From an uncultured Flavobacteriaceae bacterium (GTDB taxonomy: Bacteria > Bacteroidota > Bacteroidia > Flavobacteriales > Flavobacteriaceae), in assembly GCA_947500445.1 (NCBI GenBank), contig CANMSB010000004.1, forward strand, positions 124,001 through 188,000: 64,000 nt of DNA, read 5' to 3'. The notes below the pieces were generated by a model. The model saw only the letters and a list, made by a program, of their open reading frames with translations, was not told the origin of the DNA and made no database searches. Shown here piece after piece: positions 1 through 64,000 of the stretch (positions are counted from its first letter, which is position 1; each line of letters begins with the position of its first letter). The position numbers and the translations under genes were made by a program.

Positions 1-804
1 GCCGATTCCCATGGGAATTACCTGCATTTTTTTGAACGGGAATGTAGTATACAGCGAAGACACCAGAAGGTGGTGGAAGAGGCGCCCTCCTCGGTATTGA
101 CGCCGCAGCTAAGGGAAGAAATGGGAGCCGCCGCAATACAAGTGGCCAAAGCGTGTAACTATATCGGGGCAGGTACGGTCGAATTTTTATTGGATGCCGA
201 TCATCATTTTTACTTTTTGGAAATGAACACCCGGCTTCAGGTGGAACATCCTGTCAGCGAATTGATATCCGGGGTAGATCTGGTGGAATTACAGATAAAG
301 GTGGCCCGTGGCGAAGCGCTTCCCATGCGACAGGAAGATTTAAAGATCAATGGACATGCCTTGGAACTACGTGTATATGCTGAAGACCCCCTAAACGATT
401 TCTTGCCCAGCGTGGGTACCTTGGAAACCTATCGTTTGCCGGAAGGGGAGGGCATACGGGTAGACAATGGTTTTGAGGAGGGGATGGAAGTACCCATTTA
501 TTATGATCCCATGTTATCAAAACTGATTGCTTACGGTGCTACCCGGGAAGAGGCTATACAACGAATGCTGCTGGCCATAAAGGAGTATAAGATCGAAGGT
601 GTGCAAACGACCCTGCCGTTCGGGAAGTTCGTTTTTGAACACGCCGCTTTTCGTTCCGGACAGTTCGACACCCATTTTGTAAAACAGCATTATGCCCCCG
701 AGGCGTTAACGGAGAAGAATACCCAAGAAGCAAAAATAGCGGCCCTCATCGCCTTGAAAACGTATTTAAAGGACCAAAAGACACTCAGATTACCTACAGC
801 ATAA
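1..804 (+). CDS. Acyl-CoA/acetyl-CoA carboxylase biotin carboxylase subunit, C-terminal part (5' truncated by window)
   Basis: This is the ATP-grasp biotin carboxylase that carboxylates biotin on a carrier protein with bicarbonate and ATP. The frame is open from base 1. The first 22 codons already read as the family signature [12 protein letters not shown], so the GTG at 70 is an internal codon and not the start. [14 protein letters not shown], the substrate/metal-binding segment, and ELRVYAEDP of the C-terminal domain follow. About 267 residues are visible of a family length near 450-500. The protein stops soon after the C-terminal biotin carboxylase domain, so no biotin-carrier (BCCP) domain is fused here and the carrier must be a separate gene. 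It ends 2 bases before the next gene, so the two are surely one operon. Acetyl-CoA versus propionyl-CoA specificity cannot be decided from this part. Confidence 0.95.
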
Positions 805-806
805 TT

Positions 807-2348
807 ATGGATTTGAAACAACAGCAGTTAGCGGAAAAAATAGCATTGGCCAAACAGGGCGGTGGACCGTCCCGCATAGAAAAGCAACATTCCAAAAAAA
901 AGTTGACCGCCAGGGAGCGTATTCATTACCTTTTGGACGAAGGGTCTTTTGAAGAAATGGGCATGATGGTGACCCATAGAACGACCGACTTTGGAATGGA
1001 AGACCAACTTTTTTATGGGGATGGCGTAGTAACCGGACATGGCACTATAAATGGCAGGGCGGTATACGTGTATGCACAGGATTTTACGGTGTTCGGGGGA
1101 GCCCTTTCGGAAACCCATGCGGAGAAAATTTGCAAGGTGATGGATCTGGCCTTGAAGGTAAAGGTTCCCATTATCGGGTTGAACGATTCTGGAGGTGCGC
1201 GTATTCAGGAGGGGGTGCGGTCTTTGGGCGGATATGCCGATATTTTTTACCGGAACGTTCAGGCCTCTGGCGTAGTGCCCCAGATTTCCGGAATTATGGG
1301 CCCCTGTGCTGGTGGTGCCGTATACTCCCCGGCGATGACCGATTTTACGGTTATGGTAGCGCAGACCAGTTATATGTTCGTTACCGGACCGAATGTGGTG
1401 AAAACGGTGACCAATGAAACGGTTTCCGCAGAGGAATTGGGCGGTGCCACCACCCATGCCGAAAAATCAGGTGTTTCCCATAGGACCGCCTTAAACGATG
1501 TTAGCTGCCTGGAGGACATCAAAACACTTTTATCGTACCTGCCGAGCAACAATACACAGCGACCGCCCCATCTTGCCTATGAACTTCAGGATGAGGTTCG
1601 CGAGGTTTTGGAGGGTATCGTGCCCGAAAATCCGAACAAACCGTACGATATGCGGGCCATCGTTAACGGAATCATCGATACCGATTCGTTTTTTGAGATC
1701 CATAAGTCGTATGCCGAAAATATGCTTTGTGGTTTCGGGCGTTTGGGCGGCAGCAGTATCGGCATCGTGGCCAACCAGCCAATGGCCCTCGCCGGAGTGC
1801 TGGATGTCAATAGTTCCAGGAAAGCGGCCCGTTTTGTCCGCTTCTGTGATGCTTTTAATATTCCCCTATTGGTACTGGTCGACGTTCCCGGTTTCTTGCC
1901 CGGTACCGATCAGGAGTGGAACGGTATTATCGTGCACGGCGCGAAGCTGTTGTATGCCTTTAGCGAAGCTACGGTACCAAGGGTTACGGTAATTACCCGA
2001 AAAGCGTATGGCGGGGCGTACGATGTAATGAACTCCAAACACATCGGTGCCGACTTCAATTTTGCATGGCCCGCGGCCGAAATAGCGGTGATGGGTGCCA
2101 AGGGGGCCAGTGAGATCATTTTTAAAAAAGAAATTGGGGAGGCCGAAGACCCCGTGGGCAAACTGGCGGAAAAAGAAGCCGATTATGCCGAAAAATTTGC
2201 CAACCCCTATCGCGCCGCACAACGCGGATTTATAGATGAGATCATTCTCCCCAAAAACACGCGACGTAAGTTGATCAAGGCCTTTGCGATGCTCGAAACA
2301 AAGGTTGAAAAGGTTCCGGATAGAAAACACGGCAATATACCGCTATAG
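807..2348 (+). CDS. Acyl-CoA carboxylase beta (carboxyltransferase) subunit, PccB/MmdA type
   Basis: This 513-residue crotonase-fold carboxyltransferase moves CO2 from carboxybiotin to an acyl-CoA. The first oxyanion/CoA-binding motif SGGARIQEG is at residues 128-136 and [12 protein letters not shown] at 165-176. [17 protein letters not shown] of the C-terminal half lies near residue 400. N- and C-terminal carboxyltransferase halves are in one chain, as in propionyl-CoA carboxylase beta and methylmalonyl-CoA decarboxylase alpha, unlike split AccA/AccD. The ATG is 2 bases after the biotin carboxylase stop, which indicates translational coupling. The substrate is most likely propionyl-CoA or another short acyl-CoA, by analogy with Bacteroidota homologues; that is inference. 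Confidence 0.94.
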
Positions 2349-2405
2349 TTTTGGGGTAAATCCATGGGTACTGTCCATGCGGTCGATTTTGCTTCTTCAT
2401 AGGAC

Positions 2406-2432
2406 AAGGGCATTTACAAAAACCCTTTTTTA
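2406..2432 (+). terminator. Weak candidate terminator after the carboxylase operon
   Basis: A 5-bp arm AAGGG at 2406-2410 can pair with CCCTT at 2423-2427 and is followed by a T-run. The stem is short and the 12-base loop is A-rich, so this is only a candidate for the end of the carboxylase transcript, about 60 bases past the stop. Confidence 0.3.
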
Positions 2433-2567
2433 ATAAAAACCGGGGCATGCATAAAGCATAGCAAAGGTAAGTTGGTATCGTATCAAAAAAGCTTGTCCAT
2501 GCTTTCGATGTAAAACTATCGACTAATGGGTGAGGACCCTTCCATCCGATATGACTAATTTTGCCGG

Positions 2568-3791
2568 ATGCACGAAAACGATTCCAAACCTGCCTTTGAG
2601 TTTGTGGCCTTAATGGCGGCGCTGATGTCCATCGTGGCCTTGGCGATCGATGCCATTTTACCCGCAATTTCCCAAATTGGCATTGCCGTGAACAGTTTGG
2701 ATGCCACCGATAACCAGTTGTTGATCACCATGATTTTCTTAGGGCTCGGCGTTGGACAACTTTTTTTTGGTCCGCTGTCCGATAGTTATGGTAGAAAACC
2801 AACGGTGTATGCCGGATTTGTACTCTTTTTGATCGCTAGCGGCATTTGCCTTTTTGCTTCCTCGCTTTCCGTTATGGTCATTGGCCGCATCCTTCAGGGT
2901 ATTGCCCTTTCGGCTCCGCGTACTATGGCCATTTCCATAATCAGGGATACCTACAAGGGCGATTATATGGCACGGGTAATGTCCTTTGTGACGGCATTTT
3001 TTATTTTGATTCCCATAATCGCCCCGGCGATAGGCAAATGGATCATGGACGCTTACAGTTGGCAGGCTATTTTTTATGCCCAAATGATTTTTGGTTTTAT
3101 GGTATGCCTTTGGTTTTGGCGCCGTCAGCCAGAAACCTTGCGTGCGGAATATAAGGTGCGGTTTACGGTAAAATTGTTTCGAAACGGTCTGTTGGAGTTT
3201 ATGAAATATCCGGAAACCGTAGCGTTCACTTTTATTTCGGGCTTTATAACGGGTGCCTTTTTGGTATATCTGAGTGCGTCCCAACACATTTTTGAGAATC
3301 AATACGGAATGCCGGAGCAGTTTCCGTATATTTTTGCCGGTCTGGCTATTTCTATTGGATTGGCGACCCTGTTGAACGGTACGCTGGTGGTCCGTTTTGG
3401 TATGCGAAAATTGGCCATGGCCGCGTTGTGCATCTTTTGTTTGGTAGCGATTTTGTATGTGGTGGTTTTTTGGGGAAAGCCGAACCCCGGTATTCCCTTG
3501 CTCATGGCGTTCTTGTCGGTACAGTTTTTTTGTTTGGGTTTTTTATGGGGAAACTTTCGGTCTATCGCCATGGAACCTATTGGGCATATTGCCGGCATCG
3601 GAGCGGCCATTAACGGCTGTTTTAGCACCTTGTTGTCCGTACCTTTGGCCAATTTTATTGGAGGTTTCGTACAAGAGACCATATGGCCCATGTTCTTGGG
3701 GCTGGCCGTTTGTGGTTGTATTTCTCTGGTTATTTTTCAGGCGACCCTGCGTAGTACCGCCAAAAAGCGCCTTACATCCGGGCAAGGCTGA
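2568..3791 (+). CDS. MFS multidrug exporter, Bcr/CflA family
   Basis: This 407-residue inner-membrane protein has about 12 hydrophobic segments, the usual size for Bcr/CflA-type drug:H+ antiporters. The loop 2-3 signature of the superfamily reads GPLSDSYGRKP at residues 68-78. The conserved GRILQGI...RTMAISIIRD stretch in transmembrane helices 4-5 is typical of the Bcr/CflA group. The N-terminus is short and cytosolic before the first helix (FEFVALMAALMSIVALAIDAILP). It stands alone on this strand, 219 bases after the carboxylase operon and 17 bases from the convergent GH78-like gene. The substrate cannot be predicted. Confidence 0.88.
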   Translation: MHENDSKPAFEFVALMAALMSIVALAIDAILPAISQIGIAVNSLDATDNQLLITMIFLGLGVGQLFFGPLSDSYGRKPTVYAGFVLFLIASGICLFASSLSVMVIGRILQGIALSAPRTMAISIIRDTYKGDYMARVMSFVTAFFILIPIIAPAIGKWIMDAYSWQAIFYAQMIFGFMVCLWFWRRQPETLRAEYKVRFTVKLFRNGLLEFMKYPETVAFTFISGFITGAFLVYLSASQHIFENQYGMPEQFPYIFAGLAISIGLATLLNGTLVVRFGMRKLAMAALCIFCLVAILYVVVFWGKPNPGIPLLMAFLSVQFFCLGFLWGNFRSIAMEPIGHIAGIGAAINGCFSTLLSVPLANFIGGFVQETIWPMFLGLAVCGCISLVIFQATLRSTAKKRLTSGQG

Positions 3792-3808
3792 TATCTTTTG
3801 ACAGTAGT

Positions 3809-6163
3809 CTAGTTTTGGTCCGTACGGATGTTGTTTTCCCCCGGCCTTAAGGCAATCGTTTTTCCGTTTTTTTCAAAGCTGCCCGCCACCCCTTCTGGCA
3901 AGGTTATCCTGTATCGGTTTGGTTTTTTCTTTACCATCCGTATCGTTCCTTTCGCGTGTTGCACCGTTGTGGAGTAGGCTTTCAAATTATCGTCCTGGGG
4001 CCGTATCATAATCGTTCTAAAACCCGGTGTGGAAGGGGCTATACCGGCAACCAGCGCGGGAAGGTCGTACAAGGGGTGTGCGCTCCAGGCATGGCAATCC
4101 GATCGGCTTTCGGTGCCGTGTTCCGGAAAAGTGGTCATGCCAAGCGAAAGCGCTTCTTCCCAAGGTTGAAAGCTCTCCAAGATCAGATGACCGTTATTCG
4201 CTTTGGCATATGCCTGAAACGTATAAAATTTATGATAGGTAGTGGCCCTTAAAATGCTCTTGTCGGTATACATGTTTTGTGCCAGTTCCGAGGGGTCGAT
4301 GCCCGGAACATCCGTCAAAATAGCTAGGGAATTGGTGTGCTCCGTAAACACTTCTTTATTAGGGCTTTCGGCCAGTAGTCCCCGTTCGGGATCGAAACAG
4401 TGTTCGAGCACATTCGCCTTAATACGGTCCGATATTTCTTTATAGTGTGCAGTATTGACTTCTAGGGAAAGTGATTGGGCCATTTCCAGATACGAATCGA
4501 TACCATAGGCTAATAAAAGGGCCAGTTGGGCATTCGGGCGTTGGTTGAGGTAAGGCGGTTCCCCTATCACAAAACCTTTGGCGCCACCGTCGGTATGGTT
4601 CCAATACGGGATTCCCGTAATGAGGTACGAATCGTTTAAATACCGCTCGAACCAAGTTAAGATCAAGGGCACAATATGGATGTTGTCCGCAATGAAATCA
4701 GGGTCTTCGCGAAGCATAAAATAATCGTGCAATTGCAATATATAAAGCAATGAAAAAGGAGGTATGATCTGCTTTACCCTTGATGGGTAGCGACTTTGCG
4801 TAAGGCCTACCGCCGAAAATGAGTCGTTGAACTGTTGAATGGCATTTCGGGCCAACGATTCGTTTTGGGTAGTATATAGGCTGATCAATGCCTGTATGCG
4901 GGTATCGCCAATGTATTGCAATTGCTCGTAATACGGGCAATCCATATAAATTTCGTGGGCGCAGAGTCGGGCGGTTCGCCACGAGGCTTCCAGAAGTGCT
5001 TTAATATTCGGATGTTCAGTGGTGAACGTCCCCGTCTTTTTAAAAGGGAATGCCGAGTACCGGTTGTAATAGTCATGTAGGATGATCGCGTCTTCTCCGG
5101 TCGTGATCTGTAACTCCACATAACGGAAGGTCCTTAGCGATAGGGGAGTATAGCGAACACTATCTTTTCCGGTAAGCTCGAATAGGTCCTTAATGCCCTT
5201 CATCTTTTTCCCCTCGATTGTATTTCGGTCGCCTTTCGCTTCTGTTTCCGTGTCGAACAACGACTCTTGGTAACGCAACTGAACGTTTCCCCTTTTTCCG
5301 CCCGAAACCAAAAGCAAGGGATAGCCCATGGAGAGGTGCTGGTTGTCCAACAAAAGCGTCACCTTGCTAGATGGTGGAATATGAAGGTCTTTGATACCTT
5401 TTGTATCGATACCCTCGATTCTTCTGATTTGAAAATTATTTTCGATGGAGTCAGGAAAAATTGGGATGGTTCTAGGGGTAAGGTTCCACTGAGTGGTTTT
5501 CCAAGAGTTGACCCCAACTTCGTTTCCGTAACCCAGGCTTATCGCGTTTTTCCATTCCCCATCCTCAAAACGGGAACGATACCAATCCGGACGCTGGCCT
5601 TCCGCCAGAACGTGATCGGATGGGTAAGCGATGTACCCGCCACCGATGGCTTCGTTCGAGAGCAATACCGGACGATAAGAGGTATCTTGTACAACCTTCC
5701 AGCTGTCATCGGTATTCAACTGTTCTCCGTATTCGGGAAGCTGGGCCTGTACAATAAGGGCCGTATGTACCGATTGTTGGCGCTGGGCATTGTGCTGACC
5801 AAAATTCCAGACTTTTATGGCAATGGTGTTCTCGCCCTTTTTAAGATATTTTGAAATGTCCAGAACATCGTAATACCACCGCTCCAACGAGCCAAAAGAG
5901 GGTCCGCGATGTACAGGTGTTCCGTTGATGTAAAGATCGTAGCGGTTATCGGCCGAAATGTTGATGGACAGCGTATTTGGAACCGAGGACAATTCAAAAC
6001 TTTTTCGGAACAACAATACCGAATATTCTTTTCCGGTAGTAGCTTCGGAACTGATCCATTGTGCATAGGGCTCCTTTTGGTGTTCCCGATGGTGAACAAA
6101 GCGTTCTTGTGCACCTATGGCATTTAAAACGAAAAAGACAAAGAATGTTAGGTTCCGTTTCAT
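3809..6163 (-). CDS. GH78-like alpha-L-rhamnosidase family protein, secreted
   Basis: This is a 784-residue exported glycosidase-like protein. I place the start at the ATG at 6163, which opens a clean signal peptide (MKRNLTFFVFFVLNAIGAQ). A TTG five codons upstream is possible but leaves an unusual leader. The N-terminal beta-sandwich resembles the rhamnosidase N domain (SADNRYDLYINGTPVHRGPSFG). The middle contains FRYVELQ before an (alpha/alpha)6 barrel. The barrel has DCPYYEQLQYIGD at about residues 408-420, which aligns with the GH78 catalytic motif of form DCPxRErxGWxGD. The acidic residues D408, E413 and D420 are kept, but the Arg and GW positions are Tyr and QY. The expected substrate is a rhamnosyl or related glycoside, but the altered motif leaves specificity open. 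It is convergent with the MFS gene and appears monocistronic. Confidence 0.82.
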   Translation of the reverse strand: MKRNLTFFVFFVLNAIGAQERFVHHREHQKEPYAQWISSEATTGKEYSVLLFRKSFELSSVPNTLSINISADNRYDLYINGTPVHRGPSFGSLERWYYDVLDISKYLKKGENTIAIKVWNFGQHNAQRQQSVHTALIVQAQLPEYGEQLNTDDSWKVVQDTSYRPVLLSNEAIGGGYIAYPSDHVLAEGQRPDWYRSRFEDGEWKNAISLGYGNEVGVNSWKTTQWNLTPRTIPIFPDSIENNFQIRRIEGIDTKGIKDLHIPPSSKVTLLLDNQHLSMGYPLLLVSGGKRGNVQLRYQESLFDTETEAKGDRNTIEGKKMKGIKDLFELTGKDSVRYTPLSLRTFRYVELQITTGEDAIILHDYYNRYSAFPFKKTGTFTTEHPNIKALLEASWRTARLCAHEIYMDCPYYEQLQYIGDTRIQALISLYTTQNESLARNAIQQFNDSFSAVGLTQSRYPSRVKQIIPPFSLLYILQLHDYFMLREDPDFIADNIHIVPLILTWFERYLNDSYLITGIPYWNHTDGGAKGFVIGEPPYLNQRPNAQLALLLAYGIDSYLEMAQSLSLEVNTAHYKEISDRIKANVLEHCFDPERGLLAESPNKEVFTEHTNSLAILTDVPGIDPSELAQNMYTDKSILRATTYHKFYTFQAYAKANNGHLILESFQPWEEALSLGMTTFPEHGTESRSDCHAWSAHPLYDLPALVAGIAPSTPGFRTIMIRPQDDNLKAYSTTVQHAKGTIRMVKKKPNRYRITLPEGVAGSFEKNGKTIALRPGENNIRTDQN

Positions 6164-6209
6164 GGTCTCAAATTTCAAGGAATTTTTTCGGTTTGGTCCT
6201 TAATCCCGG

Positions 6210-6222
6210 GGTCGATTCGACC
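6210..6222. promoter_or_regulatory. Perfect short palindrome upstream of the GH78-like gene
   Basis: GGTCGA and TCGACC flank a single central T. The palindrome lies about 47 bases upstream of the GH78-like ATG, between it and the end of acs, and has no T-run. It could be an operator for the glycosidase gene. A chance palindrome of this length is not excluded. Confidence 0.3.
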
Positions 6223-6276
6223 AATGGTCGCTTCTTGAAGATCAAATCGGCCTGTACTGCTTTGTAACATTAACAC

Positions 6277-8184
6277 CTACAAAGCATTTTCCATGATTTC
6301 CGCTACTACTTCCGGATTTAAAAGGGTACTGGTGTCCCCTAGGTTGGAAGTGTCTTTCGATGCGATCTTACGTAGAATACGTCGCATTATTTTGCCACTT
6401 CGTGTTTTTGGAAGTCCGCTTACGAACTGTATTTTGTCCAGTTTTGCGATAGGGCCTATTTGTTCCGTAATCTGTTGGTTGATTTCTTTTCGCAAGTTGT
6501 TACGATCTCTTCCTTCGCCGGTTTCTTTTAAAATGACATACCCATAAAGGGCGTTGCCCTTAATATCGTGCGGAAACCCGACAATGGCAGACTCCGCAAC
6601 AGCGGGGTGCTCGTTTACGCTATCTTCGATCGGTGCGGTACCCAGGTTATGTCCGGAAACGATAATTACATCGTCTACCCGACCGGTAATACGGTAGTAC
6701 CCAACAGCGTCCCGCAACGCCCCGTCTCCTGTAAAATACATATTCTTGTAGGCCGAGAAATAGGTTTCCCGGTACCGTGTATGGTCTCCCCATATCGTAC
6801 GTGCCATGGAGGGCCAAGGGAATTTGATACAAAGCCTACCATCGACTTGATTCCCATGGATTTCCTGACCGTCCCCGTCCATAAGCGCAGGTTGGATTCC
6901 GATGAAGGGCAGGGTCGCGTAGGTCGGTGTAGTAGGGGTAACATAGGGTATCGGGGTAATCATAATGCCCCCGGTCTCGGTTTGCCACCACGTATCGATA
7001 ATCGGACTTTTCTTTTTGCCCACATTATTGTTGTACCAATGCCAGGCCTCCTCATTTATGGGTTCGCCCACAGAGCCGAGTACCTTTAGACTGGACAGAT
7101 CGTATTTTTCTACAAAGTCAAGATTTTCCTTGGCCAGGGCACGTATTGCCGTTGGCGCGGTGTAAAATTGATTTACCTTGTGTTTTTCCACAACCTCCCA
7201 AAACCTACCGAAATCGGGATATGAAGGCACGCCCTCGAACATGACGGTGGTCGCTCCATTGGCCAATGGGCCGTAGATGATGTAGGAGTGGCCGGTAATC
7301 CATCCGATGTCGGCGGTACACCAATACACATCTTCTTCGCGGTATTGAAATGCATTTTTAAAGGTGTAGGCGGTATACACCATATAACCGGCGGTAGTGT
7401 GCACCATTCCCTTCGGTTTTCCAGTAGACCCAGAGGTGTACAAGATGAACAAAGGGTCCTCGGCATCCATAACTTCTGCCGTAGCATCGGCATAGGCGTT
7501 ATCGAGAAGCGGTTGTAACCATTTGTCCCTACCCGAAACCATTGTAATGTCCGAATCGATGCGTTTTGCCACCAAAACGGTCTTTACGTTAGGGCAGTCG
7601 TTTAGTGCTTTGTCCACTATTCCCTTCAGGTCGATTGTTTTTGCACCGCGAAACGACCCATCCGAGGTGATGACCATTTTGCAATCCGAGTCGTTGATAC
7701 GTGCCGACAAGGCGTTGGCCGAAAATCCGGCAAACACCACCGAATGTATGGCACCAATGCGGGCACATGCCAGTACGGATACCGCCAACTCCGGGATCAT
7801 GGGCAAATAAATACAGACACGGTCCCCTTTTTGAATGCCATTTTCGATCAATACGTTGGCCATACGGCATACGCGCTCATGCAGCTGTTGATAGCTGATG
7901 TGTTCCGCCTCGGCCTCAGGGTCATTGGGTTCGAACAAGATGGCCGTTTTGTTCCCACGTGTTGGTAAGTGCCGATCCAAACAATTTTCGGTAATATTCA
8001 ACTTGGCCCCTTCGAACCATTTGATTTCGGGTTTTTCAAAGTCCCAGGAGAGCACATTGTTCCACTTTTTGCGCCATACAAAGTGTTCTTCCGCAATTTC
8101 TTCCCAAAATGCCGATGGATTGCGAACGGATTTACGATATACCTGAAAATATTCTTCTAAATGTTTGATGTGATAATTGCTCAT
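6277..8184 (-). CDS. acs: Acetyl-CoA synthetase (AMP-forming)
   Basis: The product converts acetate, ATP and CoA to acetyl-CoA through acetyl-AMP in the cytoplasm. Its 635 residues fit the family's roughly 630-650. The N-terminal acetyl-CoA synthetase domain is followed by the AMP-binding P-loop YTSGSTGKPKGM. The acetate-pocket region WWQTETGG and the C-terminal SGHNLGTAPIED come next. KTRSGKIMRRILRK near the C-terminus carries the catalytic lysine that is commonly acetylated for control. It is the last gene of an operon: a DUF4212 small subunit and a symporter precede it on the same strand, with a 36-base gap to the symporter. Uptake and activation of acetate are therefore likely co-expressed. 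Confidence 0.96.
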   Translation of the reverse strand: MSNYHIKHLEEYFQVYRKSVRNPSAFWEEIAEEHFVWRKKWNNVLSWDFEKPEIKWFEGAKLNITENCLDRHLPTRGNKTAILFEPNDPEAEAEHISYQQLHERVCRMANVLIENGIQKGDRVCIYLPMIPELAVSVLACARIGAIHSVVFAGFSANALSARINDSDCKMVITSDGSFRGAKTIDLKGIVDKALNDCPNVKTVLVAKRIDSDITMVSGRDKWLQPLLDNAYADATAEVMDAEDPLFILYTSGSTGKPKGMVHTTAGYMVYTAYTFKNAFQYREEDVYWCTADIGWITGHSYIIYGPLANGATTVMFEGVPSYPDFGRFWEVVEKHKVNQFYTAPTAIRALAKENLDFVEKYDLSSLKVLGSVGEPINEEAWHWYNNNVGKKKSPIIDTWWQTETGGIMITPIPYVTPTTPTYATLPFIGIQPALMDGDGQEIHGNQVDGRLCIKFPWPSMARTIWGDHTRYRETYFSAYKNMYFTGDGALRDAVGYYRITGRVDDVIIVSGHNLGTAPIEDSVNEHPAVAESAIVGFPHDIKGNALYGYVILKETGEGRDRNNLRKEINQQITEQIGPIAKLDKIQFVSGLPKTRSGKIMRRILRKIASKDTSNLGDTSTLLNPEVVAEIMENAL

Positions 8185-8220
8185 GAAAAAGGATTTCTAC
8201 GACTAAAAATAATTAAAAAA

Positions 8221-9933
8221 TCAGTGGCCACTGGCCTCACCGGCACCGCTGGGGATTCGGATATCCTCCACAATTTCCTGTACCTCCTTTGGTGGTGGCG
8301 GGGTAAACTTCATGACAACAATGGATACCACAAAGTTTACGATCATCGCTACCGTTCCGAAACCTTCGGGCGAAATACCGAGCCACCAGTCTTTTTTAAG
8401 TGCGGTTACGGCTTCCTTTCCTCCATCAAAAATTCCAAATTTGAATTTTAGCATATAAAAAAGCATCAGCAAAATACCGACCACCATACCGGCAATGGCC
8501 CCTTCTTTGTTCATCTTTTTATAAAAAATTCCCAAAACGATCGCCGGAAAAAAGGAAGCGGCCGCCAGACCAAAGGCCAGTGCAACTACCGCCGCTACAA
8601 AACCGGGCGGGTTGATGCCAAAATACCCGGCAATTACCACGGCTACCGTAGCAGCGCCCCTAGCCGCCCATAATTCCCCTTTTTCAGAGATATTGGGAAC
8701 GAATATCTTTTTGATCAAGTCATGTGAAACCGAGGCCGAAATGACCAACAACAGGCCTGCCGCGGTCGATAGGGCCGCTGCCAAACCACCGGCGGCCACC
8801 AGGGCGATTACCCAGGAAGGAAGTTTTGCGATCTCGGGATTGGCCAACACCATAATATCCTGATCGACCACAAGCTCATTTTTAGCGTTATCGGCCACAT
8901 ATTGAATTTTGCCGTCACCGTTTTTATCGGTAAAACTGATCAGCTTGGTCCGTTCCCATTTGGTAAACCACTCGGGCATGTCGCTATATTCCTGATCGCT
9001 TACCGTATTGATCATATTGGTCCTGGCGAATACGGCTACCGCTGGTGCGGTCGTATATAAAATAGCAATGAGCAATAGGGCCAGTCCGGCAGATTTTCGG
9101 GCATCTTTTACCCGTTTTACGGTAAAAAAGCGAACAATGACATGGGGAAGGCCGGCCGTACCGACCATGAGGGCCAAAGTAATGGCAAAAACATCAATGG
9201 TACTTTTGGAGCCGGAAGTGTATTCTGCGAAACCGAGATCGGTGGAAAGGCTGTTCAACCGGTCCAGTAAAAAAGTTCCCGAGCCATCGTTTAAGGTGCT
9301 TCCCATACCCAATTGGGGTATCGGGTTTCCCGTCATTTGTATAGATATAAAAATAGCAGGTACCATGAAGGCAAAGATCAATACACAATATTGCGCCACT
9401 TGGGTATAGGTGATGCCTTTCATCCCTCCCAATACCGCGTAAAAAAGAACAATGATCATTCCGATGACCACGCCGGTATTGATATCGACTTCCAAAAAGC
9501 GGGAGAATACCAGACCTACGCCCCGCATTTGACCGGCAACGTAGGTAAAGGATACCAAAAAAGCACAGAACACCGCCACCAGACGGGCAGTGTTGGAATA
9601 GTAGCGATCTCCGATGAAGTCGGGTACCGTAAACTTTCCGAATTTCCTCAGGTATGGCGCCAATAAGAGGGCAAGAAGTACGTACCCTCCGGTCCACCCC
9701 ATAAGGTATACCGATCCGTCATATCCGGCAAAAGCAATGATTCCCGCCATGGAGATGAACGAGGCGGCGGACATCCAGTCGGCCGCAGTGGCCATGGCGT
9801 TCGCCAAGGGGGATACCCCTCCACCGGCAACATAAAAATCTTTGGTAGATCCGGCCCGGGACCATATGGCGATGCCGATATATAAAGCAAAAGTAATGCC
9901 TACCAAAAGATAGGTCCATGTTTGAACGGTCAT
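8221..9933 (-). CDS. Sodium:solute symporter, large subunit (ActP-like, VC_2705-type)
   Basis: This 570-residue inner-membrane SSS-family transporter has about 13 hydrophobic helices. The family core reads DFYVAGGGVSPLANAMATAADWMSAASFI (residues 32-60) and GMKGITYTQVAQY (170-182). Pairing with a DUF4212 protein and acs points to sodium-coupled acetate or other short carboxylate uptake. An extramembrane loop at about 310-360 carries DKNGDGKIQYV (336-346), which looks like an EF-hand calcium loop (D336, N338, D340, K342, Q344) but lacks the usual acidic residue at position 12. The C-terminus is proline-rich (KFTPPPPKEVQEIVEDIRIP) and cytosolic. Acetate as substrate is inferred from context only. 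Confidence 0.9.
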   Translation of the reverse strand: MTVQTWTYLLVGITFALYIGIAIWSRAGSTKDFYVAGGGVSPLANAMATAADWMSAASFISMAGIIAFAGYDGSVYLMGWTGGYVLLALLLAPYLRKFGKFTVPDFIGDRYYSNTARLVAVFCAFLVSFTYVAGQMRGVGLVFSRFLEVDINTGVVIGMIIVLFYAVLGGMKGITYTQVAQYCVLIFAFMVPAIFISIQMTGNPIPQLGMGSTLNDGSGTFLLDRLNSLSTDLGFAEYTSGSKSTIDVFAITLALMVGTAGLPHVIVRFFTVKRVKDARKSAGLALLLIAILYTTAPAVAVFARTNMINTVSDQEYSDMPEWFTKWERTKLISFTDKNGDGKIQYVADNAKNELVVDQDIMVLANPEIAKLPSWVIALVAAGGLAAALSTAAGLLLVISASVSHDLIKKIFVPNISEKGELWAARGAATVAVVIAGYFGINPPGFVAAVVALAFGLAAASFFPAIVLGIFYKKMNKEGAIAGMVVGILLMLFYMLKFKFGIFDGGKEAVTALKKDWWLGISPEGFGTVAMIVNFVVSIVVMKFTPPPPKEVQEIVEDIRIPSGAGEASGH

Positions 9934-10023
9934 AATAGTTGTGAATTGATGGGCGTTTGGTCGCTAAACAGCAAAAGGACTGCTGCCCCGGAGATACTAT
10001 TTCTTTTCGTTAGGTTTTTGATT

Positions 10024-10284
10024 TTATTCATCGTATCCGTACTTCTTGTCCAGTCGGTTCATGAGACGTACATATACAAAAATCAAGATGACGAAGACAT
10101 AAATGGCGCCCTGTTGTGCAAACCAAAATCCCAATTCAAACCCACCTATCTTGAATTGGTTCAAAGTGTCCTTGAACAAAATTCCGGCCCCGTAGGACAC
10201 CGCAAACCAAATGGCGAGCAAAATGCCCAAATAGCGAATGTTCTCTTTCCAATAGGCGGAGGCTTTTTGTTGTTTGTCGTTCAT
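10024..10284 (-). CDS. DUF4212 protein, sodium:solute symporter small subunit
   Basis: This 86-residue protein has two hydrophobic helices (about residues 20-40 and 53-75) and the family pattern YWKENIRYLGILLAIWF followed by GFWFAQQGAIYVFVILIFVYVRLMNRLDKKY. Members of this family (TIGR03647/DUF4212) are encoded directly ahead of the VC_2705-type large symporter subunit, as here with a 90-base gap. It is presumed to be a membrane partner of that transporter. It is the first gene of the acetate operon. Confidence 0.9.
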   Translation of the reverse strand: MNDKQQKASAYWKENIRYLGILLAIWFAVSYGAGILFKDTLNQFKIGGFELGFWFAQQGAIYVFVILIFVYVRLMNRLDKKYGYDE

Positions 10285-10330
10285 TTGTACATGATAGTTG
10301 TATGGTTGAAAAATACGTTGGTTTGGGTTT

Positions 10331-10360
10331 CAAGATAGGTAATTGCCGGGTAAAGGTCAA
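10331..10360 (-). promoter_or_regulatory. Candidate promoter for the symporter-acs operon
   Basis: On the minus strand a TTG (10358-10360) is followed after 20 bases by TATCTTG (10331-10337). This is close to the Flavobacteriia consensus TTG-N17-23-TAnnTTTG but one T short in the -7 box. A start here would give a leader of about 40 bases before the DUF4212 ATG. The -33 box overlaps the last codons of anmK. Confidence 0.3.
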
Positions 10361-11433
10361 TTTGGCAAGTACAAAACACCACTGGAGGAATCCCTTTTTG
10401 CACCCGTTACCGAACATAACACGTTTATTTCCCGTTCAATACGTAACGCGCCCATCAAGGCAAAAACCAATGCTTCCTTAAACTCGATCAAGGTAGGGGC
10501 CGGTACTATTATTTCGATGTCTTTTCCTATTTTATCACCTAAGGTTTTAATGAGAAAATGGTTAAGGGCACCACCGCCTGTGATGAACAACCGTTGTTTT
10601 GCCCTCGTAGCGTTCAATTTTAACTGTTGGGCAATTTTTTCGCAAATATGATGGACCGCGGTATGCAATAGGTTTTCAATTTCGTCCTCCGTACTATCGA
10701 CGATAGGGGCCACCTCCTCTACAAACCATTCATATCCGATGGACTTTGGGTAGGGTAGTAGGTAGTACTTCAGGGCATTCAACCGCTCCAGCATTCCGTT
10801 ATTGATCTTTCCCTTGGCCGCTAGCGCACCTCCACGGTCAAAATCAAGATCGATCTTTCGTGTGATGTAATTTAAGATCATGTTCGCCAGTCCAATGTCA
10901 TAGGCGATGCGTTTGCCGTTCTTTTCAAAAGAAATGTTACTGATGCCCCCTAGGTTCAAACAAAAGTCATATTCACCAAAAAAAAGACGATCTCCTATTG
11001 GGACCAAAGGCGCTCCTTGGCCACCCAGGGCGACGTCGTTGGAGCGAAAGTCGCAAGCCACCTTACATCCTGTAGCATTTGCCAAATGTTGGCCCGAACC
11101 GATTTGATAGGTGAGGCCGTTCTGGGGCTGGTGGTGCGTGGTATGGCCATGGTTCGCTATACAATCGACCTCCAGGGAGTTTTCTTCAATAAACTGTTTT
11201 ACCTGTGTGCCTTGCCAAGCACCATATTCATTGCTAAAGGACAATAGCGCATCGGCTTTCAGAAAAATTGCGTCTTTTAATTCCGACTGCATTTCGGGGG
11301 TATAGGCAATGCTTTTTGTGTTTAAAATGTCAAAAGACCATTCATCCGCCGCTTTACTAATATGGCAATAGGCCATATCCAAACCATCTAAGGAGGTTCC
11401 CGACATTAGGCCTATTATTTTATAAGTTTTCAT
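10357..11433 (-). CDS. anmK: Anhydro-N-acetylmuramic acid kinase
   Basis: AnmK hydrolyses the 1,6-anhydro bond of anhydroMurNAc and phosphorylates it to MurNAc-6-phosphate, which is the substrate of MurQ. The protein is 358 residues, normal for the family. It has the N-terminal phosphate-binding GLMSGTSLDGLDMA (about residues 8-21), ANHGHTTHHQP, GQGAPLVPIGD and a C-terminal FITGGGALNHFL typical of this actin-like ATPase fold. It has no signal peptide and is cytoplasmic. It lies 215 bases downstream of the GH3 gene on the same strand. With the NagZ-like, AmpG-like and MurQ genes it defines a cell-wall recycling locus. Confidence 0.95.
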   Translation of the reverse strand: MKTYKIIGLMSGTSLDGLDMAYCHISKAADEWSFDILNTKSIAYTPEMQSELKDAIFLKADALLSFSNEYGAWQGTQVKQFIEENSLEVDCIANHGHTTHHQPQNGLTYQIGSGQHLANATGCKVACDFRSNDVALGGQGAPLVPIGDRLFFGEYDFCLNLGGISNISFEKNGKRIAYDIGLANMILNYITRKIDLDFDRGGALAAKGKINNGMLERLNALKYYLLPYPKSIGYEWFVEEVAPIVDSTEDEIENLLHTAVHHICEKIAQQLKLNATRAKQRLFITGGGALNHFLIKTLGDKIGKDIEIIVPAPTLIEFKEALVFALMGALRIEREINVLCSVTGAKRDSSSGVLYLPN

Positions 11434-11648
11434 CTGTTAATATTTATTGTTTTTTAATGGTCAGATGTAATTCGCCAATAATCATTTCGGTTGGTATCAA
11501 GAATTGTTGTGGCTCATTTCATTTATTTAAAATTTTGTGGTCTGCTGAAAATGAAGAAACTAAAAATTTCTGCTTCTCTAATAGAATGGGTTAAATTCTT
11601 GTTCAGTTAGTTTTGTTAGCTGTCGTCGATTAAAAATGGTGCACATCT

Positions 11649-13241
11649 TTACAATTGTATGGGAAGCTTTCCCAATGCCTTTGCTTTTCCCAAAAAATGT
11701 TGTGCCGCATGTTCTTGGAAGGTCTCAAATCGCTGATACGCCACTACGGTCACCTTGGTACGTTCAAATGCGATATGTTCCAAACAGTAGGGATTACCAA
11801 AAAGATAAAGCACCACATCGTTTTCCAAGATCAACGTATTGATGTCGTTCAGTTCGTTTTCGGTAAAGCCAAAGGTATTGTTGGGCTTTACCTGTGGCGG
11901 AAACAGGGCCAATACCATTGGCTGCCCTTTTTCGGCAACGGGGAGGTCCGGTGCCATTTCCGAATCTTTTTTCAACACGTTTATTGATTGTCCTGCACCA
12001 ATTGCGTTAAGGAAGCCGTTATTGGCATTCGGTATGTTCCCGAATACCTTAAAAGCGGTCTCCCGAAACCGTTGTAAAATAGTTTCCGTTCCCTTGATCA
12101 TGGTCAAACTATGGAGCGCTATCTTCCGGTTCAAAAGTGTTCCGTCCGACAGCTGCGGTGCGACTTTCGGAATATTGGAAAACGCTTTCTCCTTTAATTT
12201 CCATACCCTGGCGAACGCATTCTCAATTTGGGCGTTGGAAGCATTTCGGGCTATGGTTTCGATACCTTCCGCAATGTGTTCGGCAAAACACAGTACATCA
12301 TTTCCGGCATCGAAGGCCAACCATTCCAATTGCCCCTTAACAGGGTATTGTTGTGCGACGGCATGCATGTTCAGCGCATCGGAAATAACGACCCCATCAT
12401 ATCCCATTTCTGTGCGCAATAATCCTGTTATAATTTTCTTGCATATACTTGAGGGCGTTTTCTTGCCATCTGCCAAGCTAGGCACCGATAAATGCCCGAT
12501 CATTACGGAATCGACCCCTTCTTTGATTAGTTCCTGGAAGGGATATAACTCGTTCGCTACAAGCGTTTCTTTCGACTTTTCAATCAGGGGAAGCCCCAAA
12601 TGGGAATCCGTGGCGGTATCGCCATGCCCTGGAAAATGCTTGATGCTGGTCAATACCCCTTCACTTTGGGTTCCTTTGTTAAAGGCGCTTGCCTTTTTGG
12701 TTACCAAGGAACGGTCTTCTCCAAAGGAACGGTATCCGATGACGGGATTATTCTTGTTGTTATTGATATCCACGACCGGGGCCAAATTCCAATGGATGCC
12801 GGCCGCTTTGCAGTCGTTCGCAATATGTTTTCCCACCTCAAAAATAAGCTCGGGCCCATCTTGGATCGCTCCCAAGCTTATCGCATAAGGGTACTGCGGT
12901 GTATTTTCAATGCGCATGGCGAGTCCCCATTCCGCATCGATGGCGATGAGCAAAGGATATTTGGCCGCTTTTTGATATCGGACAATACGCTGTTTGAGTA
13001 CCTCAAAACTTTTGGTGTTGAATTCCACCTGTTTTTTTCCTTCAAAATTGGTCGCGGCACTGGCCCTGCTATGAAAAAAGCAAATACTTCCGATGCATTG
13101 TTCCTGGATGAGGAGCTCTAGCTTTTGAATTTCTTCCTCGCTATCATTGATAAATGCAGCGGGCATAAACAATTGTCCTATTTTTTCTTTTGGACCAAGT
13201 GTGTTCCTTGCTTGGTCATAGGCTATAGGTTTAGAGGTCAT
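11649..13241 (-). CDS. Glycoside hydrolase family 3, NagZ-like beta-N-acetylglucosaminidase
   Basis: This cytoplasmic-looking GH3 enzyme is expected to remove GlcNAc from imported anhydro-muropeptides. I choose the ATG at 13241 (MTSKPIAYDQ), which overlaps the stop of the upstream permease by 11 bases. An upstream in-frame start would extend further into that gene. Numbering from it, the protein has 530 residues. The NagZ loop KHFPGHGDTATDSH starts at residue 201 and supplies the His general acid/base. VVISDALNMHA carries the nucleophile Asp at about 288. Residues beyond about 340 form an extra C-terminal domain that single-domain Gram-negative NagZ enzymes lack but many Bacteroidota and Gram-positive homologues have. 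There is no signal peptide, consistent with a role after AmpG import. Confidence 0.9.
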   Translation of the reverse strand: MTSKPIAYDQARNTLGPKEKIGQLFMPAAFINDSEEEIQKLELLIQEQCIGSICFFHSRASAATNFEGKKQVEFNTKSFEVLKQRIVRYQKAAKYPLLIAIDAEWGLAMRIENTPQYPYAISLGAIQDGPELIFEVGKHIANDCKAAGIHWNLAPVVDINNNKNNPVIGYRSFGEDRSLVTKKASAFNKGTQSEGVLTSIKHFPGHGDTATDSHLGLPLIEKSKETLVANELYPFQELIKEGVDSVMIGHLSVPSLADGKKTPSSICKKIITGLLRTEMGYDGVVISDALNMHAVAQQYPVKGQLEWLAFDAGNDVLCFAEHIAEGIETIARNASNAQIENAFARVWKLKEKAFSNIPKVAPQLSDGTLLNRKIALHSLTMIKGTETILQRFRETAFKVFGNIPNANNGFLNAIGAGQSINVLKKDSEMAPDLPVAEKGQPMVLALFPPQVKPNNTFGFTENELNDINTLILENDVVLYLFGNPYCLEHIAFERTKVTVVAYQRFETFQEHAAQHFLGKAKALGKLPIQL

Positions 13242-14502
13242 CGGTGCTGGATTTTTTACCAAAATCGGCAGGGTAAACAATATGTTTCAATAAAAAGAGC
13301 GCGGGTAGGGCAGCTATTACGACCCATATAAAAAAGCCAGGGTATCCCAGCCACTCCTGTATGTATCCGCTGAACATGCCCGGAATCATCATGCCAAGCG
13401 CCATGAATCCGGTAGCGAGGGCGTAGTGCGACGTTTTTGATTTTCCTTCGGCGATATAGATGAGATACATTAAAAATGCCGTAAATCCGAAACCGTAACC
13501 AAACTTTTCAAATACCACGGTAACCGTTACCAATATGATATTTGTGGTTTTGGTAAACGCCAGAATAGCATAAAGTATATTGGGCAGGTTCAAGGAGAGT
13601 ACCATGGGGAGCATCCATTTGCGAAGCCCGTCCCTAGAGATAAGGATACCGCCCAATATTCCTCCAAGGGACAGAAAAATGACCCCTACGGTCCCGAAAA
13701 TGGTTCCAAGTTTTTCCGTTGAATAACCGAGTCCCCCGTCAGCAGGTGCATCCAATAAAAAAGGTGCGGCCATTTTTACCAATTGCGATTCTCCCAAACG
13801 ATAGGTAAGGATAAAGGCGAGCGCGATACCGATGCCCGGTTTGTTGAAAAAAGAGGAAAGTACCGCTAGAAAACTATCCGGTTTCTCCGTCTGCGCGGTT
13901 TCCGGAATTTCTTCCTCCGTGGAAAAGAAATTGGATACGGTCAATAGCAGCATTAAAAAAGCCGTTACCGCCATGGTAATACTCCATGCTTTGGTGGTAT
14001 CACCATATTTGTGTTCCAAATAGCCCGCCAGTACAACGATAAGCCCCTCACCGGTAACCATCGCCAAACGGTAAAACGTACTCCGGACCCCTACAAAGAA
14101 CGATTGGCTTTTTTGGGTCAATCGTAACATATAATAACCGTCGGCCGCAATATCATTGGTAGCCGATGCAAATGCCGCCATCCAAAAACAGGCAAGGGTA
14201 GCAACAAAAAACAGGTTTGTGGGGATGCTCAACGCAACGCCAAAAAGAGCCAGGGAAATAATGAGCTGCATGCTTAAAAACCACTTTCGTTTTGTGCTTT
14301 TTAAGTCGATGAACGGGCTCCATAACGGCTTCAGCACCCATGGCAGGTAGAGCAGACTGGTGTATAGGGCGATATCGCCATTGCTTACACCCAGTTTTTT
14401 ATAAAGAATGACCGAGACGGTCACCACTAAAACGTAGGGAAGCCCCTGTGTAAAATAGAGTAGGGGTACCCAAACCCAGGCTCCTTTGTCTTTTTGTGTC
14501 AT
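13231..14502 (-). CDS. AmpG-like MFS muropeptide permease
   Basis: This 423-residue inner-membrane protein has about 12 helices. The start LLYFTQGLPYVLV...LYTSLLYLPWVLKPLWSPFID and the ATNDIAADGYYMLRL segment are typical of the AmpG branch, which imports GlcNAc-anhydroMurNAc peptides from the periplasm. It overlaps the GH3 gene by 11 bases and is followed by anmK on the same strand, so import, trimming and phosphorylation are encoded in order. The specific substrate is inferred from family and neighbours. Confidence 0.88.
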   Translation of the reverse strand: MTQKDKGAWVWVPLLYFTQGLPYVLVVTVSVILYKKLGVSNGDIALYTSLLYLPWVLKPLWSPFIDLKSTKRKWFLSMQLIISLALFGVALSIPTNLFFVATLACFWMAAFASATNDIAADGYYMLRLTQKSQSFFVGVRSTFYRLAMVTGEGLIVVLAGYLEHKYGDTTKAWSITMAVTAFLMLLLTVSNFFSTEEEIPETAQTEKPDSFLAVLSSFFNKPGIGIALAFILTYRLGESQLVKMAAPFLLDAPADGGLGYSTEKLGTIFGTVGVIFLSLGGILGGILISRDGLRKWMLPMVLSLNLPNILYAILAFTKTTNIILVTVTVVFEKFGYGFGFTAFLMYLIYIAEGKSKTSHYALATGFMALGMMIPGMFSGYIQEWLGYPGFFIWVVIAALPALFLLKHIVYPADFGKKSSTDDL

Positions 14503-14598
14503 AGTCCTTTTTTAAATACTGCCAATGTGGCCCTAGCAACAATGGAACGCTAACGCTTAAGCCGAACCATCCCGAACGGAAACCGCCATGCCACTCCC

Positions 14599-16104
14599 TT
14601 AGCGTTTTAAATGTACGGGAATCGGCCGGGTTTCCCTCCGATACCGATCGATAAAAACCAAGTGGAACTTCTTTCTGCCCTTTAGTTTTTCCGTTGCTAT
14701 GGTCAAGCGCCCGACATCCGATACAGGTACAATAGCGCTAATTTTTTTCGGGGAATGTTCGACCTTTTTCTTTTTTGTTGCATACAACACGGCATAGCGG
14801 TAGGTGTTATCGCTATCATATAGAAGTTGTACGGTATCCTTAAGTTCATTGACCGATGTAATCCGTGGTGAAACCGTGTTGGTCGCTACCAAATGGGATA
14901 CAGGGGTCAACGCTTTGAATCGATACTGTTTGCGTTTTAGGTAGCTTACCACATCGGAATGCTTGTCCATTAGGCTTTTCGCGCTAAAAAAAGCGTTCCC
15001 CGAAACGGCACCCAAACTTCTGCCAAAATCGATTTGCTTTGGAAGTTCCTTTTTGTCGTCCCATGCTTTGTCGCTATTGTTTCGAATTTTATAGGGGCCG
15101 TTCCCGATATAAAGGTTGGTGCCTAGGCTGTTGGCACTCCACCATTGTACTATTTTGCGATGGGAGGCTACGGGGAGGTCCATGCTCCAATAAACCTGCG
15201 GTATCATATAATCGACCCATTTGTTTTTCATCCACAGCAAGGGATCTGCATACAGGTCGTCATAGGTGGTCTGTCCCGCCTTGGTATCCGATCCCCTGGG
15301 GTCCGAAGAACTATTTTTCCATACGCCAAAGGGACTTATCCCCAACTGGACCCAAGGCTTTCTTTTTTTTATGGTTTCGAAACTATTTTTTACCAAGGAA
15401 TCAATATTGCTTCGCCTCCAATCAGCCAAGGATTGTCCCGGTTTTTTATGATAACCATAGGTGCCGCTATCCATAAATACTTCGCCGGCAATGGTGTAAG
15501 GGTAAAAATAATCATCGAAATGAATAGCGTCGATGTCAAAATTGGCTACAATTTCGTCGATTACCTGCACCATTCGTCGCCGTGCATCTGGGTTTCCGGG
15601 GTCGTAATAGTATTTCTTTCCATATTTGACCATCCATTCGGGATGCAGGTGAAAGTCGTGGGTCGGACTCAAGACTTCTGTTTTTAGGTCGAAAGTGGCC
15701 CGGTAGGGGTTTAACCAGGCGTGAAACTCCATCCCTCTTTTATGGGTCTGATCGATCATCCAATTCAACAGGTCATTTTTTTCGGTCTTTACCTTTCCTT
15801 CCGTACCATTGAGAAAGCGGGACCACGGGGCATATGCCGAAGTGTAAAATGCATCACCGGCCGTTCGTACCTGCACAATGGCGGTATTAAAGTTCATTTG
15901 CGCATAAAAGTCCAGTACCCTTAAAAAATCCGCTTTTTGTTTGGCTACGGAATCATCGCCATTCTTTGGCCAATCAATATTTACGACCGTAGCTACCCAA
16001 AAACCACGAAATTCGGTTTTAGGGTGTTTGTTTTTTACGCTTGCGCAGGAGGCAAGCATCAATAACGCAATAGCTACATAACAAATGATGGTCCCTTTTC
16101 TCAA
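14599..16104 (-). CDS. GHL10 (glycosyl hydrolase-like 10, YngK/DUF187) lipoprotein
   Basis: This is a 501-residue secreted lipoprotein. The start is a TTG at 16104, giving MRKGTIICYVAIALLMLASC with a lipobox LMLASC at about residue 20. The family opening EFRGFWVATVVNIDWP lies at about 31-46, followed by TIM-barrel motifs QVRTAGDAFY, HAWLNPYR and DAIHFDDYFYPY. Members of this family hydrolyse peptidoglycan-like or other glycan substrates in several bacteria, and some act on denuded glycan strands. Its placement between the amino-sugar fusion gene and the AmpG gene suggests a periplasmic or outer-membrane role in releasing peptidoglycan fragments. The exact bond cleaved is unknown. Confidence 0.85.
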   Translation of the reverse strand: MRKGTIICYVAIALLMLASCASVKNKHPKTEFRGFWVATVVNIDWPKNGDDSVAKQKADFLRVLDFYAQMNFNTAIVQVRTAGDAFYTSAYAPWSRFLNGTEGKVKTEKNDLLNWMIDQTHKRGMEFHAWLNPYRATFDLKTEVLSPTHDFHLHPEWMVKYGKKYYYDPGNPDARRRMVQVIDEIVANFDIDAIHFDDYFYPYTIAGEVFMDSGTYGYHKKPGQSLADWRRSNIDSLVKNSFETIKKRKPWVQLGISPFGVWKNSSSDPRGSDTKAGQTTYDDLYADPLLWMKNKWVDYMIPQVYWSMDLPVASHRKIVQWWSANSLGTNLYIGNGPYKIRNNSDKAWDDKKELPKQIDFGRSLGAVSGNAFFSAKSLMDKHSDVVSYLKRKQYRFKALTPVSHLVATNTVSPRITSVNELKDTVQLLYDSDNTYRYAVLYATKKKKVEHSPKKISAIVPVSDVGRLTIATEKLKGRKKFHLVFIDRYRRETRPIPVHLKR

Positions 16105-16193
16105 TTTGGTACAAGTTAGTCTACCGGAGGTGCAAGAGCATCCTAGCCCGGTATATCGGTTTTAATGTTGACCGTTACGGTAAAGCTACAGCT

Positions 16194-18107
16194 TTAGCTG
16201 AACTTATAGCGTACAAAACCTTCCATAGCTTCATATTCGGCCATTCCCAGGGCATTGTATTTACTGGCGGTCCGTTTGTTGCGCTGTTCTGCCCGTTGCC
16301 AAAATTCCCGCTCGTCATTACCCGGGAACATGGCGGCGTCCTTTTGGGATTGGTGTTTGAATATGGCATTTTTCTTTCGCTCCATATCCTTCGGTCCTAT
16401 CGGCACGGCCATCTCCATATCGGCGATGTCCCATTCCTGCCATGCCCCTCGGTACAACCATACATAACAGTCCTTGATCCATGCCGCCCCTTCCTTTACC
16501 AAGCGGTCGATCGCTTCGAAAACGACTTGCAGGCATACCCTATGGGTACCATGCGGGTCGGAAAGGTCCCCGGCGGCAAAAATTTGGTCCGGGCGTAGTT
16601 TTTGTAGCAGGTCATAGGTAATCTGAACATCGGTATGGGAATACGGGTTTTTCTTTACCGTTCCGGTTTCGTAGAAGGGCAGGTTTTGAAAGTGCGCATT
16701 TTTTTCTTCTACCCCGCAATAGCGGCAAGCTGCCAAAGCCTCCCCTTTTCGTATCAATCCTTTGAACCGTTGGATTTCCGGGCTGTCGATCTGTCCGGGG
16801 AGCTTGTTGTTCAAAAACGTGCGGACTTCGGTAAATTTTTGTTGCAAGGAGGCGTTTTCTTGTTGAATGTCCGTGGCAAAATCCATAAAACGGATCACTT
16901 CATCATCAAAAACGGCGATATTGCCCGAAGTTTGATAGGCCACATGTACCTGGTGCCCCTGATCCACCAATCGAAGTAAGGTACCGCCCATGGAGATAAC
17001 ATCATCATCGGGGTGCGGACTAAAAATAAGTGCCGTTTTTGGATAGGGATTTTTGCGTTCGGGCCTTTGGCTGTCGTCCGCATTCGGTTTACCACCGGGC
17101 CATCCGGTAATGGTATGTTGCAAACCATTGAATACTTTTAAGTTGATATGCTCTGCGGAGCCTATTTCAGCAACAAGGCTTCCCATTCCATGTTCGTTAT
17201 AATCTTCGTTAGTGAGTTTTAAAATGGCCTTGTTCAATTGTTCCGAAAGCCAAATAGTGGCTTTTTTTATCAAGCTATCCGTCCAATTGCATTCACTGGT
17301 CAGCCAAGGGGTCGCGACCCTCGTTAACGACGATGCTGCGGCATCGTCGATAATAAAATCACAATTAGAATGGTGCTGTAAAAAAGTAGCGGGCACGGAT
17401 TCCTTTATAGGTCCTTCTACCGCCTGCTGGATGACCTCGGATTTTCCCTCGCCCCATGCCATCAAAATAATCCGTTTTGCGGCCATGATCGTGCCTACGC
17501 CCATGGTAATCGCCTTGGAGGGTACATTCTCCAGCCCAAAAAAATCACTGGCGGCATCCAGTCTGGTAACACGGTCCAAACGCACCATTCTCGTACTACT
17601 TTTCAAGGATGATCCCGGTTCGTTAAAGCCGATATGTCCTGTTCTCCCAATCCCCAATATCTGTATATCGATTCCCCCATATCGGGCAATTTTTTTTTCG
17701 TAATCCTGACAAAATTCTCGAACGTCCTCTTTCTCCAAGGTACCCTTGGGAATATGGATGTTGGTTTTTTTGATATCGATATGATCGAACAGATGTTCGT
17801 TCATAAAACGCACATAGCTGTGTATGGAATCGGGTTCCATAGGGAAATACTCGTCCAAATTGAAAGTAACCACATTACGGAAGCTGAGTTGCTCCTCTTG
17901 ATGGAACCGTACCAAGTAGTCATATACTTTAGTGGGGGTCGAACCGGTTGCCAGACCAAGTACCAATTTTTTTCCCTTTGCTTGATGTTCGCGGATCAAG
18001 GATGCGATTTCATTGGCGACGGAAAGCGAGGCTTCTTGGGAACTGTTGTGGATGACCGTGTGTATTTTTTCAAATTTTCGGGATGTCTCGTCTACGATTT
18101 CATTCAT
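16194..18107 (-). CDS. nagB: Glucosamine-6-phosphate deaminase fused to a PIG-L/LmbE deacetylase domain
   Basis: This is a 637-residue two-domain cytoplasmic protein. I use the ATG at 18107; a start 22 codons upstream would lie ahead of a good -7 box (18163-18170). The NagB domain (about 15-290) has GLATGSTPTKVY (51-62) and FNLDEYFP with the general-base Asp at 85. It also has GRTGHIGFNEPGSS, with His158 and Glu163, where E. coli NagB as I recall reads NDGHIAFNEP, so the triad Asp is Thr156 here. The second domain (about 358-610) carries SPHPDDD at 364-370 and DPHGTHR with His519/His522, the zinc ligands of LmbE-like N-deacetylases. It makes fructose-6-phosphate from GlcN-6-phosphate. The deacetylase could act on GlcNAc-6-phosphate, since no nagA is nearby; that is inference. 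Confidence 0.9.
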   Translation of the reverse strand: MNEIVDETSRKFEKIHTVIHNSSQEASLSVANEIASLIREHQAKGKKLVLGLATGSTPTKVYDYLVRFHQEEQLSFRNVVTFNLDEYFPMEPDSIHSYVRFMNEHLFDHIDIKKTNIHIPKGTLEKEDVREFCQDYEKKIARYGGIDIQILGIGRTGHIGFNEPGSSLKSSTRMVRLDRVTRLDAASDFFGLENVPSKAITMGVGTIMAAKRIILMAWGEGKSEVIQQAVEGPIKESVPATFLQHHSNCDFIIDDAAASSLTRVATPWLTSECNWTDSLIKKATIWLSEQLNKAILKLTNEDYNEHGMGSLVAEIGSAEHINLKVFNGLQHTITGWPGGKPNADDSQRPERKNPYPKTALIFSPHPDDDVISMGGTLLRLVDQGHQVHVAYQTSGNIAVFDDEVIRFMDFATDIQQENASLQQKFTEVRTFLNNKLPGQIDSPEIQRFKGLIRKGEALAACRYCGVEEKNAHFQNLPFYETGTVKKNPYSHTDVQITYDLLQKLRPDQIFAAGDLSDPHGTHRVCLQVVFEAIDRLVKEGAAWIKDCYVWLYRGAWQEWDIADMEMAVPIGPKDMERKKNAIFKHQSQKDAAMFPGNDEREFWQRAEQRNKRTASKYNALGMAEYEAMEGFVRYKFS

Positions 18108-18321
18108 TTTCGTGCGTTTTTGGACGTTGATATTAATGCGATACGCGTTTTTGCAAACTGACCAAAGATACACAAATAAATCAATTTTGCGGTTTTGTGC
18201 TGTTATTTTTGCTTTTTAATGCCGTTTTTAAATGATATAGTTATTTTTTAGCCTGATAAGCGGCAAAAAAACGCATTTGATTTAATTTTCTATATTTGCC
18301 CTTGTTAAAGCGTGGTAATCG
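18108..18321. promoter_or_regulatory. Divergent nagB/deoR-type control region with repeated GCAAAA boxes
   Basis: The minus strand has TATCTTTG at 18163-18170 and the plus strand TATATTTG at 18291-18298. Both match the Flavobacteriia -7 box TAnnTTTG; no convincing -33 boxes are seen. Related boxes recur in both orientations: TTTTTGCAAACTG (18148-18160), TTTTGCGGTTTTGTGC (18185-18200), TTTTTGCTTTTT around 18207-18218, and GGCAAAAAAACGC (18262-18274). GCAAAAA..CGC near each end is inverted between the two promoters. These are candidate binding sites for the adjacent DeoR-family protein, which would then control both itself and the recycling genes. Confidence 0.45.
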
Positions 18322-19071
18322 ATGTTAAAAGAAGAACGGCAGCGGGTAATTTTGAACGAGGTAGCATTGCACAATCGGGTATTGCTAAGCGATATTGCCG
18401 AATCATTGGACGTCTCCATCGATACTGTTCGGCGTGATGTGAAGGAGCTCGACGGAGCGCAGAAATTACGAAAAGTACATGGTGGGGCCATTTCTATGGG
18501 CTTTACGGGTCAGCGAAGGACCAACGAGAACGTATATGCGCTTGCTGAAAAAACAATTATCGCCGAGAAGGCCATAAGTCTTCTCAAAGAAGGGAGCGTC
18601 ATTTTTATCAATGGCGGAACTACCTGTTTGGAAATGGCGCGGATGCTTCCCTTGGATATGAAATTGACCTGCTTTACCATCAGCTTGCCCGTGGCTATCG
18701 AGTTGCTGCGAAAGCCTAATGTAACGGTTATTTTTATCGGGGGGCAGTTGTCGGCCGATTCCCAGATCGCCATAGGTGCCCAAACGGTACAGCAATTGTC
18801 CGAGATAATGGTCGACTACTGTTTTACCGGAACCGGGTATGTAGATTCCCTTCACGGGCTTACGGAGTTCGACTGGGAGATCGTACAATTAAAAAAGGCG
18901 GTCATCAAGGCGTCAAAAAAAACGGTGTTGCTGTGCATATCGGAGAAACTGAACTCCCAACACCGGTATAGGACCTGTGATATCAACATGATAAACACCA
19001 TGATTACCGAGTTGGACCCCAACAATAATCTGCTGAACCTATTTAGGAACCATGACATTCGGTTGTTATAA
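18322..19071 (+). CDS. DeoR/GlpR-family transcriptional regulator
   Basis: This 249-residue cytoplasmic repressor-type protein has an N-terminal winged helix-turn-helix at about 5-57 (RQRVILNEVALHNRVLLSDIAESL, then TVRRDVKEL and VHGGAI). A DeoR sugar-phosphate sensor domain follows, with INGGTTCLEMARMLP at about 94-108 as the phosphate-binding loop, and FIGGQL and FTGTGYVDSLHGLTEFD. DeoR proteins sense phosphorylated sugars, so the likely effector is an amino-sugar phosphate made by AnmK, MurQ or NagB. It is divergent from the nagB fusion and 98 bases upstream of murQ on the same strand, which makes it the obvious local regulator. Confidence 0.9.
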   Translation: MLKEERQRVILNEVALHNRVLLSDIAESLDVSIDTVRRDVKELDGAQKLRKVHGGAISMGFTGQRRTNENVYALAEKTIIAEKAISLLKEGSVIFINGGTTCLEMARMLPLDMKLTCFTISLPVAIELLRKPNVTVIFIGGQLSADSQIAIGAQTVQQLSEIMVDYCFTGTGYVDSLHGLTEFDWEIVQLKKAVIKASKKTVLLCISEKLNSQHRYRTCDINMINTMITELDPNNNLLNLFRNHDIRLL

Positions 19072-19169
19072 CAATATTTGCCTTAAACAATACATTTCTC
19101 GAAATTCCATGGTGATTTTTAAATAATGTATTACTTTTTCGCCCGGGATTTAAAATTGATGAAACATAA

Positions 19170-19979
19170 ATGGACTATATAAAAATTACCGAGACATCTT
19201 CCAATCATGAACATTTGGAAACAATGGACACGGCTACGCTTCTGGCGGCCATGAACCAAGAAGATCAAAAGGTAGCGCAAGCGGTAAATAACGTTATTCC
19301 CGAAGTAACCCGTTTGGTCGATGCTTTGGCGGAACGTTTCCAAAAAGGAGGGCGTTTGTTTTATATCGGGGCGGGGACTAGCGGTCGCCTAGGAATTTTG
19401 GACGCTTCGGAAATACCCCCCACTTTTGGAATGCCCCACGACCGTGTTGTGGGATTGATCGCCGGAGGCGATGGCGCCATTCGTAAAGCGGTAGAAAACG
19501 CGGAGGACGATCGAGCCCAAGCTTGGTTGGATCTAAAGTCACACGATATCAATAGCAACGATGTGGTTGTCGGTATTGCCGCTTCGGGAACCACGCCTTA
19601 CGTTTTGGGAGGGTTGGCCGATGCCAACGCCAATGGGCTTTTGACCGGTGGTATTACCAATAATCCTGGATCACCGTTGTCCAAGGTAGCTACCATAGCT
19701 ATTGAAGTCAATGTGGGTCCCGAGTTCGTTACCGGTAGTACGCGAATGAAAAGTGGAACATCGCAAAAACTGGTATTGAATATGATTTCGACGGCCCTAA
19801 TGATCCGTATCGGGCGGGTAAAGGGAAACAAAATGGTCAACATGCAACTGAGCAACGACAAGTTGGTAGATCGCGGTACGCGCTACGTTATGGAGGGGCT
19901 CGGTGTTGGTTATGAGACGGCGGAGACGCTCCTCAAAAAACACGGGTCGGTAAAAAAAGCGTTGGACGCAGGGCGTTAG
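19170..19979 (+). CDS. murQ: N-acetylmuramic acid 6-phosphate etherase
   Basis: MurQ cleaves the D-lactyl ether of MurNAc-6-phosphate to give GlcNAc-6-phosphate and lactate. The protein is 269 residues, somewhat shorter than the roughly 300 of E. coli. The SIS-domain core reads FYIGAGTSGRLGILDASEIPPTFG (about 64-87), carrying the acid/base Glu of the DASE motif. VENAEDD and VGIAASGTTPYVLGGL follow, as does EVNVGPEFVTGSTRMKSGTSQKLVLNMIST. It sits behind the DeoR gene with a 98-base gap, so it may share that promoter. It supplies the step after AnmK in the recycling pathway of this locus. Confidence 0.96.
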   Translation: MDYIKITETSSNHEHLETMDTATLLAAMNQEDQKVAQAVNNVIPEVTRLVDALAERFQKGGRLFYIGAGTSGRLGILDASEIPPTFGMPHDRVVGLIAGGDGAIRKAVENAEDDRAQAWLDLKSHDINSNDVVVGIAASGTTPYVLGGLADANANGLLTGGITNNPGSPLSKVATIAIEVNVGPEFVTGSTRMKSGTSQKLVLNMISTALMIRIGRVKGNKMVNMQLSNDKLVDRGTRYVMEGLGVGYETAETLLKKHGSVKKALDAGR

Positions 19980-20075
19980 TCTAGTGATGTTTTGCTTGTA
20001 GAACCTTGTAAAATCGATTCAATTTCCTCCCTTAAATAGCTGAAGAAATGCTGATATTGGTGTTTGGCAATACCC

Positions 20076-21197
20076 TCATTTTTTGGGAATTAGCTTGTAG
20101 ATGCCTTTCCCTTCAACACCGACATAAAGATACCCGTCGGGCCCTTCTTTAACGTTCCGAACGCGACCCAGGCCATCCAGCAGTTTTTCGCGTCTTACCA
20201 CTTGCCTGTTCTCGATAACAAGCCGTTCCAGATATTGAAATGCCAAGGAGCCGACCAATAGACTTCCGCCATATGCGGCGTAGGTATCGGTGGAAACGAA
20301 GGCCATGCCACTAGGGGCAATGCTCGGTACCCAATAATGCAATGGCGGTTCCAAGCCTTTTTTTTCGGTATAGGGGGTAATGGCCGTCCGGTCATAATTG
20401 ATCCCATAGGTTACCAACGGCCATCCATAGTTGGCGCCTGCCTTAAGAATATTGATTTCGTCCCCACCACGTGGCCCGTGCTCATGGCTCCATAGTTTTC
20501 CCGTTCGCGGGTGTTTTACCAAACCTTGTGGATTTCGGTGACCGTAACTGTAAATGGCCGATTTGGCGGTCGTATTGTCAACGAACGGATTGTCGTCGGG
20601 AATGCTACCGTCGTCGTTCAACCGGTATACTTTGCCCCCGTCCCTTTGTAACGATTGTGGATTTTCGTCGCGGGCGCCCCGTTCGCCGATGGTGAAATAG
20701 AGATGGCCCTGATCGTCGAAAGCGATTCGGGAACCAAAATGTTGTCCCTTGGTAGTGTTCGGTGCGGCCTTGTAGAGCAGCTCCTTATCGATTAAGGCAT
20801 TGTTCGCGATCCTGGCCCGCATGAGCGCGGTATGGCCACCTTTGGCTTTTCCTTCGGTACTGGCATAGGTAAAATAGATCCAGCCATTGGTAGTATAATC
20901 GGGATGAACGGCAATGTCCATAAGCCCTCCCTGCCCTCGGTTATATACTTTCGGCAGGTTTGTAATGAATGTTTTTGAACCAGATTTCCAGTGTATCAAT
21001 TTTCCGGATTTTTCGGTAACAAGTATCGTTTTGTCGGGCAAAAACGCCATACCCCACGGATTGTGCAGTTCATCGATTATTAGGGTTGCGGTGAATGGTA
21101 AGTTTTTAGGTGTAATCAATTCATTTTCAGGTAATTGATATGCTTTTGCTTGAATAGTTGCAAGAAGGGTCAAAACAAAGAGTACACTATTTTTCAC
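20076..21197 (-). CDS. PQQ-dependent sugar dehydrogenase family protein, secreted
   Basis: This 373-residue protein has a GTG start and a signal peptide (MKNSVLFVLTLLATIQAKA). The six-bladed propeller of the soluble glucose/aldose dehydrogenase family (YliI/Asd-like) is clear from NPWGMAFLPDKTILVTEKSG, GQGGLMDIAVHPDY, GQHFGSRIAFDDQGHLYFTIGERG and YSYGHRNPQGL. SHEHGPRGGDEINIL, YGWPLVTYG and APSGMAFVS follow. It probably oxidises sugars in the periplasm using PQQ. No PQQ synthesis gene is in this window, so cofactor supply is unknown. It is convergent with murQ and divergent from the SprB-like gene. Confidence 0.88.
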   Translation of the reverse strand: MKNSVLFVLTLLATIQAKAYQLPENELITPKNLPFTATLIIDELHNPWGMAFLPDKTILVTEKSGKLIHWKSGSKTFITNLPKVYNRGQGGLMDIAVHPDYTTNGWIYFTYASTEGKAKGGHTALMRARIANNALIDKELLYKAAPNTTKGQHFGSRIAFDDQGHLYFTIGERGARDENPQSLQRDGGKVYRLNDDGSIPDDNPFVDNTTAKSAIYSYGHRNPQGLVKHPRTGKLWSHEHGPRGGDEINILKAGANYGWPLVTYGINYDRTAITPYTEKKGLEPPLHYWVPSIAPSGMAFVSTDTYAAYGGSLLVGSLAFQYLERLVIENRQVVRREKLLDGLGRVRNVKEGPDGYLYVGVEGKGIYKLIPKK

Positions 21198-21333
21198 AAT
21201 ATTACGTTAGATGAATATTACTAAGGTGGCTGAAACGCCTAAATATAAAGAGATTTTATAAGTTTAAACAATTACGCTAAAGAATACTCCGAGATCCCAA
21301 AGCTCCTGTGTTCTTACCAAAGAAACTTAACCT

Positions 21334-24300
21334 ATGCTCCCAAAAAAAACAAGGCATCTTGTGTATGCCACAGTGTTACTGGCCCTTTCCGTTGTATGTA
21401 CCTCCGCTATTGCGAACAGTGCTGTTTACACCAGTATCATAGAAGCCATCGCTTTAGATAAGTCTTCCGAAAAAAAGAAAAGCACCCTAAGTCCAGGTAC
21501 GTTGGATATTTTGTCCAGCAAGGCTGCCCGGAACGGTGCCGATTTGGCTACCGGTATTACTAGTGCTCCAATGTTTATGAGCATTGTCCAAAATTCCGAT
21601 GAAGAAGTGTTTTGTTCCGTAGACGGCTCGTTTATGGCCAAATTTTTTCTGTGTGGTACAAATGATGATAGAAATGTTACGGTATCGCAGTCCGGAACGG
21701 TAGAGTGGCAGCAACAGTTAGGGAGCTGTAGTTTGGTCGGTACCGACAACTGCCCGGTTATCGATCCGAGTTGTTGGCCTTCCACTGGTGGATCTACTTT
21801 TACGGGCAACAGTTTTCCTTTAGATGCCAGTGATCCAGATGTTGCAGGAGAGTATCGGGTTCGGGTGAACGGTGGAGCATGGTTCTATTTTAGGGTAACT
21901 TCCAATCCCGTTAGTCCAAACCTCGTGAAGACGGATATTATTTGTGGAAACCCTGGAAGGGTAGAAATCAACAATCTTCCTGCGGGTTACGTATATACCA
22001 TAGGAGATCCCGCGGATAACACTGGATATCAGGCAAACCCTGACTTTCCGATCACAACTCCCGGTACCTATCAAGTACATGCAAAATTGGACGGCGCTTC
22101 GGCAAGTTCCTGTATTTTTCCATCGAACACGGTCACCGTTAACGAATTGGACATCCGTGTGGAGGTATCCCGAACCGATATCACCTGTGATGGGGAGTTT
22201 GGTAGCATTTCGGTAGAGATTTTTGATGTCCCGGAATTTTATAGTTTCCGATTAATCAAGGATGGTTCTACCTTTAATACAGCAGGGCCAAAAGCAGGAA
22301 GTACGCAAACATGGAGTAATTTGGGTCCAGGTACCTATATGGTCGATGTTTCGGCTGCCGGTAGCTGTACAGCCTTGGTCGATACCATTGATGAAGGAAG
22401 TGGTCCAGTACCGATTACCATAGGAGATGGTGTTTCCCCTATTGATGCGGCAGCTTATGCTACCGATAGTTTTGGTTGTGGCGCCACTTCTGTTCCCGTA
22501 TTCTTGGAAGCGGGTGGTGGAACCGCACCCTATTCTTATAGTGTGGATGGTGCACCATTTACAGGTTCTTTTACGGATAATGTCACATTTGATGTTTCTA
22601 CTTTTGGTACTTACAACATTATCGTTAGGGATGCTGGTGGTTGTACTAAAGACGCAGCTGTTGACGTGGAAAACCTTCCAGCTCCAGTCGTAAATTATAC
22701 CGTTACGGACGCGGCTTGTGGTAGTACCAACAATGGTAGTATTGTGGCAAATGTAGTGAACAGTAATGGATATACGCTAACCTTTAGTAACGATGGTGGT
22801 ACTACTTTTCAAAATAGTACCACTTTTGCCAACTTGGCGCCAGGACCGTATAATATGGTGGTTCGCTACGAGCAAGACTCCTTTGTATGTACACTTCCCA
22901 ATCCGGACCCTCCGGTAAATGATCCTCCACGGATCGAAACGGTAGGTACTCCTTCGACCATAAGCTCTACGGCAACCGGTAATTCAACCCCTTCCTGCGC
23001 GAATGAAACCGGCGGTGAAATTACTTTTACACCCGCCACTGGGGGGGTAGGGCCATATTCCTACAGTATCGGTTCGGGTTTTGTAGCTGGTCAAACAGTA
23101 TTTAGCAATCTGCCTATCGGTACTTATAATACGCAGGTCAGGGATCAAAACGGATGTGTTGCCGACGCGGGCCAAGTGGTATTCGCCGCTTTGGACAAAC
23201 CCACCGATATCGATTTTGCCGAGATTGCCCTGGATTGTTCTACGAACTCTGCCACTGTACAGTTGACACCAACGTCGACGAATCCTATAGTAAATTATAG
23301 TATCATATCCCCATCCGTTGTAGACAACGGAGGTAGCGATACGTTTGCAGGGCTTACGGTCGGTAGTTATGTATTCCAGATTACGGATGATGAAGGTTGC
23401 TCCTATGAGGAAAGCTACACCGTTGATAATATTTCATCGATTCGCGTTTCGGCACAGACCCTTTCAGAGGTCATTTGTGTAGGTGAATCTAACGGAACGG
23501 GACGTTTTGTCGTTGACGGTTTTGCTGGAACTTACAACTACCAAATTGACGCTAATCCTGTGGTGACCAACCAGACCGATAACCTGATCAGTTTAACGGG
23601 ACTTACCGCAGGCAGTTATACGATTACGGTAACGGATAACGATACGAACTGTGTTGATTCGGCAACTTTGACGATTGCCGAGCCTTCCGCACCACTCTCG
23701 TTAAATCCCATTTATACCGAGATGAGCTGTCAGAACAATAACCGAGGGGCCATCAATGCCAACGCATCAGGTGGTTGGGGCGGTAACCGATATAGTCTTG
23801 TACGGGCCGACGGTTCGATTATCGCAGGACCAAGGAGCAACCCCAATTTTACCGGTCTTACCAGTACTACGGAAACTTATTTCGTTCGTGTGGAAGATAA
23901 TCTGGGTTGTGTGGTAACATCAAGCCCGGGAAAAACATTTACCGCTTTAGAGTTTCCAACGATTACGTTGGGAACCTCTGATTTCTGTTTCGATAGTACC
24001 GACGCGGCTTCATTGAGCGTGGTGGCGTCAGGTGGCGATGGTAATTACGAGTATCGTATCAATGGGGGGCCTTGGGGACCAAGTCCGTCCTTTAGTGGTC
24101 TGGCTCCGGATACATACACCATTCAGGTACGAGATGGTAACGAATGTCCCGCATCGATAACCCGTACTATTGAGCCACAGTTGACCACCAACATTACCAT
24201 TGTAAGGGAATTGGAATGTACGCTTACCGGAACTAGGGATGCACGAATTCGGGTCAATATTTCAGATGGATACACACCCTATTTAAATTATGAAGTAAGT

Positions 24301-27300
24301 TTTAACGGTGCGCCTTATTCGGGCACAACGGCAATAACTGGAAATTCCTTCGTTTTCGATACACCAAACGATGGTACGTATCAATTTCGGGTCTCCGATT
24401 CCGGCACCGATGGTTCTGGAGCCTCATGTACCACGGAAACCAACGAAGTGGTGATCGCACCGATCGAATCGATCGTGGCCTCGGCCGTTCCTACCGATCC
24501 TCGATGTGGTGATCCCAATACCGGGGTTGTGGAATTGGTTCCCGATACGTCGGTGGGTATTCCTCCTTATGAGTACAGTACGGATAATGTAAACTACGGT
24601 AGCCAGCCAATATTTGGAAATCTTGCTCCGGGTAATTATACCTATTATGTCAGGGACAGCCGCGGATGTTTTGTGCCGGTTCCATTTACCATAGGTCCGG
24701 CAGGTCCTCCGTTGGATGCGACCGTTGCCATTACGGATGCAACCTGTAGTGCTGGTGGTACTTTTGGTGAAATTGACGTTACCGGGATCACAGACGGTAC
24801 TGCACCGTTTACCTATACCGTATTGGATGCTGCTGGAAACGTTTTTGCGACCGTAGGCCCAATACCGGCTACAACTGCGAATTTCCCAAATGTTCCCGAA
24901 GGTACCTATACTGTTGTGGTAACCGATGATTTGGGTTGCGAGGACCGTGAAAATGTAATCATCGACAACGATTTAAACTTGGACCTGGTTCCCGTTACCA
25001 CAACTACGCCTCCCGACTGTTCTACGGATCCAGTGTACATTGTGGATATTGTGGAGCTTCCGGCGCTCGATCCCCCTTATCAAATCGGTTTGCTGGGAGG
25101 GCCGTTGACGGCGCCGAACGTAGATGTAGATACCCATGATTTTACAGGTCAGATACAACCAGGAGTCACCTATTTTGTTGAAGTGATCAATGCCTCTGGT
25201 TGCCGCTATGTAGAGGAAATTTCCCCCATTACGGGGCCTTCTTTGGGAGTTACAGCGAATGGCACGGAAACTTCTTGTGACCTGACTGGAAATGGAACAA
25301 TAGCGTACACCGTATCGGGTGCTAGTGGAGCCAATGTTGAAGTTACTCTGGTAAACACGGATACTGGTGCCGTAGTGGCAGGTCCAAATACGGTTCCTGC
25401 AGCAGGTCCTTTCCCGGATTTCACTAATTTGCCACCCGGCAATTACCAAGTATTGGTAGAAGATCCAACAAGTAATTGCGATGGAGGTGCCTTGGCATCG
25501 GTTATACAAGATGTCCCTACGGTGGCAATAGATGTCAATAGCAGCGCCAGTTGTACCGATCCTTTAGGTCGCTTGGTAGTTCGTGGTATCGGAGGTACGC
25601 CCGCATATACTTTTGCAATTGTTACGGCCAACGATCCGGCACCCGGTGCAGGAGCCTACAGTGCCGATACCTCTTATGATCTTGCGCCCGGCACCTATGA
25701 TGTATATATTCAAGATAGTGCTACCGGTCGTACTTGCGGTTCCGTTTTGGAAGATGTGGTTATCGATACGGAAGGTGGTGTAGGAACACCTACCATTGAT
25801 GTAATCAACCAATGTGTTGCCGTATCCTCTTATAGTATTAACGTCACGTCCCCACTTACAACAGGTCCCGCACCGGAAACGACCTTTGAATACGATATTG
25901 GTGGAAACGGATTTCAGACCAGCCCTAACTTTACTGTTGCCAACCCAGGTACCTATGTCATTACCGTAAGGGATGGAAATGGTTGTGAGGGTACTGTAAT
26001 AGCGGAGGTTTTCGACTTTTTCTCTATCGATTTGAGCGCAGGCTCCGAACCTTCTTGTGACAATGCAAGTGGTCGTATTTTAGTAAATACCGATGGAGGA
26101 AGTAGTAATTTCAGATACTTTTTAAGGCAAGGGGCCACATTGATACAGCAGCAAGATGCAGGAGCCGATTATATTTTTACAGGTATCGCCCCGGGCAATT
26201 ATGATATTGAGGTGGAGGATCTAGGGTCCAATACCACTCCTAATTGTACCGATACCGCTACCGTGGAAGTCGCTACTTTGACCACACCGGTAATCGATAC
26301 AACCGTTGAAACTACAGTTTCATGTAACGGTGGTGTTGGTGGTAGTGGGACCGATGGTAGCATTTTGGTCACCATAGATGCCGCTTCAGCGGTCGACGGT
26401 CCGTTTACCTACAACCTTTACAATGCTGGGGGTACATTGATTACCTCTCAAGTAGAAGATTTATTCGAAGACCTTTCACCGGGAACCTATCAAGTTGGGA
26501 TAAGTTCAGAATTCAGCTGTGAATCCGCAAGACGAACGGTAGTGGTTCCTGAACCCACCACTTCATTAAGTATGGATTGGGAGGCATCCCCCTATGCTTG
26601 TGATACGAGTAACAGTACCTTTAATACGACTACAATAACCGTATTTACCGACAGTAATTTGGATGGTTCTGGTACTCCAACGGGTACCGCGCCATATAGC
26701 TACAGTCTATTGATCGCTGGGGATCCCACCTATGACGGTACTTCCTTTCAATCCACCAATACCTTTGAGGTAATCGATAATGGTAGTGTACAGGACGCAA
26801 CGGTTATCGTTCGTGATGCCAATGGTTGTGAGCTGACGGTTCAAAGGAATATCGATCCACCAAGTAACCTGACTTTTGATTTTGCACTTACCAAGCCACT
26901 TACTTGTGATGCCACGGGAAGCGGCACCGATCCAGCAACCCTTGAGGTCATCGTTCTTGAAGGGCCTGGCAATTATACTATACATCTTTTACCCTTCTCC
27001 ACCGGAGTGTCCTTTTCAACCGGAGGTACAGATCGTGCAACATTCCCGTTAAGCACACCTGGTGATTATATCTTTGCCGTAAGTGATGATAGCAACGGAG
27101 GTTGTTTTTATGTAACCCAGCCGTACACCCTTGACGATTTTAATGATATTGAAGCGGTAATAGCCGAGGTAACTCCTGTCACCTGTTATTTGGGAACCGA
27201 TGGTGTCATTAGCTTAGAAGTAAACAACTATGTGGGACGATATCGCGCTGAGGTATTCACTGTAGATGCTGCAGGAGTCGAGACCACTACCGGAAGAGTT

Positions 27301-29985
27301 GAAGATTTTGATACCGCCGCACCGATCAACACCCCGGAACTAATCGACAATGTTCCTGGCGGAAACTTAGTGGTACGAGTTGAAGCCTTGGATTCACCAT
27401 TCTGTGATACCCGCAGTAACATTGTTACGGTTAGGCAGCCGAACGAGGCGCTTACCATAGATGCTCGACAAACGGCGAGTGTAACTTGTTTTATCCCTGG
27501 AAGAGGTGAAATCACCGCGACCAATGAAGGCGGTTGGGGTAATTATGTATACCGTTTGGAGATGTTCAATATAACTTCAGGTGCTTTTGAGGCATACGTG
27601 CCCTATGATAGTTTCGGACCCGATAATCGTTTTATAGAATTGTCCGAAGGGCGTTATCGTGTATTTGTGGAAGATGATCGGGGCTGTCCTATAGATCAGG
27701 AAGTTACTTTGGACTTGCCAACGGCCATTACCGGTGAAATCGAGGTGGTACAACCCTTACTTTGTCCAGGAGATAATAATGGTGTTATTAGGGCTTTTAA
27801 TGTGACCGGTGGCGAAGATGACAATGGTGATGGGGAAGAATACCTATACCAATTGAACCGTATCGATAATGATGGAAACACCATTGGTGATCCAGATGCG
27901 CTTCAGGAGTCCCCAGTGTTCTCGAACCTTTCGGCCGGAAATTATTCTATTACTATTTTCGATGGTTGGGATTGTAACGGACTAACATCTACGATTACCA
28001 TTCAAGATCCGGAACCCTTGCGGATCGATATCAATGAAGTAACCCCACCAGGCTGTGGTGATAGTGCCGCCCTACGCTTGACCGTGGAAAGCCATGTGAT
28101 AGGTTCGGGAATGGATTATAGTTACCGACGTCTTGGCGATACGGGACCCTTTACCGACTTTAGGTCCGCTGGCGATACTTCACCTGATGTGAACTCCGTG
28201 GTGATTACCATTCCGGATGTAACAACGGATCCAAGTCCCTATCGGTACGAGGTTCAAAACAGTAATGGCTGTCCGCCCGTACCTTCTCCGGAACTGGTAA
28301 TGGAAAAAGCACTACCATTGGTACTGATACCCGACTTGGTCGATGCCAACATTAAATGTGAGGGTGAAGCCACGGGAATCATCAGAACACAAGGCTATAA
28401 TGCCATCGGTCAATACCGTTATACTTTGGTGAATAATGATTTGGGCAGTAATGTGGATTCCCCGACCGGACCGTACAACGACCCTACGATACCCACACCT
28501 GCAGATATCGTTCAAGGCACGAACGATACGGGTATCTTTAGAAATCTAGGTCCAGGAACATATTGGGTATATGGGCAGAGTGGCGCCTGTAGCGCGATAA
28601 CCGAGCAGATCGAAATTTCACCGAAAGATCCGTTGATGGTACTACAGGCCGAGGGAGCACCGATCAGTTGTTTCGGCTTGGAAGATGGTACGATCACTAT
28701 AGAGGCCGACGGGGGTACGGGAACCATTCGCTTCTCCATATCCGAGACCTTAAGCGAGTTCTATGAAGGGACAGACCCCGCAAACCCCAACCTTATTGTG
28801 TTCAGGGACCTTCCTCCAGGAGATTATGAGGTCAACATCGTTGACGAATTGGGTTGTACCCAGCGAAGAGATGTTACCGTTCCGGATGTCGAGGAATTGG
28901 TGGTTTCCGATCCCATTGTGACCGATGAAATATGTTTGGGCGCCAATGACGGTACCATAAACATACCTATTGATGGTGGTACACCTTTGATAGATGCTTT
29001 GGGTGTCGAGTATTATGAAATCAAAATAGAAAAAGTATTCCCCGATAATGAGGAAAGCGATACGACACCTTATTTCGACTATTATCCTGGTGAGGTTTTG
29101 ACCGATAATCAGGGAACCGCGTTCATCACCGAACATGAATACCTGATTTCAGTAAGGGATGCCAATGGCTGTCCGGATTTTGGAGCGTTCCGAATAGAGC
29201 CAGGGGTACTCTTGGATCACTTTATCGATCCACAATACAGCTGTTCCGGTAATGTTCCGAACAGTAGCGTAAGTGTGGAAATGATCGATGAGAGCGTACT
29301 ACCGCGTGTTACTTTTTACTTGGAAGATATAAATGCGATAGCCCCGGAAATATTGCTCTTACCGGAAGACCAACAAAATGCGGAACGCCGATTATTGGCC
29401 ACTGGGGAACGTGCTTGGAGCAACTTGCCGCCAGGCAGCTATCAAGTTTATTTGTTCCACGAAAATGGATGTTCCGAGCTGAGTGAAGTCCGTGAGATTG
29501 AAATGTATGAAAACTTAGAGGTCGTTTTAGAAACGACAGGTCCCAACCAGGTTACCGCAACGGCAACCGGAGGGTTCGGCACCTACGAGTATTTCTTTCA
29601 AGGGGTCTCCCAAGGAACCGATAACATATTCCTATCGAACGAAGATGCATCGGTTACTGTACGTGTCGTTGACGAATTGGGCTGTGAAGTAAGCGCTGCC
29701 ATTGAGTTTACCTTCACCGGAATGTTGGAGATTCCCAACTTCTTTACCCCTAATAATGATCTGGAGAATGATGAATGGGAAATTGGTAATCGAGAGTTTT
29801 TCCCGAATATCGAGGTGAAGATCTATGACCGATACGGTCGTGTAGTCGCTGAGTTGGACCAAGTTAAAAATTGGGACGGTACCTATGAAGGTAAAGAATT
29901 GCCATCGGGAGACTACTGGTACGTCGTAAATCAAAATGGCCAGGATAACACACAATTCGTAGGGCATTTTACCCTTTATCGTTAA
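21334..29985 (+). CDS. Giant SprB-like repeat surface protein with T9SS type B sorting domain
   Basis: This 2883-residue exported protein has a signal peptide in the first ~28 residues (HLVYATVLLALSVVCTSAIA). Most of its length is some 30 SprB-type Ig-like repeats of roughly 70-95 residues. Each follows a pattern like C-x-G-x-x-G-x-I, then GG-x-x-P-Y-x-Y, then F-x-x-L-x-PG-x-Y, and DxxGC at the end. Residues 2800-2883 form the gliding-motility-associated type B C-terminal domain: IPNFFTPNNDLENDEWEI, NIEVKIYDRYGRVV, NWDGTYEGKELPSGDYWY. It should be exported by the type IX system and act as an adhesin or motility surface filament. SprB of Flavobacterium johnsoniae, as I recall, is over 6000 residues. 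No PorP/SprF partner lies next to it. A terminator follows directly. Confidence 0.92.
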   Translation: MLPKKTRHLVYATVLLALSVVCTSAIANSAVYTSIIEAIALDKSSEKKKSTLSPGTLDILSSKAARNGADLATGITSAPMFMSIVQNSDEEVFCSVDGSFMAKFFLCGTNDDRNVTVSQSGTVEWQQQLGSCSLVGTDNCPVIDPSCWPSTGGSTFTGNSFPLDASDPDVAGEYRVRVNGGAWFYFRVTSNPVSPNLVKTDIICGNPGRVEINNLPAGYVYTIGDPADNTGYQANPDFPITTPGTYQVHAKLDGASASSCIFPSNTVTVNELDIRVEVSRTDITCDGEFGSISVEIFDVPEFYSFRLIKDGSTFNTAGPKAGSTQTWSNLGPGTYMVDVSAAGSCTALVDTIDEGSGPVPITIGDGVSPIDAAAYATDSFGCGATSVPVFLEAGGGTAPYSYSVDGAPFTGSFTDNVTFDVSTFGTYNIIVRDAGGCTKDAAVDVENLPAPVVNYTVTDAACGSTNNGSIVANVVNSNGYTLTFSNDGGTTFQNSTTFANLAPGPYNMVVRYEQDSFVCTLPNPDPPVNDPPRIETVGTPSTISSTATGNSTPSCANETGGEITFTPATGGVGPYSYSIGSGFVAGQTVFSNLPIGTYNTQVRDQNGCVADAGQVVFAALDKPTDIDFAEIALDCSTNSATVQLTPTSTNPIVNYSIISPSVVDNGGSDTFAGLTVGSYVFQITDDEGCSYEESYTVDNISSIRVSAQTLSEVICVGESNGTGRFVVDGFAGTYNYQIDANPVVTNQTDNLISLTGLTAGSYTITVTDNDTNCVDSATLTIAEPSAPLSLNPIYTEMSCQNNNRGAINANASGGWGGNRYSLVRADGSIIAGPRSNPNFTGLTSTTETYFVRVEDNLGCVVTSSPGKTFTALEFPTITLGTSDFCFDSTDAASLSVVASGGDGNYEYRINGGPWGPSPSFSGLAPDTYTIQVRDGNECPASITRTIEPQLTTNITIVRELECTLTGTRDARIRVNISDGYTPYLNYEVSFNGAPYSGTTAITGNSFVFDTPNDGTYQFRVSDSGTDGSGASCTTETNEVVIAPIESIVASAVPTDPRCGDPNTGVVELVPDTSVGIPPYEYSTDNVNYGSQPIFGNLAPGNYTYYVRDSRGCFVPVPFTIGPAGPPLDATVAITDATCSAGGTFGEIDVTGITDGTAPFTYTVLDAAGNVFATVGPIPATTANFPNVPEGTYTVVVTDDLGCEDRENVIIDNDLNLDLVPVTTTTPPDCSTDPVYIVDIVELPALDPPYQIGLLGGPLTAPNVDVDTHDFTGQIQPGVTYFVEVINASGCRYVEEISPITGPSLGVTANGTETSCDLTGNGTIAYTVSGASGANVEVTLVNTDTGAVVAGPNTVPAAGPFPDFTNLPPGNYQVLVEDPTSNCDGGALASVIQDVPTVAIDVNSSASCTDPLGRLVVRGIGGTPAYTFAIVTANDPAPGAGAYSADTSYDLAPGTYDVYIQDSATGRTCGSVLEDVVIDTEGGVGTPTIDVINQCVAVSSYSINVTSPLTTGPAPETTFEYDIGGNGFQTSPNFTVANPGTYVITVRDGNGCEGTVIAEVFDFFSIDLSAGSEPSCDNASGRILVNTDGGSSNFRYFLRQGATLIQQQDAGADYIFTGIAPGNYDIEVEDLGSNTTPNCTDTATVEVATLTTPVIDTTVETTVSCNGGVGGSGTDGSILVTIDAASAVDGPFTYNLYNAGGTLITSQVEDLFEDLSPGTYQVGISSEFSCESARRTVVVPEPTTSLSMDWEASPYACDTSNSTFNTTTITVFTDSNLDGSGTPTGTAPYSYSLLIAGDPTYDGTSFQSTNTFEVIDNGSVQDATVIVRDANGCELTVQRNIDPPSNLTFDFALTKPLTCDATGSGTDPATLEVIVLEGPGNYTIHLLPFSTGVSFSTGGTDRATFPLSTPGDYIFAVSDDSNGGCFYVTQPYTLDDFNDIEAVIAEVTPVTCYLGTDGVISLEVNNYVGRYRAEVFTVDAAGVETTTGRVEDFDTAAPINTPELIDNVPGGNLVVRVEALDSPFCDTRSNIVTVRQPNEALTIDARQTASVTCFIPGRGEITATNEGGWGNYVYRLEMFNITSGAFEAYVPYDSFGPDNRFIELSEGRYRVFVEDDRGCPIDQEVTLDLPTAITGEIEVVQPLLCPGDNNGVIRAFNVTGGEDDNGDGEEYLYQLNRIDNDGNTIGDPDALQESPVFSNLSAGNYSITIFDGWDCNGLTSTITIQDPEPLRIDINEVTPPGCGDSAALRLTVESHVIGSGMDYSYRRLGDTGPFTDFRSAGDTSPDVNSVVITIPDVTTDPSPYRYEVQNSNGCPPVPSPELVMEKALPLVLIPDLVDANIKCEGEATGIIRTQGYNAIGQYRYTLVNNDLGSNVDSPTGPYNDPTIPTPADIVQGTNDTGIFRNLGPGTYWVYGQSGACSAITEQIEISPKDPLMVLQAEGAPISCFGLEDGTITIEADGGTGTIRFSISETLSEFYEGTDPANPNLIVFRDLPPGDYEVNIVDELGCTQRRDVTVPDVEELVVSDPIVTDEICLGANDGTINIPIDGGTPLIDALGVEYYEIKIEKVFPDNEESDTTPYFDYYPGEVLTDNQGTAFITEHEYLISVRDANGCPDFGAFRIEPGVLLDHFIDPQYSCSGNVPNSSVSVEMIDESVLPRVTFYLEDINAIAPEILLLPEDQQNAERRLLATGERAWSNLPPGSYQVYLFHENGCSELSEVREIEMYENLEVVLETTGPNQVTATATGGFGTYEYFFQGVSQGTDNIFLSNEDASVTVRVVDELGCEVSAAIEFTFTGMLEIPNFFTPNNDLENDEWEIGNREFFPNIEVKIYDRYGRVVAELDQVKNWDGTYEGKELPSGDYWYVVNQNGQDNTQFVGHFTLYR
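29731..29982 (+). other. T9SS type B C-terminal sorting domain (coding segment)
   Basis: The last 84 codons of the SprB-like gene start at IPNFFTPNNDLEND and include the conserved KIYDRYGR, NWDGTY and LPSGDYWYV motifs. This is the type B signal that is read by the type IX secretion machinery, and it is often linked to a PorP/SprF-like partner. Confidence 0.9.
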
Positions 29986-30008
29986 TGTATATCTTATGCT
30001 AGCATATT

Positions 30009-30038
30009 AAAAAGCTCCCGAAAATCGGGAGCTTTTTT
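30009..30038 (+). terminator. Strong intrinsic terminator after the SprB-like gene
   Basis: AGCTCCCGA at 30013-30021 pairs with TCGGGAGCT at 30025-30033 around a 3-base AAA loop. The stem is flanked by an A-run on the left and a T-run on the right. It starts about 24 bases past the stop codon and could also act on the opposite strand. Confidence 0.88.
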
Positions 30039-30189
30039 GTTCCCGTTTGGACCAGATTTATGAAAAGGGCGGTTTTTAAAACTATAGCGCTGCTTTAGAT
30101 CGAATTTTTAACGGTTATTGATAAAATCATAGTACGCATTCTGGACTTCGTTCTTTATCTTTCCGAACAACATCAAAACCGGATTCCAG

Positions 30190-30882
30190 ATGAAAAAGTA
30201 TGTATTGCCGTTATCCCTTCTGCTAAATATCGTTTTGGTACTTTATATCCTGTTGTGGGGAAAGGCCAAAAAACCGAATAACGCCCCCCCACAAATGGAA
30301 AAAGCTATAGCGACGGATACCATTTCGATTACCGACGAAAAAGGAATGACGGTCGATACCGTCACTATCGTAATGCTGGGAAATTCCATTACCTACGTAG
30401 GGGACTGGCAGGAGCAGTTGAACAGGACCGATGTATTTAACGGCGGTAAGCCCGGTTGGACCACCCAACAATTATCTTGGGTAATCGATGACTTTATAGA
30501 GGCCCACCGTCCCAAACTATGTTTCCTAAAAGGGGGAATCAACGACTATACCTTGGGCATCGGCACAGACCGTATCTATCAAAACATGACCATGGTCATG
30601 GATTCCATATCGGGCTTGGGAACCAAACCCATTTTTACGACCACTTTATATCAAAGGGGAGAAAAAGAACGTAACCTCGAAATTGATACCTTGAATGCAC
30701 GTATGCAGGCATTTTGTACCGAAAAAGGGTACGACTTTATGGATTTGCGCCCCTTTCTTTGCAAAGATGGGGATATATTGGACGAATTTGTTTTGGAGGA
30801 CAATACGCACCTGAAACCCAACGCCTATCCGGAATGGGCGAAAGCAATGCGTCCTTTTTTGAAAAAATATGGATTGAACTAA
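30190..30882 (+). CDS. SGNH/GDSL-family hydrolase, membrane-anchored or secreted
   Basis: This 230-residue protein has an N-terminal hydrophobic segment (VLPLSLLLNIVLVLYILLWG, about 4-23) and no lipobox, so it is a signal anchor or signal peptide. The SGNH blocks are present. Block I is VMLGNSITY with the nucleophile Ser near residue 64. FNGGKPGWTTQQL carries the Gly, FLKGGINDYTLG the Asn, and LEDNTHLKPNAYPEW the Asp-x-x-His pair. Such enzymes are often sugar acetylesterases or acylhydrolases. It is followed after 66 bases by two FG-GAP genes and then an alpha/beta hydrolase, so a role in deacylating an extracellular polymer is a reasonable inference. Confidence 0.85.
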   Translation: MKKYVLPLSLLLNIVLVLYILLWGKAKKPNNAPPQMEKAIATDTISITDEKGMTVDTVTIVMLGNSITYVGDWQEQLNRTDVFNGGKPGWTTQQLSWVIDDFIEAHRPKLCFLKGGINDYTLGIGTDRIYQNMTMVMDSISGLGTKPIFTTTLYQRGEKERNLEIDTLNARMQAFCTEKGYDFMDLRPFLCKDGDILDEFVLEDNTHLKPNAYPEWAKAMRPFLKKYGLN

Positions 30883-30948
30883 TAATACCTCCGCCGGCAC
30901 ATGCAATAGGCAAGAAAGAGCGCTATTACGACTTAAACAAACTCATTT

Positions 30949-33900
30949 ATGATCAAAAGCATATATAAAATAAGTATCGGAGCGCTGTTGTTATTCACGG
31001 TACAGGTATTCGGTCAACTAAAACCCGAGGATGACTTTACATATATTCAAATCGACAGTACCAAGCAAATGTGGGGCGATTGGGCGGAGCCGGAATGGCT
31101 GCGCTATTTTGGTCTGGATGCAGGCGATGTAGATCGTGACGGTAATATGGATATTCTTTCGGGCCGGTATGTGTATCATAACCCTGGCGGAGCGATGGAG
31201 GGCAATTGGAGACGCACCGTTCTTGATGATAATGTGGACGGCATCCTTATGATGGATGTCGATGGCGACCCCTATGCCGATATTGTAGCCATGGCATTAC
31301 CAAATCTCTATTGGTACGAAGCAACCAATTTGGAAGGGACACGATATCAACGCACAAAAATAGGTGAGGTACCGGCTACCAGCCATGTAAATAGTCAGGG
31401 CTTTGAAAAGGCCCAACTGATACCCGGTGGCCCAAAGGAGTTTGTAATCGCCGGAGACGGGGATATTTATGCGGTACAAGCCCTGAAAAATGAAAAGGGG
31501 GGTATTGATTGGAATGTAAAAATGATTTGTGAGAATACCTCCGATGAGGGCATCGGGGTAGGTGATATCGATGGGGACGGTGATTTGGATATTGCGGCAG
31601 GCCGAAGACCGGAAGGAGAGGGCGAGCCTAAAATATTGGTATGGTATGAAAACCCAGGAAATATCGACGTTTTATGGAAGCCTACGGTGGTAGGGGAGAG
31701 CGTGCATCCCATTGACCGGGTGGAAGTTGCCGATCTTAATGGGGATGGTAAAGCGGATATTGTAATTACGGAAGAACGGTATCCGGGGCTTGAACCGGAC
31801 GCTAATTTTTGGTGGTTCGCCCAAGAAAGTACGGCCAAGTGGACCCGAAACAAGATCGTTACCCAATTCTCCATTAACAATCTGGATATTACCGATATCG
31901 ATAAGGACGGGGACATTGATCTGCTTACCGCCGAACACAAGGGAACCGCATTGGAACTGCAGCTTTGGAAAAACGACGGTGCTGGTGTTTTTTCAAAAAG
32001 CATCCTGGATACCGGAAAGGAAAACCATTTGGGAACCCAATGGGTCGATTTGGATGCGGATGGTGATTTGGACATTATCGGTTCGGGATGGGACCGTCAC
32101 CAATATATGCATGTTTGGCGAAACGACGCCATACGCTCCCTGAAGACCGGTATGATTTTTAGGGAGTACCCATGGACTCCCGAGCAAGCAAAAGATGAAG
32201 GCAAGTTTCTAAGAGTAGGGGGAAAACTCGATTATACCATAAATGAAGACCATTTCCCCCAAGATTTGCATCGAGACGGGTTCATCACCTTGGATGCCGA
32301 TGTAGACCTGTCCAAGGTTATCGGTGCCGAGGTCATCGTGGAAAGGGTACAATCGCATGAGGATACCAAAAATCTGACCATTCAGTTTAATGGGGGAAAA
32401 CCGATTCCCCTTCCCGAACCGGTTTTGATTTCCAAACCTGCTACCGACTATATGTTCCATAGCAATATTCGGGTACCGGTTGCTATAGCAGATTTAAAAG
32501 CGGGGAACCAAAACACCTTTAAACTTAAGGTAAACAAGGACCAGGCTTGGGGTTGGCCCCAAAATCTGATTTATGGAGTGGTACTCCGGCTGTATTATGC
32601 CTCAGATCGGGCAACTGCGTATGGGGTGCAAAAATCGGCCCGTATGAAAAGGGTGTTTGATGGAACGAATCAAAAAGAGGTGCTTTCCGAAGTCATTTAC
32701 AATATGATCGATGCGCCGGATATCGCATCCGTGGAATATATCGGCCTATTTGAAGATGTGAACCTACAGGGCGATGGAAAATACCGGCAATGGCAGTTTC
32801 GACATCATCGTGGAAAACGGGAAGGGCAATTGGGCATTCGGTACGAAGCACCATTTGAAATGCGCTTGAACCCTGATATCCTTCCCGATCAACTGGATCC
32901 TGTACGCATCATCGCGTTGGCGACAGATACCAATGGTCTCACCCGCGTTATTCCAGTCGATAATGGCCTAAAAATCAAAAGAAACCATTCGGTAACGCTT
33001 TTGAAACCGTGGAAACAACCACCTTTTTGGACCACCAGAAATGGAGAACACGAACAATATTTCAATAGTCCGGTATCCGGATCGGAGGTGAAAGAGGCCA
33101 GCTTGTTTTGGAATAGTTGGAGCCCTTGTTATTCCGAGGGTATCGAACTGAACGGAACCGTTCAGGCCGCCGATAAGAAGGTTCCTTGTTACGATGCGCA
33201 TTGGCATGACTGGCTTTTAGCGGAAATTGGTGGCATAAAAAAAGGAAAAAATGTACTCAAAACACTCAAAACTCCCTTACACGATGGTGAAATGGTACAT
33301 GGTATGGAAGTACAATGGCCCGGTATCATGCTAAAGGTAAAACACTCCGGATCGGGCAGGGGAGCCGTTGAGATCAGTGAAGGGGAGTATGAAGGGAGAC
33401 CGCATTATATCGTTTACACCAAAGCGGCAACCTATTATTTAGATCGGGCAGGGGGCGGTTTTTCACGAATGATCGATACTTATGGTAATGATTGGATAGC
33501 CTATCGGACCGAACCCTGGGACCAGTATCCCGCTTCGGCGGCCTCCTCCTTTCGCGGCGTTCCCAATCTGGTATTTGGCTCCGAAACCGACGGTGGGGCG
33601 GGGCACCCCGGTCATGATAAGTGTACTTCCGTTGTTTCGGGCGATACCGTCATTACTACGACCACCAAAAGTGGAAAATGGAAGTGGGAATGGCGTTTTT
33701 ATGACAATTATGTTGAACTGAACGTATTGGAAACCGATCAAAGCACTCCTTATTGGTTTTTGTACGAGGGAACCCCGGGCGGGTCCTACCGTCCGGAAAA
33801 ATCGTACTTTGGAACCGATAGTACCGGTTTTCAGGACAACGTACCCGATTTTTTTAAAGGAACCGTGGCTTGGGGAAATTACCAATGGGCGTATTTTTCA

Positions 33901-34170
33901 CGATCTGGAGTAGCCACCTCTTTCTATGTTTCCCAAAAGAAAACCGATACACATACGGACATGATGTCCTATCTTGGTAATACCGAAGAAGGCGCGCTTA
34001 GCAAAAACGGGATGACGGTATTCGGTTTCGGAAGGGGCAAGAATACCAAACCGCTTTTAACGGGGCCCAATTCGTTCGTTTTGGGTTGGACCGACTACGG
34101 CGTCGAGAATCAGGAAACACACGATAAAATTGCAAAACAAATTAATAGTATAATCAAGCCATTAAACTAG
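30949..34170 (+). CDS. Large secreted FG-GAP/VCBS-repeat protein with unassigned C-terminal half
   Basis: This 1073-residue protein has a signal peptide (MIKSIYKISIGALLLFTVQVFG). The first ~400 residues form a beta-propeller with calcium loops of FG-GAP type: DVDRDGNMD near 60, DVDGDPYAD near 103, then DIDGDGDLD, DLNGDGKAD, DIDKDGDID and DLDADGDLD near 362. Residues ~410-1073 contain no motif I can name. They look like two beta-rich regions, one near 430-640 and one near 690-1073, with aromatic stretches (WGWPQNLIYGV, HWHDWLLAEIGG, YGNDWIAYRTEPWDQYP). The next gene begins 4 bases after the stop, so the two propeller proteins are co-translated. A carbohydrate-binding or -cleaving role is likely but unproven. 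Confidence 0.85.
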   Translation: MIKSIYKISIGALLLFTVQVFGQLKPEDDFTYIQIDSTKQMWGDWAEPEWLRYFGLDAGDVDRDGNMDILSGRYVYHNPGGAMEGNWRRTVLDDNVDGILMMDVDGDPYADIVAMALPNLYWYEATNLEGTRYQRTKIGEVPATSHVNSQGFEKAQLIPGGPKEFVIAGDGDIYAVQALKNEKGGIDWNVKMICENTSDEGIGVGDIDGDGDLDIAAGRRPEGEGEPKILVWYENPGNIDVLWKPTVVGESVHPIDRVEVADLNGDGKADIVITEERYPGLEPDANFWWFAQESTAKWTRNKIVTQFSINNLDITDIDKDGDIDLLTAEHKGTALELQLWKNDGAGVFSKSILDTGKENHLGTQWVDLDADGDLDIIGSGWDRHQYMHVWRNDAIRSLKTGMIFREYPWTPEQAKDEGKFLRVGGKLDYTINEDHFPQDLHRDGFITLDADVDLSKVIGAEVIVERVQSHEDTKNLTIQFNGGKPIPLPEPVLISKPATDYMFHSNIRVPVAIADLKAGNQNTFKLKVNKDQAWGWPQNLIYGVVLRLYYASDRATAYGVQKSARMKRVFDGTNQKEVLSEVIYNMIDAPDIASVEYIGLFEDVNLQGDGKYRQWQFRHHRGKREGQLGIRYEAPFEMRLNPDILPDQLDPVRIIALATDTNGLTRVIPVDNGLKIKRNHSVTLLKPWKQPPFWTTRNGEHEQYFNSPVSGSEVKEASLFWNSWSPCYSEGIELNGTVQAADKKVPCYDAHWHDWLLAEIGGIKKGKNVLKTLKTPLHDGEMVHGMEVQWPGIMLKVKHSGSGRGAVEISEGEYEGRPHYIVYTKAATYYLDRAGGGFSRMIDTYGNDWIAYRTEPWDQYPASAASSFRGVPNLVFGSETDGGAGHPGHDKCTSVVSGDTVITTTTKSGKWKWEWRFYDNYVELNVLETDQSTPYWFLYEGTPGGSYRPEKSYFGTDSTGFQDNVPDFFKGTVAWGNYQWAYFSRSGVATSFYVSQKKTDTHTDMMSYLGNTEEGALSKNGMTVFGFGRGKNTKPLLTGPNSFVLGWTDYGVENQETHDKIAKQINSIIKPLN

Positions 34171-34174
34171 TACC

Positions 34175-35422
34175 ATGAAAAAAAACAGCTACATTCTCTT
34201 ACTAACGGTCGCTTTGCTTTGTGGTGGGGCATTGCAGTCCTGCAAAGAAGAAAAAAAACAAGTTACTCCCGAAAAAAAGGAAGCCCCCCTTAAGGCACTG
34301 GCTTTTAAACAGCGGAAGATCGTGGATAGTGCTAAATTTTGGTGGGCGCATAGCCCGGCCGATGTTACAGGCGATGGTATCGTAGACCTGGTATTCATCA
34401 ATAATAACTCCGCGGGCGGGTATTTGGGCTACTATGAAGGTAAAAAAGAAGCGGGCCCATGGGAACGGCATATTATTGCCGAAAAACCGATAACGGGCGG
34501 ACTTTTTGCCGGGGGCGATCTGGAAGCCAACGATATTGACGGTGACGGGGATATGGACGTTATTGCCATTAAACACCCGGGCGAATGGGTCGATGCCGGG
34601 GCCACTGCAGAATTGTTCTGGTATGAAAACACCGGGAATGCATGGAAGCCCCACACCATCGGTACCGTTCCCGATACCGTAAAAGACGTAAGTTTTGCCG
34701 ATTTTAACACCGATGGGGTTATGGACCTCGCCATTCTTACTTTTGATGAGCACACCCTCAGTATTTTTCAGCAAAACGGCCCCGATACGTGGGAACGGGT
34801 ACAGTACATCCAAAACGACGTATTACATGAAGGTATGGCTGTCGGCCAAGTCGATAATGACGGGTATCCGGATATCGTGGCTACCGGTTTGGTCTATTAC
34901 AACCCAGGGGCCGATCTTACCAAGGAATGGCAGACCGAAAATTTAGATGAAATGTGGAACGATCAAGAGGGGGATTGGTCCAGAAACGGGACAAAAACCT
35001 TTATGGTAGATGTCGATAACGATTACCTTGTAGAAATTTTTATGGCGCATTCCGAACGGGCAGGGTATCCATTGGTCGCTTACAAGAAGATAGGGGACGA
35101 GTGGCAAAGTCGAATCATCAAGGATAGTATTCCGGCATGCCATACGCTACAGGTGTATGATTTTGACCTTGATGGCGATTTGGATGTTTTGGCCGGAATC
35201 AATTTTGCTCGGGCCGTAAACCTTGATCAAAAAAACTTCGATGTATCCATATTTTTGAACAAAGGCGGGTATAACGAATACGAGGAAATGGTTATCGACA
35301 CCAATGGCATATACAACGGTCAGGCAGTGGACTACGATGCGGATGGGGATATGGATATTTTTAGATATCCAAACCATGAAGCGACGGACTTTTTTGTCCT
35401 TGAAAATACCATTAACGATTAG
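34175..35422 (+). CDS. FG-GAP/VCBS-repeat lipoprotein
   Basis: This 415-residue lipoprotein has the signal MKKNSYILLLTVALLCGGALQSC with lipid attachment at Cys23. About seven propeller blades carry calcium-type loops: DVTGDGIVD, DIDGDGDMD, DFNTDGVMD, VDNDGYPD, DVDNDYLVE, DFDLDGDLD and DYDADGDMD. It starts 4 bases after the 1073-residue propeller protein. It shares the opening style of that protein's propeller (GDGIVDLVFINNNSAGGYLGYYEG), so the pair may have arisen by duplication. It is probably displayed on the outer membrane and binds a ligand together with its partner. Confidence 0.87.
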   Translation: MKKNSYILLLTVALLCGGALQSCKEEKKQVTPEKKEAPLKALAFKQRKIVDSAKFWWAHSPADVTGDGIVDLVFINNNSAGGYLGYYEGKKEAGPWERHIIAEKPITGGLFAGGDLEANDIDGDGDMDVIAIKHPGEWVDAGATAELFWYENTGNAWKPHTIGTVPDTVKDVSFADFNTDGVMDLAILTFDEHTLSIFQQNGPDTWERVQYIQNDVLHEGMAVGQVDNDGYPDIVATGLVYYNPGADLTKEWQTENLDEMWNDQEGDWSRNGTKTFMVDVDNDYLVEIFMAHSERAGYPLVAYKKIGDEWQSRIIKDSIPACHTLQVYDFDLDGDLDVLAGINFARAVNLDQKNFDVSIFLNKGGYNEYEEMVIDTNGIYNGQAVDYDADGDMDIFRYPNHEATDFFVLENTIND

Positions 35423-35501
35423 TGCCAATTTTATAATTGCAGTGCATAGTCGAATGTGGAACCGCAAAGGTTGATTACCTTCGCGAACTAAATCTGATAT
35501 T

Positions 35502-36218
35502 TTGAAGCATTTTTTTTACGGTCTTTTAATAGCATTTTTGACGCAAGGTTGCGCGGCCCAATCCAAGGCGCAATTGATCGATTCCCATCAAGAGACCGTT
35601 ATCAAAGAACACTTTGACTATTACCTTTATTATCCAAAGGGGTACGATACCCTGGCCGAAAAGCGTTTTCCTTTGCTGTTGTTTTTGCATGGGGGAGGCG
35701 AATCGGGAGATAGTTTGGTCGCCGTAAAGCGCAACGGACCCCCAAAATTGATCGCTAGGGGAAAAGAGTTTCCTTTCTTGATCTTGGCTCCTCAAAACCC
35801 GCACAAAAAAAAGTGGTGGAATACCGTGGCCGTAAAACAGTTGTTGGATACGATCGTGGCCAACAATCATGTAGACCCCAACCGTATTTACCTCACCGGA
35901 CTCAGTCGCGGAGGTGGTGCGGCCTGGGAAATGGCGGTGCAGTATCCCACAACCTTTGCGGCAATGGCTGTTGTGTGTGGTATGACCCCGGTGCCCTATG
36001 CCGCTTGGATCGATAAAAAAATGCCGATTTGGGTGTTTCATGGCGAAGAGGACGAATCAATACCGATTTCGGAGTCGGAAACCATGGTGGAGCGTCTACT
36101 TTCCATGGGGTACAACGTGCGTTTTACCAGATATCCCGGTGTTGCACACGATTCATGGATTCCTGCGTACAATACCGAGGAACTTTACGAATGGTTTATG
36201 TTACAGGCCCGTAAATAA
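35502..36218 (+). CDS. Alpha/beta hydrolase (CE1/prolyl-oligopeptidase-like esterase), lipoprotein-like
   Basis: This is a 238-residue exported hydrolase with a TTG start at 35502; no usable ATG precedes the signal MKHFFYGLLIAFLTQGC. Fold motifs are RFPLLLFLHGGGESG (oxyanion region), RIYLTGLSRGGGAAWEMA with the nucleophile Ser in GLSRGG, the Asp in FHGEEDESIP, and the His in YPGVAHDSW. The pattern matches secreted feruloyl/acetyl esterase-type and dienelactone-hydrolase-like proteins of polysaccharide loci. It follows the two FG-GAP genes by 79 bases on the same strand. Substrate unknown. Confidence 0.85.
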   Translation: MKHFFYGLLIAFLTQGCAAQSKAQLIDSHQETVIKEHFDYYLYYPKGYDTLAEKRFPLLLFLHGGGESGDSLVAVKRNGPPKLIARGKEFPFLILAPQNPHKKKWWNTVAVKQLLDTIVANNHVDPNRIYLTGLSRGGGAAWEMAVQYPTTFAAMAVVCGMTPVPYAAWIDKKMPIWVFHGEEDESIPISESETMVERLLSMGYNVRFTRYPGVAHDSWIPAYNTEELYEWFMLQARK

Positions 36219-36231
36219 TATGGTTTTTGTT

Positions 36232-37728
36232 TTAGTTGCCCATCGTGCCGGCCCATTCGGGTACCGAAGCATCGATTCCCAATACCGGGAGTATAAAGAA
36301 GTACAGCAATAAGGATAGCAATAAAATAAAAACCAAATTCAGCCAAAGACCGGTTTTTGCCATTTCTCCAACGGTAATTCGATTACTGGCAAAAATCACC
36401 GTATTGGTTCCGGTTCCCGATGGCAGCATAAAAGCAAAAGAGCAAGCGAAAGTTGCGGGTATCATAATCAATAAGGGGTGTATTTCTCCTGCAACGGCGA
36501 TAGCTCCCAGTAATGGCAGAAAAATGGTGGCCGTAGCGGTATTGGAGTTGACCTCAGTCACAAAAACGATCAGGGTGACCACCAAAACAACGATCCAAAA
36601 ACTGTGCAGATGCCCCATATCGGGAAAAGCGCTTCCAAGCCAAAAAGCGGCCCCCGACGATTTAAAAGCAGCACCCAATGCCAGTCCCCCGCCCAAAAAC
36701 ATGGCCACGCCCCAAGGTATTTTCTGGGTAGTTTTCCAGTCCATTAGCCGAAACCCTTTTCCATCCCCTACCACGAACAATAAAAAAGCGCCCAACATGG
36801 CAACCGTACTGTCATGTACAAAATCGGAAATTCCCAGAATAGTGCTCCAACCGGGTATGGTTAGGGGCCCCAATATCAAGTCGCTTTTAAAGATCCATCC
36901 CAAGGCGGTAAACAAGAAAAGCAATAGCACCCTTTTCTCGCCAATGGTTGTACGCCCCAGTTGTCGTTGTTCCGCTGTGATGAAAGCCGCTCCCCCTTTA
37001 ATTTTTCCATTTACCTTAAAAAACCATACCAAATAAAACCAAACCAGCGGTACGAACAAGGTTACCACAGGAATCCCGATTTTCATCCATTGAAAGAAAT
37101 CGATTTCCGGGGCGTCCGGATACAGTTTGTTGAACAGGCCTGCGAAAACCATATTTGGAGGGGTGCCGATCAAGGTTCCCGTACCTCCAATGCTAGCGGC
37201 ATATGCAATACCAAGAAGCAGGGCAAGTCCAAAGTTATGCCTTTCATCAACAGGTAATTTCTGTATCAAAGCGGTCGCAACGGGCAACATGATAAGCACG
37301 ACCGCCATATTGGTGATCCACATGGAAAGAAAGGCGGTTGCGACCATAAACCCCAAGACCATTGCGCGTTTTCCGGACCCTAAAATTGTGATGGTAAATA
37401 AAGCCATACGCTTGTGAAGCCCCTGTTTTTCAATGGCTTTTGCCAAGATAAAAGCGCCAAGTAGCATGAGCACATAATTATGGCCATAGTTACGGGCGGT
37501 CGCTGCCGAGGTCATTATACCAAGAAAGGGAAACAGGATTACCGGTAAAAAGGCCGTCATATAAATGGGCACTACCTCTGCGATCCACCAAACGATCATC
37601 AGTAGCGCTACCGCCAAAACACGTTGACCGGAACTAGGGAAGTCTTCGGGAAAAGGAACTACAAGTACTATTAAAAATGAAACCAACCCCACCCAGAGGC
37701 CTATCTTTTTTGATGTTTTTCTATCCAT
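36232..37728 (-). CDS. DASS/SLC13-family sodium:dicarboxylate symporter
   Basis: This 498-residue inner-membrane protein has about 11-12 helices. The family core is clear from WWIAEVVPIYMTAFLPVILFP, GHNYVLMLLGAFILAKAIEKQGLHKR and SIGGTGTLIGTPPNMVFAG. The second sodium-site motif EVNSNTATATIFLPLL is intact, but the first is WITNMAVVLIMLP where SNT is usual. It may import succinate-type dicarboxylates or sulfate-like anions with sodium. It is convergent with the esterase gene (14-base gap) and divergent from the GH9 gene. Confidence 0.9.
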   Translation of the reverse strand: MDRKTSKKIGLWVGLVSFLIVLVVPFPEDFPSSGQRVLAVALLMIVWWIAEVVPIYMTAFLPVILFPFLGIMTSAATARNYGHNYVLMLLGAFILAKAIEKQGLHKRMALFTITILGSGKRAMVLGFMVATAFLSMWITNMAVVLIMLPVATALIQKLPVDERHNFGLALLLGIAYAASIGGTGTLIGTPPNMVFAGLFNKLYPDAPEIDFFQWMKIGIPVVTLFVPLVWFYLVWFFKVNGKIKGGAAFITAEQRQLGRTTIGEKRVLLLFLFTALGWIFKSDLILGPLTIPGWSTILGISDFVHDSTVAMLGAFLLFVVGDGKGFRLMDWKTTQKIPWGVAMFLGGGLALGAAFKSSGAAFWLGSAFPDMGHLHSFWIVVLVVTLIVFVTEVNSNTATATIFLPLLGAIAVAGEIHPLLIMIPATFACSFAFMLPSGTGTNTVIFASNRITVGEMAKTGLWLNLVFILLLSLLLYFFILPVLGIDASVPEWAGTMGN

Positions 37729-37880
37729 GCCGATTGAAAACTAAAATATTTTTACGGCTAACCGAAATATCGTACCCTATTTTTGATGATATGATATTTT
37801 TAGGTACTCAAATGATACAATCGAAGTGATCGATAGTGACCGTTTTTTAGTAAATTACCAGGATAATCAATCTGAAACCC

Positions 37881-39611
37881 ATGAAAGGTATTGTTAAACT
37901 TCTTTTTCTTTGCTGTACAACGGCCATGCTCATTTTATGTTCGGGTTGTGAAGAATCCCTACCTCCAATATCCGATACCTTTTCTGAACAGATACGGCTT
38001 AACCAAATCGGGTATTATCCGGCTGCGATCAAAAAAGCCGTCATCGTCGACGGTCCCGAAACCCAAAAGTTCATGGTAGTGGATAGCGTGGCCATGAACG
38101 TACTATTGACCGGCACGCTATCGTCCGCGGAAGATTGGAAATTGGCAGGGGAAACGGTGCGCATTGCGGATTTTACAAAACTGACGACTCCGGGAACGTA
38201 CCTGTTATTGGTACCGGATTTAGGATATTCCTATCCTTTTAAAATCAAGAAAAATGTACTGCACGAGGCGTTTTTAGGTTCGATCAAAGGGCTTTACTAC
38301 CAACGCGTGGGCATCTCGTTAAAAAAAGAACATGCAGGGAAATGGCATCGGGACATCGCCCATTTGGACGACAGTATACCGTTTCATCCTTCTACCGGAA
38401 AAACATCGGGATACATCAGTTCCCCAGGGGGATGGTACGATGCGGGCGACTATAATAAATATATCGTAAACGCCGCTTTTCCCTTAGGGCAGTTTTACCT
38501 ATTGCAAGAGCAATATCCGGAGCTTGTGTCCGATAATATGCTCAATATCCCTGAAAGTGGGAACGGCAGAAGCGATTATCTTGACGAGTTAAAGTATGAA
38601 ATGGATTGGGCCCTAACGATGCAAGATGGGGATGGCGGGCTTTTTCATAAACTCACTACAAAGAATTTTGAAGGAATGGTGATGCCTTCCGCAGCCACGA
38701 GCCAACGGTATATCGTTGGGAAAGGAACAACGGCCACATTGGATTTTGCAGCTTGTGCGGCCCAAGCCTATCGGGTTTTTAAGACCGTTGATAGCGCTTA
38801 TGCGGAAAAGTGCCTCGCAGCGGCCAAAAAAGCCTTCGATTGGGCCATGGAAAACCCCGCTGTCGCCTTTACCAATCCTAAGGATGTGCATACCGGGCAG
38901 TACGGGGACGCCGATTTTGAGGACGAGTGGTTTTGGGCCAATGCGGAACTGTTGGTCGCCACCCAGGATAGTGTGTATCGCAACAACATAAAAAAGAAGG
39001 CTATCGATTTTAATTTTAAGGCGGGAGAAAGCTGGACGGCCTATATGCGTTTTCTGGGAATGTTTACGTTGTTGGACAATAAGGAGGCCATTTCGGAACC
39101 CTTCTATAACAGTATCAAAAACGGAATAATTGCCTCGGCGGACCGTTTGGTGACCAGTGCCCAAGAACTGGATTATTTTCAACCGATCGATGATTTTCAT
39201 TGGGGATCCAATAGTGATGTGCTAAATGCCGCAATGGTAATGGCACAGGCGTATCGGTTAAAGGGAAGTCCGAAATATTTGATCGGAGTGCAGCAGGCAA
39301 TGGACTATATTTTGGGCAATAATGCCATGGGAGTGAGCTATCTTACCGGTTTTGGCGATAAGACGCCTATGTTCATCCACCACCGGCAAAGTGCGGCCGA
39401 TGGTTTGGAAGATCCGGTACCTGGGCTGTTGTCCGGTGGTCCCAATAGTCGATTACAGGATGTGGCCGGTGGCGCGGTATATCCTGAAAATCCCGCACCC
39501 ATGCAAAGTTGGGTAGATCAGGAACCGAGTTACGCCAGCAATGAAATTTGTTTAAATTGGAATGCGCCGATGACCTACGTTTTAGGTTTTTTGGAACACG
39601 AATCAGATTAA
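37881..39611 (+). CDS. GH9 glycoside hydrolase, lipoprotein
   Basis: This 576-residue exported enzyme has the leader MKGIVKLLFLCCTTAMLILCSGC, with lipid attachment most likely at Cys23. Residues ~35-125 form the Ig-like N-terminal cellulase domain (IRLNQIGYYPAAIKKAV). The (alpha/alpha)6 catalytic domain has GGWYDAGDYNKY with catalytic Asp187/Asp190 and a C-terminal ASNEICLNWNAP with the acid Glu555. LLSGGPNSRLQD and FIHHRQS are also family features. It is expected to hydrolyse beta-glucans or a related beta-linked polymer. A sulfatase follows after 27 bases on the same strand, which hints at a sulfated or mixed substrate. Confidence 0.92.
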   Translation: MKGIVKLLFLCCTTAMLILCSGCEESLPPISDTFSEQIRLNQIGYYPAAIKKAVIVDGPETQKFMVVDSVAMNVLLTGTLSSAEDWKLAGETVRIADFTKLTTPGTYLLLVPDLGYSYPFKIKKNVLHEAFLGSIKGLYYQRVGISLKKEHAGKWHRDIAHLDDSIPFHPSTGKTSGYISSPGGWYDAGDYNKYIVNAAFPLGQFYLLQEQYPELVSDNMLNIPESGNGRSDYLDELKYEMDWALTMQDGDGGLFHKLTTKNFEGMVMPSAATSQRYIVGKGTTATLDFAACAAQAYRVFKTVDSAYAEKCLAAAKKAFDWAMENPAVAFTNPKDVHTGQYGDADFEDEWFWANAELLVATQDSVYRNNIKKKAIDFNFKAGESWTAYMRFLGMFTLLDNKEAISEPFYNSIKNGIIASADRLVTSAQELDYFQPIDDFHWGSNSDVLNAAMVMAQAYRLKGSPKYLIGVQQAMDYILGNNAMGVSYLTGFGDKTPMFIHHRQSAADGLEDPVPGLLSGGPNSRLQDVAGGAVYPENPAPMQSWVDQEPSYASNEICLNWNAPMTYVLGFLEHESD

Positions 39612-39638
39612 TCCAGATTCTCTTAATATACGCATCAT

Positions 39639-41123
39639 ATGTACATAAAGTTTAAATCCGTTCTGCTCTTTTTTTATATGGGGCTCTTATTTGGTAATGG
39701 CCTTTACGCTATAAATCCGGAGCCAAAAAAGAAACCTCGCAACGTCATCTTTATCCTTACGGATGATCACCGTTACGATTATATGGGCTTTACCGGGAAA
39801 GTTCCTTGGCTGAAAACGCCCCATATGGACCGTTTGGCTAAAGAAGGGGCCTATCTCCCCAATACCTTTGTAACTACCTCGTTATGCTCACCAAGTAGAG
39901 CCAGTATTTTAACGGGACAGTTTTCGCACAACCATACGATTATCGATAACTATTCACCGGATCCCGGTAATTTGACCTACTTTCCTCAGTACCTTCAAAA
40001 GGCAGGGTATCAAACAAGTTTTTTTGGAAAATGGCATATGGGAGATCACGGAGATGAACCGCAACCCGGTTTTTCCCATTGGGAAAGTTTTCCCGGTCAA
40101 GGGGTCTATTACGATCCCACAATAAATATCAATGGAAAACGCGTAGCCTATAAGGATTCTACCTACATCACCGATCTGCTGACCGAACACGCCATCGATT
40201 GGCTGGACAAGCGCGATAGAAAAAAGCCTTTTTTTATGTATTTGTCCCATAAGGCAGTGCATGGGATGTTCAAACCCGCCCGAAGACATAAGGGAACCTA
40301 TCAAGGAAAAAAAATTACGCTTCCAGCTACTTACGAACAGACCAAAACAGGGGAATACCGCGATTTAAAATGGCCGCAATGGGTAGCGGATCAACGGATA
40401 AGTTGGCATGGGGTAGATTTTATGTATCACGATAATAGGGACATCCATGAAATGGTGGTGGCGTATTGCGAAACGCTTTTGGGGGTCGATGAAAGTGTGG
40501 GGAGCGTTATGGAATACCTCGAAAAAGAAGGTTTGGATGACTCCACCTTGGTCATTTACATGGGCGATAATGGTTTTAGTTGGGGAGAACACGGCTTGAT
40601 CGATAAACGCCATTTTTACGAGGAGTCAGTAAAAGTACCGTTGCTTGTGCGATGTCCCGAACTTTTTAAAGGTGGCGATACACCCCAGCAAATGGTACAA
40701 AGTATCGACATTGCCCCTACGATTTTGGCAGAGGCCGGAGTGAAACAACCGGAACATATGCCCGGTGTTTCCTTTATCCCCGTCCTAACCGGAAGTGACC
40801 AAGGGAAGGGTAGGGAAGAGGTATTCTATGAGTATTATTGGGAACACGATTTTCCGATGACGCCCACCGTTTTCGGTATGCGAAACGATCGTTACAAATT
40901 TATTCGGTACCACGGCATATGGGACCGAAGCGAGTTGTATGACCTTAAGAACGATCCCGATGAAAAGTACAACCTCATAGCGGAACCCGATAAGCAGGAA
41001 ATGATCAAATCCATGTCCTCCGCAATTTATGAATGGTTAGAGGGGACGGATGGTATGAACATCCCCCTCAAAAAAACGGTAAAATATCGCTTTGGGGATT
41101 ACAAACATAAAAACGAATATTAA
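39639..41123 (+). CDS. Type I sulfatase (formylglycine-dependent), secreted
   Basis: This 494-residue protein has a signal peptide (MYIKFKSVLLFFYMGLLFGNGLYA). The S1-family core has the metal ligands NVIFILTDDHRYDYMG (34-50) and the maturation motif LCSPSRASILTG, with Cys83 to be converted to formylglycine. GKWHMGDHG and YMGDNGFSWGEHG follow. An anaerobic or aerobic sulfatase-maturating enzyme elsewhere would be needed. It removes sulfate esters from a carbohydrate or related molecule. Cotranscription with GH9 suggests the two act on the same sulfated glycan. It ends about 110 bases from the convergent FG-GAP/UnbV gene. Confidence 0.93.
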   Translation: MYIKFKSVLLFFYMGLLFGNGLYAINPEPKKKPRNVIFILTDDHRYDYMGFTGKVPWLKTPHMDRLAKEGAYLPNTFVTTSLCSPSRASILTGQFSHNHTIIDNYSPDPGNLTYFPQYLQKAGYQTSFFGKWHMGDHGDEPQPGFSHWESFPGQGVYYDPTININGKRVAYKDSTYITDLLTEHAIDWLDKRDRKKPFFMYLSHKAVHGMFKPARRHKGTYQGKKITLPATYEQTKTGEYRDLKWPQWVADQRISWHGVDFMYHDNRDIHEMVVAYCETLLGVDESVGSVMEYLEKEGLDDSTLVIYMGDNGFSWGEHGLIDKRHFYEESVKVPLLVRCPELFKGGDTPQQMVQSIDIAPTILAEAGVKQPEHMPGVSFIPVLTGSDQGKGREEVFYEYYWEHDFPMTPTVFGMRNDRYKFIRYHGIWDRSELYDLKNDPDEKYNLIAEPDKQEMIKSMSSAIYEWLEGTDGMNIPLKKTVKYRFGDYKHKNEY

Positions 41124-41233
41124 TGGTCGTTATGTCGTAAGGGAATCGTGCAGTTACCAAAGAGGAACAAATAATGCTTGTGAATGGGCAAGCGAATACA
41201 GTTTGTTCTGTTGGACAATACCACTACCGATAC

Positions 41234-44200
41234 TCAGGGTGCGGCACTTGGTGATTTTGGAGCGCGTATCGAAACCAATTGAAGGTAATCGTTATTTTTT
41301 GCCACAATGAGGTATTCCTTTTCTTGAAATGTAATTTTGGCAACATCGCGTACATCACCAGTGGTGAACAAGCCGCTGTCCCTTCCGCTAATGGGCAGGA
41401 AGGATCCGTTTTCGTCCTGTAACAAAAGCAGCCCGTTACCGGCATCATTTCTAGGGGTTTCTACCTCTGCGGTATGCAAATTGCCGGCAATCATTACATC
41501 TAGTTTTCCGTCACCATTAAAATCTTGGATTATAGAGCTGTTGATATTCGATATTTGAGCGGCTCTGGGTAAGGGGAAAAGTCGAAACGTTCCGTTGTCA
41601 TTTTCGAGATAAACGCTAGCAAACGATTTTATTTTGTAGTTGAGGGATTTATTCAAATAGTCTTCGGTATACACCTCTTCCAGGGTAGCCTCCGAAAAGG
41701 ACTGATAGGATTCGAACTTCTTTTTAATTCCGGGCATTTGTTGTGAGGAGCATTCCCGTCCGCGCAGCGGATATTGTTTTCCTTCGTTAAAATAACTTAA
41801 TACGATATCCTTGGAGCTGTTGTTGTCAAAATCCCTATAATACACGTCAAAGGTTTCTGCTTCGGTAGCTTGGTATTTGTAATTCAGTCCCAAGTTGCCA
41901 ACAATATAATCCATATCGCCATCTCCGTCAAAATCGGCTGAATTGATATGGTACCACCACCCATGGGTGTCTGCTATACCTAAATTTTCGCTGGTATTTT
42001 TAAACGTACCTTTTGTGTTTTTCAATACGGTAATCGGCATCCATTCCCCTACCAGGATCAAGTCGTCCCAACCGTCGTCATCGTAATCGTTCCATAGGGC
42101 ATCGCTGACCATTCCAATGCGTAGTAACTCCGGGGCGACGGTAGCGGTTACGTCCTTAAAAAGGATTTTTTTCGGGGTACTTCTATTTTCCAGGATATAA
42201 CTGTTGGCCGGTTCGGGATAGCCACCGGGTACCAATCTGCCTCCCACAAAAAGATCTAGATCGCCATCTTTATCAAAATCATGGGGTTTGGCAACAAGTC
42301 CGCTCGCCGTAATTTCAGGAAGGCTCCCTTCTGCTTTTTGGAAATGGCCGTTTCCGTCATTGACATAAATACGATCTTGTAATTGCTCGGATTCCGGAGT
42401 GAATTCATTTCCGCCGCTAACGACATAGAGGTCGTTATCGCCATCGCCCTCCATGTCAAAAATTACAATGTCCATATCCTCATAGGCCCGTTCTTTTTCT
42501 ATGGTGGCTATCTGTGTTCGTTCAAAACCCGTAGCCGTTTGGAGAAAGATGCCCATGGTATTGTTGTGAGAACCTCCCACGACAAAGTCGTCCAAACCAT
42601 CACCGTTCAAATCGGCAACCGATGTCAAGGGCCCGAGCATGGAGGTCTGATAGGGAAGTAAAATTTCTTTGTTGAAATCGTTATAATAATTCTCCAAATG
42701 GCGATAGGGCTTTAGGAAGGCAGTATCGCTTTCGGTTTTAAAAATTGGCTTCGATAACAAAGGGCTTGGACTATTTTGGACGAGGTTCTGACGTTTGGCA
42801 TCCTCTTGGGAAACGGTCAAAAGTTGATTGGTTTTTACCGCTGTTTTAATTTCGGTGTCGCCATTGGGCCATTGTATCGCTACCGAATCGATTTGCGCTA
42901 TCTTACCCACCCCAAAGTGCAACCGCGGGGCAACCGACGATTGAAAACCTCTGGTGAAGGTCATTTCCTGAAACTGAAAGTGCCCATCCTCCAAATAGAG
43001 ATACACTTTAACGTTGCTCCCAAAAACATCGTTTACGCTACCTTTAAAGTCGAGGCTCAAAAAATTATTGGCATCCGGATTTAAATTTTCGTAGAGTTTG
43101 GCCGGTTCGTCAATATTGTTGGTCACGATTTCAAGATCGCCGTCATTATCAAGATCGGCGTATACGGAACCATTGGAAAAGCCCTTATGTGAAATGCCCC
43201 AAGCGTCGTTTACCTCCTCAAAATCGAGGTTTCCCGTATTACGGAACATGAAGTTGTCTATTTTTTCGGAGGGAATGGCCAAGCTGCGCTCTAGCAGTCT
43301 GTCCTTAGGTTTTCCGGCCTTTTTATATCCGATAAAGTAATCCCGATTATTGATTTCCCTTCGGATACCGTTGGTGATAAACAGATCTTTATGCCCGTCG
43401 TTGTCGAAATCCCCAAAAAGAGGGGCCCAGCTCCAATCTGTGGAGGATGTTCCGGTCAGTCGGGCAATATTGCTAAAATCGGGTAGGGTGTCGTTCAGTA
43501 TTCCGTTGTTCAGCTGAAAACTGTTCTGCATGTATTGATAATGAAATCCGGAGCCGACGGTGTTCCAAAACAGCTTTGGATTCATACTGGCCATATTGGA
43601 TTTGGAACGCCTATTGTCCTTTGCCGTCATATCGACCTGAAAGATATCGAGCCAACCATCGTTGTTAACGTCCGCGATATCGGTACCCATCCCGAAGAAA
43701 GAAGTTTGTTTGGTCACTTCTTTCACCACCTCGGAAAAGGTCCCGTTTTTATTGTTGATGTAAAAAAGGTCCGGCGTACTAAAATCGTTGGATACATAAA
43801 TATCCGGCCAGCCGTCGTTGTTCATGTCCCCCACGGTGGCACTTAACGATAGTCCGAATGATGTTACCCCCGAAGCTTCTGTAGCGTCGGTGAACCGGCC
43901 ATTATCGTTTCGAAACAATTTGTCGGTTTCGATTGTTTTGGGCGACTGCATTTTATAGCTATAGTACTGGTTCGGTGCGTCGAATGGTGTAGGGGGGTAG
44001 TTGGCCACATAGGCATCAAGATCACCGTCTTTATCGTAGTCGAAAAAAGTGGTCTGTACACTATTGCCGTCTTCCGCCAACCCAAATTGTTCGGCCTGTT
44101 CAGAGAAGGTTTTGTCCCCATTATTCAAAAATAATTGATTGGTTTTGATGCCGGATCGGCCACCTACGGAACAATAAATATCCAAAAAGCCGTCATTGTT

Positions 44201-44632
44201 GACATCTGCCATGGTTACTCCGGTATACCATCGATCATCTCCGGTAACCCCGGCGGAAACCGAAATATTCTCGAACTGAAGATTGCCTTTGTTCAGATAT
44301 AGGGCATTGGGCACCATGTTTCCTGTAAAATAAAGGTCGATCAGCCCGTCGTTGTTAATATCGCCCGCTGCGATACCGCCGCCCATGTACAGGTATCCAT
44401 AGGTGAAATAATTTAAGGAATCGGTTTCGGTAAGGGTATTGGTAAAGGTAATGTCAGAAGCGCTTGAAGCAATTTCCTGAAATACTTTTTTTATAGAGCG
44501 TTCCTTATCCGGGTCCGCAGCTTTTTTGGTACAGGAGCCGAGAATTCCTATAATTACCATAACAAGCAGTTTCAATGCTCTTGGATTAAAAAAAGTACAT
44601 CGATTAAAAAAAGAGAACATATGATACGGCAT
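41234..44632 (-). CDS. Large FG-GAP / ASPIC-UnbV (CRTAC1-family) lipoprotein
   Basis: This 1132-residue exported protein has a leader ending MVIIGILGSC, a lipobox near residue 34. The ATG four codons in (MFSFFNR) may be the true start. It has two FG-GAP propellers. The first (about 60-500) carries loops such as DINNDGLID, DVNNDGFLD, DYDKDGDLD and DMNNDGWPD. An ASPIC/UnbV segment near 540-610 reads SSVAPRLHFGVG and VAIQWPNGD. The second propeller (about 670-1110) carries DLNGDGLDD, DMEGDGDND, DFDKDGDLD and DFDGDGDMD. In Bacteroidota such proteins usually sit in susC-susD loci and are thought to bind polymers at the surface. Here it lies downstream of the fasciclin gene on the same strand but behind a terminator. 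Confidence 0.88.
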   Translation of the reverse strand: MPYHMFSFFNRCTFFNPRALKLLVMVIIGILGSCTKKAADPDKERSIKKVFQEIASSASDITFTNTLTETDSLNYFTYGYLYMGGGIAAGDINNDGLIDLYFTGNMVPNALYLNKGNLQFENISVSAGVTGDDRWYTGVTMADVNNDGFLDIYCSVGGRSGIKTNQLFLNNGDKTFSEQAEQFGLAEDGNSVQTTFFDYDKDGDLDAYVANYPPTPFDAPNQYYSYKMQSPKTIETDKLFRNDNGRFTDATEASGVTSFGLSLSATVGDMNNDGWPDIYVSNDFSTPDLFYINNKNGTFSEVVKEVTKQTSFFGMGTDIADVNNDGWLDIFQVDMTAKDNRRSKSNMASMNPKLFWNTVGSGFHYQYMQNSFQLNNGILNDTLPDFSNIARLTGTSSTDWSWAPLFGDFDNDGHKDLFITNGIRREINNRDYFIGYKKAGKPKDRLLERSLAIPSEKIDNFMFRNTGNLDFEEVNDAWGISHKGFSNGSVYADLDNDGDLEIVTNNIDEPAKLYENLNPDANNFLSLDFKGSVNDVFGSNVKVYLYLEDGHFQFQEMTFTRGFQSSVAPRLHFGVGKIAQIDSVAIQWPNGDTEIKTAVKTNQLLTVSQEDAKRQNLVQNSPSPLLSKPIFKTESDTAFLKPYRHLENYYNDFNKEILLPYQTSMLGPLTSVADLNGDGLDDFVVGGSHNNTMGIFLQTATGFERTQIATIEKERAYEDMDIVIFDMEGDGDNDLYVVSGGNEFTPESEQLQDRIYVNDGNGHFQKAEGSLPEITASGLVAKPHDFDKDGDLDLFVGGRLVPGGYPEPANSYILENRSTPKKILFKDVTATVAPELLRIGMVSDALWNDYDDDGWDDLILVGEWMPITVLKNTKGTFKNTSENLGIADTHGWWYHINSADFDGDGDMDYIVGNLGLNYKYQATEAETFDVYYRDFDNNSSKDIVLSYFNEGKQYPLRGRECSSQQMPGIKKKFESYQSFSEATLEEVYTEDYLNKSLNYKIKSFASVYLENDNGTFRLFPLPRAAQISNINSSIIQDFNGDGKLDVMIAGNLHTAEVETPRNDAGNGLLLLQDENGSFLPISGRDSGLFTTGDVRDVAKITFQEKEYLIVAKNNDYLQLVSIRAPKSPSAAP

Positions 44633-45076
44633 TTCTTAAAATAAATTCCAATTTAACAACATAGAAAGGCTACTGATATTCCAAGATAGCAGGACCACCC
44701 GCTTAGAAGTGGTAAAGTATGAATTTTCGGCTTCAACCAAAAGTTAAAACAACCTGATTGTTATTGAACCCAGATTATATCTGAGAAAATCCATTGCGGT
44801 TCGAAACTACTGTAAAACCGAAGGCTTCACTATCTTTTGGGCTTGACGGCAGTCTCAATGCTTTGCGGTGATGCGCAAACCCGAAGAACATCTTAATTTT
44901 ATAGCATTTTCGACCCTCATGACGAAGTTCCATTGCTTAAAACGGGTTAAGCAATTCCCTTTTTGTCGCTTTTTTATGGGTGGTTAGGTGATGATAGTAT
45001 GGTCGTATGCATCACTTTTTAAGTGTAAGCCTATATAGCAGGCGGCCTACGATGTTAAAACTGTTTTTAGAATATA
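44633..45076. other. Gene-free stretch with two operator-like inverted repeats
   Basis: No plausible reading frame is seen. TTTGCG and CGCAAA (44862-44867 and 44874-44879) flank GTGATG, making an 18-base perfect dyad. ATTGCTTAA (44932-44940) and TTAAGCAAT (44947-44955) flank AACGGG and are followed by T-rich sequence on the plus strand, like a weak terminator with no plus-strand gene ahead of it. This stretch contains the promoter of the FG-GAP/UnbV gene; no clear TAnnTTTG box was found. Confidence 0.5.
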
Positions 45077-45237
45077 ATACCGTTTCTGGTATTAAATTAC
45101 CCATTAAAAATTGTTCTTTTCCGTGTTTACTTCAAAATAAAATCTAACCATAGCTACTGCTATGCCTGGATTTTCTTTTTCGTCTACCCAAAAAATCCCT
45201 GGTTTTTATTTTCGTAATTTAACACCATAAATGGTAT
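45077..45237. repeat. 161-base imperfect palindrome (foldback element)
   Basis: The outer 24 bases (starting ATACCGTTTCTGG) match the reverse complement of the last 24 (ending AATGGTAT) at 21 positions. The centre CATAGC-TACT-GCTATG at 45149-45164 is perfectly paired, and the 16 bases on each side of the centre match at 13. The two arms have the same length within one base (78 and 79), so the whole unit folds as one long hairpin. It abuts the terminator at 45239. It has no coding capacity. It could be a MITE-like or REP-like mobile repeat, or a structured RNA. Copies elsewhere in the genome cannot be checked here. Confidence 0.7.
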
Positions 45238-45238
45238 A

Positions 45239-45268
45239 AAAAAGGCCGGTACTAGTACCGGCCTTTTT
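45239..45268. terminator. Strong bidirectional terminator of the susC-susD-fasciclin operon
   Basis: AAAAAGGCCGGTAC (45239-45252) pairs with GTACCGGCCTTTTT (45255-45268) in a 14-bp stem. It lies about 44 bases past the fasciclin stop on the minus strand, and the A-run gives the U-tract in that direction. Confidence 0.85.
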
Positions 45269-45311
45269 GGGTTGACCGGTTTTGAATACGGTCAACGGTA
45301 TGGTCAAAAGG

Positions 45312-46919
45312 TTATTCCAATGAGTCGATAAAGGCCAGTGCCACGGCGGGCAATAACACTTTATCGATAGTATGGGCCACCCCGTTTCTTGCTGTCACGT
45401 CCGCGGTCAATATTTCCGCATTGATGTCGTCGGTAGCGTCACCGATAACAAAGGCATTGCCCCTTGCAATGATTTCCAAGGAAGCCGCTTCCAGAGCCGT
45501 ATCTACCGATCCGGGCGCTAAGTCAGCAGCGGTAACGGTGCCCACAACCACATGATACCGAAGGATATCGGCCAACAAAGCGATTTCGGCATCCGTTTGG
45601 AAGTCACCGATACCATTGTAATTCGGTCCTAGTGCATCGAACAGGGCGGTAAACGCCGCATTTGTCGGTGCAAAAACGGTTGCGGTATTGAAATAGGTAA
45701 AACCATTTACGACCGTAGTATCATTGGTAACATCAATGAACAAGGTGTCAAGCTGCGTTGCCGCAAGGGCTTCACCAAGTATGGAAAGATCAGCAACGTT
45801 GCCGACCGTGGTCGCTAGGTCGTCCGAGGCCAAAAGGTCAAGGAACTCCTGAATAGCTGCCGGTTTCAAAACTTTATCAATAATATTGGCTTCCCCATTG
45901 GTCGTACTGATAGGCTCGACCCCAACATTGGCCGTTTCACCAAAACTATCCGTAATGGTAAACGCTCCGGGAGCACCTGCTACATCCAGTGTAGCTCCTG
46001 TTGCAGTTTCGACCGTACCAGCGGCAAGTTCTTGAAGCACATCCATCTCATCATCTCCCATTCCCATGGTAGCCGGAGGAAGTACGTGATAGGACAATAT
46101 ATCGGCCAATAACTGTAATTCTACGCTGTTGTCAAAGGATTCCAGACCGGTATAATCATCACCCAAATCTTCCAACAATTGTGCAAAAGCATCGTTGGTA
46201 GGGGCGAGTACGTTCAACGGTCCAGCACCGGAAACAACGTCCACGAGCCCGGCCTGGGCCAAAGCACTGTTTAAAGTGGAAAGCGCCTCGGTATCACCTA
46301 CCAATTCTGGTAGATTAGGTCTGATATCGAGACTGGCAGCATCGATTAAGGCCTGTGGGATCAGTACTTTGTCAACAAAGTGAATTACGCCATTGGAGGC
46401 ATTTTGATCTTGGGCGGTAACGTTCGCTGCAGTGGAGGTGGACGAAAGTTCCGTTTTATCCTGTACCTGCACGCCATCGGCAAGGGATATGGTAATATTC
46501 TCTCCCTGTACCGTAGTAAACGAAGCGCCATCGCTCAAACTGGAAGCTCGGTTCGTTCCCGGCACCACATGGTAGGTCAGGATCGCCGATAGCAACGCAT
46601 TGTCAACATTTGCCAAAAGTTCAGCAGCATCGGCAAAACCAAGTTGTTTTCCCAAATTGTCGAAAGCGGTGTTGTTCGGGGCGAAAACCGTAAACGGTCC
46701 GTCTCCACTAAGGGTCTGCACCAAATTACCGTCAGCCTGCGATAATGCCGCGACCAGGGAGTTTAAGGAAGTGCTCCTTTGTGCGACCTCTACGATGTTA
46801 CGGGTACTATTGTCCGAAATCGTACCATCGTTGGTATCGTCGTCTTCACAGCTAACTAAAAAAGCCGAAAGCGTTAATAGTGATAATAACCAGGTGGTTA
46901 TCTTTTTATTATAAATCAT
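45312..46919 (-). CDS. Fasciclin (FAS1) repeat lipoprotein, three domains
   Basis: This 535-residue lipoprotein has the leader MIYNKKITTWLLSLLTLSAFLVSC with Cys24 as lipid site. Three FAS1 domains lie at about 42-192, 211-355 and 371-530. Each has the FAS1 H1 motif TVFAPNNTAFDNL, VLAPTNDAFAQL or VFAPTNAAFTAL, the YH motif (ILTYHVVPG, ILSYHVLPP, ILRYHVVVG), and an ending like IDKVLLP. FAS1 proteins mediate adhesion and ligand binding at cell surfaces. It is the third gene of the susC-susD operon, 29 bases after susD, so it may be a surface accessory of that transporter. Confidence 0.92.
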   Translation of the reverse strand: MIYNKKITTWLLSLLTLSAFLVSCEDDDTNDGTISDNSTRNIVEVAQRSTSLNSLVAALSQADGNLVQTLSGDGPFTVFAPNNTAFDNLGKQLGFADAAELLANVDNALLSAILTYHVVPGTNRASSLSDGASFTTVQGENITISLADGVQVQDKTELSSTSTAANVTAQDQNASNGVIHFVDKVLIPQALIDAASLDIRPNLPELVGDTEALSTLNSALAQAGLVDVVSGAGPLNVLAPTNDAFAQLLEDLGDDYTGLESFDNSVELQLLADILSYHVLPPATMGMGDDEMDVLQELAAGTVETATGATLDVAGAPGAFTITDSFGETANVGVEPISTTNGEANIIDKVLKPAAIQEFLDLLASDDLATTVGNVADLSILGEALAATQLDTLFIDVTNDTTVVNGFTYFNTATVFAPTNAAFTALFDALGPNYNGIGDFQTDAEIALLADILRYHVVVGTVTAADLAPGSVDTALEAASLEIIARGNAFVIGDATDDINAEILTADVTARNGVAHTIDKVLLPAVALAFIDSLE

Positions 46920-46948
46920 TATATGTCTTTTTTCTGGTTAATGTACGT

Positions 46949-48655
46949 TTAATATCCTGGATTCTGCTCAATTAACCCGCCACTAAGATCAATGATCGCT
47001 TGTGGTATGGCAAAATAGTTGCTTGTTTCGGTAAAACCGGGAGCCGCCTGTAGGTGTACTCTTTTGGTTTTTTCCACGTCGAGGTAAGCATTCATTACCT
47101 GAACGGCATCGCCCCATCGTACAAGGTCAAAATAACGATGTCCTTCCAATGCCAGTTCCAATCGGGTTTCAAACTTTACCGCTTTTAAGGCAAACGCAGC
47201 GTCCGGGAACGTGCTGTATGGTTGAACATTATAATTGGCTGCAGGAACGCCGTTATCAAAACGAACAACATTGTCGGGAAGTGCCGCTCTGTTCCGTACT
47301 TCGTTGACCAGACTTAACGCCTTTGCCAAATCGCCTTCGTCAACGGCAACCTCGGCACGCCATAGCAACACTTGTGCATAACGGATGATATTGGTATTAA
47401 GCCCGTTTACTGCGGGAGTCCAAGCTGCGGTAGAGGAAGCATTATCCCTTTCGGCAGCGGAGAATACCTGCTTTATTTGGTTATAGGGCCCACCGTTACT
47501 AGGGTCCCTTACCCAGGCTACACCGGCGAATTCACCATATCCCAAGAAAGGAATGCCACGGCGCGCGACGGTCCAATCCAAACGGGGATCTAATTGTCCC
47601 GTGTAAGGCGTAAAAGGATCCGAGGCGGCAACACTTTCATCATTGGTCACATCTGTAGCGTTAAACGTGTCCAAAAGAGGAAGACCACTAGCATCGGTCT
47701 TGAAGGCGTTCACCAAATTCTGGGAAGGCTGATAAAACCCACAGCAGGAAGATACCGGTCCACGATGGTGAAATTGGAGGATATCGCCCCAGTTCCCGTT
47801 TCGATCTTGGGGTGTTCCGTCACCTACGCTATATTGTATGGAAAAAATCGCTTCGGGGGAATTCTCCGTTGCGAGATCAAAGTTATCTCTGAACCTACCG
47901 TTTAAACTATGTTTGCCACTATTGATTACGGCATCCAACAAGGGTTTTGCGGCCGCGTAATCCGACTGGAATAGGTGGGTTTTTGCCAAATACGCCTGCG
48001 CAGCGGTTTTGGTCGCTCCACCGGTACGGGTGGGGTCTTCATCCAGGTTATCTACCGCATACTGAAAATCGGCCTCGATGGCGCTCCACGAATCGACACC
48101 CACATTGGTGGTACTTTCCGTAATATCCTCGGTTACATAGGGAATGTTGTTCCAGATTTGCTTGGCATCAAAGTGATAGTGCGCCCTTAAGAAACGCATT
48201 TCCCCTTCGGCCTGGTTGGCTTCCGCTTCTGAAAGATCTCCCGACTCCCTTCCTTGAGCTATGGATAGTAAGGTAATATTGGTCCGGGCGATACCTTCGT
48301 ACAACGCCCTCCACTTTCCATCCAAATAGCCATTTACCGAGGTCGTATTTCCAAACTCGATCGGGGTGATTACCGCGGCATCGTTAGGTTCACTGCCTTT
48401 GTAGGCATTATCCGAGGTCACACCACCATAGGTCCAATTCGATGGGGAAGATGCAATGGCATTTCCGGTACCCGGGCGAAACCCGTCCAAAAGGGCATAT
48501 GCCGAAACAACTTGGGTTTCGATGAATGTAGAATTTAAAGGAACACTGTTCCCCGCTATTTGTCCTTCGATGGGAACATTGAGGTCTTCCTCACATCCCA
48601 TGGTCACCATAGATATGGCAACTAGAATACTAAGATATTTATACATTTTTTTCAT
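46949..48655 (-). CDS. SusD/RagB-family outer-membrane lipoprotein
   Basis: This 568-residue surface lipoprotein has the leader MKKMYKYLSILVAISMVTMGC with Cys21 as lipid site. The helical TPR-rich SusD fold shows in AEGEMRFLRAHYHFDAKQIWNNIPYVTE, the mid-protein LYLLR-like segment NIIRYAQVLLWRAEVAVDEGD, and the C-terminal ALEGHRYFDLVRWGDA and FAIPQAIIDLSGGLIEQNPGY. It binds the substrate at the lid of the SusC channel. It lies 11 bases after susC, so they are translationally linked. The substrate cannot be read from the sequence. Confidence 0.95.
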   Translation of the reverse strand: MKKMYKYLSILVAISMVTMGCEEDLNVPIEGQIAGNSVPLNSTFIETQVVSAYALLDGFRPGTGNAIASSPSNWTYGGVTSDNAYKGSEPNDAAVITPIEFGNTTSVNGYLDGKWRALYEGIARTNITLLSIAQGRESGDLSEAEANQAEGEMRFLRAHYHFDAKQIWNNIPYVTEDITESTTNVGVDSWSAIEADFQYAVDNLDEDPTRTGGATKTAAQAYLAKTHLFQSDYAAAKPLLDAVINSGKHSLNGRFRDNFDLATENSPEAIFSIQYSVGDGTPQDRNGNWGDILQFHHRGPVSSCCGFYQPSQNLVNAFKTDASGLPLLDTFNATDVTNDESVAASDPFTPYTGQLDPRLDWTVARRGIPFLGYGEFAGVAWVRDPSNGGPYNQIKQVFSAAERDNASSTAAWTPAVNGLNTNIIRYAQVLLWRAEVAVDEGDLAKALSLVNEVRNRAALPDNVVRFDNGVPAANYNVQPYSTFPDAAFALKAVKFETRLELALEGHRYFDLVRWGDAVQVMNAYLDVEKTKRVHLQAAPGFTETSNYFAIPQAIIDLSGGLIEQNPGY

Positions 48656-48666
48656 AGTTTTTTTAT

Positions 48667-51600
48667 TTAAAAATTAACATTTAACCCAACAATTACTTGT
48701 CTGTCAATAGGGTAGGCACCGCCGTCAACGCCGATGGTCAAGTTTTGATTTTCATTTCCGAAGCGAGCAAGGCTAATTTCCGGGTCAAGACCGGAGTAAT
48801 CCGTTATGGTGATCAGGTTTTTTCCTTGAACGTAAAACCGAATTCCCGCAAGCCCTAATTTTTCAACGGTTTGGGAAGGAAGGGTATATCCGATTTGGAT
48901 GTTCTTCATTCTTGCATAAGAACCATCTTCAAGATAAAAGGACGACTGATCCGATTCCCTATTAATGATTTCAGCACTGGTAGTCAAGGCAGGAAGATTG
49001 TTTTCCTGTACGTAGTCTACACTTTTCGCTCCTGGAAAGGTATTAAAGTCAAGGAAAAATTTGTTGAAATTATAAATATCGTTTCCTTGTGACCCCTGCC
49101 ATAACATGGCCATGTCCCAGTTTCCATAATTCGCTGAGAAATTTAGGCCGTAAGTAAAATCGGGGTGCGGACTTCCAATAAATTGCCTGTCCTCGGCATC
49201 GTCGGCTCCATCGCCATTGATATCCTCGAACAACATTCTCCCTTCGTCGTTGAAACCAAGGAACTTTTTGCCCCAAAAGGCTGCCAACGGCTGTCCGGCA
49301 ATGGTTCTATTCGGTCTTTGACTTCTAAATGCGATACCATCAATAAAATCGTCCAAGTTGTTAGGGTCTAAAAACTTCACTTCGTTTTTATAGTGCGAGA
49401 CATTCGCCGCAATGGTATAGGTAAATTTGTTATCCGGTGAGTTGGAATAACTCAAGTTGACATCGATACCTTTGTTCTCGACCTCTCCAAGGTTTTTTCG
49501 GATAACGTTCGTACTACCCAAAATTGTGGCATCGCCGGGATCGTTTACCAATAGGTCCTCTGTTGTGGCAATATAAGCATCCACGTCCAAACCTATTCTA
49601 TTGAAAAGCTGTGTGGTAATACCCACGTTGGTGGTTGTAGTGGTTTCCCAAGTCAACGACTCATTACCCCTACTTTGAAGCCCATAACCGATATCCAACG
49701 AGCCGTTACCACTAGGGTAGGCATTAAACTCCGTATTAGGGGTCAGTATGTCCGCTACGTTATCGGCGGGTATGCTCGCATTACTACCGATAACCCCGTA
49801 ACCTGCTTTGATCAAAAGGTTGGTAAACACCTCGGAATCCTGTAAAAAGGATTCGTTGCTCACCCTCCAACCTGCACTAAAGGATGGAAATACACCATAT
49901 TTATTTCCTTCGGTAAACTGAGAGGAACCATCTCTACGCAGGGTGGCCGACAGTAAGTATTTATCGTCAAACTTATAATCGACCTTTCCAAATAATGAAA
50001 AGTAGTTTACTTGTGAGGCAAATCCGAAGTTAGCGATGTTTTCGGTACCCAAATCAAGAACTCTGGTATTCAGTACATCGTTAAACAAGAAACCTGTTCT
50101 ACTAGCTCCAATAGTCCGGCGATTGGTATTGTTAAATTCGGTACCCGCCAGTACATTAAAGGAGTGTTTTCCAAAGTCCTTGTCGTAGTTTAAGGTGTTG
50201 AACCATGTGTAAATCTTATTGAACTCCGATCGTTCTTCCAAACGATTGGTAAGGTTGACTACCTCGCCTTCGGGAGCCGCGGGGAAAAATCGCGATTGGT
50301 TAAAACTATTGATGTCAAACCCCATGTTGGACTTAAACGTCAAGTTTTCCAAAATATCGTATTCCGCAAAAAAGTTACCCAGGGCACGAAAGTTTTGTGC
50401 ACTATTATCCTTGAACCGCAAGGCCTGAGCTATCGGGGCATTGGCATTTCCCAGCCCTGGCGCTCCGGAACCGGCAAAGTTGCCACCTTCGTCATAAATA
50501 GGGATAAAAGGGTGAATTCTTGTCAATGCTGCTATAGATCCATTGGTATCTTGATTTCCATTTAAACCGGTTCTATCGGTCAATGACACCGTAATGTTTT
50601 CTCCGACCCGAAATCGATTTGTGATGTTGAACTGTGTATTGGCTCTTAAAGAGACCCTAAAGAAGTCGGTACCCAGGGCCACACCGTCTTGATCCAAAAG
50701 CCCTAAGGAAAAGAACGATTTGGAATTCTCCGTACCTCCCGAGGCATTGATACTATAATTGGTTGTCAATGCGGAGTTGAAAAATTCATCAAAGTAATCG
50801 GTTCCGACAGCATTACCTCGTGTTATGCGATTGGTCTCCAAATTATAAGGTTCGGCACCGGGATCTCCGGAACCCGCCGGAATAATATAGGTCGGCAATA
50901 CCGGTGTAGGGCCGTTACCGAACTGTGGATGGTTCGGGGAGTTACCACTGGTATTGATTTCTGCACGCCATAAAGCCTCGGCATGTTGTTGTGGGGTAGC
51001 GATGTTCGGAAAAACGGAATTTGGAATAAAACTGACACCGGTCCATACATTAGCCGAAAACTGTACTTTCTGGTTTACTTTTCCCGATTTGGTGGTAATG
51101 ATGATTACCCCGTTACCTGCTCGGATACCGTAGATGGCAGCCGCGGAGGCATCTTTTAAAATTTGGATCGATTCGATATCGTTCGGATTCAAATCGTTCA
51201 GACCTGCATTTGACGGTGTTCCATCGATGATGTACAAGGGGTCGTTACCATTTACGGTTCCGAAACCACGAATACGAACTGCGGCCGAACCACCTGGTCC
51301 ACCTTCGCTACCCACGGTAACACCTGCCGCCTGACCCTGTAAGGCCTGTTCTATGCTTGTTGGGGCGGTCGCTTCCAACTCTTTGGCCCCTACCACGGTG
51401 ACCGCTCCGGTAATATCCCTTGTCGATTGTTTGGAATACCCCGTAACAACTACCCCTTCCAGTTCCGCTGCATCCAATTCCATGCTTACCTGCAGGGTCG
51501 ATTGTGCGCTCACAGAAACTTCTTGGGTTTTGTAGCCGATATAGCTAAAGATCAAAACCGCATCGGAGCTGGCTTCAATGGTAAAATTACCATCAAAATC

Positions 51601-51849
51601 GGTCTGGGTTCCCGTAGTGGTTCCCTTGACCACAATGTTTGCTCCCGGTAGCGGTAATCCGTTTTCATCCAAAACGGTACCCGAAACCGTAGATTGAACC
51701 ATTTCATAAAGCATTGGTCCACCTTTTATCTTGGGCTTTGCATGCAGAAAACCCGTACCTAGGATGATTCCTATACCCAAAAGACGGGTAAGGAAAAAAG
51801 TTAAACCCCTATTGCAGCGCAACAGGTAGTAATCTCGTTTTTGATTCAT
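48667..51849 (-). CDS. SusC/RagA-family TonB-linked outer-membrane receptor
   Basis: This 1060-residue outer-membrane transporter starts with an N-terminal leader, then a carboxypeptidase-regulatory-like domain at about 57-130 (VSGTVLDENGLPLPGANIVVKGTT). The plug domain follows at about 135-260 with LEGVVVTGY, RIRGFGTVNGNDPLYIIDG and DASAAAIYGIRAGNGVIIITTK. A large beta-barrel completes the protein. AGAAGG-like AAGAAGG precedes the ATG as a Shine-Dalgarno-like site. It pairs with SusD and takes up large substrates with TonB energy. It is the first gene of the susC-susD-fasciclin operon and no sensor or regulator gene is adjacent, which is unusual for a polysaccharide locus. Confidence 0.95.
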   Translation of the reverse strand: MNQKRDYYLLRCNRGLTFFLTRLLGIGIILGTGFLHAKPKIKGGPMLYEMVQSTVSGTVLDENGLPLPGANIVVKGTTTGTQTDFDGNFTIEASSDAVLIFSYIGYKTQEVSVSAQSTLQVSMELDAAELEGVVVTGYSKQSTRDITGAVTVVGAKELEATAPTSIEQALQGQAAGVTVGSEGGPGGSAAVRIRGFGTVNGNDPLYIIDGTPSNAGLNDLNPNDIESIQILKDASAAAIYGIRAGNGVIIITTKSGKVNQKVQFSANVWTGVSFIPNSVFPNIATPQQHAEALWRAEINTSGNSPNHPQFGNGPTPVLPTYIIPAGSGDPGAEPYNLETNRITRGNAVGTDYFDEFFNSALTTNYSINASGGTENSKSFFSLGLLDQDGVALGTDFFRVSLRANTQFNITNRFRVGENITVSLTDRTGLNGNQDTNGSIAALTRIHPFIPIYDEGGNFAGSGAPGLGNANAPIAQALRFKDNSAQNFRALGNFFAEYDILENLTFKSNMGFDINSFNQSRFFPAAPEGEVVNLTNRLEERSEFNKIYTWFNTLNYDKDFGKHSFNVLAGTEFNNTNRRTIGASRTGFLFNDVLNTRVLDLGTENIANFGFASQVNYFSLFGKVDYKFDDKYLLSATLRRDGSSQFTEGNKYGVFPSFSAGWRVSNESFLQDSEVFTNLLIKAGYGVIGSNASIPADNVADILTPNTEFNAYPSGNGSLDIGYGLQSRGNESLTWETTTTTNVGITTQLFNRIGLDVDAYIATTEDLLVNDPGDATILGSTNVIRKNLGEVENKGIDVNLSYSNSPDNKFTYTIAANVSHYKNEVKFLDPNNLDDFIDGIAFRSQRPNRTIAGQPLAAFWGKKFLGFNDEGRMLFEDINGDGADDAEDRQFIGSPHPDFTYGLNFSANYGNWDMAMLWQGSQGNDIYNFNKFFLDFNTFPGAKSVDYVQENNLPALTTSAEIINRESDQSSFYLEDGSYARMKNIQIGYTLPSQTVEKLGLAGIRFYVQGKNLITITDYSGLDPEISLARFGNENQNLTIGVDGGAYPIDRQVIVGLNVNF

Positions 51850-51888
51850 AATCCTTCTTGTTTGTTAGTTTAAAATTGTCTTGTCGGA

Positions 51889-51939
51889 TTTAAGTTTTCC
51901 TTGACATTTTCGGCTTTTAAGTGTTAAGAAAACTTAAAA
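51889..51939 (-). promoter_or_regulatory. Overlapping inverted repeats in the susC leader
   Basis: TTTAAGTTTTC (51889-51899) and GAAAACTTAAA (51928-51938) form an 11-bp perfect dyad with a 28-base spacer. TTTTAAGT (51915-51922) and ACTTAAAA (51932-51939) form an 8-bp dyad with a 9-base spacer. The right arms overlap, so the two hairpins exclude each other. They lie 40-90 bases upstream of the susC ATG. They may be an attenuator-like leader or a set of operator half-sites. Confidence 0.45.
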
Positions 51940-52312
51940 TCGTGATAATAATACCAAATTTCTGGGAGATAGTATCGTTTAAAGCATAATATTTTGACAG
52001 TAATAAATCGGATAAATAGGGTTTTAAATTGCTTTTATCTTATTTATGCCCCGTATTTATTATGCTTTTTTAATTTTTTTTATTGGTTTTTTACGAAATA
52101 CCCAATAGTCTAAAGCCTAATTTAGACTGATTTTAATCGTTAAAACGGCCCTGAAATTAGCTCTGAATCGGCCAACTATAACGTTTGAAGTGACGTCCAA
52201 TTTTTAGTTTTTCTTATGTTAAATTAGCATAAAATTAAGAAATATGGCCGGTAGCATTTTAAGGAAGAGTTTTATCTATTTTTTCATGGTAGTCCTAAAA
52301 GCAAAAGAAGTT
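51940..52312. other. AT-rich intergenic stretch upstream of susC with two more dyads
   Basis: No gene is seen. AGTCTAAA (52107-52114) and TTTAGACT (52121-52128) flank GCCTAA, a perfect dyad of 22 bases. TTTTAA (52131-52136) and TTAAAA (52140-52145) flank TCG directly after it. Both could be regulator sites for the susC operon or weak ends for the methyltransferase transcript. A clear -33/-7 promoter pair was not found. Confidence 0.4.
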
Positions 52313-53497
52313 TTATCGCTCGATTTTTTCACAGTGAAGTACCACTTGTTTTTCCTCGGAATTTTTGACGAAAAACAAGTAGTGCTCACCACCGTCCTTG
52401 ATCTTGGTTTTTTTTCGGATAACCGCACTCGTTTCCGGAAAATTGCGACAACTGATGTTGGCTTTTTGGAGGCGTAACGCTTTTAATGCTTTTTTGGAGT
52501 ACGGCAGTGTTTGTTTTATTTTGAAGCGTCTGCCGGGAAACGGGCACAGTTCCGAATGGGTATACAGATGGGTATTCCTATGCAATTTGAAAAGCCCGTA
52601 CGTTTCCCCTATTTTTTTAAAGACCCCCGATTTCAATATGGCCGCATTGGGTTCATAAAGGTAGTGTTGCGGACCGGAAAATGTTGAAACGGCCGTTGAT
52701 TCTTCCTCGCGATCAAAATCAAAGCGCATAACACCCGAATGGGTAAAGTTTATGGTTTTTACACTGACATTTCCCTGATATCCGTTTTGAATGACCCATA
52801 GCAGCTCTTTCACTTCATTTTGTATGGCGACAATATGGATTTGCTTCACCCATTTGAGTTCATTGATTCCTTGAGACAAATCCAATAAAGGTGCAGTTTT
52901 TATCAATAGATTGTCGGTACGCCCCATCAGTAGTTTAAAATGGCTTATAACGTCAGGGGTGCAATCGGCCAAGCGAAAAACTTTGCGCTGTTCAGGATTT
53001 CTCCGCGAAGGATCGATAAAGATCCAATCTATCTTTTCGGCATCTTCCTTTAAGAACTGCAATCCGTTTGCTGGAAGTACCGTAATGTTGTTGGTCCCCA
53101 AAACCGAGAAATTATGAGCTGTAATTCTGGAAAGTTCTTCGTTGATGTCGCAATGGACTACCGTATCCATCTTCTTGGCAAAATAATAGGTGTCCACTCC
53201 GAAACCTCCCGTAATATCCACCAATCGTTCTCCGGAAACGATTTCAGCTTTGTAGCGGGCCGTTATTTCCGAGGAGGTCTGTTCGAGGTTTAATTTTGGT
53301 GGATAGTAGATACCTGGTGTACCGAACCACAGGGGAAGCTTTTTTTTACATTTCTGTTTCCCTACCAATTGTTGCAATAATTCCGTATTCGAAACGCCTT
53401 CAAAAATGGGTTTCTTGAACAGTAATGGAGTGGCATCTTTATGGTGATGCCGTTCAATATAGTCCTGCACCTCTTCGTTAAGTACCGCTACATTCAA
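52313..53497 (-). CDS. Class I SAM methyltransferase with THUMP-like domain (PG_1098 type)
   Basis: This 394-residue cytoplasmic protein has an N-terminal helical part (1-75). A SAM-binding Rossmann domain carries motif I LVDITGGFGVDTYYFAKKM (92-110), acidic CDINEEL (116-122) and the unusual motif IV IDPSRRNPEQRKVF (161-174). Its C-terminal part (about 300-394) is the THUMP-like domain (KLHRNTHLYTHSELCPFPGRRFKIKQ). Proteins of this type occur across Bacteroidota and are thought to modify RNA; the target base is unknown. It starts 5 bases after the AI-2E family gene and is co-transcribed with it. Confidence 0.85.
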   Translation of the reverse strand: MNVAVLNEEVQDYIERHHHKDATPLLFKKPIFEGVSNTELLQQLVGKQKCKKKLPLWFGTPGIYYPPKLNLEQTSSEITARYKAEIVSGERLVDITGGFGVDTYYFAKKMDTVVHCDINEELSRITAHNFSVLGTNNITVLPANGLQFLKEDAEKIDWIFIDPSRRNPEQRKVFRLADCTPDVISHFKLLMGRTDNLLIKTAPLLDLSQGINELKWVKQIHIVAIQNEVKELLWVIQNGYQGNVSVKTINFTHSGVMRFDFDREEESTAVSTFSGPQHYLYEPNAAILKSGVFKKIGETYGLFKLHRNTHLYTHSELCPFPGRRFKIKQTLPYSKKALKALRLQKANISCRNFPETSAVIRKKTKIKDGGEHYLFFVKNSEEKQVVLHCEKIER

Positions 53498-53502
53498 AAG
53501 TA

Positions 53503-54609
53503 TTATAGGTTTTGTGTCAACGATTTCACCAATTTGTTTTCGGAAAGGAACTCTTTAAGAATTACTTTAATCGCCGTGTAACCAGGTACGGCAACGATCA
53601 TCCCAATGATTCCGAACAGTAGTCCGGCAATGATAATGATCAAAAAGATTTCCAAAGGATGCGATTTCACACTATTGGAGAAAATAATGGGTTGGGAAGC
53701 GAAGTTGTCGATCAGCTGTCCAATAGCGAGACCGATGAGTACATATCCTGTTTTGGGAAGTATTACGGAACTGAAGTCCATGCCCAAAAAGCTGGTCATT
53801 GTAAGAACGATCATCAAAACCCCGCCGATAATGGGTCCCACGTATGGAATGATATTGAAAAGTGCACATAAAAATGCGATGACCACGGCATTTTCTACCC
53901 CTACCACCAACAAGGTTATGGTATAAATTATGAAAAGAACAAAGAGTTGCAGTAGCAACCCAACGAAATATCGGGAAAGGAGATTGTTGATTTTATCGAT
54001 CGATTTTACAGTACCGGACTCCTTTGTTTTAGGGACGAACATCAAAAGACCATTTTGGAACAATTTACTGTCCTTTAGAAAGAAAAAGGAAATGAACAAT
54101 ACGGAAAATAACCCAATACTGGCAGTACTTAAGAGCGTTAGAAAGGAATTCAGAAAGTCGGGAATGAAACCCATGTCCAACCCCTCCAAAATATTTTTTT
54201 CGATTTCGGTATCTTCAATAATTTCATTGACCACCACTGGGGATGCGCCCAAATATTCGGTCAATTGCCGGTACAGCGCATTTAGGTTTCCTTGAAGGGC
54301 ATCAATATTGAGCAACGAAAGGTTTTTGCCCTGCTCCGATATCAATGGCACGAAAAGCGCAATAATGCCGACCAATACCCCTACCATGATGAGCATGGTC
54401 AGTATTACGGCCAACGTATTGGGAAATTTAAGTTTCCTTCTTAGGAAAAGAACCATGGGCCTCCCGATCAACGCTATTACCGCCGCAATGGACAAATATG
54501 CCAAAACGGACTGTATTTTATAAAGAAAATACCCGACTAGGGCAATTCCTACTAGAATGCCGACGGCCCTAAGAATACCGTTTGCAATCGTTTTCGCTTT
54601 CACTGTCAT
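53503..54609 (-). CDS. AI-2E family transporter (PerM/YdiK-type membrane protein)
   Basis: This 368-residue inner-membrane protein has about eight hydrophobic segments. The family core AVVIAFLCALFNIIPYVGPIIGGVLMIVL (about 243-270) and GLAIGQLIDNFASQPIIFSNSVKSHPLEIFLIIIIAGLLFGIIGMIVAVPGY are diagnostic. Members have been linked to sodium:proton antiport and to autoinducer export, so the exact role is unsettled. It is followed by the methyltransferase gene after 5 bases and preceded by DUF4159 after 103 bases, all on one strand. Confidence 0.9.
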   Translation of the reverse strand: MTVKAKTIANGILRAVGILVGIALVGYFLYKIQSVLAYLSIAAVIALIGRPMVLFLRRKLKFPNTLAVILTMLIMVGVLVGIIALFVPLISEQGKNLSLLNIDALQGNLNALYRQLTEYLGASPVVVNEIIEDTEIEKNILEGLDMGFIPDFLNSFLTLLSTASIGLFSVLFISFFFLKDSKLFQNGLLMFVPKTKESGTVKSIDKINNLLSRYFVGLLLQLFVLFIIYTITLLVVGVENAVVIAFLCALFNIIPYVGPIIGGVLMIVLTMTSFLGMDFSSVILPKTGYVLIGLAIGQLIDNFASQPIIFSNSVKSHPLEIFLIIIIAGLLFGIIGMIVAVPGYTAIKVILKEFLSENKLVKSLTQNL

Positions 54610-54712
54610 AGTTTCAATTCATGATATGGTTGAAACGATCATTATGTTTCCAAAAAAGAATAATAGTTTATTCCCATACCGGTTTTGGTTTCTTCGAGAA
54701 AATGGTACCACC

Positions 54713-55363
54713 TCAATTTTTAAAAACGTAAGAGATAATGTTGGCACCCATTTTTAATGCTTTTTGTCGAACAGCTTCGGGATCGTTATGCACCGATGGG
54801 TCTTCCCACCCGTCCCCCAGATCACTTTCAAATGTGAATAGGAGCAGTAACCTGTTCTCATGGAAAATTCCCAGGGCCTGGGGCCTTTTGCCATCATGCT
54901 CATGAATTTTGGGAAGTCCTTCGGGAAAATCGTATTCTTGTTTGAACAGGGGATGATCGGCACCCAATTCTTCCAATTCCTTATCCGGGAAAACCGATTC
55001 TAACGCCTTTCTCACATAAGGTTCCATTCCATAGTTGTCGTCGATATGAAGAAATCCACCCGACATCAGGTAGTTTCTTAAATTGAGCGATTCTTCATCG
55101 CTGAAAACCACATTGCCATGCCCTGTCATATGTAAAAAAGGGTATTGGAAAATGCCACTGCTCCCTACCGCTATGGAAACCACTTTTTCGTTTAGGGCGG
55201 TACCGATATTGGTATTACAAAAACGGACCAAGTTGGGAATAGCAGTAGGGTTCGCATACCAATCACCGCCCCCATTGTATTTTAAAATGGCAATTTCCTG
55301 CGCTTGGACCACCATACTCATAAAAAAAGCATAAAAGAAAAAAACGGATGTAAGTTGCTTCAT
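54713..55363 (-). CDS. DUF4159 domain protein, secreted
   Basis: This 216-residue exported protein has a signal peptide (MKQLTSVFFFYAFFMSMVVQAQ). The DUF4159 domain spans most of the rest, with KYNGGGDWYANPTAIPNLVRFCN, FLHMTGHGNVVFSDEE, RNYLMSGGFLHIDDNYGMEPYVRKA and a GFHIDDN-like core. The fold resembles a glutamine-amidotransferase-like or ThuA-like sandwich, with unknown activity. It keeps a conserved position near rsmE and the AI-2E gene in Flavobacteriia. A -7-type box TACTTTTG lies about 48-55 bases upstream on its strand. Confidence 0.85.
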   Translation of the reverse strand: MKQLTSVFFFYAFFMSMVVQAQEIAILKYNGGGDWYANPTAIPNLVRFCNTNIGTALNEKVVSIAVGSSGIFQYPFLHMTGHGNVVFSDEESLNLRNYLMSGGFLHIDDNYGMEPYVRKALESVFPDKELEELGADHPLFKQEYDFPEGLPKIHEHDGKRPQALGIFHENRLLLLFTFESDLGDGWEDPSVHNDPEAVRQKALKMGANIISYVFKN

Positions 55364-55410
55364 GGCAGTGCGTACTAAAAGGACAGGTGCATTGTTCGTT
55401 TAACAGTACT

Positions 55411-55418
55411 CAAAAGTA
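55411..55418 (-). promoter_or_regulatory. Candidate -7 box for the DUF4159 gene
   Basis: The minus strand reads TACTTTTG, an exact match to TAnnTTTG, and would give a leader of about 40 bases. No -33 TTG at standard spacing is seen. Confidence 0.35.
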
Positions 55419-55427
55419 AGGATTCTC

Positions 55428-56228
55428 ATGATTAAAAAAGTTACAATTGCTATTTTGGTGTTCAGCGGATTTTTTATCACGGCATTTTCCTTCGGGAACA
55501 GGAACCTTGTGCCAAAAATGATGTCCGCACAACCCGATGGCATGAAGGAGGAAGCTACCTCGTTCGTAGTGCTAGAGTTATTTACGTCGCAAGGATGTTC
55601 GAGCTGCCCTGCCGCCGATGTACTCTTGGAAAAAATGAAACAGAAATACCCTGAAAATGTTTATGCACTATCGTACCATGTTGATTATTGGAACTATATC
55701 GGATGGGAAGATCCCTATAGTAAGCCGGAGCATACGACAAAACAAGGCCGCTACAATAAAAAACTCGGGTACCGGGGAAACTATACCCCAGAGGTAGTGG
55801 TCAATGGAAAAAATCATTTTGTAGGATCCGACTCCAGAAAAATGCAGCATGCCGTTGCTACTTATGGACAGGACGAAGGTGTCAATAGCATTCAGCTTTC
55901 CGACATAGGGATAACCGACAAAAAAATCGACTTTCGGTATTCCGTAACGGGCGGTGTCGCCAATAAAAAAGTTAGGACGGTATTGGTATTGGACAAACGG
56001 GTTACCGATGTGAAGCGGGGAGAAAACCGAAATAGGACCGTTACCAATAGTAACATTGTGGTTTCGGAAAACCAATGCAACCTGGAAAAGGACGAGGGCA
56101 CGGGTGCCATCGCGATTCCCGATATTGTTGAAAAGGACGAGCGACTTTATCTAATGGTTTTGATATCGAACGCCAAAGATGAAATTACCGGCGCTGCAAA
56201 GGTCGCGCTACAAAATAGTACGATTTAA
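55428..56228 (+). CDS. DUF1223 family thioredoxin-like secreted protein
   Basis: This 266-residue exported protein has a signal peptide (VTIAILVFSGFFITAFSFG). The DUF1223 motif VLELFTSQGCSSCPAADVLL holds a CxxC pair (Cys-Ser-Ser-Cys, about residues 57-60) in a thioredoxin-like fold, followed by LSYHVDYWNYIGWEDPYS and YTPEVVVNG. The CxxC suggests a periplasmic thiol-disulfide role, but the family function is not established. It is divergent from DUF4159 and convergent with rsmE, with a good terminator in between. Confidence 0.88.
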   Translation: MIKKVTIAILVFSGFFITAFSFGNRNLVPKMMSAQPDGMKEEATSFVVLELFTSQGCSSCPAADVLLEKMKQKYPENVYALSYHVDYWNYIGWEDPYSKPEHTTKQGRYNKKLGYRGNYTPEVVVNGKNHFVGSDSRKMQHAVATYGQDEGVNSIQLSDIGITDKKIDFRYSVTGGVANKKVRTVLVLDKRVTDVKRGENRNRTVTNSNIVVSENQCNLEKDEGTGAIAIPDIVEKDERLYLMVLISNAKDEITGAAKVALQNSTI

Positions 56229-56252
56229 AATTCTTGTTTGTTAGGTGTTTAT

Positions 56253-56294
56253 ATCCGAACGGTCTTTTTGTTCATGGGCCGTTCGGATTTTTTT
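56253..56294 (+). terminator. Intrinsic terminator of the DUF1223 gene
   Basis: ATCCGAACGG (56253-56262) pairs with CCGTTCGGAT (56279-56288), a 10-bp stem with a 16-base loop, followed by seven T. The T-run overlaps the rsmE stop codon on the other strand. Confidence 0.85.
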
Positions 56295-57006
56295 ATACTT
56301 CAAAAACGCTTTGCACCAATGTGCAGGCCACAATTGCGGCCGTTTCCGTACGCAAACGGCTTTTTCCCAAGGAAATAGGTGCATAGCCCTGTTCCATGGC
56401 GGCTTGAATTTCCTGAGGCGCAAAATCACCTTCGGGTCCGATCAAAACAATACTCTCGGTATTGGTCTTTCCCTGTGATAAGCTGTGTAGGCTCCGTTTG
56501 TCCCCTTCTTCACAATGGGCTATGAACCGGTTGCCCGAAAACGGTTTTTGTAAGAACGCTTCAAGTGTAATCGGGCTGTTCAGTTTAGGGAGGTAGGTAT
56601 TCAGGCTTTGTTTCATGGCAGCCTGTACCACCTTTTCATAACGTTCCTGTTTGATGGTTTTTCTTTCGGACCGTTGGCAGATTATAGGGGTAATCTCATG
56701 GACCCCTATTTCAGTGGCCTTTTCCAAAAACCATTCGTATCGTTCGTTCATTTTTGTCGGCGCTACGGCCATGTGAAGCCGATAAGCCGGTTTGGGCGTA
56801 TGCTCGGTACGTAAGATATCGACTTGACATTTTTTTGGGTCCGCCACGAGCAAGGTCACCTCAAATAGCTCCCCTTTTCCGTTGGTGATGTGGAAGCGGT
56901 CACCGATTTTTTTTCGGAGCACCTTAACAATATGTCGGCTTTCATCCTTTGTGAACGAAAAGGTGCCGGCGGTACTCACGATATCGGCATTATAGAATAA
57001 CTGCAT
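56293..57006 (-). CDS. rsmE: 16S rRNA (uracil1498-N3)-methyltransferase
   Basis: This 237-residue SPOUT-family enzyme methylates U1498 of 16S rRNA using SAM. The N-terminal PUA-like domain includes EVTLLVADPKKCQVDIL. The C-terminal knotted domain has ATEIGVHEITPIICQRSER and the SAM loop VLIGPEGDFAPQEIQ, then ISLGKSRLRTETAAI. Length and motifs are normal. A perfect hairpin lies 48-67 bases upstream of the ATG, between it and the preceding methyltransferase gene on the same strand. Confidence 0.93.
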   Translation of the reverse strand: MQLFYNADIVSTAGTFSFTKDESRHIVKVLRKKIGDRFHITNGKGELFEVTLLVADPKKCQVDILRTEHTPKPAYRLHMAVAPTKMNERYEWFLEKATEIGVHEITPIICQRSERKTIKQERYEKVVQAAMKQSLNTYLPKLNSPITLEAFLQKPFSGNRFIAHCEEGDKRSLHSLSQGKTNTESIVLIGPEGDFAPQEIQAAMEQGYAPISLGKSRLRTETAAIVACTLVQSVFEV

Positions 57007-57053
57007 GGAACAAAAATACTACTAAAAATAGTTCGCTAATAGGTCATTTGATC

Positions 57054-57073
57054 GGTGCCGTCCAAACGGCACC
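57054..57073. other. Perfect hairpin upstream of rsmE
   Basis: GGTGCCGT (57054-57061) and ACGGCACC (57066-57073) flank CCAA, without an adjacent U-tract on either strand. A second, outer pair AACAGGA (57076-57082) and TCCTGTT (57107-57113) lies beside it and contains ATGATATCAT. These could end the upstream transcript or structure the rsmE leader. Confidence 0.5.
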
Positions 57074-57133
57074 AAAACAGGAAAATGATATCATCTTTGC
57101 ATGGCGTCCTGTTAGCCATTAAAGCGTACGTTA

Positions 57134-57874
57134 TTACTTTTTACACACGATATAAAGCGCCCCCTTATTCCCCTTTTTATGGATTTCGTTTCCTTTGATT
57201 ACTTCTTCGATTCGAAACCCTACCGCTTTGAGCTGTTCTATTATACTATCCTTGGTAGGCCAGTAGATGCTGGGTTGTCCTTTAGCGAACAATTTCCAGT
57301 TGAATTCGGTGTCGTTTAATTTAAGCCATGGGAGATGATGTTTCGACACCGTCTCTTTTCTAAGATAGCGTAAGGTATTACTCAAAAAACTCAGCATGGG
57401 ATTATAAAAACGGGAGTGATAATCCAAGAAAGAAAAAATAACGGTCGCATCTTTTTTGGCAATGCGAAAGGTTTCCATAAGAGCTTTATGAAAAAGTGGT
57501 TGTGGAACGAAGCATAGTACTTGTTGGATATACACCAAATAGTCGAAATTGGCATCGGGAAAGCAATCTAGGTTAGAGGCGTCCCCAGTCAAAAAATGTA
57601 CCTTTGAATTTCGCTCGGTAGCTTTTTTTTGAGCAATGGCCATCATTTCTGAAACAATATCGAATCCGGTAACCTGATCAAATCCCAATTCTTCTATAAA
57701 GAAAGTAAGTCGTCCCCCTCCGGCACCTGCTTCTACAACAGTTTTGTCGGCATCGGTCAAATACTTCTTTAATATGGCCGCTTCTTCTGGCCAAACACCT
57801 TCGCGCCTCACGGTACTATCTACCATGTGCTCCGTGTAGAAATCCTTGTTCGGGTTTGCTGTGGTGCCTGCCAT
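57134..57874 (-). CDS. Class I SAM-dependent methyltransferase, small-molecule type
   Basis: This 246-residue cytoplasmic protein has motif I VVEAGAGGGRLTFFIEELG (about 47-65), acidic GFDIVSEMMAIAQKKA, motif II-like FLTGDASNLDCFPDANFDYLVYIQQVL and a C-terminal region without membrane segments. It resembles UbiE/MenG-like or tRNA/lipid methyltransferases, but no motif fixes the substrate. It sits between tsaD and rsmE on the same strand, with gaps of 154 and 127 bases, so it is probably separately transcribed. Confidence 0.8.
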   Translation of the reverse strand: MAGTTANPNKDFYTEHMVDSTVRREGVWPEEAAILKKYLTDADKTVVEAGAGGGRLTFFIEELGFDQVTGFDIVSEMMAIAQKKATERNSKVHFLTGDASNLDCFPDANFDYLVYIQQVLCFVPQPLFHKALMETFRIAKKDATVIFSFLDYHSRFYNPMLSFLSNTLRYLRKETVSKHHLPWLKLNDTEFNWKLFAKGQPSIYWPTKDSIIEQLKAVGFRIEEVIKGNEIHKKGNKGALYIVCKK

Positions 57875-58028
57875 GTTTGAAGTGTTGTGGTCGGTCGGTT
57901 CGATAACCTTAAAGTTTGCCAGAATCCTATCGATTTTACTATTGTACTCTTTAAATGTAATCGTTTTCTGCGTAACAAGCCACTAAAAATCGTTAACCTG
58001 CCATTTTTGTTTCAACCGGACATGGCCG

Positions 58029-59051
58029 TTATATGGAGAATCTAGCCTTGGCACTAACGGTCTGTTTCGAGAAATCGTTTTCCTTGAATTTGTAGTATCC
58101 TACGATACCGATCATGGCCGCGTTGTCGGTACAGTATTCCAATCGAGGGATATGGGTTCGCCATTCATGGGTAGCTACCATTTCCATAAGTGCTTTTCGA
58201 ATTCCGTTATTTGCAGAGACTCCTCCACCGATGGCAATTTCTTTGATGCCCGTTTCTTTTACCGCTTTTTGCAGTTTATCCATCAAAATGGTAACGATCC
58301 GATGCTGAATGGAGGCACAAATATCATTTAAATGTGTTTTGATGAAATCGGGATTTTCCGCCGTTTTTTTCTGTAAAAAGTATAGAATACTGGTCTTTAG
58401 TCCACTAAAGCTAAAGTTGAGCCCCGCCACCTTTGGCTTCGGAAACACAAAGGCATTCGGATTTCCATCTTGCGCATGGCGATCGATCAATGGTCCTCCC
58501 GGGTAGGGTAGCCCTAGCAGTTTGGCACTTTTATCAAAAGCCTCACCAACGGCGTCGTCCAAGGTCTCCCCAATGATCTCCATGTCAAAATAGTTCTTCA
58601 CCAGCACAATTTGGGTATGTCCACCACTGATGGTCATCGCTAAAAAAGGAAAGCTTGGGGGAGTACTTTTTTCATCGGCTATAAAATGGGCCAAAATATG
58701 GGCCTGCATATGGTTTACGGCTATTAAGGGAACACCAAGTCCCAACGACATCGATTTCGCAAAGGAGGTTCCTACCAATAACGAGCCCATAAGTCCCGGA
58801 CCTCTTGTAAAAGCTATGGCCGATACTAGTTTTTTATCGATATTTGCTTCGGCCAATGCCTGGTGAACTACGGGAACAATATTTTGCTGGTGCGCCCTTG
58901 ATGCTAATTCGGGAACCACTCCACCATATTGCTCGTGAATTTTTTGGGTCGCAACGACATTGCTGAGTACCTTGTCGCCTTGTAAAACTGCCGCAGAAGT
59001 ATCATCGCAAGACGATTCGATAGCAAGAATGTAAATAGTTTCCTTTTCCAC
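58029..59051 (-). CDS. tsaD: tRNA N6-adenosine threonylcarbamoyltransferase
   Basis: This 340-residue enzyme transfers threonylcarbamoyl to A37 of ANN-decoding tRNAs with TsaB and TsaE. It uses a GTG start at 59051. Motifs are AIESSCDDTSAAV, the metal-binding HMQAHILAHF with its HxxxH, TISGGHTQIVLV, DKSAKLLGLPYPGGPLID, GGVSANNGIRKAL and YCTDNAAMIG. The fold is ASKHA/Kae1-like. It is divergent from tamB with 57 bases between starts, an arrangement common in Flavobacteriia. Confidence 0.97.
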   Translation of the reverse strand: MEKETIYILAIESSCDDTSAAVLQGDKVLSNVVATQKIHEQYGGVVPELASRAHQQNIVPVVHQALAEANIDKKLVSAIAFTRGPGLMGSLLVGTSFAKSMSLGLGVPLIAVNHMQAHILAHFIADEKSTPPSFPFLAMTISGGHTQIVLVKNYFDMEIIGETLDDAVGEAFDKSAKLLGLPYPGGPLIDRHAQDGNPNAFVFPKPKVAGLNFSFSGLKTSILYFLQKKTAENPDFIKTHLNDICASIQHRIVTILMDKLQKAVKETGIKEIAIGGGVSANNGIRKALMEMVATHEWRTHIPRLEYCTDNAAMIGIVGYYKFKENDFSKQTVSAKARFSI

Positions 59052-59108
59052 CGGGTTTGGAATAAAAATTGGATGCTCAAAGGTAAAACATAAGGCCTTA
59101 TCAAAAAA

Positions 59109-62100
59109 TTGAAAAAAATAGTGGTTCGAACGGTACTGGTCTTGGTACTGCTTTGTGTGTTCGGAACCCTTATTTTATCGCTTCCCTTTGTGCAGACCCG
59201 CTTGGCCCGGTATACCACGGAGTCCATCAATACCGAGTTCGGGACCAATATCAATATTGAAAAGCTCCGTATCTCGCTGATTTCCTGGGATACTTCCTTG
59301 GAAGGGGTGCTTATCGAAGATTTTAGAAAGGATACCCTGTTTTATGTAAACGAACTGAGCACTTCAATTTTGAATGCGAGGAACCTGGTAAAGGGCAAGC
59401 TGGAGTTTGGAGATATCGAGGTGGATAAGCTCGATTTTAAGTTGACGACCTACAAGGACAGTAGCAGCACCAATTTAGAGGTATTTATCGATAAACTGGA
59501 CGATGGCAAACCTAGGGCGCCCGGTACGCCCCCTTTTTATTTTTCATCTTCTTCCATTTCCGTAAGAAACAGTCGTTTTAAAATGATAGACGAAAATTTA
59601 CAACGGCCCGTAGCGTTGGATTTTCGTAGCCTTGATATTGCCGCAAAGGATTTTCAAATCCTTGGTCCGGAAGTGACTACAGGAATAGAGACTATGTCGT
59701 TCCACAGCGGCAGGGGCGTACAGGTCGATACGCTGCGAACGGACTTTAAGTATACCAAACAACAAATGCGTTTCGATTCCTTGGCCATCCGTACCCCGGG
59801 ATCTGAACTGAACGGGGCCTTGGTATTCAATTACGATCGGAAGGATTTCAAGGATTTTTTGAACAAGGTAAAAGTCGATGCCAGTTTTAATGAATCTACC
59901 CTCGCCTTTGACGAGGTGAATTTGTTGTACGACCAGTTTGGGAAGGGGAAAGAGGTTTCGTTTTCCTCCAATTTTAACGGAGTGTTGAACGACCTGAACT
60001 TGGAAGATCTGTTTTTGCTTTCTGATAATACGGGAATCCGAGGGGATTTTAATTTTAAAAACCTTTTTAGCAAGCGGCGTCCATTTTTGATGCAGGCCAA
60101 AATGAAGAACGTTAGCTCCAGTTATTATCAGCTGAACGCGTTAATGCCCAATATTCTGGGCAAGTCGTTGCCGCCCTCCATTTTTAAAAAACTGGGCCAG
60201 TTTACCATTAGGGGGAATGCCATGGTAACGGAAACTTCTATCGATGCCAAAGTAAACGTAAATACGGCCATAGGAAGCAGTTATACCGATATGACCTTGA
60301 CCAACATTAATAATATCGATGAGGCGGCTTACGAAGGTTTTGTTTCGTTGATCGATTTTGACCTTGGCGATTTTGTGGAGAACGAACGTTTGGGAAAAAC
60401 GACGCTCGACTTTAATGTGGAAGGAAAGAGTTTTTTGACAAAGAACCTCAATACCGAAGTTATTGGAGAGGTGTATTCCATCGTTTTTAACAACTACGAG
60501 TATAACAATTTAAAAGTATCCGGAATTTTAAAGGAACAGCTTTTCGACGGTAGCTTGATAAGCAATGATGAAAATTTAAAATTCAATTTTAAGGGATTGG
60601 CCGATTTCGCGCCCGACCGTAACAATTTTAACTTTATTGCCAACGTAGACTATGCCGACCTTAAAAAACTGAATTTTATAAAGGACAGTGTTTCCATTTT
60701 CAAAGGTAACGTGAATATGGATGTTACCGGAAATACCTTGGATAACTTGGTAGGGGACATCAAATTCTCCAAAACCAACTTTCAGAACAAGAACGACACT
60801 TATTATTTTGAAGACTTTAAAGTATCGGCCACCTTTGAAAATGACTCCACCAGAGTAATCGATATCAATTCGCCCGACATCATTACGGGGTACATGCAGG
60901 GCAATTTTAAGGTAAAGGAATTGGGCAAACTGGTACAAAATTCCTTAGGTAGCATTTATACGAACTACCGGCCCTTTCAAATTTCTCCTGGACAAAAACT
61001 AGCCTTTAATTTTAAAATTTACAATAAGATCGTAGGGGTGTTCTTTCCTGAAGTAAATTTTGACCCGAATACCTTTATCAAGGGAGATATCGTGGCCGAC
61101 GAAGGGGACTTTAAGCTGACTTTCAAATCTCCGCTCATACAGGCATATGGTTCCAAAGCGGAAAATATCGATCTACAGATCGATAATAAAAATCCCCTGT
61201 TCAACACCTTCGTTTCGGTTGGGGACCTTTCCAACCCGTATTATGATGTGAAAGACTTTAACATCATAAACACCACCCTAAAGGATACGCTGTTTTTCAG
61301 GGCAGAATTTAACGGAGGAAGTGAGTATAACGATATATACAACCTAAATTTCTACCACACTTTTAATCAACAGAACAAATCGGTCATCGGTTTCAAGCAA
61401 TCGGATGTCAGTTTTAAGGGGAACAAGTGGATTTTGAACAAATTCAACGATAGCAAGAACAAAGTTATCATTAACCGTTCCTTGGACAGCGTTAGCATTC
61501 AGGAAATTGTAATGAATAACGAGGTTTCCGAGCAAATTAGGTTAAAAGGTCAGTTGGCGGATTCTACCTTCAAAGATTTACAGTTGGAGTTTAAAATAGT
61601 GTCTCTCGACAAGATTACCCCGGCCATAGATAGCTTAAAACTCAAGGGAGAGGTAAACGGGATCTTGAATGTTTTTCAAAAAGACGGCATTTACCTTCCG
61701 TCTTCCAACCTGAATGTTGTCGATCTATCGGTCAATGATATCCGTTTGGGGGACTTGGCCGTAAGTATTGCCGGAAACCGTGATCTGACCGACTTTATAG
61801 TCAACTCCCAAATTACGGACAAGGGAGAAGAAAAATTGGCCATTGTTGGGAACGTGCGCAAAAAAGGGGAGATGCCTACGGCCGATTTGCTGGTGAATTT
61901 CAATCGGTTTGATCTGGAACCTTTTAACCCATTGGGCGAAGGGGTCATCGATCGTATTCGTGGCCGCTTGAACGGAAATGCCCGGGTAAAGGGTCCGGTG
62001 GATAACCCCGATTTTAGCGGTCTTCTCACCTTGGACGATGCCGGCATCGCAATTCCCTATTTAAATGTCGACTATAGTTTTGCGAACAACTCCAGGGTGA

Positions 62101-63587
62101 ATTTGTTCGATCAGACCTTTGATTTTGAAAGTATATCCATTACCGATGTGGCCGAAAATACCCGGGCCGTTTTGGACGGTACCATAACCCATAGTTTTTT
62201 CAAGGATTGGGCGTTGGACCTGAACGTCGATACCAATAATGACCGACTATTGATCCTGAATACCCCGCCCGATGATGACGAACTTTACTACGGTACGGGA
62301 TTCTTGAACGGTACGGGAAGGATATATGGCCCGACCAAAGGCTTGAATATCGATGTGGTAGGAAGCACTGCAAGAGGTACTTCCCTTTCCATACCGTTGA
62401 GCGATGTTGCCAGTGTAGGAGACTATTCTTTTATCAACTTCATCGATAAAAATACCGTTAACGACATTGCCGTAAGGCGCACCCTTAATGATGTTCAGGG
62501 GTTGGAACTTACCTTTGACCTGGATATCACACCCGAAGCGGAGGTGCAGATCGTTACCGATACCGAAACTGGTAGTACGCTTTCGGGTACCGGTCGGGGG
62601 CTGTTGCTCATGCGGATCAACACTCGGGGCGCATTTGAGATGTTCGGGGAATTTGTAGTGGTTACCGGAAAATATAACTACCGCTTTGGCGGTATTGTTA
62701 ACAAAGTCTTTGATGTACGTCCCGGAGGGAATATTGTTTGGGACGGCAAACCTTTGGATGCCTTATTGAACATGGAGGCGGTGTATAATCTGCAGGCCAA
62801 CCCCTCGCCGCTGTTGGTCAACAATAACTATACCCGACAGATTCCAGTCGACGTGGTCATCAAACTTACCGAACAGATCCAAAATCCCGGTATCGATTTC
62901 AATATTGAATTTCCCGGCACCAATTCCATCATACAGTCCGAATTGGAGTATAGCCTACAAGACCCTACTGTAGAAGAGCGTAATGCCATCTTTCTGTTAA
63001 CACAAGGGTCTTTCGCAGGCCAGCAAGGCGGGATCAACCAGCAGGCCGTAACGGGCAATTTATTGCAATCGGCTTCGGGGCTTTTTAATTCGTTGCTAAG
63101 TGGGGACAACGATAAATTTAACTTCGGGGTATCCTATGTACAGGGTGACGTGCTGGCCGAAACACAGGTCGAGGACAGGCTAGGGGTCACCGTATCCTCC
63201 AAATTGAGTGATCGGCTGTTGTTCAACGGAAAAGTGGGTGTGCCCGTAGGGGCCGCAGGAACCACAGTGGTCGCGGGAGATTTCGAAATACAGTTGTTAT
63301 TGAACGAGGAAGGTACCGTAAGCGCCAAATTTTTTAGCCGTGAGAGCGAAATACAGGAGTTTTTGGCCGAACGTATCGGCTCCACACAAGGGGTAGGCCT
63401 GTCGTACGAAGTGGACTTCGATAGTTTTCAAGAACTTTTTAGAAAAGTGGTCCGTAAAAAAAATAAAAAACAAGATGAAGAAAACCCGTCGTCCCCGGTC
63501 AAATTAAAAGCCTCGCCGACCGCCGTAATGGGAAGGGACAGTTTAATACGCATCACCCCCAAGAGCAGAACAAAGGGGCTCCCATAA
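59109..63587 (+). CDS. tamB: TamB-like translocation/assembly module protein
   Basis: This 1492-residue inner-membrane-anchored periplasmic protein has a single N-terminal helix (VVRTVLVLVLLCVFGTLILSLPF). The start is a TTG at 59109; a stop codon (TAA at 59091) lies in frame just upstream, so no longer start is possible. Most of the length is repetitive beta-strand. The C-terminal TamB/DUF490 domain (about 1050-1460) ends with EFVVVTGKYNYRFGG, FNIEFPGTNSIIQSELEYSL and ERNAIFLLTQGSF, typical of Bacteroidota members. It bridges to outer-membrane TamA/BamA-like proteins and helps insert barrels or move lipid. It is divergent from tsaD. Confidence 0.92.
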   Translation: MKKIVVRTVLVLVLLCVFGTLILSLPFVQTRLARYTTESINTEFGTNINIEKLRISLISWDTSLEGVLIEDFRKDTLFYVNELSTSILNARNLVKGKLEFGDIEVDKLDFKLTTYKDSSSTNLEVFIDKLDDGKPRAPGTPPFYFSSSSISVRNSRFKMIDENLQRPVALDFRSLDIAAKDFQILGPEVTTGIETMSFHSGRGVQVDTLRTDFKYTKQQMRFDSLAIRTPGSELNGALVFNYDRKDFKDFLNKVKVDASFNESTLAFDEVNLLYDQFGKGKEVSFSSNFNGVLNDLNLEDLFLLSDNTGIRGDFNFKNLFSKRRPFLMQAKMKNVSSSYYQLNALMPNILGKSLPPSIFKKLGQFTIRGNAMVTETSIDAKVNVNTAIGSSYTDMTLTNINNIDEAAYEGFVSLIDFDLGDFVENERLGKTTLDFNVEGKSFLTKNLNTEVIGEVYSIVFNNYEYNNLKVSGILKEQLFDGSLISNDENLKFNFKGLADFAPDRNNFNFIANVDYADLKKLNFIKDSVSIFKGNVNMDVTGNTLDNLVGDIKFSKTNFQNKNDTYYFEDFKVSATFENDSTRVIDINSPDIITGYMQGNFKVKELGKLVQNSLGSIYTNYRPFQISPGQKLAFNFKIYNKIVGVFFPEVNFDPNTFIKGDIVADEGDFKLTFKSPLIQAYGSKAENIDLQIDNKNPLFNTFVSVGDLSNPYYDVKDFNIINTTLKDTLFFRAEFNGGSEYNDIYNLNFYHTFNQQNKSVIGFKQSDVSFKGNKWILNKFNDSKNKVIINRSLDSVSIQEIVMNNEVSEQIRLKGQLADSTFKDLQLEFKIVSLDKITPAIDSLKLKGEVNGILNVFQKDGIYLPSSNLNVVDLSVNDIRLGDLAVSIAGNRDLTDFIVNSQITDKGEEKLAIVGNVRKKGEMPTADLLVNFNRFDLEPFNPLGEGVIDRIRGRLNGNARVKGPVDNPDFSGLLTLDDAGIAIPYLNVDYSFANNSRVNLFDQTFDFESISITDVAENTRAVLDGTITHSFFKDWALDLNVDTNNDRLLILNTPPDDDELYYGTGFLNGTGRIYGPTKGLNIDVVGSTARGTSLSIPLSDVASVGDYSFINFIDKNTVNDIAVRRTLNDVQGLELTFDLDITPEAEVQIVTDTETGSTLSGTGRGLLLMRINTRGAFEMFGEFVVVTGKYNYRFGGIVNKVFDVRPGGNIVWDGKPLDALLNMEAVYNLQANPSPLLVNNNYTRQIPVDVVIKLTEQIQNPGIDFNIEFPGTNSIIQSELEYSLQDPTVEERNAIFLLTQGSFAGQQGGINQQAVTGNLLQSASGLFNSLLSGDNDKFNFGVSYVQGDVLAETQVEDRLGVTVSSKLSDRLLFNGKVGVPVGAAGTTVVAGDFEIQLLLNEEGTVSAKFFSRESEIQEFLAERIGSTQGVGLSYEVDFDSFQELFRKVVRKKNKKQDEENPSSPVKLKASPTAVMGRDSLIRITPKSRTKGLP

Positions 63588-64000
<413 letters not shown>

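Follow-up and report, generated by a model that had tools for sequence, protein, structure and literature searches.

The common view of bacterial MITEs is that they are decayed insertion sequences with hairpins as by-products. ERIC elements, which duplicate a 2-bp target at TA, are not known to have a transposase. ERIC (or IRU) sequences are described as small, mostly intergenic repeats of many genera, which duplicate their target and whose transcripts are long stem-loops (PMC2229807, PMC10969869), with TA at the termini and a duplication (PMC2229807). Correia/NEMIS and RUP elements are in the same way described as MITEs of about 100-200 bp with transcripts that form long stem-loops, and cutting by RNase III has been proposed for NEMIS (PMC2229807). 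REP sequences are units of 20-40 bp, tagged by GTAG or CGTC and linked to tyrosine transposases (PMC3733652). MITEs exist in Porphyromonas gingivalis (PMC4596501, PMC5771137), and MITECca01 of Cardinium (Bacteroidota), about 240 bp long, derives from a parental IS982 of the genome in which it resides (PMC9769881). In the available portions of the literature on flavobacteria and Bacteroidetes, subscription journals and preprints apart, no repeat family of the kind described below has been recognised.

The present element is a hairpin of 159-161 bp from Bacteroidota, the phylum that also harbours the MITE MITECca01. It is, as judged by its features, closest in style to ERIC, which is 127 bp long and belongs to enterobacteria and their relatives. 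Its duplication is 3 bp and mostly TNA, in contrast to the insertion at TA by which ERIC is defined, and it displays a strand-specific covariation of which, for ERIC, there is no mention in the parts of PMC2229807 and PMC10969869 used here. Correia/NEMIS and RUP differ from it in both ends and hosts; the ends of RUP are common to IS630-Spn1, whereas no partner was found for the hairpin element. With REP it has in common that it is palindromic and occurs in many copies, and it differs from REP by its 159 bp, by its 3-bp duplication, by having GTAG within the stem, and in that none of 30 Y1 loci examined is convincingly enclosed by such elements.

Results

The element in its window

The element was found in the window, which is the whole stretch of 64,000 nucleotides analysed, from an uncultured Flavobacteriaceae bacterium. 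A first-pass annotation had described 45077-45237 as a foldback unit of 161 bases. The long imperfect palindrome is real, as judged from sequence as well as folding energy: the stretch 45040-45330, in which the separate terminator next to the element is included, folds with -81.2 kcal/mol, to be compared with -57.3 ± 4.4 kcal/mol for 200 shuffled sequences (z = -5.4). The outer arms, 45077-45100 and 45214-45237, have 21 complementary positions out of 24 (88%), the centre CATAGC-TACT-GCTATG at 45149-45164 is perfect, and no ORF of at least 80 aa overlaps the element, all in agreement with the original description. The limits, on the other hand, have to be moved inwards by one base on each side. 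The element proper is 159 bp, 45078-45236, with the form TACC...GGTA, and the first and last of the 161 bases belong to a target-site duplication, which the sequence and the 3-bp duplication rule place as TAA at 45075-45077 (left copy) and TAA at 45237-45239 (right copy).

The left terminal inverted repeat, TACCGTTTCTGG... with the common family form TACCATTTC, is at 45078-45101 on the plus strand, and the right one is at 45213-45236 on the minus strand. The conserved hairpin tip, CATAGC-NNNN-GCTATG on the minus strand (45149-45164), is part of helix 4 and corresponds to nearly invariant alignment columns. Two conserved unpaired positions are a T at 45138, with a C at 45175 as partner (alignment pair 61/98), and a C at 45148, with a C at 45165 as partner (alignment pair 71/88). 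The minus strand is the one that folds best, and the covariance model R2, in whose training set the window copy is included, gives this copy 122.4 bits on the minus and 57.9 bits on the plus strand. Its length of 159 bp, the lack of an overlapping ORF of at least 80 aa, terminal inverted repeats alike at 21 of 24 positions, and many dispersed intergenic copies with a target duplication are features that the element shares with bacterial MITEs.

Outside the element, as the first-pass annotation had it, there is a separate intrinsic terminator with perfect 15-bp arms (45239-45268, minus strand), and upstream of this terminator a gene with an ORF of 535 aa (45312-46919, minus strand), for which the name fasciclin stems from that annotation. 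Since the right TAA meets the terminator at its T-tract, it appears that the insertion was made into this tail of the fasciclin-operon terminator. It was the T-tract of the perfect inverted repeat that supplied the TNA target here. The folding strand in the window is the sense strand of the operon, just behind its terminator, an orientation that fits with read-through transcription from the operon into the element.

When 44600-45800 of the window was compared with Rfam, there were 11 matches up to an E value of 1, none of which reached the gathering score. The best of them, STnc430, had 34 bits compared to a gathering score of 47 and extended over 45190-45275, i.e., the end of the element and the terminator. 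Seven further loci gave a single Rfam match, below gathering.

Copies, ends and target duplications

That the unit might be dispersed in the genome with target duplications, as a mobile repeat would be, had been suggested from the window alone, and this is what the genome displays. BLAST in the host genome, with figures from the best 40 of 126 candidates scored, gave 56 rows and 40 separate places at E ≤ 1e-32, some of which are partial copies. The copies form two groups, one with about 85-93% and the other with about 78-81% identity to the window copy. Element ends, searched by pattern in the same genome, number 116, compared to 2 for a control with reversed pattern.

From 55 rows placed by script, 11 were dropped as chance matches or as truncated or nested copies, and the remaining 44 placed copies consist of 36 from the host genome and 8 from two other genomes. 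Exact 3-bp flanks are found in 29 of the 44, as TAA in 20 cases, TTA in 8 and GTA in one (28 TNA), while shuffled flanks agree in 16.8 cases on average and, over 20,000 shuffles, in at most 27. Among the named loci, where the ends were set by the covariance model without regard to the flanks, these are identical in 63 of 93 cases and always TNA, compared to a shuffled mean of 30.0 and maximum of 47. In the genome G149 the flanks are identical at 31 of 51 loci, as a plain count. Insertion is also seen directly in a nested case (L016), where one copy lies within another and has TAA on both sides; a further copy of the interrupted element (L050) has, at that site, TAG once. There are also tandem pairs (L268, L255), with 3 bp between the copies. 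None of 109 copies is within an ORF of at least 400 nt as defined by a simple ORF caller, i.e., the copies are intergenic. The element has spread by DNA copies that enter intergenic sites, mostly TNA, and duplicate 3 bp.

The unpaired ends of the host genome, surveyed in 10 and 30 stretches from about the first 100 of the 116 ends, belong to copies that are truncated, collapsed or short variants. The collapsed ones, about 39-46 bp long (L284 at 2435, L286, L289, L297, L298), have kept both ends and are without the central hairpin, as expected from deletion across the hairpin during replication.

The element occurs in many flavobacteria. BLAST found no match in nine congeneric genomes, three of them less than 90% complete, and matches, some of them weak, in 6 of 59 genomes searched besides that of the host. 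With covariance models, used with strict filters by which weak matches are lost, relatives were found in 23 of 393 genomes of the order, corresponding to 20 of 106 genera (R1), and in 11 of 392 genomes of a phylum sample, two of which belong to another order of the class (R2); the host genome is included in both counts. The core pattern occurs in at least 99 stretches of the GTDB contigs, and among the matches listed all 80 records are, by their titles, flavobacteria or unnamed Bacteroidia. They represent at least 20 named flavobacterial genera, including Aquimarina, Tamlana, Algibacter, Polaribacter, Tenacibaculum, Winogradskyella, Flavobacterium and Maribacter, a lower bound since the pattern selects conserved cores. 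There was no match to the element in plasmids and phages, and no exact match to its core in viral contigs.

Conservation of the hairpin

Elements were retained if they measured 157-163 bp and their placement score was not low, which left 152. These gave 86 representatives less than 90% identical, and 85 after removal of one doubtful match (L114). Covariation was tested for all column pairs, independently of the 62-pair structure discussed below, by a G-test with average-product correction, and the tree-aware null consisted of 60 alignments in which the substitutions of each column were redistributed over the tree. Six pairs have E ≤ 0.05 in this test, namely 59/100, 52/106, 58/101, 9/151, 11/149 and 46/112. 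These six and the next two listed are all on the hairpin diagonal, with i + j from 158 to 160, and four of the significant ones (59/100, 58/101, 52/106 and 46/112) are well interior to the terminal repeats. When read on the core strand, just three of the six have at least 80% standard pairs.

The 62-pair structure was read from the same 85 sequences, by which it is favoured over its slid versions, and has 88.6% of its 5250 cells paired and a covariation score of 0.421, compared to 0.157 for shuffled and 0.071 to 0.115 for slid versions. Both sides have changed in 49 of the 62 pairs, and the number of such cells is 787 compared to 281 after shuffling. What does not pair is conserved as well. 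Of the 85 relatives, 77 have the C.C at 71/88 and 64 the T.C at 61/98, and near 54-56/103-104 there is a conserved non-paired loop, TTC/TC. On the folding strand these are all purine mismatches, G.G, A.G and GA/GAA, respectively, of a type frequent in RNA internal loops. In helix 4, which contains the tip, 90.7% of the cells are paired and the tip columns are nearly invariant. The second pair of the tip is not paired on the minus strand in 67 of 85 sequences and is there mostly A.C; in 64 of 85 it is G-T when read on the core strand, which corresponds to A-C on the folding one. Paired changes in the arms preserve the ability of one strand of the element to form a hairpin of about 160 nt, which has fixed mismatches and a conserved CATAGC/GCTATG tip.

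Palindromes with a similar tip of CRTAGC/GCTATGC type and other arms occur in an Aquimarina (L192, about 4580), a Flavobacteriaceae (L187, about 4090) and the host genome (L277, about 303), and the tip may be a module common to several repeats.

The two strands are not equivalent in folding. As RNA, the minus strand is the more stable in all 85 representatives, on average by 15.4 kcal/mol, and it is also the more stable in all 85, by 7.1, with DNA parameters. It has 157 A-C mismatches where shuffling within pairs gives 266, and 423 G-U pairs where shuffling gives 471; G-U is in excess in 38 pairs and A-C in 13. The first-pass observation that differing positions keep G-U pairing is in this way borne out over the 85 relatives (423 G-U compared to 157 A-C on the minus strand), and is hardly visible in the window copy itself, with 3 compared to 2. 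The G-U/A-C ratio of 2.69 is to be read against a ratio of 1.77 already present after shuffling, which means that the excess is in part a matter of composition, and two of 12 slid controls are similarly skewed (+1 with 2.83 and +4 with 2.40). The innermost helix leans in the opposite direction, with 80 G-T and 48 A-C on the core strand, because one pair of the tip is G-T on that strand.

Length is confined to a narrow interval. It is 158-162 bp in 94 of the 113 best-strand R2 matches at the named loci, five partial or end-cut matches left out, and in 46 of 53 elements of the other genomes. R2, whose training elements measured 157-163 bp and in many cases came from these very loci, leans towards that length. 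In G149, 56 of the 67 ends have at most two mismatches and define 54 loci (two ends share one locus, and 1286879 was left out), and 51 of the 54 have a second end recognisable by a loose pattern. Here, the lengths are 160 (14 copies), about 208-215 (8 copies) and about 252-263 (25 copies), and the extra blocks, of about 50 bases each, are by eye located at the internal loop 35-39 and beside the mismatch 61/98. In single predicted folds a clean side hairpin is seen for L409 (211 nt) and for L265 and L267 (about 182 nt), and the 261-nt forms L386 and L419 rearrange. The extra blocks are apparent side arms on the hairpin, and structured RNAs typically grow by such arms.

Mobilising enzymes and neighbouring genes

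A search for four transposase families in 4 to 10 element-bearing genomes gave no mobilising enzyme for the hairpin element. In 4 genomes, all 21 matches to PF01609 were examined as loci and PF13340 had no match; in 10 genomes, 30 loci each were examined for PF13586 and for the Y1 family PF01797, fewer than the matches in both cases. The first scans were made by eye; in a stricter one, all 81 loci were screened for genes enclosed by convergent TACCA.TT-like ends whose TNA flanks are equal. Two of the 81, L150 and L325, have enclosing end-like motifs, each pair with 10 of 20 end bases alike, and were judged to be chance. Nor was there an end pair around an insertion sequence among the listed ends of G000 and G048. 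One end pair of suitable size in G048, seen by eye among about 100 of 138 ends listed, turned out to be a gene, presumably mazG, between two remnants.

The 138 ends of G048 are like TACC[AG]TTTANGGNGTTAATTTAC, and those that were read enclose unrelated interiors (e.g. L024, L031, L115). With elements of about 115-150 bp, this is a further large MITE expansion with ends common to the family of the window. Near-identical ends around other interiors suggest that one enzyme type may serve several element families. A second MITE, of about 210 bp and with ends GAACTCATTTAGACTT, is inserted into two copies of the hairpin element in the host genome (L043, 785-994, and L052, 1045-1254), and its CGTAGC-CCT-GCTATG tip resembles the one in the hairpin element. 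Since IS5-like loci of G101 (L164, L166) carry nearly the same ends, the partner of the second MITE is probably IS5-like. TNA duplications are made by IS1031-type IS5 elements and by Harbinger transposons, which is a lead only.

The neighbouring genes at the 54 loci of G149 are convergent in 24 cases, in the same direction in 29 and divergent in one. Between genes of the same direction the folding strand is sense at 41 of 53 named loci, many of which come from few Aquimarina genomes, at 10 of 20 loci of the host genome and at 12 of 29 of G149. The bias is strong in the named loci and absent in two single genomes, and is therefore not used as evidence.

Discussion

The safest statement is that the element represents a new family of MITE/ERIC-like repeats of Bacteroidota, with a fold that is selected on one strand. 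Mobile repeat and structured RNA had originally been put forward as alternatives, and parts of both are supported at once. Copies and duplications speak for a mobile repeat, and the covarying, strand-specific pairing speaks for a conserved folded single strand, which may be RNA or DNA. We regard it as fairly probable that the element is a non-autonomous, MITE-like insertion element with a conserved strand-specific hairpin, the folded strand being mainly RNA. RNA is favoured because of the purine mismatches, the tolerance to G-U, the lack of a replication-strand bias and the apparent side arms.

In the mechanism that we propose, a transposase encoded elsewhere, and not necessarily in the same genome today, would recognise the TACCA.TT ends and cut with a stagger of 3 nt. 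The folded strand would be mainly RNA, in that the transcript of a neighbouring gene would run through the copy, so that the hairpin forms in the mRNA. There, as has been reported for NEMIS and ERIC, it would alter how the mRNA is processed or how stable it is, an effect that would keep the insertions tolerable enough to persist.

Consider, as the first alternative, an ordinary MITE with long terminal repeats, mobilised in trans by the transposase of an insertion sequence, where palindrome and covariation result only from the need of both ends to fit one transposase and the interior is kept by descent. Such an element would have TACCA.TT-like ends and 3-bp duplications throughout, as found. 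The elements of G048, with the same ends and other interiors, and the second MITE of the host genome, with ends closely like those of IS5-like loci in another genome, point in the same direction. Matching of ends does not account for the four of six tree-aware pairs that are well inside, at 46-59/100-112, and recognition of double-stranded ends would not lead one to expect a preferred folding strand in 85 of 85 representatives. The narrow length and the conserved mismatches are likewise against it, as is the lack of an insertion sequence with these ends among the loci examined, and we consider this alternative somewhat unlikely.

One may also imagine a SINE-like or RNA-assisted transposon, whose mobility would need a folded, strand-specific RNA. 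The hairpin, of about 160 nt and with side arms as modules, would be recognised by the mobilising machinery, and the 3-bp TNA cut would fall to an enzyme that has so far had no connection to RNAs of this kind. This we find unlikely.

In another alternative, the relevant folded form would be single-stranded DNA, as for HUH/Y1 transposases or the attC sites of integrons. The folding strand is the more stable in 85 of 85 also with DNA parameters, and attC sites form a whole-length hairpin with conserved unpaired bases, of which the present element is reminiscent. The correlated 3-bp duplication points instead to a staggered double-strand cut. A bias between leading and lagging strand is absent in G149, where 56 ends with at most two mismatches divide as 25 to 31 (p = 0.50) with origin and terminus placed by eye from the GC skew of 20 sampled stretches. 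PF01797, moreover, has no match in the element-bearing genomes G371 and G037, and at the 30 Y1 loci examined the findings amount to an element-like end pair on one side only at two of them (L306, L330) and the enclosing pair of L325 with its 10 of 20 bases alike. Such a DNA form must be seen as quite unlikely.

Pairing might also be kept by mutation rather than by selection, when template switching copies one arm onto the other. Correction of imperfect palindromes by template switching is known, and the collapsed remnants of about 39-46 bp show that the copies are unstable. It should, however, erase mismatches, and two of these persist in most of the 85 relatives, C.C at 71/88 in 77 and T.C at 61/98 in 64; nor does it by itself predict a strand preference, which makes this explanation highly doubtful. 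Finally, when the locus was first described as MITE or REP-like, the mobile repeat was rightly seen, while a REP-like repeat spread by a RAYT is extremely improbable, in spite of the palindromic form and the GTAG in the tip of many relatives, given the 159 bp, the 3-bp duplication, a GTAG that is located in the stem and is no end tag, and no convincing enclosure by elements at any of the 30 Y1 loci examined in 10 genomes.

The length, the mismatches and the base pairs of this element have been kept, with one strand preferred, over deep divergence in at least 20 named flavobacterial genera, and from this follows that the fold itself looks selected. It suggests that a folded RNA or single strand matters to how the element lives or moves. 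For the annotation of flavobacterial genomes the family is a repeat to recognise, and it offers a system for testing if the movement or survival of small repeats involves folded RNA or single-stranded DNA.
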